Origin: Pseudomonadota bacterium
GTDB taxonomy: Bacteria; Desulfobacterota; Desulfobacteria; Desulfobacterales; RPRI01
Assembly (NCBI GenBank): GCA_018823005.1
Contig: JAHJJB010000234.1
Location: 1 to 35,150 of the forward strand
Length of the DNA: 35,150 bases
Direction of reading: 5' to 3'
The notes beneath the pieces were generated by a model, which saw only the letters and a list, made by a program, of their open reading frames with translations, did no database searches and was not told the DNA's origin. Positions 1 to 35,150 of the stretch are shown piece by piece; position 1 is the first letter of the stretch, and every line of letters starts with the position of its first letter. The translations under genes were made by a program, and so were the position numbers.

Positions 1-387
1 AATGTTCATTCCGGCTGGAGAGGGAGCATTAAAAATGTTATAGGCTGCACGGTGAGTGCTATGAAAGAGCGTTTTAATTGCAGCCCCTCAGATCTGGTAG
101 CTGGGATAAGTCCATCTCTCGGGCCCTGCTGTGCCGAATTCGTCAACTATGATAAGGAAATACCGGAGGAGTTCCGGAAGTATAAAATATATTCCGACCA
201 TTTTGATTTCTGGCAGATAAGTATAGATCAGCTTTTCGATGCAGGTGTTAAGCGTGCCAATATTTATTCAAGTAAAATCTGCACAAAATGCAATACGGAT
301 TTGTTTTTTTCCTACCGGGGAGAAAAGAATACCGGAAGGTTTGCATCTGTTATAGGGCTAAAAAGCAGTTCACGGATAGGGCAATAG
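1..387 (+). CDS. pgeF: Purine nucleoside phosphorylase / polyphenol oxidase family (YfiH), 3' part
   Basis: This is the C-terminal part of a YfiH/PgeF-family protein, and the reading frame is open from base 1. The track starts it at the GTG at 52, but the frame upstream encodes NVHSGWRG, the family's HxGWRG metal-ligand motif, so the gene enters from the left edge. Further family motifs follow: SPSLGPCCAEF, then CTKC and LFFSYRGEKNTGRFASVIGL at the C terminus. Members of this family are cytosolic, purine-nucleoside-cleaving enzymes once described as laccases. The stop lies about 45 bases before pyrK on the same strand, so the two are probably cotranscribed. The true start is outside the window. 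Confidence 0.9.
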   Translation, partial: NVHSGWRGSIKNVIGCTVSAMKERFNCSPSDLVAGISPSLGPCCAEFVNYDKEIPEEFRKYKIYSDHFDFWQISIDQLFDAGVKRANIYSSKICTKCNTDLFFSYRGEKNTGRFASVIGLKSSSRIGQ

Positions 388-432
388 CAGTGAGGCGCGG
401 GTAACAGGATGCAGAAAACAAGGAGCGGGAGA

Positions 433-1251
433 ATGAAGGCCGAGAGATTACCAAACGGGCATATGTTTCTTGAAAAAGGACAGGTTCTCTGGAACAAAAA
501 AATAGGCTCCTCATATTATAAAATGGGCTTAAAATGGAGCGGCTCTTTTTATGACGCCAAACCCGGACAGTTTGTCATGCTGCGAATTGATGACAGGATT
601 GCCCCGCTTTTACGCCGTCCTTTTTCCATTTACAGGATAATGGAAGGAAAAAAGGGCCTGGAAATCCTCTACAGGGTGGTTGGAGAATGTACCAGCATAC
701 TTTCAGGGATCAGGGAGGGTGAAAGTGTTGATATATTGGGGCCTCTTGGAAATGGATTCTCTTTGCCGAAAAAGGACGGGAGAATTTTTATAGTTGCCGG
801 AGGAATTGGCGTTGCCCCGCTGGTTTTTCTCTCTTCATATCTTGTTGGAAAAAAAGGCTTTTCCGCTTCCAACATAAAAGTGTTTCTTGGGGCGCGATCG
901 AAAGATGATCTTTTATGCATAGATGATTTCTCAAGTCTTGGCCTTGAAGTTGCAATCACCACAGATGACGGCAGCGAGGGTGAAACATGTATGATAACAA
1001 GTCCGGTTGAGGAAGCCCTGAAAAAAGCACCGCCTGATGTTATTTATGCATGCGGGCCATCAGGGATGATGAAATGTCTTGCTGACATGGCTGAAAATTA
1101 CGGAGTGGCTTGTCAGATTTCCATGGAGACTGTAATGGCATGCGGCTTTGGTGTCTGTCTCGGCTGTGCGGTTGAATCGAAGGATGATAGTAAATATCTT
1201 CATGTATGTAAGGATGGACCTGTGTTTGACAGCCGGGATGTAAGATTGTGA
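433..1251 (+). CDS. pyrK: Dihydroorotate dehydrogenase electron transfer subunit PyrK
   Basis: PyrK is the iron-sulfur flavoprotein that passes electrons from dihydroorotate dehydrogenase (PyrD) to NAD+ in pyrimidine synthesis. Visible motifs are the FAD-binding RRPFSI in the N-terminal barrel, the nucleotide-binding GGIGVAPL in the middle, YACGPSGMM, and the C-terminal [2Fe-2S] cysteines in CGFGVCLGC plus a later VCKDGP. The length of about 272 residues is usual. I prefer the ATG at 433 because AAGGAG lies seven bases upstream; the track's ATG at 409 lacks a well-placed Shine-Dalgarno. The partner pyrD is not directly downstream: selD follows after a repeat-bearing gap. A generic ferredoxin-NADP reductase-like protein is possible, but the CGFGVCLGC signature favours PyrK. 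Confidence 0.93.
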   Translation: MKAERLPNGHMFLEKGQVLWNKKIGSSYYKMGLKWSGSFYDAKPGQFVMLRIDDRIAPLLRRPFSIYRIMEGKKGLEILYRVVGECTSILSGIREGESVDILGPLGNGFSLPKKDGRIFIVAGGIGVAPLVFLSSYLVGKKGFSASNIKVFLGARSKDDLLCIDDFSSLGLEVAITTDDGSEGETCMITSPVEEALKKAPPDVIYACGPSGMMKCLADMAENYGVACQISMETVMACGFGVCLGCAVESKDDSKYLHVCKDGPVFDSRDVRL

Positions 1252-1278
1252 AAAGTGAATGGTGAAAAGTAAAAAGAA

Positions 1279-1322
1279 GGGTTCGAGGATCCAGGGATTC
1301 GAGGGTTCAAGGGTTCAAGGGG
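1279..1322 (+). repeat. Degenerate tandem GGTTCAAGG-type repeat
   Basis: Four or five imperfect copies of a nine-base unit (GGTTCGAG, GGATTCGAG, GGTTCAAG, GGTTCAAGG) lie head to tail between pyrK and selD. A similar stretch, GGGTTCAAGGATTCGAGTG, is seen near 30550. No coding potential is evident. Confidence 0.55.
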
Positions 1323-1365
1323 AAAACGAATAAAGGCACGAGGCGAAAGGCGCGAGGCGTAAGTC

Positions 1366-1420
1366 GTGAACCGAAACAGCGAGCGCATTCCTCGCTGCTT
1401 GCAGCGGGGAGCTTCAATTG
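1366..1420 (+). repeat. REP-like palindromic element, copy A
   Basis: A unit of about 55 bases starts with GTGAACCGAAACAGCGAG and ends with GGGGAGCTTCAATTG. Its core is a CGCTGCTTGCAGCG hairpin. It resembles the units at 7425-7547 and 34776-34833, so it belongs to a dispersed intergenic palindrome family. Confidence 0.7.
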
Positions 1421-1465
1421 TGAATCGATAAATGAACCACGAACCACGACCAACGAAAGGCGGAT

Positions 1466-2515
1466 ATGGAAAAAGAGAAAAAAGCATATTTGACTGAAAA
1501 AGTCCGGGCATCCGGGTGAGCTGCCAAAATAGGTCCGGGGGTCCTGGACGAGGTAATAAAGAGCCTGCCTGTAAAAGCACATCCCGATCTTCTTGTCGGA
1601 ATTGAAACATCTGATGATGCCGGAGTTTTCAGGCTTGATTCTGAAACAGCACTGGTGCAAACACTCGATTTTCTCACACCGGTTGTTGATTCCCCTTATG
1701 AATTTGGGAGGATAGCTGCCGCCAATTCACTGAGTGATGTATATGCAATGGGCGGGAGGCCGGTAACGGCCATGAATATTGTCTGCTTTCCTGTCGGAGA
1801 GCTGTCTGAAGATATTCTTAAAGAAACCCTTGCCGGAGGGCTTGAAAAAATATATGAAGCCGGCGCAGTTCTGGTGGGTGGCCACAGCGTCGATGACAAG
1901 GAATTCAAGTACGGCCTCTCTGTTACAGGGATAATTCATCCGGACAGGATACTGACAAACAGAAATGCGCGGGAAGGCGACAGTCTGATTTTAACCAAGC
2001 CTATAGGTACAGGAATCATTGCCACAGCTGTTAAGGGAAAGATTGCAGATGAAGAAGCAATAAAAATTCTCATTGATGTCACATCCACTCTTAACAGGAG
2101 AGCTGCTGAAATAATGCTCCGTTTTCAGCCTAATGCCTGTACGGATGTCACCGGATTCGGCCTTGCAGGACATGTGCTCGAAATGGCTAAAGGGAGCAGT
2201 AAGAAAATCATTATCCATATGGATATGGTCCCTTTCATTAAAAAAGCCAGAGAATACGCTCTTATGGGGCTGATTCCTGCCGGGAGCTATAACACAAAAA
2301 AATATTGCAGCAGTAGCATAAGTATCGGTTCATCCGTGAAACAGGTTGATATTGATTTGCTTTTCGATCCTCAAACATCAGGAGGGCTTGTAATCTCACT
2401 TCCTGAAAAAAAAGCAAAAGAATGCCTGAAAGCGATGCAGAACGAAGGTGTTTTTGCTTCAATAATCGGCGAAGTTTCAGCTGAGAGCAAGGACGGATAT
2501 CTAATGGTCAATTGA
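1466..2515 (+). CDS. selD: Selenide, water dikinase SelD with in-frame TGA (Sec18)
   Basis: SelD makes selenophosphate from selenide and ATP, the selenium donor for selenocysteine synthesis. The track starts it at 1655, missing the catalytic N terminus. Starting at the ATG at 1466 (AAAGG about six bases upstream), the frame reads through a TGA at 1517-1519 into KIGPGVLDEV. The resulting ASG-U-AAKIGPGVL aligns with the GAGCGCKI loop of E. coli SelD. The TGA sits at catalytic Cys17, Ala replaces the dispensable Cys19, and the essential Lys follows as K21. Downstream are ETSDDAGVF, DFLTPVVDSPYEFGRIAA, SDVYAMGG, GGHSVDD, TDVTGFGLAGH and DPQTSGGL. Full length is 349 residues, as usual for the family. 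The enzyme is probably itself a selenoprotein. Confidence 0.93.
1533..1549 (+). promoter_or_regulatory. Candidate bacterial SECIS hairpin in selD
   Basis: Starting 13 bases after the in-frame TGA, GTCC pairs with GGAC around the G-rich loop GGGGGTCCT. A competing fold pairs AGGtCC with GGtCCT. Position and size suit a bacterial SECIS recognised by SelB. The fold was judged by eye only. Confidence 0.45.
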
Positions 2516-2671
2516 TTTTATCCAAGATATCATATTGATATTACAAGTATATTATTATGCGAAAGAGGAATGCAATTTTGCGTTGACTTGATTGTAATCA
2601 TATGTTAGAGGGCATAAGCTTTATTGAGGTCTGCATTGATCTTGATACAACAATAGAAAGCGTTCTTTAAT

Positions 2672-2911
2672 GTGAAAAGAGAAACAAGACGTTATATACG
2701 GGAGCTGGCATATTATAGCAGTCTTGGCCTCCAGGTAGCGCTTTCAATATTTATTGGACTTGCGATTGGCGTCTATCTTGACAAGCGGTTTGATCTTTAT
2801 CCATGGCTTACGCTTGTCTTTCTTGTAGCTGGTATTGCGGCAGGATTCAGGAATATCTGGCTTGCGATAAAGAAAAGTGAGAAGGTATCACAGGAAAGAG
2901 ACATAAAGTGA
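2672..2911 (+). CDS. atpZ: AtpZ/AtpI-family small membrane protein (ATPase gene 1)
   Basis: This 79-residue protein has two predicted membrane helices (residues about 17-36 and 43-65) separated by the short GVYLDKRFDLYPWL turn. That pattern is typical of the AtpZ-like 'F0F1-ATPase subunit' family at the head of atp operons. Family members are thought to help Mg2+ uptake or c-ring assembly. It starts at GTG and its stop overlaps the GTG start of the next gene (GTGA), so translation is likely coupled. No good Shine-Dalgarno is seen. A weak TTGACT at 2583-2588 could mark a promoter, without a convincing -10. Confidence 0.8.
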   Translation: MKRETRRYIRELAYYSSLGLQVALSIFIGLAIGVYLDKRFDLYPWLTLVFLVAGIAAGFRNIWLAIKKSEKVSQERDIK

Positions 2912-3294
2912 AAGTACAACAAAGCCTCTTAAAATTTGTTACACTGACGAACTGGATACTCTTTTGTGTGGTCAGTATTTCAGGAATTGTCGTTGCCTCT
3001 CCCCATTTTGCAAGGGGAATAATATTCGGGGGGCTTATAGTGACAATCAACTTTCACCTGCTGTACAGGACTCTCCGGAAAGCACTCGCACCTCCTTACC
3101 TTTCTTCCCACAACATTGTTTTAGCAAAGTACTATGCCCGTTTTATTGTAAGCGGCTTTATTATGTTTTTGTTGATATCGGGGCACTATGTCCATCCCCT
3201 GGGTCTTATTGTCGGGCTGTCAATAGTGGTTGCGAGCATACTTCTTGCTACCATGCTGGAGCTTAAGAAACTTATTTTCAAGGAGGCAATTTAA
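2908..3294 (+). CDS. atpI: ATP synthase subunit I (AtpI)
   Basis: This 128-residue protein has four hydrophobic segments and the charged-poor layout of the ATP synthase I family, including the conserved loop GIIFGGLIVTINFHLL and a C-terminal LLATMLELKKLIF. AtpI acts as an assembly factor for the c-ring in the membrane and is not a structural subunit. Its GTG start overlaps the atpZ stop by four bases, and its stop lies a few bases before the atpB start. AAGGAGG near its 3' end serves the next gene. Sequence conservation in this family is low, so the call rests on topology plus operon position. Confidence 0.82.
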   Translation: MKVQQSLLKFVTLTNWILFCVVSISGIVVASPHFARGIIFGGLIVTINFHLLYRTLRKALAPPYLSSHNIVLAKYYARFIVSGFIMFLLISGHYVHPLGLIVGLSIVVASILLATMLELKKLIFKEAI

Positions 3295-3295
3295 G

Positions 3296-3985
3296 GTGGT
3301 ACATCCCTATCTATTCTTTGTAAAACTGTTTGAGACTGTCGGCTTGGGACATTTTGCCCATGCATATCCGCATGTTATTTATTCATGGGTGGTCATGATT
3401 ATTCTCTTGACCCTTGGCGCTATCGGGGCAAAAAGTATCAGCCTGATTCCTGCAAAAGCACAAAATGTGTTTGAGATCATCATTTCGGGGATTGAAAATT
3501 TTATGGTTGATGTTGCAGGCGAAGAGGGCCGGTGGCTTTTTCCTCTTGTTGCAACCATATTTATTTATATTTTCACCTGTAATCTTATCGGGCTTATTCC
3601 GGGGTTTTTCCCACCCACCGCCAGCCTTAATACAACAGCTTCGTGCGCCCTGACTGTGGTAATATTTACCCACATAATCGGATTAAAATATCACGGCATA
3701 AAATATATTAAACATTTTCTTGGACCTGTCTGGTGGATGATCCCAATAGTGTTTCCGATTGAGGTTATCGGGCATGTTGCACGAATTCTCTCCCTGTCGT
3801 TCCGTCTTTTCGGAAACATGATGGGTCATGAACTGGTGCTTGGTATTCTTTTCGGTCTTGCCGGACTCTTTTTTGCACCTCTCCCGATAATGGCTCTTGG
3901 TATTTTTGTTGCCCTGGTTCAGGCATTTGTTTTCTTTTTGCTGTCAATCATGTATTTTTCCGGCGCTATGGAACACGCCCACTGA
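3296..3985 (+). CDS. atpB: ATP synthase F0 subunit a
   Basis: Subunit a forms the ion half-channels against the c-ring. The conserved helix ILSLSFRLFGNMMGHELV carries the essential arginine. NLIGLIPG, the earlier ENFMVDVAGEEG loop and the C-terminal ALVQAFVFFLLSIMYF are also typical. The track begins it at 3230, but that region is the end of atpI in another frame. The GTG at 3296 follows AAGGAGG by nine bases and gives VVHPYLFFVKLFE, the expected N terminus. The product is 229 residues, normal length. It is followed 83 bases later by atpE. Confidence 0.95.
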   Translation: MVHPYLFFVKLFETVGLGHFAHAYPHVIYSWVVMIILLTLGAIGAKSISLIPAKAQNVFEIIISGIENFMVDVAGEEGRWLFPLVATIFIYIFTCNLIGLIPGFFPPTASLNTTASCALTVVIFTHIIGLKYHGIKYIKHFLGPVWWMIPIVFPIEVIGHVARILSLSFRLFGNMMGHELVLGILFGLAGLFFAPLPIMALGIFVALVQAFVFFLLSIMYFSGAMEHAH

Positions 3986-4068
3986 TTTGCCGGTAAAAAA
4001 ATAATTTTGTTTTTATGGGATAAAGGAAGAAGCAAAGTCAAAAATTATTAAAAGGAGGTAGGTAAAGT

Positions 4069-4362
4069 ATGGAAGTTCAAACTCAAGCTCAAGCATTACA
4101 ATTTTTCATCGCATGTGTTACAGCAGCAGGTTTCGGGATTGCAGTTGCCGCTTTTGGTTGCGGTATTGCCCAGGGTCTTGGCCTTAAGGCCGCAGTTGAA
4201 GGTATTGCAAGAAATCCGGAATCATCAGGAAAAGTTACGGTTACGATGCTGATCGGTCTTGCCATGATCGAGTCTCTTTGTATTTATGCACTCGTAATTG
4301 CCCTGATTCTGATTTATGCACATCCTCAGGCAGCAGCTATTGCAAAGATTTTCGGCGCATAG
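4069..4362 (+). CDS. atpE: ATP synthase F0 subunit c, Na+-type binding site
   Basis: The 97-residue protein is a two-helix c subunit with the conserved loop AVEGIARNPE. The ion-binding carboxylate is Glu68. Gln35, Ser69 and Tyr73 fall exactly 33 before, one after and five after it, matching the Gln32/Glu65/Ser66/Tyr70 set of the Na+-binding c ring of Ilyobacter tartaricus. This points to Na+ coupling, although some such rings also use H+. A strong AAGGAGG lies upstream. No b, delta or F1 genes follow: the cluster ends at a terminator facing uvrA, so the rest of the ATP synthase must be encoded elsewhere. Confidence 0.95.
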   Translation: MEVQTQAQALQFFIACVTAAGFGIAVAAFGCGIAQGLGLKAAVEGIARNPESSGKVTVTMLIGLAMIESLCIYALVIALILIYAHPQAAAIAKIFGA

Positions 4363-4420
4363 TAAAGCTGGTGCTATTGCTGGGATTTTTGCTCCTTTAA
4401 CTTAAGATTTAAGGTATTTC

Positions 4421-4460
4421 ATAAAACAGGGTTGTGCCTTCCGGCATGGCCCTGTTTTAT
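4421..4460. terminator. Bidirectional rho-independent terminator between atpE and uvrA
   Basis: ATAAAACAGGG and CCCTGTTTTAT form a perfect 11-bp stem with T-rich tracts on both strands, suited to stopping transcription from both convergent genes. The uvrA stop codon lies inside the right arm. Confidence 0.88.
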
Positions 4461-7306
4461 TTTATATTGTTTCCGTGCCTTGAAGCGCTCCGCTGCAGGA
4501 TCTTTTTTAAGAACTGCCCGGTATATGACGCCCTGTTTTCCGATAATTCTTCAGGCGTGCCGCATCCGACTATGTAGCCTCCCTCATCCCCCCCCTCGGG
4601 TCCAAGGTCAATTATATGATCTGCCGTCTTGATTACGTCTATGTTATGCTCGATCACTATGACGCTGTTCCCTGAATCGACAAGCCGGTTTAATACATGG
4701 AGAAGTTTCTGTATGTCGTCTATATGAAGACCTGTTGTAGGTTCATCAAGGATATAGACGGTTCTGCCCGTTCCCTTTTTACTGAGTTCTCTTGAAAGCT
4801 TGACCCTCTGAGCCTCGCCTCCCGAAAGAGTAGTTGCAGACTGGCCTACCTTAATGTAGCCAAGGCCGACATCAGAAAGAGTCATCAGCTTCGATCTGAT
4901 GTTTTTTATCCTGTCAAAGAACAAGAGAGCCTGATCCACAGTCATGTCAAGGACATCGGCAATATTTTCCCCCTTGTATCTCACTTCAAGGGTTTCGCGG
5001 TTGTACCTTTTACCGTTGCATATATCGCACGGCACATAAATGTCGGGCAGAAAATGCATCTCTATTTTAATTATCCCGTCTCCACTGCATGCTTCACACC
5101 GCCCCCCTTTAATGTTAAAACTGAATCTACCCGGTTTGTATCCTCGCATGCGTGCTTCCGGCGTCCTTGCAAAAAGATCCCTGATGAATGTGAAGAGACC
5201 AGTATAGGTACCAGGGTTTGATCGTGGAGTTCTTCCAATCGGCGACTGGTCGATGTTTACGATCTTATCAACATGTTCAAGCCCCACTACGGAAGAGTGG
5301 GCGCCTGCTGGTATTCTTGCACCATAAATGTTCCTTGCGAGAATATTATAAAGTGTTTCAAGGACAAGAGTTGATTTTCCGGAACCCGAAACGCCTGTTA
5401 TGCAAATAAACTTACCAAGTGGAAATTCAGCATCAATATCTTTAAGATTATTACCCGAAGCCCCTCTTATCAGGAGTTTTGTGCCGTTTCCCGAGCGACG
5501 TTTATCAGGCACCTCAATTTGCTTCCGTCCTGAAAGATACTGCCCTGTCAGTGAGTTTTTATCTTTTAAAAGCGCTGCGGGCTCGCCTGAAAAGACTACA
5601 TGCCCTCCGTTAACCCCTGCGCCGGGACCCATATCGATTACATAATCGGACGCGATAATGGTTTCTTCATCGTGTTCAACTACAAGAACCGTATTGCCCA
5701 GATCCCGCATCTTCATAAGTGTTGCAAGTAGGCGCTGGTTGTCTCTCTGGTGCAATCCAATGCTTGGTTCATCCAGAACATAGAGAACTCCCGTTAGTTT
5801 TGAGCCGATTTGTGTGGCCAGCCGTATTCTCTGGCTCTCTCCGCCTGAAAGGGTGTAAGCCGATCTGTCGAGTGTAAGGTAGGATAGTCCAACATTTTCA
5901 AGGAAAGAAAGCCTTTCGTTTATCTCTTTTAAAATTCTCTTTGCAATAAGCTCTTTTTTCCCTTCGAGTTTTAGATTTATTACAAAAGCTGCAGCTTTGG
6001 ATATTGAAAGTGCTGTAATTTCAAATATCGTCAGGCCTCCAACCCGTACTGAACCGCTTGCCTTGTTCAGCCTTGTCCCTCCGCATTCAGGGCATGGGCG
6101 GAATGTCATGTAATGCCTTATCTCTTCCCTGGTCTGGTTTGAATCTGTTTCCATGTAACGTCTCTGAAGTTTCGGGATAACTCCTTCGTAAGGTTTCCTG
6201 AAACTGAAACGGCGGTTATTCTGTTCAAAATAAAAAGAGATCGGTTCATCTCCGGATCCATAAAGGAGCATATTTTGAAAGCTCTCCGGCAGATCTTTAT
6301 AAGGAGTGTAAACATCTACATTATAGTGCCTTGTAAGTGATTCAAGAAATTCACTAAACTGAACCGAATTCCTGTTTGCCCATAGCGTCACAGCTCCCTG
6401 CCTTAAGGAGATCTCTCTGTTCGGGATAATGAGATCTGGGTCGAATTCTGTTGTTGTTCCTAAACCATCACATTTATTGCATGCGCCCTGGGGTGAGTTA
6501 AATGAAAAGCTTGCAGGGGTAAATTCCGGATAGCTTATTCCGCATTGAACGCAGGCTGACTTTTCACTGAAAAGAACCGATTCTTCTCCCTCGATATCAA
6601 CTTTAACAAGCCCTTCCGACTGGGACATTGCAAGTTCGAGGGAATCAGCCAGCCTGTTTCTGACAGTTTCTTTTATAACCAACCGGTCAACCACAACTTC
6701 GATAGTATGCTTTATATTTTTATCGAGCTTGCCTGTTTCCTCGATTTCAAATATTTCCCCATCTACCCGGATCCTTGAAAACCCGTCTTTTTTGAGTTGT
6801 TTTATAAGTTTTTCCTGAGATCCTTTCTGGCCCGAAACCAGAGGGGCTAAAATAATTATTTTTGTTCCTTCCGGAAAGGACATGATTTTATCTGCGATCT
6901 GATCGAGCGTTTGAGCAGTAATAGGTTTTCCGCAGATGTGGCAATGGGAAGTTCCTGCCCTGGCAAAGAGAAGCCGAAGATAGTCATAAATTTCAGTCAC
7001 AGTTCCGACAGTTGACCTTGGATTATGGCTCGCGGTTTTCTGTTCGATTGCAATTGCAGGAGAGAGCCCTTCGATTGTGTCGACATCAGGTTTTTCCATT
7101 CGTTCCAGAAACTGTCTGGCATATGTTGAAAGGGATTCGACATATCTGCGCTGTCCTTCCGCGTAGAGAGTGTCGAAAGCGAGAGTTGATTTGCCCGATC
7201 CTGAAAGGCCTGTTATTACAACAAGCCTGTTTCTTGGCAGTTCAACATCGATATTTTTAAGATTATGCTGCCTTGCCCCGCGTATTATTATCTTGTCGGA
7301 ATCCAT
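4457..7306 (-). CDS. uvrA: Excinuclease ABC subunit A
   Basis: UvrA is the damage-sensing ATPase of nucleotide excision repair. The protein has two ABC modules. The first has Walker A GLSGSGKS near residue 33 and signature [12 protein letters not shown]. The second has GVSGSGKS in the last third and [12 protein letters not shown], and both have ILDEP/VLDEP Walker B motifs. Zinc modules are visible as CVQC...CNKC in the first half and CEAC...CDIC in the second. The length of 949 residues is normal. It is transcribed alone on the minus strand, convergent with atpE, and its TAA lies in the shared terminator. Confidence 0.98.
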
Positions 7307-7424
7307 TTATTATCCCTGAAATTATGAAATATTAGACAGCTTCGTAAAAAGTCAATTTTTCACGTTTTTCTTTGTGCTCTCCATGATCTTTGTGTGGGAA
7401 CGACTTCTTACGAGTCCATCATTA

Positions 7425-7547
7425 TTGAACCGCAATAGCGAACGCATTCCCCGTAGCTTGCTACGGGGTTAGTGAGCGAATCAAAAACAGAAAGAAAGTC
7501 CTTACGGTCGAAGATTCTCCGTAGCCTGCTACGGGGAGCTTCAATTT
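7425..7547 (+). repeat. REP-like palindromic elements, copy B (two hairpins)
   Basis: Two related hairpins lie between uvrA and pdxA. The first, CCCCGTAGC-TT-GCTACGGGG (7449-7468), is perfect. The second, CTCCGTAGC-CT-GCTACGGGG (7517-7536), has one wobble pair. The outer edges read TTGAACCGCAATAGCGAACG and GGGGAGCTTCAATTT, as in copy A. They may act as terminators or mRNA stabilisers. Confidence 0.75.
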
Positions 7548-7565
7548 AAAACAGCCGGGTGAATT

Positions 7566-8588
7566 TTAGTTCACCTCAATCCTTTTATTTAAACAGGATG
7601 CCTGGAATGCAGCCATTTTTATTGCGGCAATCAGACTGCCAGGATCGGCTTTTCCTTTTCCGGCAATATCGTAGGCTGTTCCGTGATCTACTGAAGTTCG
7701 TATAATAGGAATTCCCAGGGTCGTGTTTACACCATCGGTAAAATGAATAATCTTGAATGGGATAAGGCCCTGGTCATGATACATGCATACAACAGCATCA
7801 TAATCACCCTTTAATGCATTATAAAATATTGTATCAGGCGGGTAGGGTCCGGATACATTATACCCTTCCTTCGCCGATATTTCTACAGCAGGTCTTATTA
7901 TTCTTTCTTCCTCATCTCCGAATATACCGCTTTCGCCGGCATGTGGATTGAGCCCTGCCACGGCTATCAGCGGCGAGTCGATGCCAAATCTTTCATATAG
8001 CCCATTTCCGGTAATTCTTATTGTTTTTGAAATATTTTCTGTCGAAATAGACTTTGAAACTCTGCTGAGAGGAATGTGAATGGTTACAAGTGATACCCTT
8101 AGCCGGTCACCGGCTAACATCATAACGAAATCTTTGGTTCCGGTACGTTCCGCAATTAACTCGGTATGGCCGTTGTAATGAAAGCCGGCCATATTCATGG
8201 CCTTTTTGTTTATCGGGCATGTTACGACAGCAGCTATCTCCTTGTTAATGGCCATGTCGGTTGCTGCAATGACATATTCAACCATGGCCTTTCCTGTCTG
8301 CACAGTCGGATTCCCCCATGATGTTTCATTAAAGGTAAGCCTGGAAAGAGATAATATATCGATGCTTCCGGGGTTATATGAGCCTTCGGAAGGGGTGGAT
8401 ACGGATTTTAAATTTATGCTGCTTCCGGTACATTTTTTTGCGGCAGCCAGGACGCCAATATCGCCTACTACCAAGGGTTTGCACAATTGGTATAGCCCGG
8501 AATCACTTAAGGCGGAAAGTATTATTTCAGGGCCAATTCCTGCAGGATCTCCCGAAGTTATACCGATAACCGGCCTGTTATTTTTCAT
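7566..8588 (-). CDS. pdxA: 4-hydroxythreonine-4-phosphate dehydrogenase PdxA
   Basis: PdxA oxidises 4-phosphohydroxy-L-threonine in the DXP-dependent pyridoxal phosphate pathway. The protein starts with the family signature PVIGITSGDPAGIGPEI and contains VTCPINKKAM, GHTELIAERT, AGLNPHAGE(S)G, MYHDQGLIPFK and the C-terminal RTSVDHGTAYDIAG, which carry metal and substrate contacts. I use the internal ATG at 8588 because AAAGGAAAGG lies upstream and the 16 extra residues of the track's version are not typical. The product is 340 residues, normal. Its 5' region faces the candidate origin region and divergent dnaA. Confidence 0.95.
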   Translation of the reverse strand: MKNNRPVIGITSGDPAGIGPEIILSALSDSGLYQLCKPLVVGDIGVLAAAKKCTGSSINLKSVSTPSEGSYNPGSIDILSLSRLTFNETSWGNPTVQTGKAMVEYVIAATDMAINKEIAAVVTCPINKKAMNMAGFHYNGHTELIAERTGTKDFVMMLAGDRLRVSLVTIHIPLSRVSKSISTENISKTIRITGNGLYERFGIDSPLIAVAGLNPHAGESGIFGDEEERIIRPAVEISAKEGYNVSGPYPPDTIFYNALKGDYDAVVCMYHDQGLIPFKIIHFTDGVNTTLGIPIIRTSVDHGTAYDIAGKGKADPGSLIAAIKMAAFQASCLNKRIEVN

Positions 8589-9197
8589 TGTAAAACCTTT
8601 CCTTTCGTTTCCCGGTCTTATCCGGCATCGGCCCATATCCCGACTCGGCTTTTTGACCAGCCTGCTTACTGCAGGCCCAGTCCCTTAGGGCGTGAAGCTT
8701 CAATTGAGTCTTTTTACCGGAATATAAAATCGTATTATACTACATTTTCATCAATGGTTTTTCAACAATTTCCAATATGATTTGATAATAAAAACCTGTT
8801 ATGAGGATAACGATAAAAATAAAAGGTAATCGCAGAATTCGCGAGATATGCAAGAATGGCATTATTGCCTGTTTCTAAAAAATTAATGCAGATATGCCTA
8901 AAATACCTGAAAAAATTACTCCGGTAGAAAAGATTGTGGATAAAGGCGTTTATCTTTATGCGTGATATTATTAATATGAATTCAGATGGATACAAATTGT
9001 TGATAACTTTTTTCAAAACAATCGATATCCAGTTTTTATCAGGTTTGACACAACCGATTCTATGCTTTAGAAAGACGCATACTTTTTTCAGCTATTCGAA
9101 CTGTCCATAACAAATTGCTTGCGGTTGTTTTATAAACAGGGCTCTTCAATTAACAGCATTTTAATCAGCTTTATAATAAGTTTATTCGATTGGTTCT
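8589..9197. other. Candidate origin region: AT-rich DNA with DnaA boxes
   Basis: This gene-free stretch lies between divergent pdxA and dnaA and is strongly AT-rich from about 8705 on. TTGTGGATAA (8934-8943) is the exact reverse complement of the consensus DnaA box TTATCCACA plus one base. TTGTTGATAA (8997-9006) differs by one base. Weaker matches are TGTCCATAA at 9102 and TTATAAACA at 9130. A palindrome GTTATGAGGATAAC sits at 8798. The left part (8631-8712) carries a degraded REP-like end, GAAGCTTCAATTGA. This resembles an oriC or a DnaA-autoregulated promoter. The 84-residue antisense ORF at 8762-9016 looks spurious. Confidence 0.5.
9045..9079 (+). promoter_or_regulatory. Possible sigma70-type promoter for dnaA
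   Basis: TTGACA at 9045-9050 is followed, 17 bases on, by TAGAAA, a weak -10. It lies between the DnaA boxes and the dnaA start, which would allow autoregulation. The weak -10 keeps confidence low. Confidence 0.3.
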
Positions 9198-10538
9198 ATG
9201 GAAGCTATTTGGAACGATGTAAAATCAGCGATAAGGGAAAATATTCCCGGTCATAGTTATAAAATGTGGATAGAACCCCTCGAGTTCAACAGAACTGTGG
9301 ATGGCGTTTTGGTGCTGTCAGTTCCGAACAGCTTTTCCAAAAAAAGAGTTCAGGACCACTATGGCAGTTTGATAGATTCGGAATTAAAAAAGATTGCCGG
9401 TGATCACTGCAGTTATATTATCGAGATTTGCGGAGAAAAAAGATCAGGGCGGAATAAACCTCATAATAATCATCAACTGCCGCTTCTGGATACGAACATT
9501 CAGCCTCATTACGGGCGATTTTTAAGAAAAGACTTTACTTTTGACCAGTTTGTTGTCGGTGGAAACAATGAATTCGCCTTTTCAGCGTCCCTCTCTCTTG
9601 CTTCAAGGAAGGACTCACAGCAAAGCAGTCTGTTCTTATTATCAAAGACCGGAATGGGTAAAAGCCATCTTGCCCAGGCTGTTGGACACCACGTTATTTC
9701 TCAGTCTCCTTCAGAACGCGTATATTATATAACTGCTGAAGATTTCAGTAATGAGATGGTCCAGGCTTTCCGTAATGATTCAATAGACAAGTTCAAGAGC
9801 AAATACAGAAAAGAATGTGATGTTCTGTTGCTGGAAGATGTTCATTATTTGGGAGGAAAAGAGCGCACGCAGATTGAACTCGCCCTGATTCTCGACACTT
9901 TAATGGATTCCGATAAGAAAATCATTTTTTCAAGCTGCTACCTTCCGGGTGATATACCCAAATTGCATGATAAGCTAAAATCTCGTTTTTCATACGGGAT
10001 TATTTCTGCTATTGAACCGCCCAATTTCAGGACAAGAGTAAGAATACTTCAAAGAAAAGCGCTTTTAAACGGATTTAAGGTTCCTGAGGAAATTATTAAT
10101 TATCTCGCAAGTGAGCTGAATGAAGATGTAAGGCAGCTTGAAAGCGGACTTATAGGCATTACCGCCAAGTCATCTCTCATGGGTATCCCAATCGATATTG
10201 ATCTTGCTGAAAGCGTGGTTAAAAATATAGTTTTGCATAAAAAAAGCATCACAATCGATGTTATAAAGAAGCTGGTTTGCAAGCATTTTAACATTACATT
10301 AGCCGATATTGTTTCAAATTCCCGAAAACAGACATTTACCCATCCGAGACAGATTGCGATTTATCTGTCCCGCCGGTACACTGATTCGCCATTGCAGACA
10401 ATCGGAAAGTGTTTCAACAGATATCATGCCACAGCCCTTCATTCCATCGGTGTTGTTGAGAGGGGTATTAAAGAGAACAGTTCCTTAAGGAAGCAGGTTG
10501 ACTATTTTTCCCAGAAACTTGAAGCCGGCAAGTTTTAA
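9198..10538 (+). CDS. dnaA: Divergent DnaA-type replication initiator
   Basis: This 446-residue protein has the full DnaA layout: domain I (IWNDVKSAIRENIPGHSYKMWIEPL), a short linker, an AAA+ core and a C-terminal helix-turn-helix domain IV (HFNITLADIVSNSRKQTFTHPRQIA). Several key sites differ from E. coli DnaA. Walker A reads SKTGMGKS (residues 149-156) instead of GGTGLGKT, Walker B reads LLLEDVH instead of LLIDDIQ, sensor I is SSC instead of TSD, and the sensor II arginine (NRV) is replaced by Gly (IGI). The DNA-reading motif GRDHTTVLHA is NRYHATALHS. No dnaN follows. It may be the main initiator of a divergent lineage or an accessory paralogue. Confidence 0.85.
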   Translation: MEAIWNDVKSAIRENIPGHSYKMWIEPLEFNRTVDGVLVLSVPNSFSKKRVQDHYGSLIDSELKKIAGDHCSYIIEICGEKRSGRNKPHNNHQLPLLDTNIQPHYGRFLRKDFTFDQFVVGGNNEFAFSASLSLASRKDSQQSSLFLLSKTGMGKSHLAQAVGHHVISQSPSERVYYITAEDFSNEMVQAFRNDSIDKFKSKYRKECDVLLLEDVHYLGGKERTQIELALILDTLMDSDKKIIFSSCYLPGDIPKLHDKLKSRFSYGIISAIEPPNFRTRVRILQRKALLNGFKVPEEIINYLASELNEDVRQLESGLIGITAKSSLMGIPIDIDLAESVVKNIVLHKKSITIDVIKKLVCKHFNITLADIVSNSRKQTFTHPRQIAIYLSRRYTDSPLQTIGKCFNRYHATALHSIGVVERGIKENSSLRKQVDYFSQKLEAGKF

Positions 10539-10601
10539 GCCTCTCTTTCCCCCTTTTGTGCTATTTTTAAAAAACCTTCGAAACATAATATTTCATTATA
10601 A

Positions 10602-11981
10602 ATGGCCCTCAATAATTCTACATTTAAAAAGATTCAGAGTATAGTCGGTGCCGGATACTGCAGCATTAAAAAAGAAGATCTTGCCTGCTATGCCTATGAT
10701 GCAACCGCAAATCGGTATTTGCCGGATGCCGTTGTATTTCCGAAAGATGCCGGCGAGATTTCGAAAATAATAAAGCTTGCCAATTCCGAAGAATTTTACG
10801 TCATACCCCGAGGCTCGGGTTCCGGAATGACGGGAGGATCTGTTGCCGTTATGGGCGGGGTAGTGCTTGTAATGACCCGATTAAACCGTATTATTGAGAT
10901 TGATACAGACAATCTTATAGCCTTTGCTGAACCCGGAGTTATCACCGCCCACTTTCACCGGGAAGTCGAGAAATCAGGCCTTTTCTATCCTCCCGATCCA
11001 TCCAGCTCAGAATTTTCAACCCTTGGCGGAAATCTTGCTGAATGCGCGGGAGGGCCAAGGGCGGTAAAATATGGAGTAACAAGAGATTATGTGCTTGGCC
11101 TCAAGGTAGTTCTCCCAACGGGTGAAATAATTGAAACCGGTGTAAAAACCGCGAAAGGGGTTGTCGGATATGATTTAACGCGTCTGTTGATAGGTTCGGA
11201 AGGTACTCTTGGAATAATTACGGAGATGACGCTAAAGCTTATATCACTTCCTGAAACAGTCAGGACGATGACTGCGGTTTTCCATGAAGTCGGGAAGGCG
11301 GCTGAAACTGTTTCTGAAATAATTAGAAGAGGGATTGTTCCGAGAACTATAGAATTCATGGACAGGGCTTCAATAATCTGTGTTGAGAATTATCTTAAAT
11401 TAGGCCTTCCTGTTGATGCCGGAGCATTGCTGTTAATAGAGGTCGACGGGAGGGCTGAAGAGGCTGAATCGGCGATAAATCGTCTTGAGGAGCTTTGCAT
11501 AAATCTCGGAGCAAGAGAGGTTGCCATAGCAAAGACAAAAGAGGAGGCTGCTGTAATCTGGAAAGCACGCAAGGCCATATCCCCGGCACTTTTTACATAT
11601 GCTCCCGACAAGATTAACGAAGATATTGTGGTTCCGAGGAGCAGAATACCGGATATGGTAAGAAGAATTGAAGAAATGAAAAATAAAACAGGCCTTACAA
11701 TAGTCGGTTTCGGGCATGCCGGTGACGGCAACATACACTTCAATATCATGCTCGACAAAAAGAACAGGGAAGAAGTGAAAAAGGCATGGGCAGTAGTTGA
11801 AGAACTGTTTGATTATACGGTTGAGCTGGGGGGTACTATTTCGGGTGAACACGGAATAGGCATCACAAAGGCGCCATACATGCCTAAAGAGGTCGGTAAG
11901 GATGAGATAGAGCTTATGAAAAAGTTAAAAAGGCTCTTTGATCCGAATGGGATATTAAATCCCGGAAAGATATTTGTGTAA
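10602..11981 (+). CDS. FAD-linked oxidase, GlcD / D-lactate dehydrogenase family
   Basis: This 459-residue protein belongs to the VAO-type FAD oxidases that oxidise 2-hydroxy acids such as glycolate or D-lactate. The FAD-binding part contains PRGSGSGMTGGS near residue 70 and the later FSTLGGNLAECAGGPRAVKYG and LLIGSEGTLGIITE. The C-terminal cap carries GHAGDGNIHFNI (metal/substrate histidines) and SGEHGIG, ending in LFDPNGILNPGKIF. A partner iron-sulfur subunit (GlcF-like) is not adjacent. It is preceded by dnaA on the same strand but probably has its own signals; a good Shine-Dalgarno is not seen. Substrate cannot be fixed from sequence alone. Confidence 0.93.
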   Translation: MALNNSTFKKIQSIVGAGYCSIKKEDLACYAYDATANRYLPDAVVFPKDAGEISKIIKLANSEEFYVIPRGSGSGMTGGSVAVMGGVVLVMTRLNRIIEIDTDNLIAFAEPGVITAHFHREVEKSGLFYPPDPSSSEFSTLGGNLAECAGGPRAVKYGVTRDYVLGLKVVLPTGEIIETGVKTAKGVVGYDLTRLLIGSEGTLGIITEMTLKLISLPETVRTMTAVFHEVGKAAETVSEIIRRGIVPRTIEFMDRASIICVENYLKLGLPVDAGALLLIEVDGRAEEAESAINRLEELCINLGAREVAIAKTKEEAAVIWKARKAISPALFTYAPDKINEDIVVPRSRIPDMVRRIEEMKNKTGLTIVGFGHAGDGNIHFNIMLDKKNREEVKKAWAVVEELFDYTVELGGTISGEHGIGITKAPYMPKEVGKDEIELMKKLKRLFDPNGILNPGKIFV

Positions 11982-12001
11982 TCTGTTTTTTAATAAAGCT
12001 T

Positions 12002-12202
12002 TTATTGCAGCCTGCCTTTAAATGTATTTTCACCGAATACAATTTCTTCAATAATTTCTATCTTGGAATTCTGATCTTTTTCTATATAGCATCTTAAGCT
12101 TAAAGCACAAAATTTTTTGCAAATCGTATCGTTGATTGAAAAATTTCCAAAACATCCTACATGATTACCAAGATTATCCTGTTCTTTTAACATTTTATTC
12201 AT
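12002..12202 (-). CDS. Small Cys-motif protein of unknown function
   Basis: I do not recognise this 66-residue product. It is likely real: it begins three bases after the suhB stop on the same strand, has AAAGGA about five bases before its ATG, and shows an ordered set of four cysteines (C17, C28, C32, C38; pattern C-x10-C-x3-C-x5-C in CFGNF...CKKFCALSLRC). Four spaced cysteines suggest a zinc or iron-sulfur site, but this is inference. No signal peptide or membrane helix is seen. It is convergent with the upstream FAD oxidase, and its last codons are about 20 bases from that gene's stop. Confidence 0.55.
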   Translation of the reverse strand: MNKMLKEQDNLGNHVGCFGNFSINDTICKKFCALSLRCYIEKDQNSKIEIIEEIVFGENTFKGRLQ

Positions 12203-12205
12203 TTT

Positions 12206-12988
12206 CTATCCTTTTATCTCAAGCAACCCGAGCATTTCCTTATGGATTTTGCCGTTCGTTGCCAGAATCTCATTTTTGTACATATTATACGGGTTTCCGG
12301 AAAAATCGGAAATTTTTCCTCCTGCTTCACTTGCAATGATAAAGCCTGCGGCCGTATCCCACGGCTTCAGATTTTCTTCCCAGAAACCTTCAAAGCGTCC
12401 TGAAGCAACAAAACAGAGGTCCAAGGCTGCTGAGCCGAGCCTTCTGATCCCCTGGGATGCATTGAGGCAGTTGAAAAAACGAGCCTGTAAGGGTTTAATG
12501 ATGTCTTTTACATTGTACGGGAATCCGGTTACAAGCAGGCTCTCGGAAAGTGATGTCGTTCCGGAAACATGTATTGGCATGCCGTTTAATTCCGCGCCTT
12601 CCCCTTTGATTGCAGTAAACAGTTCCCCTGTTATGGGATTTAATACGATGCCTGCTGCTATATCACCCTTAATGGAAAAGGCTATTGAAACCGCAAACAA
12701 ACCAAGATTATGGGCAAAATTTGTGGTTCCATCTAGAGGATCGATAATCCATATGCATTCAGCACCATTATTATCGCTTCCGCTCTCTTCGGCAAGTATT
12801 CCATGTGATGGAAATACCTTCCTGATTGTTTCAATTATCAACCTTTCAGACTCGGTATCCGATTCTGTAAGCAGGTCTTTCGCCCCTTTTTTTTGGACTT
12901 TACACTTTTTTCCGAAGTTGGCTCTAAGTATCTTCGCTCCTTCATATGCAGCTGCGATACCGACTCTTTTAACTGATTTCAGATCCAT
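12206..12988 (-). CDS. suhB: Inositol monophosphatase family protein (SuhB-like)
   Basis: This is a Mg2+-dependent sugar-phosphate phosphatase of the inositol monophosphatase family. The metal-binding motifs are clear: AEESG with its Glu, WIIDPLDGTTNF in the middle (about residues 82-93), and the C-terminal PWDTAAGFIIASEAGG. The length of 260 residues is typical. It lies downstream of hflX on the minus strand with a 118-base gap, and the small Cys-motif ORF follows after three bases, probably in the same transcript. Members hydrolyse inositol-1-phosphate, NADP or fructose-1,6-bisphosphate; the exact substrate cannot be told from sequence. Confidence 0.94.
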   Translation of the reverse strand: MDLKSVKRVGIAAAYEGAKILRANFGKKCKVQKKGAKDLLTESDTESERLIIETIRKVFPSHGILAEESGSDNNGAECIWIIDPLDGTTNFAHNLGLFAVSIAFSIKGDIAAGIVLNPITGELFTAIKGEGAELNGMPIHVSGTTSLSESLLVTGFPYNVKDIIKPLQARFFNCLNASQGIRRLGSAALDLCFVASGRFEGFWEENLKPWDTAAGFIIASEAGGKISDFSGNPYNMYKNEILATNGKIHKEMLGLLEIKG

Positions 12989-13106
12989 AAGGGTCTCTCT
13001 TTATATTCCCTGCCGGGGCATGTCAACCCATTTTGTAACCGCCTGTTTAAAACTGCGTTCACAATTTCGCGGGGTTTGGTTATCAGGATCGGTGGTTTGG
13101 TAAAGG

Positions 13107-14744
13107 TCATCGCCTTTGGCAGATCGACTCTATGGAATGTTGCATTTTTTCAATAAGAGGGGGCAGGGTTGATTCATCATCAGCTGAAATCGGGATGCAG
13201 CCAAAAATCCGGCATAACTTTTCGGTAGTTTCTTTTCCGGCAAGATCCTGTTTGTTGAAAACGCGGATCATCGATATTTTGTCTAAATTCAAGTCCGAAA
13301 GTATTCCTTCAACAGATTCTATCTGGTCCTCAAATCTCGGATTGCTGATGTCTATTACATGAAGCAGGAGATCGGCATTGTTTAATTCTTCAAGTGTTGC
13401 GCGGAAAGCAACAAGCAGGTCCTTCGGGATGTTTTTAATAAAACCGACGGTATCGGTTATTATTACCTCGGTATCTTTAGGGAATTTCAAACGCCTGCTC
13501 GACGGATCAAGGGTTGCAAAGAGTCTTTTTTCAGCAAGCACATTGCTTTTTGTCAGAGTATTAAGAAGAGTGGATTTGCCCGCGTTTGTGTAGCCTATTA
13601 TTGAAATAACAGGCAAATCCTTTTTGCCGCGTTTTGCCCTTTGCTGATGCCTGTGCTGTATTACCAGTGAAAGCGCTTTTTCCAGCTGGTTTATACGGTT
13701 GCGTGCAAGCCTGCGGTTTAGCTCAAGCTTTGTTTCTCCGGGGCCTCTTCCACCTATGCCGCCGGTTAGGCGGGACATGGCTGTATTTTTAGTTACAAGG
13801 CGGGGGAGCATGTATTTCAGCTGGGCGAGTTCCACCTGCAGCTTTCCTTCTTTTGTCTGTGCCCGCTGGGCGAAAATGTCCAGTATAAGCTGGGTCCTGT
13901 CTATGATTTTTATATCTGTTTTGTCCGTTATAGACCTTATCTGGGATGAATTCAGCTCCTGGTCAAAAACCAACATGGACGCACCCCTTTGAAGGGCAAG
14001 AAGAGAGAGTTCCTCAAGTTTTCCAGGCCCAATATAAAATTTTGGATCGGCCTTGGTTCTGTACTGGATAAAGCTTTCTATAATTTCTATTCCTCCCGAC
14101 CCGGCAAGTTCTTTCAATTCATCCATCGAGTCTGAAGCCTCATTCTTGGAATCTGTTGAAACACTCACAAGGATAGCCCTTTCCATGCACCGTCCTGAAA
14201 AACGGACAGGCTTGGACTGTGCAAGTTCCGATTCAATGGCCTGAATCAGTTCAAGACATCCCGTATCAAGCTGGCCGGGTTTTATGGGCTGAAGAATACG
14301 GTATGGTTCGCCATCAAGGCTTTTGGGAAGTATATGCCCTACATGGATTTCATAGGGCTGCCCGTCATTTGATGATGTTATTGCTGCCATCATGTCGAGC
14401 TTTAGAAGAGTAAGGTCGGTGATATCGTCCCTGGAGAGAGGTTCGTTTTTCATGTGGACGTGTATGCACCTTAAACCCTTAAGCCTGTCAGGCGCTGTCC
14501 TGTATTCGCTTAAATCGGGTATTAAAATGCGCCTCTGGTCCCCAACGATAACGTTTGTTATCCTGCCCTGGCGGTCAATAAGAAGGCCTAACTGGCGGCG
14601 TATTTCCATTGCGAGTATGCACAGTTCGCGGGCTATCTCGGGGGTTATAAGAAATTCGGGAGGAGTACGGCGGCGGTACAGATTCTCAAGTCTCTTTATA
14701 TGACTGGCTTTCAGGCCGCCGGTATTTCCGGAAAGTTTTCTCAT
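13107..14744 (-). CDS. hflX: Ribosome-associated GTPase HflX
   Basis: HflX is a GTPase that binds the 50S subunit and splits stalled or hibernating ribosomes. The protein has the HflX linker motif GGRGPGETKLELNRR, then the G domain: G1 GYTNAGKST, G2/G3 with DTVGFIKNIPKDL, and G4 NKQD. A long N-terminal extension of about 190 residues precedes the usual HflX domain, giving 545 residues against 426 in E. coli; such extended forms are common outside the Enterobacteria. The region upstream of its ATG, 14745-14812, leads into the 218-bp inverted-repeat element, so that element could affect hflX expression. Confidence 0.95.
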   Translation of the reverse strand: MRKLSGNTGGLKASHIKRLENLYRRRTPPEFLITPEIARELCILAMEIRRQLGLLIDRQGRITNVIVGDQRRILIPDLSEYRTAPDRLKGLRCIHVHMKNEPLSRDDITDLTLLKLDMMAAITSSNDGQPYEIHVGHILPKSLDGEPYRILQPIKPGQLDTGCLELIQAIESELAQSKPVRFSGRCMERAILVSVSTDSKNEASDSMDELKELAGSGGIEIIESFIQYRTKADPKFYIGPGKLEELSLLALQRGASMLVFDQELNSSQIRSITDKTDIKIIDRTQLILDIFAQRAQTKEGKLQVELAQLKYMLPRLVTKNTAMSRLTGGIGGRGPGETKLELNRRLARNRINQLEKALSLVIQHRHQQRAKRGKKDLPVISIIGYTNAGKSTLLNTLTKSNVLAEKRLFATLDPSSRRLKFPKDTEVIITDTVGFIKNIPKDLLVAFRATLEELNNADLLLHVIDISNPRFEDQIESVEGILSDLNLDKISMIRVFNKQDLAGKETTEKLCRIFGCIPISADDESTLPPLIEKMQHSIESICQRR

Positions 14745-14812
14745 TTCAGATTATTATACCTTAAAATATATAGCTATTATCAGAATAATGTTCCGATCGG
14801 CTATTTCAAGTT

Positions 14813-15030
14813 GTTTGGGTATGGGTGCGTATGCGAACCGCAGAAAATTTGTCACATGTCTTCGAGGACGCCCCCAAATAGATAATAAAGATTGTACAGG
14901 CGGATACAATAAACGGCTTCGTGAGAAAAACCATTTTTGGGCTGCACGGATTTCATGGATGCGGATATGCCGCCGTTGACGAAGGGCAGGGCATTATTTC
15001 TGCGGATCGCATACGCACCCATACCCAAAC
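14813..15030. mobile_element. 218-bp MITE-like element with 34-bp terminal inverted repeats, copy 1
   Basis: The ends GTTTGGGTATGGGTGCGTAT... and its reverse complement form 34-bp terminal inverted repeats (14813-14846 and 14997-15030) with a single mismatch. The inside is not a transposase. A second copy of exactly the same length lies at 34917-35134 and aligns without gaps, with long identical blocks such as GGATTTCATGGATGCGGATA. Clear target-site duplications are not seen. It fills most of the 318-base gap between hflX and dnaB. A 73-residue minus-strand ORF across it is probably incidental. Confidence 0.8.
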
Positions 15031-15062
15031 AGAATAGATTTATGATATTTACTGTAATCCTT

Positions 15063-16436
15063 CTACATACCATAGATCTCTTTTGCCTTGTCTTTAAAGC
15101 AGGTATAGGAACCCTGGAAAGTAAGTACGACTTCGCCGGTTGGGCCGTTTCTCTGCTTTCTCAACAGAATTTCTGCGGTATTTTTTTTCGGGTTGTCCTC
15201 ATTTTTGTTGTATATTTCGTCTCTGTAAATAAATGCAACAACATCAGCATCCTGCTCGAGTGCGCCAGACTCTCTTAAATCAGCAAGCTGCGGTCTTTTG
15301 TCGGTTCGATCCTCGAGCTTTCTGTTCAGCTGGGAGAGAGCAATAACGGGGATTTTCAGTTCTTTGGCAAGGGCTTTTAAAGATCTTGACATTTCGGCTA
15401 TCTCCAGATCCCTCCGTTCAGCTGAAAAAGAGCTTTTCATAAGCTGCAGATAATCAATGATTACAAGGCCAAGCCCTTTGTTCATTTTGAGCCTTCGTGC
15501 TTTTGCCCTGATTTCCATGGAAGAGATGCTGGGTGAATCGTCTATGAATATGGGAGCCTGAGACAGGGTTGCAGCCGCGTCTGTCAGATTGACCCAGTCG
15601 GCATCGCTTAGAAAACCTCCTCTTAGCCGGGAGGAATCGACCCTTGCCTCCGAGCAGAGCATCCTGAGAGAAAGCTGCTCTTTAGACATTTCAAGGGAAA
15701 AGATAGCAACCGGAACATTTGATTTAACAGCAGCGTTTCTTGCGATATTCAATGCGAAAGCGGTTTTTCCCATACCGGGACGGGCAGCAATTATGATCAG
15801 GTCCGAATTTTGGAAGCCTGAAGTAAGTGCATCAAAATCGGTAAAACCGCTTTCAACTCCGGTTACAAGGGATTTTTTCCCCTGCCGTTCTTCAAGGGCG
15901 TCAAAGTTGTCATCTATAATATCCTTTAATGGATAAAAAGCCTGTTTGATTTTTTTTTCGGATATTTCAAAAATTGAACTCTGGGCAAAATCGAGAATTT
16001 CGTTCAGGTTGCCGCTGTCTTCAAAACATTTACTAACAATAGCAGTTGCCTTTTCGATAAGGCGTCTCAGACAGGCCTTTTCATAGACCAGGCGGGCGTA
16101 ATGAGTTGCGTTTGTAGCAAGTGGAATATCAAGGAATCTTGCAAGATATGCCGCGCCGCCGACTTCTTCAATCTGGCCCTGTTCTTTCAGTGCATTGACT
16201 AATGTGACAAGGTCAACCGGTTCGTTTTTGTTAAAGAGATCAAGAATTGATGAGTAGATCTTCTGGTGGGCTATCTTATAAAAATCATTTGGAGTAAGAA
16301 CTTCGATAACTTCAAGCAAAGCATTATTGTCAATCAAAATGGCGCTGAATAAAGATTCCTCGGCCTCAATGCTCTGAGGCGGAACTTTTAACAGGTAGGA
16401 TGTCTCTTTTTCACTTTGATGTTTGGTTCTTGCCAT
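15063..16436 (-). CDS. dnaB: Replicative DNA helicase DnaB
   Basis: DnaB is the hexameric helicase that unwinds the replication fork. The N-terminal domain (PPQSIEAEESLFSAILIDN) is followed by the RecA-like motor with Walker A ARPGMGKTAF, VAIFSLEMSKEQL, Walker B LVIIDYLQLM, and LSQLNRKLEDRTDKRPQLADLRESGALEQDAD. At 457 residues it is full length and shows no intein. It is the last gene of the rpsF-rpsR-DUF2232-rplI-dnaB group, a widely conserved order, but a 314-base repeat-bearing gap separates it from rplI. No Shine-Dalgarno is obvious. Confidence 0.97.
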   Translation of the reverse strand: MARTKHQSEKETSYLLKVPPQSIEAEESLFSAILIDNNALLEVIEVLTPNDFYKIAHQKIYSSILDLFNKNEPVDLVTLVNALKEQGQIEEVGGAAYLARFLDIPLATNATHYARLVYEKACLRRLIEKATAIVSKCFEDSGNLNEILDFAQSSIFEISEKKIKQAFYPLKDIIDDNFDALEERQGKKSLVTGVESGFTDFDALTSGFQNSDLIIIAARPGMGKTAFALNIARNAAVKSNVPVAIFSLEMSKEQLSLRMLCSEARVDSSRLRGGFLSDADWVNLTDAAATLSQAPIFIDDSPSISSMEIRAKARRLKMNKGLGLVIIDYLQLMKSSFSAERRDLEIAEMSRSLKALAKELKIPVIALSQLNRKLEDRTDKRPQLADLRESGALEQDADVVAFIYRDEIYNKNEDNPKKNTAEILLRKQRNGPTGEVVLTFQGSYTCFKDKAKEIYGM

Positions 16437-16477
16437 TGGATTTGATGAAATAGTGAATCAGGTTATCAGCGGTCTAT

Positions 16478-16658
16478 AGAGACCTTTGCATAACACCCCC
16501 TTTTGCCCGATTTATTTAAAGATTTGGTTTTTGGTCTCTTGTTTGTAGTTTCTGGTTTTTCTTTTAACCAGGAACCAGTAACTATAAACCATGAACCTAA
16601 GCCTTAAATATCACCTTCCTTGTACTTGGCCAAAATTGGGCGTTCTTCAAAGGTCTCT
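16478..16658. repeat. 181-bp stretch bounded by AGAGACCTTTG inverted repeats
   Basis: AGAGACCTTTGCA at the left and its near reverse complement (TTCAAAGGTCTCT) at the right enclose about 155 bases without coding content. The 4-base direct repeat TCTA flanks both ends. Inside, GTTTCTGGTT (16548-16557) pairs with AACCAGGAAC (16566-16575). This looks like a small non-autonomous or decayed insertion in the gap between rplI and dnaB. The rest of that gap shows nothing. Confidence 0.45.
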
Positions 16659-16750
16659 TCTAAATATCTTCCATCTGATACCCTCGGTTATTTGTTGAAG
16701 AAATATTCCGTTACAGGATACCATAACCAGTTTTATGTAAAAAAGCCATA

Positions 16751-17194
16751 CTATTCCGGCACAACTTCAACGGTTATTAGCGGTTTAACCCCCTTGTACA
16801 CGCGGACAGGCACAGTGAATGTGCCCAGAGTTTTTATGGGTTCTCCGAGCAGCACCATGCTTTTTTCCACAGTAAAGCCTTGAGCGGCAAGAGAGTCCAC
16901 AATGTCACGTACTGAAACTGAACCGTATAGCCGGTCTTCCTCGCTCACCTTTGCGTTTATCCTGCATACAACCCCTTCAAGCTTTTTGGCTATCTCTTCA
17001 GCAAGCCCTTTCTCCTTAGCGATCTGGATTTCAAGTTTAACCTTTTCCCGTTCCAGCATCTTAACGTTCTGGGGGGTGTTTAGAACAGCCTTTTTCTGGG
17101 GCAAAAGATAGTTGCGTGCATAGCCTTCGGAAACATTCACGACGCTGCCGACAAGCCCCAAAGATTCGATGGTTTCCTTCAATATTACTTTCAT
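16751..17194 (-). CDS. rplI: 50S ribosomal protein L9
   Basis: L9 binds 23S rRNA near the L1 stalk and affects reading-frame maintenance. The N-terminal domain is diagnostic: MKVILKETIESLGLVGSVVNVSEGYARNYLLPQKKA. It is followed by the long charged connecting helix (EREKVKLEIQIAKEKGLAEEI) and the C-terminal RNA-binding domain with EEDRLYGSVSVRDI. The length of 147 residues is normal. GGAGG lies seven bases before the ATG. It sits between the DUF2232 gene and dnaB in the conserved ribosomal operon. Confidence 0.98.
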   Translation of the reverse strand: MKVILKETIESLGLVGSVVNVSEGYARNYLLPQKKAVLNTPQNVKMLEREKVKLEIQIAKEKGLAEEIAKKLEGVVCRINAKVSEEDRLYGSVSVRDIVDSLAAQGFTVEKSMVLLGEPIKTLGTFTVPVRVYKGVKPLITVEVVPE

Positions 17195-17286
17195 AATTTA
17201 ACCTCCAAATAACAGGCATGCTTTTTGTATTGGTTTCAAAATTGCAATACAAAAAGGCCATCAAGTTTTTATTAAAAAATATTTGT

Positions 17287-18228
17287 TTAAGTGTTGTTCT
17301 CTTTTCTTATGTTGAGCCACGTATCAAAAAAACCAAGCCCTATTACAAACAGAAATATGAAATGCTGAAGAGCAATAAGGCTGTACAAAAAGACTTTGAG
17401 CGTTCGGGGGACCCTTTTTTTTTCAAAATAATAAGAGACGATAGCTATGCCCTGAAAGAAGTATATTATCATCAGAACAAGCAAAAAATTCAAACCTGTT
17501 ATCTTGAAAGCCTTGTCGGGAAAGAAGAGCATAACAGATGATGCAATTACAACCCAGACAAGATATTCGGGTGCCTTCCATAAATTCAGTGATATAAAAT
17601 CAGGATAGTACAGATTATTTTTAACAAGCACCGGTTTTGAAAGCATGAGATTGATCCAGCTAACAAGGAGCGTAAAAGCAACTATTAAAGCCGGGATTAT
17701 CCCGACAAGTACATACCTGATCTGTTCAATGGAACCTGAAATCATCTGAATATGTTCTTCCGAAACGTCCATGTTTTTGTAAATTTCTATTGCAAGTTTC
17801 AGATTTTCTGTAATGTATTCAGAGGCCAGTGCATAAATCCCTATATTCCGGATGTTTGAAAATACCATCAGGCAAATCAGTCCTGAAACAAGAACGCCGG
17901 AGGAGGAATACAAAATTATTTTTTCAATCGACAGATCATAATGAAACAATTCGCCAATGAGAAAACCTAAAAACAAAAGTCCGGCAAAAAAGATTAAGTC
18001 GATCGATACACTTTGCATGGCAAATACAATAGCAATAATTGTTGCTGCAATAATAACAAGCCCAAGTTTTCTGCCGAGTTTTGAATGATAAAATATAATT
18101 GGCAATGGAATAAACAGGGCGCAGAAAAAACCTATTATCGGAATGTAAATTGATATAAGGCAAATAAGGACTGATAGGCCTATCCCCTTTGTTAAATCCC
18201 TGAATATGTTCTCTTCGGCAATTGGCAC
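17287..18228 (-). CDS. DUF2232 (YybS-like) polytopic membrane protein
   Basis: This is a hydrophobic protein of about 313 residues with seven or eight predicted membrane helices. Its identity rests on its topology and on its place between rpsR and rplI, the usual position of YybS/DUF2232 genes. The function of the family is unknown. The track starts it inside rpsR. I prefer the GTG at 18228, which follows GGGAGG by eight bases; an ATG at 18234 is only two bases from the same Shine-Dalgarno. The C-terminal half carries the moderately conserved WKAPEYLVWVVIASSVMLFF. The ORF on the opposite strand at 17218-17541 is a shadow. Confidence 0.85.
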   Translation of the reverse strand: MPIAEENIFRDLTKGIGLSVLICLISIYIPIIGFFCALFIPLPIIFYHSKLGRKLGLVIIAATIIAIVFAMQSVSIDLIFFAGLLFLGFLIGELFHYDLSIEKIILYSSSGVLVSGLICLMVFSNIRNIGIYALASEYITENLKLAIEIYKNMDVSEEHIQMISGSIEQIRYVLVGIIPALIVAFTLLVSWINLMLSKPVLVKNNLYYPDFISLNLWKAPEYLVWVVIASSVMLFFPDKAFKITGLNFLLVLMIIYFFQGIAIVSYYFEKKRVPRTLKVFLYSLIALQHFIFLFVIGLGFFDTWLNIRKENNT

Positions 18229-18277
18229 TATCATAGCCTCCCTAGAAGCAGTCTTGGATACCGATGCGAAGTGTAAG

Positions 18278-18556
18278 TTAAAAATCCAAAGTGCCGACAT
18301 ACGGTAAAAGGGCTATTGAGCGGGCTTGTTTGATTGCATGAGTCAATACCCTCTGATGTTTTGCACATGTGCCTGAAATGCGTCTGGGAATTATTTTGCC
18401 CCTTTCGGTTGTAAAGTATCTGAGTGACTTTGAATCTTTATAATCTATTACAAGGGTTGAGTCTGCACAGAAGCGGCAAACTTTACGCCTGTGAAATACC
18501 CGTTTCTTTTTTCTATCCGTTTCGGTTTGTCCTTTTCCTTGATTATCGTAAGCCAT
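18278..18556 (-). CDS. rpsR: 30S ribosomal protein S18, CxxC type
   Basis: S18 pairs with S6 on the platform of the 30S subunit. The core is recognisable: [57 protein letters not shown]. The CRFC pair and the later CAKH suggest the zinc-binding form. The basic N-terminal tail is longer than usual, giving 92 residues. It lies five bases downstream of rpsF, so the two are clearly cotranscribed and translationally close. Confidence 0.98.
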
Positions 18557-18561
18557 ATATA

Positions 18562-19017
18562 TTACTCCTTTCCGTTACTATCGTATTCTGTTTTGATTTC
18601 TTCCGAATCAGCCTGAATATCATCAGAAGGTCTTGCGGAAACTTCAGATTTGCCGCTTTGTTCAGCCGAAGCGGCTAAAGCTGCTTCAGCTGCTTTGGCC
18701 AATTCTTCTTTTATCCTGTCGATGTCGGCCTCTTTTTCAAGCAGGATAGTCATGAATTTAATAACGCGGTCATCAATACGGAAAGAGCGTTCTATTTCGC
18801 TGACAAGTAACCCGGTTCCACAGTAATCAATCCGGATATAATAGCCTCGGATTTTTTTCATGATTTCATATGCAAGCTTCTGGATTCCCCATTCGTCAAT
18901 CTTGACCAGAAATCCTTCCTTTTGCTGGATCAGATCTTTGATTTTTTCTAGTAGAGGGGTCCTGTTTTCGGATGAAACATCAGGATCGATAATAAAAATT
19001 GATTCATACCTTCTCAT
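18562..19017 (-). CDS. rpsF: 30S ribosomal protein S6 with acidic C-terminal tail
   Basis: S6 begins with [13 protein letters not shown] and contains [24 protein letters not shown] and [12 protein letters not shown], the standard fold that pairs with S18. After about residue 105 there is an Ala/Glu/Ser-rich acidic tail, so the protein is 151 residues rather than about 100-130. It heads the rpsF-rpsR-DUF2232-rplI-dnaB operon. AAGGAGG precedes the ATG by six bases. The leader has two hairpins described separately, which may provide autoregulation by the S6:S18 pair. Confidence 0.98.
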
Positions 19018-19041
19018 AAAAAACCTCCTTTTGGATATAAA

Positions 19042-19095
19042 GCCCCGGAATATATCCGGAGCAAGGATTAAAAAATTGCGCCTTATGACGCAATT
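19042..19095 (-). promoter_or_regulatory. rpsF leader: terminator-like hairpin followed by CCGG hairpin
   Basis: Read on the minus strand, AATTGCG-TCATAAGG-CGCAATT followed by a T run (19070-19095) resembles an intrinsic terminator. A second stem, GCTCCGGA-TATAT-TCCGGGGC (19042-19062), lies just before the rpsF Shine-Dalgarno. This suits attenuation and/or an S6:S18-binding leader. The fold was judged by eye. Confidence 0.5.
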
Positions 19096-19107
19096 AAAAC
19101 CATTTCT

Positions 19108-19135
19108 TTTATCACTTCAAATGAATTTGTGTCAA
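19108..19135 (-). promoter_or_regulatory. Likely sigma70-type promoter of the rpsF operon
   Basis: On the minus strand, a perfect TTGACA (19130-19135) is followed after 16 bases by GATAAA (alternatively TAAAAG two bases later). It lies just upstream of the leader hairpins. Confidence 0.5.
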
Positions 19136-19266
19136 GAATTATAAAAACGGCCGGATTATTCGACAGAACGTTTGCGTTCATGAGTTAAGCGCCTGATCTC
19201 TCTTGGTAAATCGTGTATCATGAACGCCTGGTTGGGGTAAAGGGAAGAATCCGGATGTTCAATTTA

Positions 19267-20175
19267 TCACAGTTCTCTGAACTTTCGTGCCAACTCACCG
19301 CGGCGTAAGAAAGAAAGATAATCGGTACGATGATCGAGCAGCAGTTTTTTCAGATATTCCAGATTGCTGTTGATGGCATCCATATAGAGGTCACTGTTGA
19401 TATGCCATCTTTTGCGAAAGTGAAGGATGGCATAATTATTGACGCTCCCAAGTTCATCAACGAAACGCTTCTTCGTCATCTCATAGAAACCAAGGGTCTT
19501 TTCCAGCAGATTAAATTCGCTGGTGTATCCCTTAATTCCGGCTTCCTGAAATTCTATATAAAGAAACAGCAGCTTTTCGAGGTATAAGCGGTCGGACATC
19601 TGTCCCAGTAAATCGGCTGTGCCCAGCATCTTACCGAGGAGGGCAATATTTGATGAAGAAAATTTGATTTCTGTGATCTTTGTCATCAGGCCGGTACAGT
19701 TCAGGATGTCGGTAAAATCAGGGAGTGAATCTTCGAAAATGGCATTACCGGCATAATATTTATGGATGAAATCGATGCTGCGCTGAATATGAATCTGGGT
19801 ATATTTGGCTCCCGTTCCGGTTTCATCAGACGACTCCTGGAGATACCCGGTATCATGCATCAGGCCACTGATAAGAGCGATATTGATCTCCTTCTCGCTG
19901 AATCGAATACCCGATATAAATGCCCCGTGCATCAGACACAACATGCACAGAAGAACTTCATGGGTGTGGCTGATGTCATGATATTCCGTATTGCATGCCC
20001 GGTATCCGGGATATTCACCTCTAAACAGGGTTTCCAAATCCTCAAAGACCGGCATCACAAATTTGAAGTCAAAAGAAGGCAAAATCAGCCGGGTAATAAT
20101 CTGAATTTCCTCAAGAACTTGCCGATGATCCGACAAGTCGACCAACTGTGCTAACTGTCTGGTCTCACTTACCAT
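19267..20175 (-). CDS. HD-domain metal-dependent phosphohydrolase
   Basis: The protein has an HD-domain metal site: TEYHDISHTHEV, then ISGLMHDTGYLQ with the central HD pair, then a helix with HIQRS. HD proteins hydrolyse phosphoesters, often nucleotides or cyclic dinucleotides, but the substrate here is unknown. No membrane segment or sensory domain is seen. The N terminus, around DFKFVMPVFEDLETLFRGEYPGYRACN, precedes the first metal ligand. I use the ATG at 20175 (302 residues); a TTG 15 codons earlier gives the track's version, and neither has a strong Shine-Dalgarno. It is transcribed alone, divergent from the acyl-CoA carboxylase cluster. Confidence 0.85.
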   Translation of the reverse strand: MVSETRQLAQLVDLSDHRQVLEEIQIITRLILPSFDFKFVMPVFEDLETLFRGEYPGYRACNTEYHDISHTHEVLLCMLCLMHGAFISGIRFSEKEINIALISGLMHDTGYLQESSDETGTGAKYTQIHIQRSIDFIHKYYAGNAIFEDSLPDFTDILNCTGLMTKITEIKFSSSNIALLGKMLGTADLLGQMSDRLYLEKLLFLYIEFQEAGIKGYTSEFNLLEKTLGFYEMTKKRFVDELGSVNNYAILHFRKRWHINSDLYMDAINSNLEYLKKLLLDHRTDYLSFLRRGELARKFREL

Positions 20176-20559
20176 GCGTTCACGCTTTGCTCCTGATTGT
20201 CTTTGATAAACCGTATTCAAAACAAGTTATAGATTATTATAATGCTGATAATGGATATGTTCCCGGTGAGTCAATAAAATAATAATGGATATTATACATA
20301 TTGACGGTCTTGTAAACTTCACGAAATGCGAAAAGATTTCCTCGCGCCTGTCTCTGCCTGCTATCCTTATATAATAAAGATTAAAAGACGAAGAGAATCC
20401 ATGAATAAATATGAATTTAATTCGGTAAATGAATAAATAGATCTTGATTTCATCAAATGAATTTATTAATGAGATTATCATGCTATCAGACAAAATCGTC
20501 GATTCTGTTTAAGAAAACAAACCTGTCCGGCAATGATCCGGGACTGCGGGAAAAACATC
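20176..20559. other. Intergenic region upstream of the carboxylase cluster
   Basis: This AT-rich, gene-free stretch separates divergent genes. A TATAAT at 20370-20375 could be a -10, but no matching -35 is seen. The ORF at 20227-20493 (-) has no coding features. No repeat was recognised. Confidence 0.4.
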
Positions 20560-22176
20560 ATGCATGCAATTGAATCTAAAATAAATATCCATTCAGAAGA
20601 TTACAAGAAAAATTATGCAGCAATGGAATCATTGGTTGAGGACCTTCGGCGCGAAATGAAACGGGCCAGGGAGAATAGGTCCCAGAAGGCGCTGGACCGC
20701 CTGGTTGAATCAGGCAAACTTCCGGCGCAAAAAAAGCTTGACCTGCTTCTGGACAAAAACACGCCTTTTTTGGAAATCGCACCACTGGCCGCCAGGGACA
20801 TGTATGACGGGAAGATCCATGCTGCCGGACTTCGGGCCGGAATAGGTGTGGTTGCCGGAAAAGAGGTAGTGGTAAGTATCAATGATGCCACCATAAAGGG
20901 TGGTTCGGCATACCCTATTTCTGCCAAAAAAACCTTACGCCTGCAGACCATTTCAATGGAGAACCGCTTGCCCAGTGTCAGCCTCGTGGATTCGGCCGGG
21001 GCTTATCTTCCCCTGCAGTCTCAAATTTTTCCGGATATCGATGGTGGAGGAAGGGTTTTTTATAATCAGGCACTGCTGTCCAAGAAGGGCATACCGCAGA
21101 TTGTTGCGGTGATGGGGCTATGTACAGCAGGTGGAGCCTATGGCGTAGCTATGAGTGATGAGATCATCCACGTTAAAGGGCATGGCGCCATTTTTCTTGG
21201 AGGTCCACCACTGGTCAGGGCTGCTACCGGTGAAGAAGTGACGGCGGATCAGCTGGGCGGACCATTGCTGCATTGCATGGAATCCGGTGTTTCGGATTAT
21301 ATTGCCGAAGATGATGCCCATGCCATTGCCATCGTCAGGGATATAGTCAGGAACCTGCCCAGAAATGAAAAGACGCGTCTTTCCATGGCCAAGCCCAAAC
21401 CTCCGCTTTATGACCCAAAGGAATTATACGGAATTGTCAGCCGCGATCTGGCCACTTTCTTCGACATCCGTGAGGTCATCGCCCGCATTGTTGACGGCAG
21501 CGAGTTTCTGGAGTTCAAGGAACTTTACGGCACGACGCTGGTATGCGGATATGCATATATCCACGGCTATCCCGTGGGAATACTGGCCAACAACGGAGTC
21601 CTTTTCAACGACAGCGCTGAAAAGGCCACCCAGTTCATCCAGATCTGCGACAAGCGAAAGATTCCGCTTGTTTTTTTGCAGAATATTACCGGTTTTATAA
21701 TCGGCTGGGACTATGAACGCAAAGGTATCACCAAAAACGGCCACAAGATGGTCAACGCGGTCTCCACCTGCACGGTTCCCAAATTTACGGTCATTATCGG
21801 GGCATCCTACGGGGCCGGCAACTATGCCATGTGCGGACGCGCTTATTCGCCGCGTTTTCTTTACATGTGGCCTAATGGGAAAATAGGGGTGATGGGTGGC
21901 GCGGAGGCGGCCGGAGTTCTGATTTCAATCACCAATGATCAGAATCAGCGTCTGGGAAAACCGTCTTTGACTGTTGAAGAGGAAAAAGCCTTAAAGGAAC
22001 CCATCATTGCTGCGGCTGAGAAAGAGGGAAATGCCTATTACAGTACGGCGCGCCTGTGGGATGACGGCATCATTGATCCGGTAAAAACCAGGGATGTACT
22101 TGGCCTGTCTATTTCGGCAGCGTTGAATGCGCCCATCCGTGATGATGTTTTCGGATACGGTATTTTCAGGATGTGA
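20560..22176 (+). CDS. Methylcrotonyl-CoA-type carboxylase, carboxyltransferase (beta) subunit
   Basis: This subunit transfers CO2 from carboxybiotin to an acyl-CoA. Within the family it resembles the 3-methylcrotonyl-CoA (or geranyl-CoA) branch: SLVDSAGAYLPLQSQIFPD, MGLCTAGGAYGVAMSDE, FLGGPPLVRAATGEEVTADQLGG and later LQNITGFIIGWDYERKGI with SYGAGNYAMCGRAY. The length of about 538 residues fits. I use the ATG at 20560, which gives MHAIESKIN, similar to family N termini; the track starts nine codons earlier and neither start has a strong Shine-Dalgarno. The next gene's likely start is 17 bases downstream of its stop. Substrate assignment is by motif only. Confidence 0.88.
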   Translation: MHAIESKINIHSEDYKKNYAAMESLVEDLRREMKRARENRSQKALDRLVESGKLPAQKKLDLLLDKNTPFLEIAPLAARDMYDGKIHAAGLRAGIGVVAGKEVVVSINDATIKGGSAYPISAKKTLRLQTISMENRLPSVSLVDSAGAYLPLQSQIFPDIDGGGRVFYNQALLSKKGIPQIVAVMGLCTAGGAYGVAMSDEIIHVKGHGAIFLGGPPLVRAATGEEVTADQLGGPLLHCMESGVSDYIAEDDAHAIAIVRDIVRNLPRNEKTRLSMAKPKPPLYDPKELYGIVSRDLATFFDIREVIARIVDGSEFLEFKELYGTTLVCGYAYIHGYPVGILANNGVLFNDSAEKATQFIQICDKRKIPLVFLQNITGFIIGWDYERKGITKNGHKMVNAVSTCTVPKFTVIIGASYGAGNYAMCGRAYSPRFLYMWPNGKIGVMGGAEAAGVLISITNDQNQRLGKPSLTVEEEKALKEPIIAAAEKEGNAYYSTARLWDDGIIDPVKTRDVLGLSISAALNAPIRDDVFGYGIFRM

Positions 22177-22193
22177 GTAAGAGAGGAAAAGCC

Positions 22194-23681
22194 ATGTTTA
22201 AAAAAATTCTTGTGGCTAACCGGGGAGAAATCGCCCTGCGGATCATGCGCACCTGTCAGGAGATGGGGATTGCCTGTGTAGCTGTTTATTCAGATGCAGA
22301 TAAGAAAGCACTTCATACCCTGCGTGCGGATCAGGCGATTTATCTTGGCGCTTCGGAACCTGCCGCCAGCTATCTTGATATTGAGAAAATTATTGCCGCG
22401 GCAAAAGAAGCCGGTGCCGAGGCGATTCATCCGGGTTACGGTTTTCTATCGGAAAACTCAGGCTTAGCGAGGCGCTGCGAGGAGGAAGGTCTGGTTTTTA
22501 TCGGACCCCCGTCTCGGGTGATTCGGGATCTTGGCGATAAGACTGTAGCCCGGAAAATCATGAGCGAGAGCGGGGTTCCGATAATCTCCGGGATGGTCCG
22601 TGCCGGGTCCGACCTTCAAATCCTCACAGATGAAGCCGGCCGTATCGGATACCCGGTCCTTATCAAGGCTGCCGAGGGCGGAGGGGGTAAAGGCATGCGG
22701 GTCGTTCATGCGGACAATGAACTTGCCGATGCCTGCCGCCAGGCTGCAAGCGAAGCTGCAGCCGCGTTCGGGAGCGGCGCCATTTATCTGGAAAAATTCC
22801 TGAAAAGTCCCCGGCATATAGAATTCCAGATCCTTGCCGACAGTTGCGGAAACATAGTTCACCTTCTTGAAAGGGAGTGTTCCATTCAAAGAAGGTACCA
22901 GAAGGTAGTTGAAGAGACACCTTCCCCCGCCATGACACCGGATCTGAGAGCGGCCATGGGGCAATCAGCCGTGGACGCAGCCCGTGCATCCGGATACGTA
23001 AATGCCGGAACCGTTGAATTTCTGCTTGATGCGGACGGGAAGTACTATTTTCTGGAGGTCAACACGCGGCTGCAGGTTGAGCATCCCATCACGGAAATGA
23101 TCACAGGCATCGATATCGTGCGGCAGCAGATCCGAATTGCGGCGGGCGAGCCGCTCGGGTTTACCCAGGCTGATGTCACGGGCAGGGGTCATGCCATCGA
23201 GTGCCGTATTTATGGTGAGGATCCCGAAAACGGCTTTATGCCTTCTCCCGGGAAAATCACTTACCTGCAGGAGCCTTCAGGCCCGGGAATCAGGAACGAC
23301 TGCGGCATTTATGCAGGGTTTGATGTGCCCGTAGAATACGACCCCATCCTGTCTAAATTGATCGTATGGGCTGCTGATAGAAATCAGGCAATTGCACGAA
23401 TGAAAAACGCGCTCTCCCAATACGTGATTCTGGGAATTAAAACGCCCATTGCCTTTCTCATGGACGTATTGGCCTCCGAACCGTTTCAGGAGGGTAAAAC
23501 TTATACGGACTTCATCGCCACTCATTTTGGGGGCTGGCAGCAAAAGACCGATGAAGCCGGTCTTGCGGTTCTGGCCTATATCATCGATGAGGTTGCCGGC
23601 CCAAGAAGGCAGCAGGCTCATATTACCGGGACAACCGAACCGGCTACCCCGTGGCAGACAATAGGAGGCTGGAGATTGTAA
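22194..23681 (+). CDS. Acyl-CoA carboxylase, biotin carboxylase subunit
   Basis: Biotin carboxylase uses ATP and bicarbonate to carboxylate biotin on the carrier protein. The N-terminal KKILVANRGEIALRIMRTC, AIHPGYGFLSEN, the glycine loop EGGGGKGMRVV, the HIEFQ strand, LLERECSIQRRYQKVVEE and EVNTRLQVEHPITEMITG are all intact. The product of 495 residues stops where the biotin carboxylase domain ends, lacking the linker and biotinyl domain of usual methylcrotonyl-CoA carboxylase alpha chains. The ATG at 22194 is chosen because GAGAGG lies seven bases upstream; the track uses an earlier GTG. The carrier gene follows after 33 bases. Confidence 0.95.
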   Translation: MFKKILVANRGEIALRIMRTCQEMGIACVAVYSDADKKALHTLRADQAIYLGASEPAASYLDIEKIIAAAKEAGAEAIHPGYGFLSENSGLARRCEEEGLVFIGPPSRVIRDLGDKTVARKIMSESGVPIISGMVRAGSDLQILTDEAGRIGYPVLIKAAEGGGGKGMRVVHADNELADACRQAASEAAAAFGSGAIYLEKFLKSPRHIEFQILADSCGNIVHLLERECSIQRRYQKVVEETPSPAMTPDLRAAMGQSAVDAARASGYVNAGTVEFLLDADGKYYFLEVNTRLQVEHPITEMITGIDIVRQQIRIAAGEPLGFTQADVTGRGHAIECRIYGEDPENGFMPSPGKITYLQEPSGPGIRNDCGIYAGFDVPVEYDPILSKLIVWAADRNQAIARMKNALSQYVILGIKTPIAFLMDVLASEPFQEGKTYTDFIATHFGGWQQKTDEAGLAVLAYIIDEVAGPRRQQAHITGTTEPATPWQTIGGWRL

Positions 23682-23714
23682 ACTCCGGTATTGTCCAAAG
23701 AAGGAGGCTGGAAA

Positions 23715-24230
23715 ATGGAGTACAAACTCAGGGTCGCACAGACGGATTATTCTGTTGAAGTCGAAGTTAACGAAGATCTGCGACTGAACATCATGCTGGG
23801 TGATAAAAAGTATGTGGTCGATTATGCAGTAATATCAGACTGCTGTATTCACATGACGGTTGAGAACAGCATCCGGTCCGGCAATGTGAACGCTTTTGTG
23901 GCTGATGGCCCTGACGGTAAAACCGTAGTTATCAACGGCCGATCCTATATGGTCCAAAATCTTGACTCTCTTACCGAGGTAGTCCAAAAGGGGCGGCGAT
24001 CGGGCCTTCCGGATAAGGTTACACCGCCCATGCCGGCCGTGGTTGTCTCAATACCGGTGACCAAAGGTGACCGGGTGAAAAAGGGGCAGGCGGTCATGGT
24101 GGTGAGTGCCATGAAAATGGAAACTACTTTGTGTGCTCCTTTTGACGGTACGGTGGTCAAGATCAATGCAGGCGTCAATGACAAGGTTGCCCCGGGACAG
24201 ATACTGGTGGAGATAGAGAAAGATGAATAA
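23715..24230 (+). CDS. Biotin carboxyl carrier protein of acyl-CoA carboxylase
   Basis: The C-terminal third is a biotinyl domain, with the biotinylated lysine in VVSAMKMETTLCAP and the preceding PPMPAVVVSIPVTKGDRVKKGQ. The first 100 or so residues (YKLRVAQTDYSVEV ... VVINGRSYMVQN) look like the beta-rich linker region found between the two domains of fused alpha subunits. The gene therefore seems to encode the C-terminal part of a split alpha chain. AAGGAGG lies seven bases before the ATG at 23715; the TTG at 23691 is less likely. The product is 171 residues. Confidence 0.92.
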   Translation: MEYKLRVAQTDYSVEVEVNEDLRLNIMLGDKKYVVDYAVISDCCIHMTVENSIRSGNVNAFVADGPDGKTVVINGRSYMVQNLDSLTEVVQKGRRSGLPDKVTPPMPAVVVSIPVTKGDRVKKGQAVMVVSAMKMETTLCAPFDGTVVKINAGVNDKVAPGQILVEIEKDE

Positions 24231-24340
24231 CTCTAAAGTGGTCGGCCTGAAGGCTGAAGGAAGAAGAAAGCTTAAGAGAATCTTCGATTAAATTAAGATT
24301 GATGGACTTATAAGAAATCATAATAAGGAGATAACCGATA

Positions 24341-25114
24341 ATGAATGACCCCCATTTGCTCTACCAGGTAAAAGATGGTGTTGCCTGTTTTACCATCAAT
24401 CGTGAAAAACAGCGCAATGCCATCAGCGTGGAGGCCCTTGACCTGTTTCTCCGTCATCTGGACGAAGCGGTGGAGAATGATGCCGTGCGGGTGGTTTGTG
24501 TGACCGGCGCGGGCGACCGGATCTTTTGCGCAGGCGCCGACCTTGGAGCAGGCATGGGCGAAAGCGACGGGATGTCGGCTTTCAGGAAGTATGCGAAGCT
24601 GTTAAAAAAACTGACCGGCTTTCCCAAACCTACCGTGGCGAGGGTGAACGGCTCCTGCGTTGCGGGAGGCACCGGTTTTATGCTGGCCTGCGATATAGTT
24701 ATTGCCAGCAGCAAAGCGACTTTCGGCACGCCGGAAGTGAATGTCGGGCTTTTCCCCATGATGATCGGCGCCTTGATTTTCCGGAATGTTCTCAGGAAAA
24801 AAGCCATGGAGATGGTGCTGCTGGGAGAAAAACTGAGCGCCCCGCAGGCCCTGGAAATGGGACTGGTCACCCGCATGGTTGACCCTGATGATCTGGACAC
24901 GGAAGTGGGCAAGGTGCTGGACGTACTGGTGAAAAAAAGTCCCATCGGCATGAAGATCGGCAAGGAGGCCTTCTATGCCGCGGCTGACATGCCCTTTGAG
25001 CAGGCCCTCGATCTTCTGGCGGAAAAGATTTCGGACGTGGCCGCGACCCAGGATGCCCGTGAGGGAATTCTGGCCTTCCTCGAAAAACGGGAACCTTTGT
25101 TTTCAGGGAAATGA
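24341..25114 (+). CDS. Crotonase (enoyl-CoA hydratase/isomerase) family protein
   Basis: This 257-residue crotonase has the usual N-terminal NREKQRNAIS, the CoA-binding FCAGADL and the oxyanion-hole region CVAGGTGFMLACDI. Of the two catalytic glutamates of rat enoyl-CoA hydratase, the second is kept (GTPEVNVGL), but the first is replaced by Gly in GGTGFMLACD. It may hydrate methylglutaconyl-CoA, isomerise, or act on another acyl-CoA; the missing residue makes a plain hydratase less certain. AAGGAG lies upstream of the ATG. It is 110 bases downstream of the carrier gene and likely in the same operon. Confidence 0.9.
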   Translation: MNDPHLLYQVKDGVACFTINREKQRNAISVEALDLFLRHLDEAVENDAVRVVCVTGAGDRIFCAGADLGAGMGESDGMSAFRKYAKLLKKLTGFPKPTVARVNGSCVAGGTGFMLACDIVIASSKATFGTPEVNVGLFPMMIGALIFRNVLRKKAMEMVLLGEKLSAPQALEMGLVTRMVDPDDLDTEVGKVLDVLVKKSPIGMKIGKEAFYAAADMPFEQALDLLAEKISDVAATQDAREGILAFLEKREPLFSGK

Positions 25115-25150
25115 AGTCATCGGTCAGAAAAAAACGGTGTAATTGATCAG

Positions 25151-25299
25151 GAGTCAGAATTCAGGAGCCAGAATCCAGAATAGAAGCAGAGTAGTCTCCC
25201 GCAACTTACTAACTTCTTCAATTTTAGCACTGGCAAAGTATCACCATAACTAAAGCAGGTTTCTTTTTTATTCTGGCTTCTGAATTCTGGTTCCTGAAT
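25151..25299. repeat. Inverted repeat built from a 14-bp tandem unit
   Basis: GAGTCAGAATTCAG (25151-25164) and GAGCCAGAATCCAG (25165-25178) form a tandem pair. A related sequence in the opposite direction, TTCTGAATTCTGGTTCCTGAAT (25278-25299), makes imperfect arms of about 22 bp around 100 bases. It lies between the crotonase and BKACE genes. Confidence 0.6.
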
Positions 25300-25355
25300 A
25301 GCTACAAAACAGTTATCAATAATCATATTTTGCACAACAGACAAGGAGAAGAAAA

Positions 25356-26234
25356 ATGGCCTATAAAGATAAAGTGGTTGTCACCTGTGCCGTTACCGGC
25401 GTATTGACCGATCCGGGCCGGTTCAACGTGCCGGTAACTCCCGAACAAATGGCCTCGGCCGCGCAGCAGGCTTTCGACGCCGGCGCCACGATCGTGCATG
25501 CCCACTTCAGGTCACAACAGCCTGGAGCCGGTGCCTGGCCAACCTGGGATCTGAAGGAGGTCGGCGATATCCTGGCTGCGATCAAAGGGCGGGTTCCCAG
25601 GATGATTATAAACATGAGTACCGGCATGGTGGGAGCCGATATATCAGGGCCTCTTGCCTGCCTTAATACATTTAAGCCGGATATGGCAGCCTGCAACGCC
25701 GGTTCGCTGAATTATCTGAAGATCCGCAAAGACGGTATCTGGGCCTGGTCCCCCATCCTTTTCGACAATCCGGTGGAAAAGGTTAAGGCTTTTCTGGACG
25801 TAATGACAGCTAATCATATTATCCCGGAATTTGAATGCTTCGACACCGGAATTGTGCGCAGTGTAGGCATGTACCAGGCCTGCGGCATGTTCAAGGGTGA
25901 TCCCCATCTTTCATTTGTCATGGGTGTGGATTCAGGAATGCCGGCAAGAGGGGATCTGTTGCCCATTCTGAAGGATGAACTTCCCCCGAACGCTCATTGG
26001 CAAGTCATTGCTACCGGACCTGGCCGCGAAAAAATCTGGGATCTTCACCGGAAATGTATCGAACTTGGCGGGAATGTCCGAACCGGCCTCGAGGATACCT
26101 TTTATCTCCCCAATGGAGAAAAGGCGACGGGCAATGGACAACTCGTGGAGGCCCTGGTAAAAATAGTTCGCGAAATGGGCCGGGAAGTGGCATCGGCCGC
26201 AGAGGCCAGGGTCATTATGGGAATAGATCATTAG
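25356..26234 (+). CDS. Beta-keto acid cleavage enzyme (BKACE, DUF849)
   Basis: BKACE enzymes condense a beta-keto acid with acetyl-CoA and cleave the product to acetoacetate and a new acyl-CoA; the founding member (Kce) acts in lysine fermentation. The Zn2+ ligands are recognisable as His48 and His50 in TIVHAHFRS and Glu246 in VRTGLEDTFYLP. NMSTGM, ECFDTGIV and VMGVDSGMP are also typical. The length of 292 residues is normal. AAGGAG lies upstream of the ATG. It lies between a crotonase and an acyl-CoA dehydrogenase, so it probably handles an intermediate of acyl-CoA breakdown. Its specific substrate is unknown. Confidence 0.92.
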   Translation: MAYKDKVVVTCAVTGVLTDPGRFNVPVTPEQMASAAQQAFDAGATIVHAHFRSQQPGAGAWPTWDLKEVGDILAAIKGRVPRMIINMSTGMVGADISGPLACLNTFKPDMAACNAGSLNYLKIRKDGIWAWSPILFDNPVEKVKAFLDVMTANHIIPEFECFDTGIVRSVGMYQACGMFKGDPHLSFVMGVDSGMPARGDLLPILKDELPPNAHWQVIATGPGREKIWDLHRKCIELGGNVRTGLEDTFYLPNGEKATGNGQLVEALVKIVREMGREVASAAEARVIMGIDH

Positions 26235-26265
26235 TATCCAAGGCTTGCATAAAGGAAGGTGGTAA

Positions 26266-27417
26266 ATGGCTAAAGACCTGTATTTCAATAAAGAAGCAGT
26301 AATGGTTCGCAAAGCGGTAAGAGATTTTGTAAACAAGGAAATAAATCCCTTTGTGGACGAATGGGAAGAAAAGGGTCTCATCCCGCTTCATGACCTGTTC
26401 AAGAAAATGGGGGATCTGGGGTTTCTGGGAATCCGCCACGAAGCTAAATATGGCGGCCAGGAGATGGATTTCTGGGCCGAGACGGCCTTTATCGAGGAAC
26501 TGGCCGCCATTAATTGCGGTGGTGTTCCCATGGCCATCACAGTTCAGACCAATATGGCCACCCCGGCTATCGCCGAATTCGGCAGTGAGTACCTGAAGGA
26601 AGCCTATCTCAAACCTGCAATAGCCGGAGAAATGGTTGGCGCCATTGCCGTCACTGAACCGGGTGCAGGTTCAGACGTGGCCGCCTTAACCACATTTGCC
26701 GTGCGTGAGGGAGACCATTACATTCTAAACGGCTCCAAAACCTATATCACCAACGGGACACAGGCCGATTTCCTGACTTTACTGGCCCGCACCAGCGAAG
26801 CAAAGGGACATCATTCTTTTTCTCTGTTTGTGGTGCCCACTGATCTTCCCGGTTTTGTGGTGAGTAAAAAACTCGACAAGATGGGCATGCGCTCATCGGA
26901 CACGGCGGAATTATTTTTCGACGACATGAAAATTCCGGCTGAAAATCTCATTGGTATTGAGGGTCAGGGCTTTATCCACCAGATGATGCAGTTCCAGCAC
27001 GAGCGGTTTGCAGTATTGCCCATGGCATATGTTTCGTGCAAACGTTTCATCGACAGGACCGCTGAACATCTCAAGAGGCGGGTGGTTTTCGGCAAACCCC
27101 TGATCAGCAAACAGGTGTTGCGGCACCGCATGGCCGAATGGCTGGCAGAAACCGAGGCATTGCGGCAATTGACCTACCACATCGTACGCATGAAAGAAAA
27201 CAGGATGGATGTCACCCAGGAGATATCGATGGGGAAACTTCTGGCCGGGAACCTGATGAACAAGGTTACTGATGGTTGCCTGCAGATGCATGGCGGCATG
27301 GGGTTCATGAATGAGACGTGGATTTCCCGAGCCTATCGGGATTCGCGCCTGCTGGCCATCGGGGGTGGAGCCAGCGAGGTGATGAGTGAGATTATTTTCA
27401 AGATGGCCGGATATTGA
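26266..27417 (+). CDS. Acyl-CoA dehydrogenase, isovaleryl/long-chain catalytic-base type
   Basis: This 383-residue flavoenzyme oxidises an acyl-CoA to the enoyl-CoA and passes electrons to ETF. Visible motifs are AVTEPGAGSDVAAL, YITNGTQADF, and the C-terminal LQMHGGMGFMNETWISRAYRDSR. At the position of the medium/short-chain catalytic Glu (EGTSEI) it has GGASEV, so that base is missing. Glu246 in FQHERF matches the alternative base position of isovaleryl-CoA and long-chain enzymes. With the methylcrotonyl-type carboxylase next door, isovaleryl-CoA is a reasonable substrate, as inference. AAAGGAAGGTGG precedes the ATG. Confidence 0.93.
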   Translation: MAKDLYFNKEAVMVRKAVRDFVNKEINPFVDEWEEKGLIPLHDLFKKMGDLGFLGIRHEAKYGGQEMDFWAETAFIEELAAINCGGVPMAITVQTNMATPAIAEFGSEYLKEAYLKPAIAGEMVGAIAVTEPGAGSDVAALTTFAVREGDHYILNGSKTYITNGTQADFLTLLARTSEAKGHHSFSLFVVPTDLPGFVVSKKLDKMGMRSSDTAELFFDDMKIPAENLIGIEGQGFIHQMMQFQHERFAVLPMAYVSCKRFIDRTAEHLKRRVVFGKPLISKQVLRHRMAEWLAETEALRQLTYHIVRMKENRMDVTQEISMGKLLAGNLMNKVTDGCLQMHGGMGFMNETWISRAYRDSRLLAIGGGASEVMSEIIFKMAGY

Positions 27418-27433
27418 GCGAAAGGCTTAAAAC

Positions 27434-28096
27434 ATGAAAAATCCCGCTAAAACAAACAAACTTTCCGCAAGTGTCCTGCGAAGGGAACGGGAAAAACAAC
27501 TGCGGCGACAATCGATTTTGAGCGCCGCCGAAATCCTGTTTGCGCACAACGGCTACAAAAAGACAAAGATTGAAGATATTGCAGAAAAGGCTGAGATTTC
27601 TGTGGGAACGGTCTACGGTTATTTCCGGAACAAGGAAGAACTTCTCGCGGCCGTGCTGGATGATATAGGCTTATACATCCGCAAGCTGGCGGGCAAAGCT
27701 TTCGGAGATGCCGATTCCACTCTTGAAGGTATCGAACGTGCGGGCATGGCTTTTTTTGAGGAACTTTGCCGTTCCTATCCCGAAAAGGCGCTGCTGCTGT
27801 ATGATGAATCAATCGGTGTCAGCGATCAGTTTATCAACGCCCGCAGGAATTTCATGCTCAAAATGACAGAGGATGTTCATGGTGCACTTATGAAAGGCAA
27901 AGATGGCCTGGGGCTTAAATTTGCCTCCGGTATTTCCGCTGAGGTGGTAGCCGTATGCACTACGGCCATTTTCGTGTGGCTGGGCATGTATTACAAAATC
28001 TGGCTAAAACGTCCCGGCGATATAAATGCCATAGGCCGGGAAACGGTCACTTATATTGTGGGCGGGATTAAAAGCTTGATAAGCGTTGATAAATGA
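27434..28096 (+). CDS. TetR-family transcriptional regulator
   Basis: The N-terminal TetR helix-turn-helix is clear: ILSAAEILFAHNGYKKTKIEDIAEKAEISVGTVYGYFRNKEELL (about residues 29-71). The C-terminal ligand-binding part is not specific. It starts 17 bases after the acyl-CoA dehydrogenase and is thus probably the last gene of the operon, with the expected role of controlling it in response to an acyl-CoA or acid. No operator repeat was recognised at the cluster start. Confidence 0.93.
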   Translation: MKNPAKTNKLSASVLRREREKQLRRQSILSAAEILFAHNGYKKTKIEDIAEKAEISVGTVYGYFRNKEELLAAVLDDIGLYIRKLAGKAFGDADSTLEGIERAGMAFFEELCRSYPEKALLLYDESIGVSDQFINARRNFMLKMTEDVHGALMKGKDGLGLKFASGISAEVVAVCTTAIFVWLGMYYKIWLKRPGDINAIGRETVTYIVGGIKSLISVDK

Positions 28097-28116
28097 AAGG
28101 GGAAGAAGGAGGGACC

Positions 28117-29157
28117 CTAAGATTCAAAACAAACCCTGTCTTTTCCGTTCTTCCATGCCTGGTACTTAAGCTGGTCGACACGCTTAACGAATGATTTCAT
28201 CTCTTCAAAAAGCTTGTACTGTGCAATTCCGATGCTTGCCGTCATATGTATGTCATTATCCGGACCGTGAGAAAAAACCTCTTTGTTGAATTCAGTTCTT
28301 ATTCTTTCAGCAATAACCGATCCGTTCTTACCAGTTGTCATTGGCAGGATTATCGTAAATTCCTCACCTCTATAACGATAGGCGGAATCTGTCTGGCGCA
28401 GGCATCTTTTTAACACCTGACCGAGTCGCAGCAAAACGTGGTCCCCGGCTAAAAATCCGTAAGCATCGTTGAATTCTCTAAAATTGTCGATATCGAGAAT
28501 GATTAGAGTCAAGACTCCCCCATAGCGGATTACCCGATCAGTTTCAATTTTTAGCTGAAAATAAAAATATCTGGAATTATAAAGATTGGTCAGTTCATCT
28601 ATTATATTCAGTTCCCGGTATTTTTTTTCGCTCTCCTTTTGAGCCTTATCCGTCCGCTTGCGCTCGGTGATGTCGCGGCTCATTAAGATTATGCCAGCGG
28701 GTTTCTGCGCATCGTCCCGTAAAAATGACAGGTTGTTCTCCATGCAAACTATGGAACCATCCTTTCGGTATAGATCCAACTCCAGGATGCGGCTTCTGCG
28801 GGGATCTGCCGTACCGCTGGCTTCCAGTTTCATTTCTTCCTCAAAGACCTTGGCAAAGATCTGCAGGGATACAGGCGTCATGACCTGTTCAAAGGTCTGT
28901 ACCACGGCCTCTTCAGCCGTATATCCCCTGATACGCATGATGGAAGGACTGACATAGGTAAAGCGCAGATTCATGTCTATGACCGTTATGACGTCCGCCA
29001 TATTATCCATCAACTGACGGTACTTCTCATCGCCTTCTCGCAGCGCTTCTTCCACCTGCCTGCGCTCTGATTTCAATTGTTCCAGTTCTTGTATTCTCTT
29101 TTTTAAGACCGCTATCTCTTCGATCAGTTCAGGATTTGACTTGACTTGGTTTTTCAT
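28117..29157 (-). CDS. PAS-GGDEF diguanylate cyclase-like protein
   Basis: The protein has a short coiled coil (residues about 8-40), a PAS domain (KYRQLMDNMADVITVID ... YVSPSIMRIRGYTAEE) with a PAC-like end (GIILMSRDITERKR), and a C-terminal GGDEF domain. The domain has the metal ligand region LIILDIDNFREFND, but its signature is RGEEF instead of GGDEF/GGEEF. An RQTD motif five residues before it matches the inhibitory I-site. It is probably a diguanylate cyclase, with activity needing proof. The ATG at 29157 follows AGGGGG by about six bases; the track's longer start adds an atypical N terminus. It is convergent with the TetR gene. Confidence 0.88.
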   Translation of the reverse strand: MKNQVKSNPELIEEIAVLKKRIQELEQLKSERRQVEEALREGDEKYRQLMDNMADVITVIDMNLRFTYVSPSIMRIRGYTAEEAVVQTFEQVMTPVSLQIFAKVFEEEMKLEASGTADPRRSRILELDLYRKDGSIVCMENNLSFLRDDAQKPAGIILMSRDITERKRTDKAQKESEKKYRELNIIDELTNLYNSRYFYFQLKIETDRVIRYGGVLTLIILDIDNFREFNDAYGFLAGDHVLLRLGQVLKRCLRQTDSAYRYRGEEFTIILPMTTGKNGSVIAERIRTEFNKEVFSHGPDNDIHMTASIGIAQYKLFEEMKSFVKRVDQLKYQAWKNGKDRVCFES

Positions 29158-29577
29158 CTGGTACCCCCTGCTGAGGTAAATGTTGCTATCAGGAAACAAA
29201 AATGGCGGACAAACAAGCTCTTTATTGAGTTGAGAGAAATTGTCCTTAATGGATTCATCCAGTTCAATGATTAATTCAGTATTTTTGATTAGATATCGTT
29301 TTGTTATGGTTTGTTGTTGGCAAAGTATAAGTATAAGGAGATAATGAGTCAAGAAGAATGACCATAAGAGATGGTTTTGCAAGTGGGTATTCCTACTGCC
29401 GGGTGTAATAGAATGCATATGGCGCAGAAGGCAGGCCCTGTGCGCCGGAACTTTATAAACACCTGCAGCGAACAGTCACGGATAATCTGTACTTGATGCC
29501 TTCGCAGAAAGTCTATATATGTTCACTTAATGAGATTTTCCAAAAAGCTCAAAACTAAATGACAATAGGAGAACGAA
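29158..29577. other. Intergenic region between divergent GGDEF and crotonase genes
   Basis: About 420 bases without a convincing gene. The 5' extension of the GGDEF ORF in the track covers part of it but lacks family features. No clear promoter, repeat or RNA structure was recognised. Confidence 0.4.
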
Positions 29578-30372
29578 ATGAGCAAGTATCGTACATTCAT
29601 TTTTGAAGAGGTCGAACCTTGTGTTGGGCTCGTCACCCTGAACAGGCCGGATAAGCTGAACGCGATCAACGTGGAGATGCTTGATGATTTCAATGAATTA
29701 TTTGCCACTCTGACCAGAGATGATGCCATACGGGTCCTTATAATAACCGGGGCAGGGCGCGGATTCTGCGCCGGGGCTGACCTGAACGAAGCTTTGTCTT
29801 ATAAGGATGCAGAGGCTCTGTCCGATCCGGAGAAATATCTCAGGCTGGCCCAGGAGCGCTTTTCTGCTCTCATCCTTGGGCTAAGGCGGATCCCGCAGCC
29901 TGTGATTGCCGCTGTTAACGGTCCTGCGGCGGGCGGAGGGTTTTCGATTGCATTGGCCAGTGATATCAGGGTGGCGTCACCCGAAGCCTATTTTGTCGCC
30001 TCTTTTGCCAATATCGGCCTGACCGGAGGAGAATTGGGCACTTCCTATTTCCTCCCACGTCTTATCGGCCTTGCGAGAGGTGCGGAAATTCTCTATACTG
30101 GAAGAAAGGTGAACGCGGAGGAGGCCGAACGAATGGGGCTGGTCAATCAGGTGGTGCCGAAGGAGGTCCTTCTGAAAACGGCTCTTTCCTGTGCCGGGTT
30201 GATGATAGCCAAGGGAGTCGGGGCGCTCAAACTGACAAAGAGGGTTCTGGATCAGAATATTGATGCTCCTTCACTCGAGGCTGCGGTCAACCTTGAAAAC
30301 CGTAACCAGACTATCATGGTATTTTCGGGCGAGTTCTTTAAGCTCATCAAGCCGTTCTTCAAAGGGGTGTGA
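29578..30372 (+). CDS. Crotonase-family protein lacking both canonical catalytic Glu
   Basis: This 264-residue protein has the crotonase N terminus (TLNRPDKLNAIN), CoA-binding GFCAGADLNEAL and GPAAGGGFSIALASDI. Both catalytic glutamates of rat enoyl-CoA hydratase are changed: Ser at the first (GGGFSIALASD) and Phe at the second (VASFANIGLT). A Glu in the nearby GGELGTSYFLPRLIG could take over, as in some isomerase-like members. The reaction is therefore open. AGGAGAACGAA precedes the ATG. It is separated from the main catabolic operon by the convergent GGDEF gene, so it probably has its own promoter. Confidence 0.88.
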   Translation: MSKYRTFIFEEVEPCVGLVTLNRPDKLNAINVEMLDDFNELFATLTRDDAIRVLIITGAGRGFCAGADLNEALSYKDAEALSDPEKYLRLAQERFSALILGLRRIPQPVIAAVNGPAAGGGFSIALASDIRVASPEAYFVASFANIGLTGGELGTSYFLPRLIGLARGAEILYTGRKVNAEEAERMGLVNQVVPKEVLLKTALSCAGLMIAKGVGALKLTKRVLDQNIDAPSLEAAVNLENRNQTIMVFSGEFFKLIKPFFKGV

Positions 30373-30392
30373 GGAGCCCGTCTTTAATTATT

Positions 30393-30502
30393 GACCTGCA
30401 GGTCGCTTTTTGGCATACTCTTGCATACATTAAGCTTATTCTCTTTTTCCCGAACGGCTAACATAATAACATTTGGATCACCTCCAAATTAGTTGGTGAT
30501 CC
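30393..30502. repeat. Two palindromes downstream of the crotonase gene
   Basis: GACCTGCAGGTC (30393-30404) is a perfect 12-bp palindrome followed by GCTTTTT. GGATCACC...GGTGATCC (30475-30502) is a perfect 8-bp stem with a 12-base loop. Either could act as a terminator or protein-binding site. The rest of the 30373-30694 gap carries a GGGTTCAAGGATTCGAG repeat near 30550 and nothing else recognised. Confidence 0.45.
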
Positions 30503-30694
30503 CATAAGGATTCGAAGATTTCAGCCAGAACGATTGGCGGACCTTCGGCAGGGTTCAAGGATTCGAGTGAAAAATCCGCCTGATTCGGAAAGGGTTTAGG
30601 TGCCACGAAGTGATGAGCGGAAGCGAATAAGATGCTTGAAAAGTGCAAAGAATTGAAAAGTCCGGCAAAAGTCGTGTCAACTACGGAGCTTATC

Positions 30695-31192
30695 ATGAAA
30701 AAAATAGCTATTTGCTTGCCAATAATTTTGCTTTGGGTGTGTTCCGGCCTATCAGCCGAAAACATCTACAACTGGACCGATAAAAACGGCATCAGGCGTT
30801 TCAGCGACCAGCCGCCGCCCCGGGAAGTGAAACAATACAAAACAATCCAGGTTCAGCCTAACCAGTCTTCAGAACAGGAGCCGGCAGCGGATAGTCGCCC
30901 GGGGTATGACCGCATGGTCGAAAAAGCCAAAGGCGAAACCCAGAAAGACGAGCAGGAAAGCATACAAGGAGAAGCCTCCGGGGCCGCTGAAGAAAAACAG
31001 AATGCTGAAGCAAGTATGAAGGCACGCGTTGAAGCGGAACGGCAGCGTCTCTATGAAAAAATAGATGCTATAAACAAACGGCCTTTGAGCCGCACATATG
31101 ATCACAGCTTCAAACAGGCTAGGATCGATGAAATTCAGAAACAGCTTGATAAGCTCAATAATTCACCTGAGGAATACTTTCAGAACCAATAA
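30695..31192 (+). CDS. Secreted DUF4124-domain protein
   Basis: The protein starts with a signal peptide (KKIAICLPIILLWVCSGLSAEN) followed directly by a DUF4124 domain, IYNWTDKNGIRRFSDQPPP. Such domains are periplasmic or envelope-associated and of unknown function. The remainder (residues about 60-165) is charged, rich in Glu, Gln and Lys, and likely forms a helix or coiled coil. I use the ATG at 30695, since GGAG lies seven bases upstream and this places the signal peptide at the N terminus; the track's start adds 21 residues. Confidence 0.85.
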   Translation: MKKIAICLPIILLWVCSGLSAENIYNWTDKNGIRRFSDQPPPREVKQYKTIQVQPNQSSEQEPAADSRPGYDRMVEKAKGETQKDEQESIQGEASGAAEEKQNAEASMKARVEAERQRLYEKIDAINKRPLSRTYDHSFKQARIDEIQKQLDKLNNSPEEYFQNQ

Positions 31193-31316
31193 CCAGTGTC
31201 CATTCTTAAAATACGCCAGCAGGAACTTCAAACAAATATTTTCCTGATATTTAGAAAAATAACAGCTAATTATAATAGTTAAAAGATTACCGGGAAGGGG
31301 GCAGGCTGGTTCCATT

Positions 31317-32378
31317 ATGCCAAATTCGATTATAACGGGAACGGGCAGTTACATACCGTCAACAAAGATACCGAACAGATATTTTCTCGGGCATGAATTT
31401 TACAGTTCCGACGGGATAAAAATCAAAAAGGCAAATATCGATATCATCAGCAAGCTCGAAGAGATAACATGTATAAATGAAAGGCGATATTTAACAGATG
31501 ATCTTAACACTTCCGATATCGCATTCATGGCCGCCGGCAGAGCGCTCGAAAAAGCTGACAGGGAAAGCCTTGATTACATAATTGTAGCTCAGAATTTAGG
31601 TGATGTGAGAGCAGGCAATGTAAGATCTGATATGGTCCCGACTATTGCCGCCAGGGTGAAACACAAGCTGAGAATAAAAAACCCCTATACGGTTGCCTAT
31701 GACATTCCGTTTGGCTGTCCGGGCTGGGTTCACGGAGTGATTCTGGCCGATTATTATATAAAGTCAGGTGACGCAAAAAAAATACTGGTTATTGGCGCGG
31801 AGACGCTATCCAGGGTTACAGATCCTCATGATGTTGACTGCATGATATTTGCCGACGGAGCCGGAGCGACCCTGGTTGAAGCAACAGACAAGGATGGCGG
31901 AGTGTTATCGCACGTTACAAGGTCTGATACATTTGATAGTGCCTATAAGCTGACGGTAGGAAAGTCGTATAATCCTGATTATGCCGGCGATGAGCTGTTT
32001 ATCAAAATGGATGGTCACGAAATATATAAATACGCGGTCAGGACCGTTCCCCTGGTAGTTAAACAGAGCCTTGATAAGGCTGGACTCACATTGTCTGATG
32101 TAAAGAAAGTCCTGGTTCATCAGGCAAACCAAAAAATGGATGAAGCGATACTTGAAAGACTGTTTAAGTTGTATCAGATAAAAAAAATTCCTGACAACAT
32201 TATGCCGATGACGATTTCATGGCTCGGAAACAGTTCGGTTGCAACCCTGCCGACTATGTTTGATCTTCTGCAGAGAGGATCTCTGAATAAACATAAACTT
32301 CATTCAGGGGATATACTCGTATTTGCTTCTGTGGGAGCGGGAATGAACATCAATTCCATGGTTTACAGAATGCCGTGA
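31317..32378 (+). CDS. 3-oxoacyl-ACP synthase III family protein, Bacteroidetes-like
   Basis: This KAS III-type condensing enzyme would join an acyl-CoA with malonyl-ACP to start fatty acid synthesis, or perform a related condensation. The catalytic Cys is in PFGCPGWVHG, the His in VLVHQANQKMD and the Asn in SWLGNSSVATLP. GDAKKILVIGAETLSRVTDPHD and FASVGAGMNINSMVY complete the pattern. At 353 residues it is longer than E. coli FabH (317). From memory it resembles FabH-type proteins of Bacteroidetes more than those of Proteobacteria, which may indicate gene transfer. The main fabH could lie elsewhere. It stands about 125 bases downstream of the DUF4124 gene. Confidence 0.88.
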   Translation: MPNSIITGTGSYIPSTKIPNRYFLGHEFYSSDGIKIKKANIDIISKLEEITCINERRYLTDDLNTSDIAFMAAGRALEKADRESLDYIIVAQNLGDVRAGNVRSDMVPTIAARVKHKLRIKNPYTVAYDIPFGCPGWVHGVILADYYIKSGDAKKILVIGAETLSRVTDPHDVDCMIFADGAGATLVEATDKDGGVLSHVTRSDTFDSAYKLTVGKSYNPDYAGDELFIKMDGHEIYKYAVRTVPLVVKQSLDKAGLTLSDVKKVLVHQANQKMDEAILERLFKLYQIKKIPDNIMPMTISWLGNSSVATLPTMFDLLQRGSLNKHKLHSGDILVFASVGAGMNINSMVYRMP

Positions 32379-32492
32379 CATAATGTATTTCCCGGCATGT
32401 TTTTTCTCTCTCCCTGGCTATATGCAAAGCGCCTGTAGGATAAGCAGAGTTCACAAAGGCATATGGCCGGAATTATCCCGGAGGATTATCTC

Positions 32493-33143
32493 GTGAAATT
32501 TAAGGCTGTGCTTTTTGATCTGGACGGAACACTTCTTGACACAATTGATGACCTTGCCGATTCCATGAATACCGTCCTGAAAGCTTTCGGATTTCCCCTT
32601 CATGAAGTGGAAAAATACAAATACTTTGTTGGTGACGGCATGGATGTTCTTGTAAAAAGGGCTCTTCCTGAGTTCTGCCGTGATGAAAAAGTTGTTTCCC
32701 GTTGCATTCACGCAATGGAAGAAGAATATTCCCTGCACTGGGCAGACAAGTCGAGGCCCTACATCGGTATGCCTGAACTTCTTGACGCTTTTGTAAGTGA
32801 AGGCATAAAAATATCGATACTTTCAAACAAGCCCCATGACCCGACAAAAGCTGTTGTCTCTATAATGCTTGCAAAATGGAAATTCGATGTTGTTGCCGGG
32901 GTGAAAAAAGGTGTTCCAAGAAAACCGGATCCTGCTGCTGCTATCGGAATTGCAAACCATCTTGGAATTCTGCCTCAGGATTTTCTTTATATCGGGGATA
33001 CTCATACAGACATGAAGACAGCTGTTTCAGCAGGGATGTTCCCCGTGGGTGCGCTGTGGGGATTCAGGACCGGAGAGGAACTTATTAAGGCAGGAGCCCG
33101 CATTCTTGTCAAAAATCCTGCCGATCTGCTGCGGTTTATTTAA
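32493..33143 (+). CDS. HAD-family phosphatase, phosphoglycolate phosphatase-like
   Basis: All four HAD motifs are present: DLDGTLLDT, ILSNKPH, the Lys in KPDPAAA, and YIGDTHTDMKTAVSAG. The cap domain and size (216 residues) fit the Gph group, which removes 2-phosphoglycolate, though related enzymes act on other small phosphates. The GTG at 32493 is chosen because GGAGG lies eight bases upstream and the product then starts VKFKAVLFDLDGT; the track's ATG at 32463 lacks a Shine-Dalgarno. It lies about 80 bases before the threonine dehydratase and may be cotranscribed with it. Confidence 0.9.
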   Translation: MKFKAVLFDLDGTLLDTIDDLADSMNTVLKAFGFPLHEVEKYKYFVGDGMDVLVKRALPEFCRDEKVVSRCIHAMEEEYSLHWADKSRPYIGMPELLDAFVSEGIKISILSNKPHDPTKAVVSIMLAKWKFDVVAGVKKGVPRKPDPAAAIGIANHLGILPQDFLYIGDTHTDMKTAVSAGMFPVGALWGFRTGEELIKAGARILVKNPADLLRFI

Positions 33144-33223
33144 TAATCAGTTTGCATAATACGCCCTCATTTTTTTGTTTCCGGTTCCCGGCCTTTTATA
33201 ACCGTGTAAAAGGGGAGGTTGCC

Positions 33224-34426
33224 ATGATTGCTCTTGAGAAAGTTAAGGAAGCGGCAAATCTTATCAGGGAAATAATAATCATAACTCCGCTTGTCCATTC
33301 TCCTGCCCTTAGCCGTCAGTTCAAGGGTGATATCTTTCTGAAACTCGAAAATCTGCAGAAAACAGGCTCGTTTAAAATAAGGGGTGCAGCAAACAGGATA
33401 CTATCGGACATTAATAAAATAGGCCATGCAGGTGTTGTTACCGCATCTGCCGGAAATCATGCGCAGGGAGTAGCCCTTGCCGCAAAAAAGGCCGGAGTGC
33501 CTTCTACTATTGTAATGCCTGAGTGGGCTTCCATTACAAAGCAGGAAGCAACGAGGGCATATGGTGGCGATATCATAATATCGGGCCAGAGTATTGGCGA
33601 TAGCCTGGAAAAGGCAAAAGAGCTTGCCAAAGAAGGCAGGACCTTCATTCATCCCTTTGATGACCCTGGTGTAATAGCAGGGCAGGGGACAATCGGGCTT
33701 GAAATTTTCGGAAGTTTAAATGATGTAGACATGATAATAGTGCCCGTGGGAGGCGGAGGACTTGTTTCAGGGATTGCTTCTGTTGTAAAAGCCTTAAAAC
33801 CTAAAACAAAGCTTATCGGGGTTCAGTCCGAAGCCTGTCCCTCCGCGTATGAATCACTGAAAAAAGGCAGGGTTGTTACAGTCGATTCGAGCCTTTCAAT
33901 TGCAGACGGGATAAGCGTCCAACAGACCGGAAAGCTTAATTTCAGTATTATCCGGAAATGTCTGGATGATATTGTTCTTGTCAGGGAAAGTGATATTGCC
34001 GCGGCAGTGCTTATGCTCCTTGAGAGAAAGAAAATTCTTGCCGAAGGCGCCGGAGCAGTTCCTTTGGCTGCATTAATGAGCGGAGCAATTAAAGTTAAAA
34101 AAGGAAGCAGGACAGTTCTTCTTATAAGCGGCGGAAATGTGGACAGTCCTCTTTTGGGACGCATAATAAGGCAGGGCCTTACCAACAACGGTCGCATAAT
34201 TCGTTTCAGTGTTCACCTTGACGATGTTCCGGGAGCGCTCTCGGGACTCCTTGCCCTTGTGGCCTCATTGAAAGCAAACGTCCTTCATATATTGCATCAC
34301 AGGAGTGCGCGGAATATCCCGATATACAGGACGATAGTTGAGCTTGAGATTGAAACACGGGGTCCGGCTCATGTGAAAGAGATAACGGATAATCTGAAGA
34401 ACGCGGGATATGACATCGATATTTAG
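33224..34426 (+). CDS. Threonine dehydratase (PLP-dependent) with ACT-like C terminus
   Basis: The enzyme deaminates threonine to 2-oxobutyrate for isoleucine synthesis or catabolism. The PLP lysine is in KTGSFKIRGA near residue 50, and the phosphate-binding glycine loop is VPVGGGGLVSG. ASAGNHAQGVALAAKK is also typical. The C-terminal segment RIIRFSVHLDDVPGALSGLLALVASLKANVLHI looks like a single ACT-type regulatory domain, as in biodegradative-type enzymes of about 400 residues. GGGGAGG lies five bases before the ATG at 33224; the track's earlier TTG adds 24 unlikely residues. The gene's stop overlaps the stop of the WYL remnant on the other strand. Confidence 0.94.
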   Translation: MIALEKVKEAANLIREIIIITPLVHSPALSRQFKGDIFLKLENLQKTGSFKIRGAANRILSDINKIGHAGVVTASAGNHAQGVALAAKKAGVPSTIVMPEWASITKQEATRAYGGDIIISGQSIGDSLEKAKELAKEGRTFIHPFDDPGVIAGQGTIGLEIFGSLNDVDMIIVPVGGGGLVSGIASVVKALKPKTKLIGVQSEACPSAYESLKKGRVVTVDSSLSIADGISVQQTGKLNFSIIRKCLDDIVLVRESDIAAAVLMLLERKKILAEGAGAVPLAALMSGAIKVKKGSRTVLLISGGNVDSPLLGRIIRQGLTNNGRIIRFSVHLDDVPGALSGLLALVASLKANVLHILHHRSARNIPIYRTIVELEIETRGPAHVKEITDNLKNAGYDIDI

Positions 34427-34704
34427 AGCTTTGAACCGACGTAATCAGACTCCTTCTTTACCCACTGCTTCATATCCTTAAGCATGTTTCGGATGGCCTC
34501 ATAATGGCCGACCCGGCAGTAAACAACCAGTGAACGGTCCGGCCTTTCCTCTTTAATCTCTTGGTCGGGAAGCATCTTCCGGCGTTTGAAATAGTTACTG
34601 TAGGAGGCATCTACCAGAACGGCAACCTCAAGGTTTCTATCCTCAGCGAACCAGATGTTGACGCTGCCTTGTAATAGGGGACGTATTGGAGATAAGGATT
34701 TTTA
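34423..34704 (-). pseudogene. 3' remnant of a WYL-domain-type transcriptional regulator
   Basis: No ORF is listed here because there is no start, but on the minus strand the frame from about 34668 to the stop at 34423 reads GSVNIWFAEDRN...VAVLVDASYSNYFKRR, then MLPDQEIKEERPDRSLVVY and GHYEAIRNMLKDMKQWV. This strongly resembles the C-terminal end of WYL-domain regulators. Upstream the frame hits a TAA at 34702-34704, and no N-terminal half or helix-turn-helix is seen. The gene is truncated, and the sequence beyond is a REP-like palindrome and the second 218-bp element, consistent with decay by rearrangement. Confidence 0.7.
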
Positions 34705-34775
34705 TGCATAACCCCCAGTCACATTCAGTTATTCCATGTTGTAATATTGCGTATAATATGTATAATTATTCATGC

Positions 34776-34833
34776 CATTTGAAACGAAACAACGAGAACA
34801 TAAACCGCTGCTTGCGGCGGGGTGCTTCAAATG
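34776..34833 (+). repeat. REP-like palindromic element, copy C
   Basis: The unit begins with CATTTGAA and ends with TTCAAATG, a perfect 8-bp inverted pair, around a CCGCTGCTTGCGGCGG core. It is collinear with copies A and B (GAAACGAAACAACGAG ... GGTGCTTCAA). Confidence 0.72.
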
Positions 34834-34916
34834 TCGATACGTATGATTGTGATCCGGAAAAAGTATTGAGGTATGAGGATGCCTCAGATATATAGTAATT
34901 CTCATAAATATGTTCC

Positions 34917-35134
34917 GTTTGGGTATGGGTGCGTATGCGATCCGCAGAAAAACTTTTCTTAAGGCTTCGACACGCCCCCATATGGTCGATAAATATTGTA
35001 AAGGCGGATACAATAAACGGCTCCGTGAGCAAGGCCCTTTTGGGGCTGCTTGGATTTCATGGATGCGGATATGCCGCCGTTTACGAAGGGCATGGAATTA
35101 TTTCTGCGGTTCGCATACGCACCCATACCCAAAC
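34917..35134. mobile_element. 218-bp MITE-like element, copy 2
   Basis: Terminal inverted repeats at 34917-34950 and 35101-35134 match those of copy 1, at exactly the same total length. As in copy 1, one internal base in the arms differs. It lies next to a decayed regulator gene and a REP-like unit. The minus-strand ORF across it shares the frame and the LGMGAYA...PFVNGGISASMKS stretch with copy 1. Confidence 0.8.
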
Positions 35135-35150
35135 TATTCAACGATATCCA

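Follow-up and report, generated by a model that had tools for sequence, protein, structure and literature searches.

What kind of element is the palindromic repeat that recurs in intergenic gaps of the window (the whole 35,150-nt stretch of DNA analysed here), and how did it come to be dispersed? The earlier note took it for a REP-like family, with three related units and a decayed fourth. The repeats are considered here to be non-autonomous IS200/IS605-type transposable elements, similar to the palindrome-associated transposable elements (PATE), with a probability of roughly 0.87. The three units are real, although their borders had to be corrected to 1366-1417, 7425-7544, and 34779-34830. 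A covariance model (R1), built from 15 short copies that include the two short copies of the window but not the long one, detects them with E-values of 5e-22, 3e-14, and 9e-17, respectively, and 3 instances of the right-end pattern are present in the window vs. 0.00 in shuffled sequence (100 shuffles). The decayed fourth unit at 8631-8712 is unsupported; only a 33-nt right-end-like match is found there (8671-8703, E 0.45). The copies and their parts are:

1366-1417, plus strand: short one-hairpin copy of 52 nt, between a pyrK-like gene and selD
1366-1370, 1386-1389, 1390-1409, and 1413-1417, plus strand: target GTGAA, guide CATT, hairpin, and right end TTCAA of this short copy
7425-7544, plus strand: long two-hairpin copy of 120 nt, between pdxA and uvrA, with empty sites in the congeners G004 and G006
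7426-7429, plus strand: left cleavage/target tetranucleotide TGAA, a flank retained from the target; the left flank varies across the family
7445-7448, plus strand: left guide CATT at the foot of hairpin 1, with 4/4 pairs to TGAA under the IS608 rule
7449-7468, plus strand: left subterminal hairpin 1, CCCCGTAGC-TTGC..., with three pairs changed on both sides
7513-7516, plus strand: right guide GATT at the foot of hairpin 2, with 4/4 pairs to TCAA and covariation
7517-7536, plus strand: right subterminal hairpin 2, paired in the alignment; a near-identical hairpin ends the IS200 TnpA copies of the congener G001
7540-7544, plus strand: element right end TTCAA, with the right cleavage site TCAA at 7541-7544
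34779-34830, plus strand: short copy of 52 nt, downstream of ilvA, its guide decayed to CATA

Long copies of the family (119-123 nt) are organized as TTGAA-CCGAAACAGCGAGCG-CATT-[CCCCG..CGGGG]-TTAGCGAGCGAAT...TCCTTACGGTCGAA-GATT-[CCCCG..CGGGG]-AGCTTCAA. Short copies (52-54 nt) keep a single hairpin between the left end and the right tail. At 52 or ~120 nt, the element is too short to encode a transposase. The distance from hairpin to end is asymmetric, with 21 nt on the left vs. 3 nt on the right. The outer TTGAA and TTCAA ends that the earlier note described are present, but they are not true inverted termini, as the left one is variable target sequence and the right one belongs to the element itself. 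In one long copy (L015, G000:C113:5921-6047), a small palindrome, TCCGCCTAGGCGGA, lies within the right guide/hairpin region and looks as if a second mini-palindrome had been inserted.

A search of the 2.65-Mb host genome (an assembly that is 87% complete) with R1 returned 118 matches at E<=0.1, 95 of them at E<2e-4, which by manual row count correspond to ~80 loci once ~15 second hairpins of long copies are removed; the family thus has many copies rather than few. It is present in 9/9 congeners, with 6 to 98 matches each in the rows listed for R1, and four genomes of other families are rich in the element (40 to 97 each among the matches listed). An exact search for the left end in named genomes found it mainly in Desulfobacteraceae, Desulfobacterales, and "Deltaproteobacteria" MAGs, and the left end had no exact match in viral contigs. 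Copy midpoints fall inside open frames of at least 130 aa in 16/61 cases vs. 83% for a background proxy, indicating that the family is mostly intergenic, as had been proposed. In G074, a single-contig genome, 9/11 copies lie on one strand, a count on which no argument is built here.

Other features of the window are of separate interest. A second dispersed repeat of ~220 bp occurs at 14812-15031 and 34917-35134 (88% identical), has 34-35-nt terminal inverted repeats (GTTTGGGTATGGGTGCGTATGCG...), is MITE-like, and has many more copies in the genome. A third repeat of ~180 bp (16478-16658) has 31-nt inverted ends starting with AGAGACCTTTGCA, which may resemble those of IS5-type elements, and dozens of copies of it are present in the congeners G002, G003, G004, G006, and G008. 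The selD gene (1466-2515) contains an in-frame TGA at codon 18 (KVRASGUAAKIGPG), and for this reason its product is probably a selenocysteine-containing SelD; read through the TGA, it matches TIGR00476 selD at 3e-113.

Pairing within the hairpins is maintained through base changes. Among 16 long copies and 26 predicted pairs, 94.5% of cells are paired, and 5 pairs have changes on both sides (10 such cells). The covariation score is 0.218 compared with 0.164 for shuffled alignments (0/500 reach the observed value) and at most 0.078 for slid versions, although such counts are inflated by kinship among the sequences. Apical swaps are visible by eye (CGCTGC/GCAGCG, CGTAGC/GCTACG, CCCGCTCTGCGG), and pairing is likewise kept in certain short copies whose arms are longer and quite different (69-81 nt). 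The earlier suggestion that structure is preserved while bases differ is therefore borne out, and the covariation analysis it called for does find compensatory changes. Folding of single copies is less informative: folded by itself as DNA, the short copy does no better than shuffles (z -0.64) and prefers another fold, and the long copy folds with a z of -3.8, its best single fold pairing the arms of hairpin 1 with those of hairpin 2. The two-hairpin structure thus rests on the alignment.

The tetranucleotides at the feet of the hairpins have a counterpart in IS608, where the guides AAAG and GAAT, which lie 5' of the hairpin feet, select TTAC and TCAA as cleavage sites; the pairs A+16:T-3 and A+17:T-4 are stated (PMC5934647). 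Guide and cleavage site show both linear and cross complementarity (PMC8266576). The pairing scheme used here (-1:g4, -2:g3, -3:g1, -4:g2) is derived from these two reports, the assignment of -1 and -2 being our reading of "linear." Under the IS608 scheme, CATT pairs with TGAA and GATT with TCAA, both with 4/4 Watson-Crick pairs. A sister class of ends behaves in the same way (AATA with TTAT and GATA with TCAT, both 4/4). When all 24 possible schemes are applied to both ends of classes A and T (four in all), only the IS608 scheme gives 16/16 pairs, the next best giving 12, and guides read from shifted positions form at most 2/4 pairs. Copy by copy, the four left guide pairs hold in 58, 53, 58, and 56 of 61 copies, and the right guide pairs in 17, 18, 18, and 17 of 19. 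The single guide of the short form makes 3/4 pairs with the right cleavage site.

Guide and cleavage site also change together. In 292 genomes of the order, with rows counted by hand and figures covering the rows listed, right ends in TTCAA have T as the last guide base in 146/150 cases (A in 1, another base in 3), and right ends in TTCAT have A in 82/87 (T in 1, another base in 4). The Fisher p of 1e-60 for guide base vs. cleavage base ignores relatedness and overstates the number of independent changes, as the two classes may be few lineages. Because the search pattern was fixed (AT before the guide base, AGCTTCA after it), a single base pair is tested by this comparison. Both classes occur together in genomes that include G288, G253, G276, G130, G234, G001, G002, G006, and G008. 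The TTCAT class also contains non-autonomous IS200/IS605-like elements of 150-200 nt (L299-L318, in G160, G288, G074, G024, G119, and G215), whose left ends and middles are quite different and several of which have the target TTTAT and the left guide AATA.

A high copy number, an intergenic bias, and a conserved hairpin are also properties of a true REP/REPIN family dispersed by a RAYT (TnpA-REP). The two-hairpin form resembles a REPIN, and the congeners encode RAYT-like proteins of 337-361 aa. However, the hairpin feet do not carry the GTAG/CGTC tag; they are CATT and GATT, which fit the cleavage sites. The RAYT-like genes of the congeners lie between the arms of an unrelated inverted repeat (GGACGTTCATCAAT.../...ATTGATGAACGTCC) and are not bordered by the element, their product reaches 60 bits against an NCBIfam RAYT cut-off of 80, and the host genome (87% complete) has no RAYT match over threshold. 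A search for a REP-associated transposase, which the earlier note had proposed, found no element adjoining any of the ~50 Y1/RAYT loci scanned. Dispersal by a RAYT is therefore improbable, and what stands of the REP-like description is that the family is palindromic, has many copies, lies mostly between genes, and shows compensatory changes. The RAYT-like protein (337-361 aa; L119 1399-2409 = G002:C328, and L126) has a C-terminal helix-turn-helix-like part, and its gene has an inverted repeat of its own on either side (GGACGTTCATCAATATATAAGTTG / CAACTTATAGATTGATGAACGTCC).

Empty sites were taken from congeners at 86-96% identity. At 5 loci at which this genome reads TTGAA-element-TTCAA, the related sequence contains just one TTGAA-like 5-mer; since one 5-mer becomes TTGAA-element, the target is not duplicated. 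At locus 1366, for instance, G004 reads ...GGC-GTGAA-TAGTGG... and the host ...GTC-GTGAA-[element]-TTCAA-TTGTGA..., with identical left-flank letters. The filled TTGAA-element-TTCAA|T of G000:C49 corresponds to the empty sites TTGTA|T (G004, 96% identity) and TTAAA|T (G006), those of G000:C111 are TTTAA|A (G004) and CAGAA|G (G006), and for G000:C12 a paralogous stretch has the empty site GTGAA|A. At locus 7425, the empty sites are TTCAA|T (G004) and TTCAG (G006) instead of the predicted TTGAA. Two loci among the empty sites compared are discordant in the G/C of TTSAA, and at G000:C113 the empty site falls 5 nt short of the prediction. The same site is filled in opposite orientations in L049 (G000:C44) and L253 (G002:C351). 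These discordant cases could reflect in-place inversion or chance substitution.

The flanks of the copies define a preferred insertion context of T-TGAA|A/T, mostly 3' of TGAA. In 61 copies, TGAA is conserved in the left flank, position -5 is loosely T (49/61), and there is no preference beyond it; the right end is followed by A or T in 59/61. In another set, drawn from named genomes with GAA fixed by the search pattern, T is found at -4 in 71/79 and at -5 in 50/79, with no preference at -6, and the base 3' of the right end is A or T in 39/39. According to the guide rule, the fifth letter of TTGAA should not be guide-selected, as is seen.

These sites bear on another explanation, in which the repeat is an immobile structural or regulatory RNA or DNA element (a terminator, an mRNA-stability element, or a gyrase-binding palindrome) that is under selection and whose copies spread by duplication. 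Its intergenic location and a hairpin upheld by compensatory changes would agree with such a role. On the other hand, insertion is shown by the presence or absence of copies between congeners at precise borders, by the unrelated context of each copy, and by the target preference, and an Rfam scan of the window gave no match. Immobility is thus very improbable, and a secondary role after insertion is possible. Least probable of all is a DDE-transposase MITE whose terminal inverted repeats would be TTGAA/TTCAA: the 5-bp inverted ends would suit it, but the "repeat" stops after 5 bp, its left copy changes from target to target, the empty sites reveal no duplication of the target, and the ends are asymmetric (see spacing above). 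Taken together, the anatomy, the empty sites, and the guide/cleavage complementarity fit the IS200/IS605 family and not REP/RAYT.

A candidate for the enzyme of these IS200/IS605-type elements is found in the congener G001, which has IS200 TnpA copies on C239, C281, C113, C273, and C208. This TnpA scores above the cut-off of NCBIfam NF033573, is also an IS200/IS605 transposase according to Pfam, and has ISDra2 (5e-18) and ISHp608 (1e-12) as relatives in the PDB. The right end of the TnpA element, GATA-CCCCGCCCGCTCTGCGGCGGGG-AGCTTCAT, is nearly identical to GATT-CCCCGCCCGCTCTGCGGCGGGG-AGCTTCAA in the elements of this family. Its left end runs ...CAATA-CCCCG and is otherwise unrelated to them (TATGATTTTCAATA...). 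A further G001 copy (C155) has a hairpin, CCCCGTAGCTTGCTGCGGGG, that is also found in long elements. In the genomes searched, no TnpA gene with ends of the TGAA/TCAA class, i.e., an autonomous partner with the same guides, was found, and neither in the genome loci nor in the 8-kb loci of named genomes was a gene enclosed by this pair of ends in a long element. The IS608 TnpA itself does not read the cleavage site (PMC5934647), so a G001-type TnpA could move the TGAA class in trans. The host genome, at 87% completeness, has no G001-type TnpA and no TTCAT-type ends; the family may thus have no activity in this host, or else the gene may be part of the 13% that the assembly lacks. Two other candidates were rejected. 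The one IS200 TnpA of the host (C147:183-539) has unrelated hairpins (CCGCCGAC.../...GTCGGCGG) and is not the direct parent, and a right end near C12:7611 does not mark a gene-bearing copy, as it adjoins a TerC-type gene read on the other strand.

The following model of transposition is proposed, in which the enzyme, the single-stranded circle, and present-day activity are our inference. The transposed strand of the two-hairpin form would be TGAA|CCGAAACAGCGAGCG-CATT-[hairpin 1]-...-GATT-[hairpin 2]-AGCT-TCAA|. A Y1 (HUH) TnpA of the IS200 type, acting in trans, would bind both hairpins on single-stranded DNA. Through DNA-DNA pairing of the IS608 type, CATT would select TGAA, which is left flank and part of the target, and GATT would select TCAA, the last bases of the element. 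The element would then exit as a single-stranded circle with a predicted junction of TCAA joined to CCGAAACAG. This circle would re-enter 3' of another TGAA, preferably within T-TGAA|A/T, leaving the target unduplicated.

The short form appears to be a fusion of left and right ends across one hairpin, as expected from deletion between two similar hairpins. Short copies of the host genome have at least 4 distinct hairpin sequences, each like the hairpins of long copies, which argues that the short form arose more than once. In G031, which belongs to another family, short copies with diagnostic letters of their own (CGCAAAAGCG) occur in different contexts; this suggests, without proving it, that the short form spreads itself. 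It can be proposed, tentatively, that paired guide/cleavage changes (TTAT/TCAT to TGAA/TCAA) have naturally retargeted the non-autonomous IS200/IS605 elements of a single bacterial order, which would still draw on the same TnpA pool, and that the 52-nt one-hairpin form is itself mobile, so that a REP-like repeat would have been born from an IS200/IS605 element.

A very common repeat of Desulfobacterales-type genomes is thus explained by a known mechanism. The elements are ordinary in kind but rich as a natural test of DNA-guided targeting, since hundreds of natural guide/cleavage-site pairs amount to an in vivo, evolutionary test of what is described for IS608 and ISDra2. They also illustrate that REP-looking repeats are not necessarily REPs, and that the foot tetranucleotide and the empty site discriminate between the two. 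Like REP/REPIN, the elements are high-copy intergenic hairpins, single or paired, but they lack the GTAG/CGTC tag and an association with RAYT and have guides and cleavage sites of the IS200/IS605 type instead. With IS608 and ISDra2 they share subterminal hairpins and insertion 3' of a short target without duplication; IS608 inserts 3' of TTAC, and the target remains in the left flank (PMC5934647). The right cleavage site TCAA is that of IS608, as are the position of a guide tetranucleotide 5' of each hairpin foot and the pairing scheme. Unlike IS608 and ISDra2, the elements have neither tnpA nor tnpB, their target is TGAA (TTAC in IS608, TTGAT in ISDra2), their hairpins are perfect or near-perfect, and all four guide positions are Watson-Crick. 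The IS200 TnpA element of G001 has nearly the same right-end hairpin and AGCTTCA tail, but differs in its guides (AATA/GATA), in cleavage sites ending in T, in its other left end, and in the presence of tnpA. The closest described kind is PATE, the transposase-free, high-copy elements of Haloquadratum walsbyi, which have IS605-type near-terminal palindromes, no inverted termini, and no target duplication, and whose 52-bp "terminal-only" forms are made by deletion between two palindromes (PMC3119063). The likeness is one of architecture: the elements described here also combine near-terminal palindromes and high copy number with the absence of a transposase gene, inverted termini, and duplication, and their 52-nt one-hairpin form matches the terminal-only forms. 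In contrast to the haloarchaeal PATE, they are bacterial (Desulfobacterales-type MAGs), and two guide classes with matching cleavage sites can be read in them.

Follow-up and report, generated by a model that had tools for sequence, protein, structure and literature searches.

An IS630-type MITE of Desulfobacterales and its conserved core, a predicted pseudoknot probably shared by several transposon types

Introduction

The 35,150-nt contig JAHJJB010000234.1 (assembly GCA_018823005.1) from a member of the order Desulfobacterales, referred to here as the window, contains the same inverted-repeat sequence twice. This raises the question of whether the sequence is a mobile element, a structured RNA or a combination of the two. 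The original prediction described a 218-bp unit bounded by 34-bp terminal inverted repeats, with neither a transposase nor a clear target duplication, and took the equal length of the diverged copies as a sign of constraint or of a defined mobile unit, MITE-like or structured-RNA in kind.

Extent of the element

The two copies, at 14813–15030 and 34917–35134, have the predicted length of 218 bp and a gap-free alignment. Their internal divergence was also confirmed and corresponds to an identity of 87% (BLAST). The arms of the inverted repeat are 34 nt long in both copies; they are 97% complementary in copy 1 and 92% complementary over 39 nt in copy 2. Compared with shuffled sequences, the fold reaches z = −8.2 for copy 1 and z = −9.9 for copy 2, which indicates that the hairpin is not due to chance.

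The 218-bp repeat is real, but its ends were misplaced. The similarity between the copies runs past 218 bp. One flank adds a 26-bp outer end and a spacer of 18–20 bp, the opposite flank a 26-bp outer end. The whole element consists of 284 bp between two TA dinucleotides (14769–15056), and the 34-bp repeats form its inner hairpin (Table 1). Once the true outer ends are used, the target duplication that had seemed absent is found as the TA dinucleotide. The right side of copy 2 is lost at the end of the contig. The equal length that had suggested constraint or a defined mobile unit holds for the two window copies but not for all others, which measure 216–218 bp or are deletion derivatives of about 98–110 bp. 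Shells without the inner hairpin also exist. A second dispersed palindromic repeat, of the GCTGCTTGCAGCGGGGAGCTTCAA type, is present in the window at 1387–1419, 7514–7546 and 34800–34832. In relatives, a sequence related to it lies within some of the cores or elements (L053, L065, L089, L221).

Table 1. Positions of the two element copies, their parts and the genes next to copy 1 in the window
Feature	Position	Strand	Evidence or remark
HflX-type ribosome-binding GTPase, neighbour of copy 1	13107..14744	-	Pfam GTP-bdg_N, GTP-bdg_M, MMR_HSR1
TA target-site duplication, left	14769..14770	.	at the empty G004 site the flank matches overlap by 2 bp (1879–1880)
Outer end A, 26 bp including TA, consensus TATAGYGATTGTCAGAATAATGTTCC	14769..14794	+	conserved among copies; IS end in L141 and L213
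MITE copy 1, complete, 284 bp	14771..15054	+	conserved outer ends; comparison of filled and empty sites with G004 and G006
Asymmetric spacer beside end A	14795..14812	+	confined to this side among the copies read
Inner hairpin arm, left, copy 1 (34-bp repeat of the original prediction)	14813..14846	+	
Conserved core, copy 1	14858..14991	+	covariance model R2, 104.5 bits
Helix P2, 5′ strand	14875..14880	+	partner 14964–14969; 4 of 6 pairs form in copy 1
Helix P1, 5′ strand GGCGG	14899..14903	+	partner 14970–14974 CCGCC; crosses P2
3′ strands of P2 (14964–14969) and P1 (14970–14974), contiguous	14964..14974	+	
Inner hairpin arm, right, copy 1	14997..15030	+	
Outer end B, 26 bp including TA, consensus TATAGTAAATGTCATAAATATGTTCC	15031..15056	-	matches the other end of the IS
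TA target-site duplication, right	15055..15056	.	same G004 overlap and alignment
Replicative helicase DnaB, neighbour of copy 1	15063..16436	-	Pfam DnaB, DnaB_C
Outer end B, copy 2, at the left side (right side in copy 1)	34891..34916	+	
MITE copy 2, incomplete on the right at the contig end	34893..35150	+	core opposite relative to ends A/B
Inner hairpin arm, left, copy 2	34917..34950	+	
Conserved core, copy 2	34962..35095	+	R2, 99.8 bits
Inner hairpin arm, right, copy 2	35101..35134	+	
A-side spacer of copy 2, truncated	35135..35150	+	L011, minus strand

Copies in the genome and insertion site

The genome to which the window belongs (G000) comprises 2.65 Mb in 280 contigs, and its assembly is 87% complete. 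The BLAST search of G000 returned about a dozen full-length and many partial copies. The pattern of the 23-nt inner repeat has 65 matches in this genome, and the pattern of the outer ends has 68. The element thus exists in many dispersed copies without a transposase of its own. A large share of the copies is cut at contig ends, as is expected because the repeat breaks the assembly; the element fragments the assemblies of these genomes.

The insertion site of copy 1 is empty in the sister genomes G004 and G006. The 1.9-kb query around copy 1 matched these genomes with identities of 90–95% and 90–91%, respectively. The matches of the left and right flanks overlap in G004 by exactly two bases, and the empty site reads CCTTATAATC-TA-ATCC, while the filled site has TA on either side. 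The empty site in G006 reads CA instead of TA. Without the element, dnaB and the gene of the HflX-type GTPase, which lie on the same strand, are about 34 bp apart. Almost all distinct sites (56 of 57) are intergenic, and no clear preference for the strand of the neighbouring genes is seen (24 versus 18). Another TA-flanked palindromic repeat (TATAGTGTC...TTTCCGGATGGACACTA) is frequent near these elements (L084, L113, L125). A related end, TAAAGCAACTGCCAGAATAATGTTCCGATTGCAGC, with the extended common flank GTTATAATATTA occurs in L118 (322–347, 2988–3013) and L119 (106–131); the genomes are G005 and G007.

Relationship to the IS630 family

The pattern of the outer ends was scanned over 84,980 GTDB species genomes, which yielded 86 stretches. 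Nearly all of them are labelled Desulfobacterales, Desulfobacteria or Deltaproteobacteria; two are labelled otherwise, L221 as "Proteobacteria" and L232 as "Zixiibacteriota". A complete insertion sequence with the same ends was found in L213 (CP070768.1, Desulfobacterales bin239), where the two ends, 1200 bp apart, enclose an ORF of 341 aa. Its product matches the NCBIfam IS630 transposase model NF033545 with 213.7 bits (cut-off 100) and also Pfam DDE_3. The 3′ end of a close relative is present in L141, from the genus member G002. Both transposases end in IGTLF-stop within the terminal repeat. On the reverse strand of end A in copy 1, this C-terminus of the IS630 transposase, IGTLF-stop, has been preserved. 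These shared codons imply that end A derives from the 3′ end of the transposase gene. The insertion sequence of L213, presumably of the type of the autonomous partner, resembles the MITE in both terminal sequences and in the TA flanks. It differs in its length of 1.2 kb, its intact transposase and the lack of the inner hairpin and core, whereas the MITE keeps only the last transposase codons.

The IS630-type outer ends together with the TA duplication identify the 284-bp outer element as a non-autonomous IS630-family (Tc1/mariner-type) MITE that inserts at TA. Its mobility is settled. The MITE-like part of the original prediction is thus borne out by the TA duplication, the empty site, the ends shared with a complete insertion sequence and the dozens of copies. 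The original prediction had also regarded ends of a named IS family as an argument against a new unit. The outer element does have such ends, those of IS630, but they do not cover the interior, as its core is common to elements with unrelated ends.

An IS630-type transposase would mobilise the MITE in trans by recognising the outer 26-bp ends. No IS630 transposase (PF13358, NF033545) was found in the G000 assembly; this assembly being incomplete, the gene may have been lost from the genome or missed there. None of the lone outer ends in relatives led to a complete insertion sequence, and most IS630-like matches in the genus lack these ends. L157 belongs to another transposase type. The 1.2-kb element at L065 (228–1412, G004:C515) has similar inner repeats and, inside similar ends, two adjacent ORFs that resemble an antitoxin of the Phd/YefM type and a toxin of the YafQ/RelE type, below the Pfam cut-offs. 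A different repeat takes the place of the A end there, and the toxin-antitoxin-like pair is thus not assigned to this MITE. MITEs with the same IS630 ends and unrelated interiors with long inner inverted repeats are present in other Desulfobacterales (L172, L175, L181, L196, L227). This indicates that the nested-hairpin design recurs without the core found here.

Distribution of the core and its carriers

The core of about 130 nt recurs in several families of Desulfobacterota with 16–94 copies per genome. A first model, built on sequence only from 12 units, finds the core in other families of the order. The second model, R2, was built on 48 cores. It detected the core in 6 of 148 genera of a class-wide draw, which is a patchy spread. 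With up to 150 candidates scored in each genome, the numbers of R2 core matches are 94 in G024, 69 in G206, 31 each in G000 and G133, 23 in G002, 19 in G001 and 16 in G088. A phylum-wide draw added G525, a genome of the same phylum from outside the order, with at least 8 copies and E-values down to 1e-8. The G525 copies contain the same blocks ACGCCCCC, ACAGGCAGAGA, TGGGGCTG and TGCTGCCGTTG within a very long inverted repeat. A weak R2 match on the minus strand of the window (29868–29942; 13 bits, E 0.048) is probably due to chance.

The element had no match in the plasmids, phages and viral contigs searched, and Rfam gave no match at threshold, by gathering score or by E-value. A protein-coding core was considered and discarded, since the copies differ by indels whose lengths are not multiples of three, nor does any ORF follow the element.

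Outer ends and hairpin arms vary by lineage, and only the core survives between lineages. Already within the genus, the same core is found between different arms and different ends. Inside a given genome, core and arms are conserved to about the same degree, the core not clearly more. The carriers of the window genus have IS630-type ends with TA. The f30 carriers are about 313 bp long and have the ends TTACTCCGGCAA between TA dinucleotides, and many copies in the f16 genomes start with GGTCGGGGAGTTT. The ends also separate GGTCGGGGAG-, GAGAGCTTTG- and GTAACTTCTCA-ended carriers, the last being those of G525, which are flanked by 8-bp duplications. These are exact in L418 and L420 and contain one mismatch in L417 and L426 and two in L422; lengths of 7 or 9 bp do not fit. 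An 8-bp target duplication is not IS630-like. It assigns the G525 carriers to a different transposon type, which means that the core does not depend on a single transposase. The core predates its carrier, and by sequence comparison the interior appears to be a separate module carried as cargo by several transposon types.

Fold, covariation and inversion of the core

The original prediction had proposed that the consensus be folded and inspected for covariation. Two helices that covary and cross each other, P1 and P2, were found in the core, which predicts a pseudoknot; the arms covary as well. On alignment A5 (40 sequences including G525), P1 and P2 are paired in 86.6% of the cells, and this falls to 33–38% when the pairing is slid by one column. 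The number of double-changed cells is 77 versus 30 in shuffles, and none of 500 shuffles reaches it; such shuffle counts ignore the relatedness of the sequences and are not probabilities, and the helices were chosen on the same data. P2 is 77% paired overall. A similar result was obtained for P1, P2 and a third hairpin, P4, on alignment A4 (48 sequences). The helix P3 is not claimed, as its pairing reaches only 72% and it is in competition with P4. The inverted repeat closing the core is 33–51 bp long. Across 12 units, 93.6% of the arm cells pair, 23 of 33 pairs have changed on both sides, and 0 of 500 shuffles reach the score. GU exceeds AC by 67 to 15 in P4, with few independent events, and by 53 to 34 in the arms; these counts lean towards an RNA of the plus strand but rest on few events.

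The core occurs in both orientations relative to ends A and B in each lineage tested, including f30 and two f16 types. Among the full copies of G000, five are AB, five are BA and one has B at both ends. These counts come from reading the copies, the automatic labels missing some A ends. The window contains one copy of each arrangement, AB for copy 1 and BA for copy 2, so the inner unit is opposite relative to the outer ends and 14997–15056 matches 34891–34950 as an inverted repeat of 60 nt.

Template switching of DNA polymerase between the arms of an inverted repeat has been described to homogenise the arms and to invert the spacer (PMC8604942). Such switching most likely keeps the arms of each copy complementary and flips the core. 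This mechanism would account for the flips as well as for arms that are perfect and specific to each lineage. It would also produce covariation of the arms in the absence of selection, and the arms therefore do not enter the case for an RNA. The helices P1 and P2 belong to the core and not to the arms.

Function of the core

Taken together, we consider it probable that the element is an IS630-type MITE inserting at TA and mobilised in trans, whose interior is a module with a pseudoknot core, carried as cargo by several transposon types and kept for its fold. We infer that the core works either as structured RNA or as single-stranded DNA. It would be retained for an effect of its fold, most likely that of a structured RNA read from its plus strand. 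The structured-RNA part of the original prediction thus stands as a serious possibility. The element shows neither a conserved promoter nor a conserved terminator. Together with the lack of a strand bias relative to genes and of a core clearly better conserved than the arms within genomes, this weakens the reading of the core as a dedicated RNA gene. As judged from the sequences, a structured RNA is most likely, a single-strand DNA site comes next and neutral cargo comes last, none of them being proven.

The core and hairpin could instead be a single-strand DNA site of recombination or replication, similar to attC or to the subterminal hairpins of IS200/IS605, which inserts itself into MITEs and is flipped or moved by a recombinase of the host or the element. 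A long perfect hairpin with a conserved folded centre, found in both orientations inside the shell and in carriers of different transposon types, would suit such a site, as would carrier shells without the module (L055, L127, L133). The empty shells are equally explicable as products of hairpin deletion, however, and no module was found outside a transposon-like shell among the loci read, and we regard this explanation as unlikely.

Ranked behind it, and likewise doubtful, is an ordinary IS630 MITE with a neutral interior, in which template switching alone keeps the arms perfect and the core has no function. Covariation of the arms and inversion of the core are both expected from template switching without selection (PMC8604942, PMC8794818). 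Within most genomes the core does not evolve more slowly than the arms, and the missing strand bias would fit as well. Neutral filler does not readily account for a core that remains recognisable by the same conserved blocks across families whose arms and outer ends share nothing, that moves with at least two transposon types, and whose helices P1 and P2 change in a compensatory manner across lineages. A family of structured-RNA genes with immobile repeats, to which the strong fold and covariation would point, is highly improbable given the empty sites with exact TA, the 8-bp duplications in G525 and the IS630 ends, and is refuted for the window copy by the empty sites in G004 and G006.

Comparison with known elements and implications

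The outer element is closest to RUP, the IS630-linked MITE of Streptococcus pneumoniae, which is also short, non-autonomous, intergenic and present in many copies, with TA as target and IS630-like ends (PMC2229807). RUP is 107 bp long, compared with 284 bp here, and has no reported signature of structure or function. Unlike RUP, the element described here encloses another inverted repeat on its inside, and this surrounds a conserved core that is also carried by other transposon types. The Correia/NEMIS repeats of Neisseria are also TA-flanked MITEs with longer and shorter forms; their transcript forms a long stem-loop, and a role of RNase III has been reported for NEMIS (PMC2229807). By description, the core with crossing helices is the feature added here. 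REP/REPIN and attC-like hairpin DNAs are dispersed hairpin units of bacterial genomes. The present element would differ from these by its outer terminal inverted repeats, its target duplication and its conserved core of about 130 nt. Neither Rfam nor the open-licence literature yielded a folded core that is invertible, shared and moves between transposon types; novelty is provisional, as the literature search was limited to open-licence papers. The outer element is an addition to a known kind, and the folded core moving between transposon types is provisionally considered undescribed.

The usual view of a bacterial MITE is that of a shortened insertion sequence whose middle part carries no meaning. 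In the present case, conservation between lineages is higher in the middle than at the ends. The presence of this middle part in carriers that leave 2-bp and 8-bp duplications implies that it was gained or kept independently of the transposase. The element therefore offers a testable case of a module that helps MITEs or their hosts. It is also a natural experiment in which the upkeep of perfect inverted repeats, and the flipping of DNA by them, can be studied. The chances are about even that an undescribed class of structured nucleic-acid modules, in which a long, invertible stem encloses a core with crossing helices, spreads across Desulfobacterota as cargo of unrelated transposons, with nearly 100 copies in a genome, and is selected for its fold, probably as RNA. 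If the core is an RNA, it would represent a new class with a high copy number in sulfate reducers.
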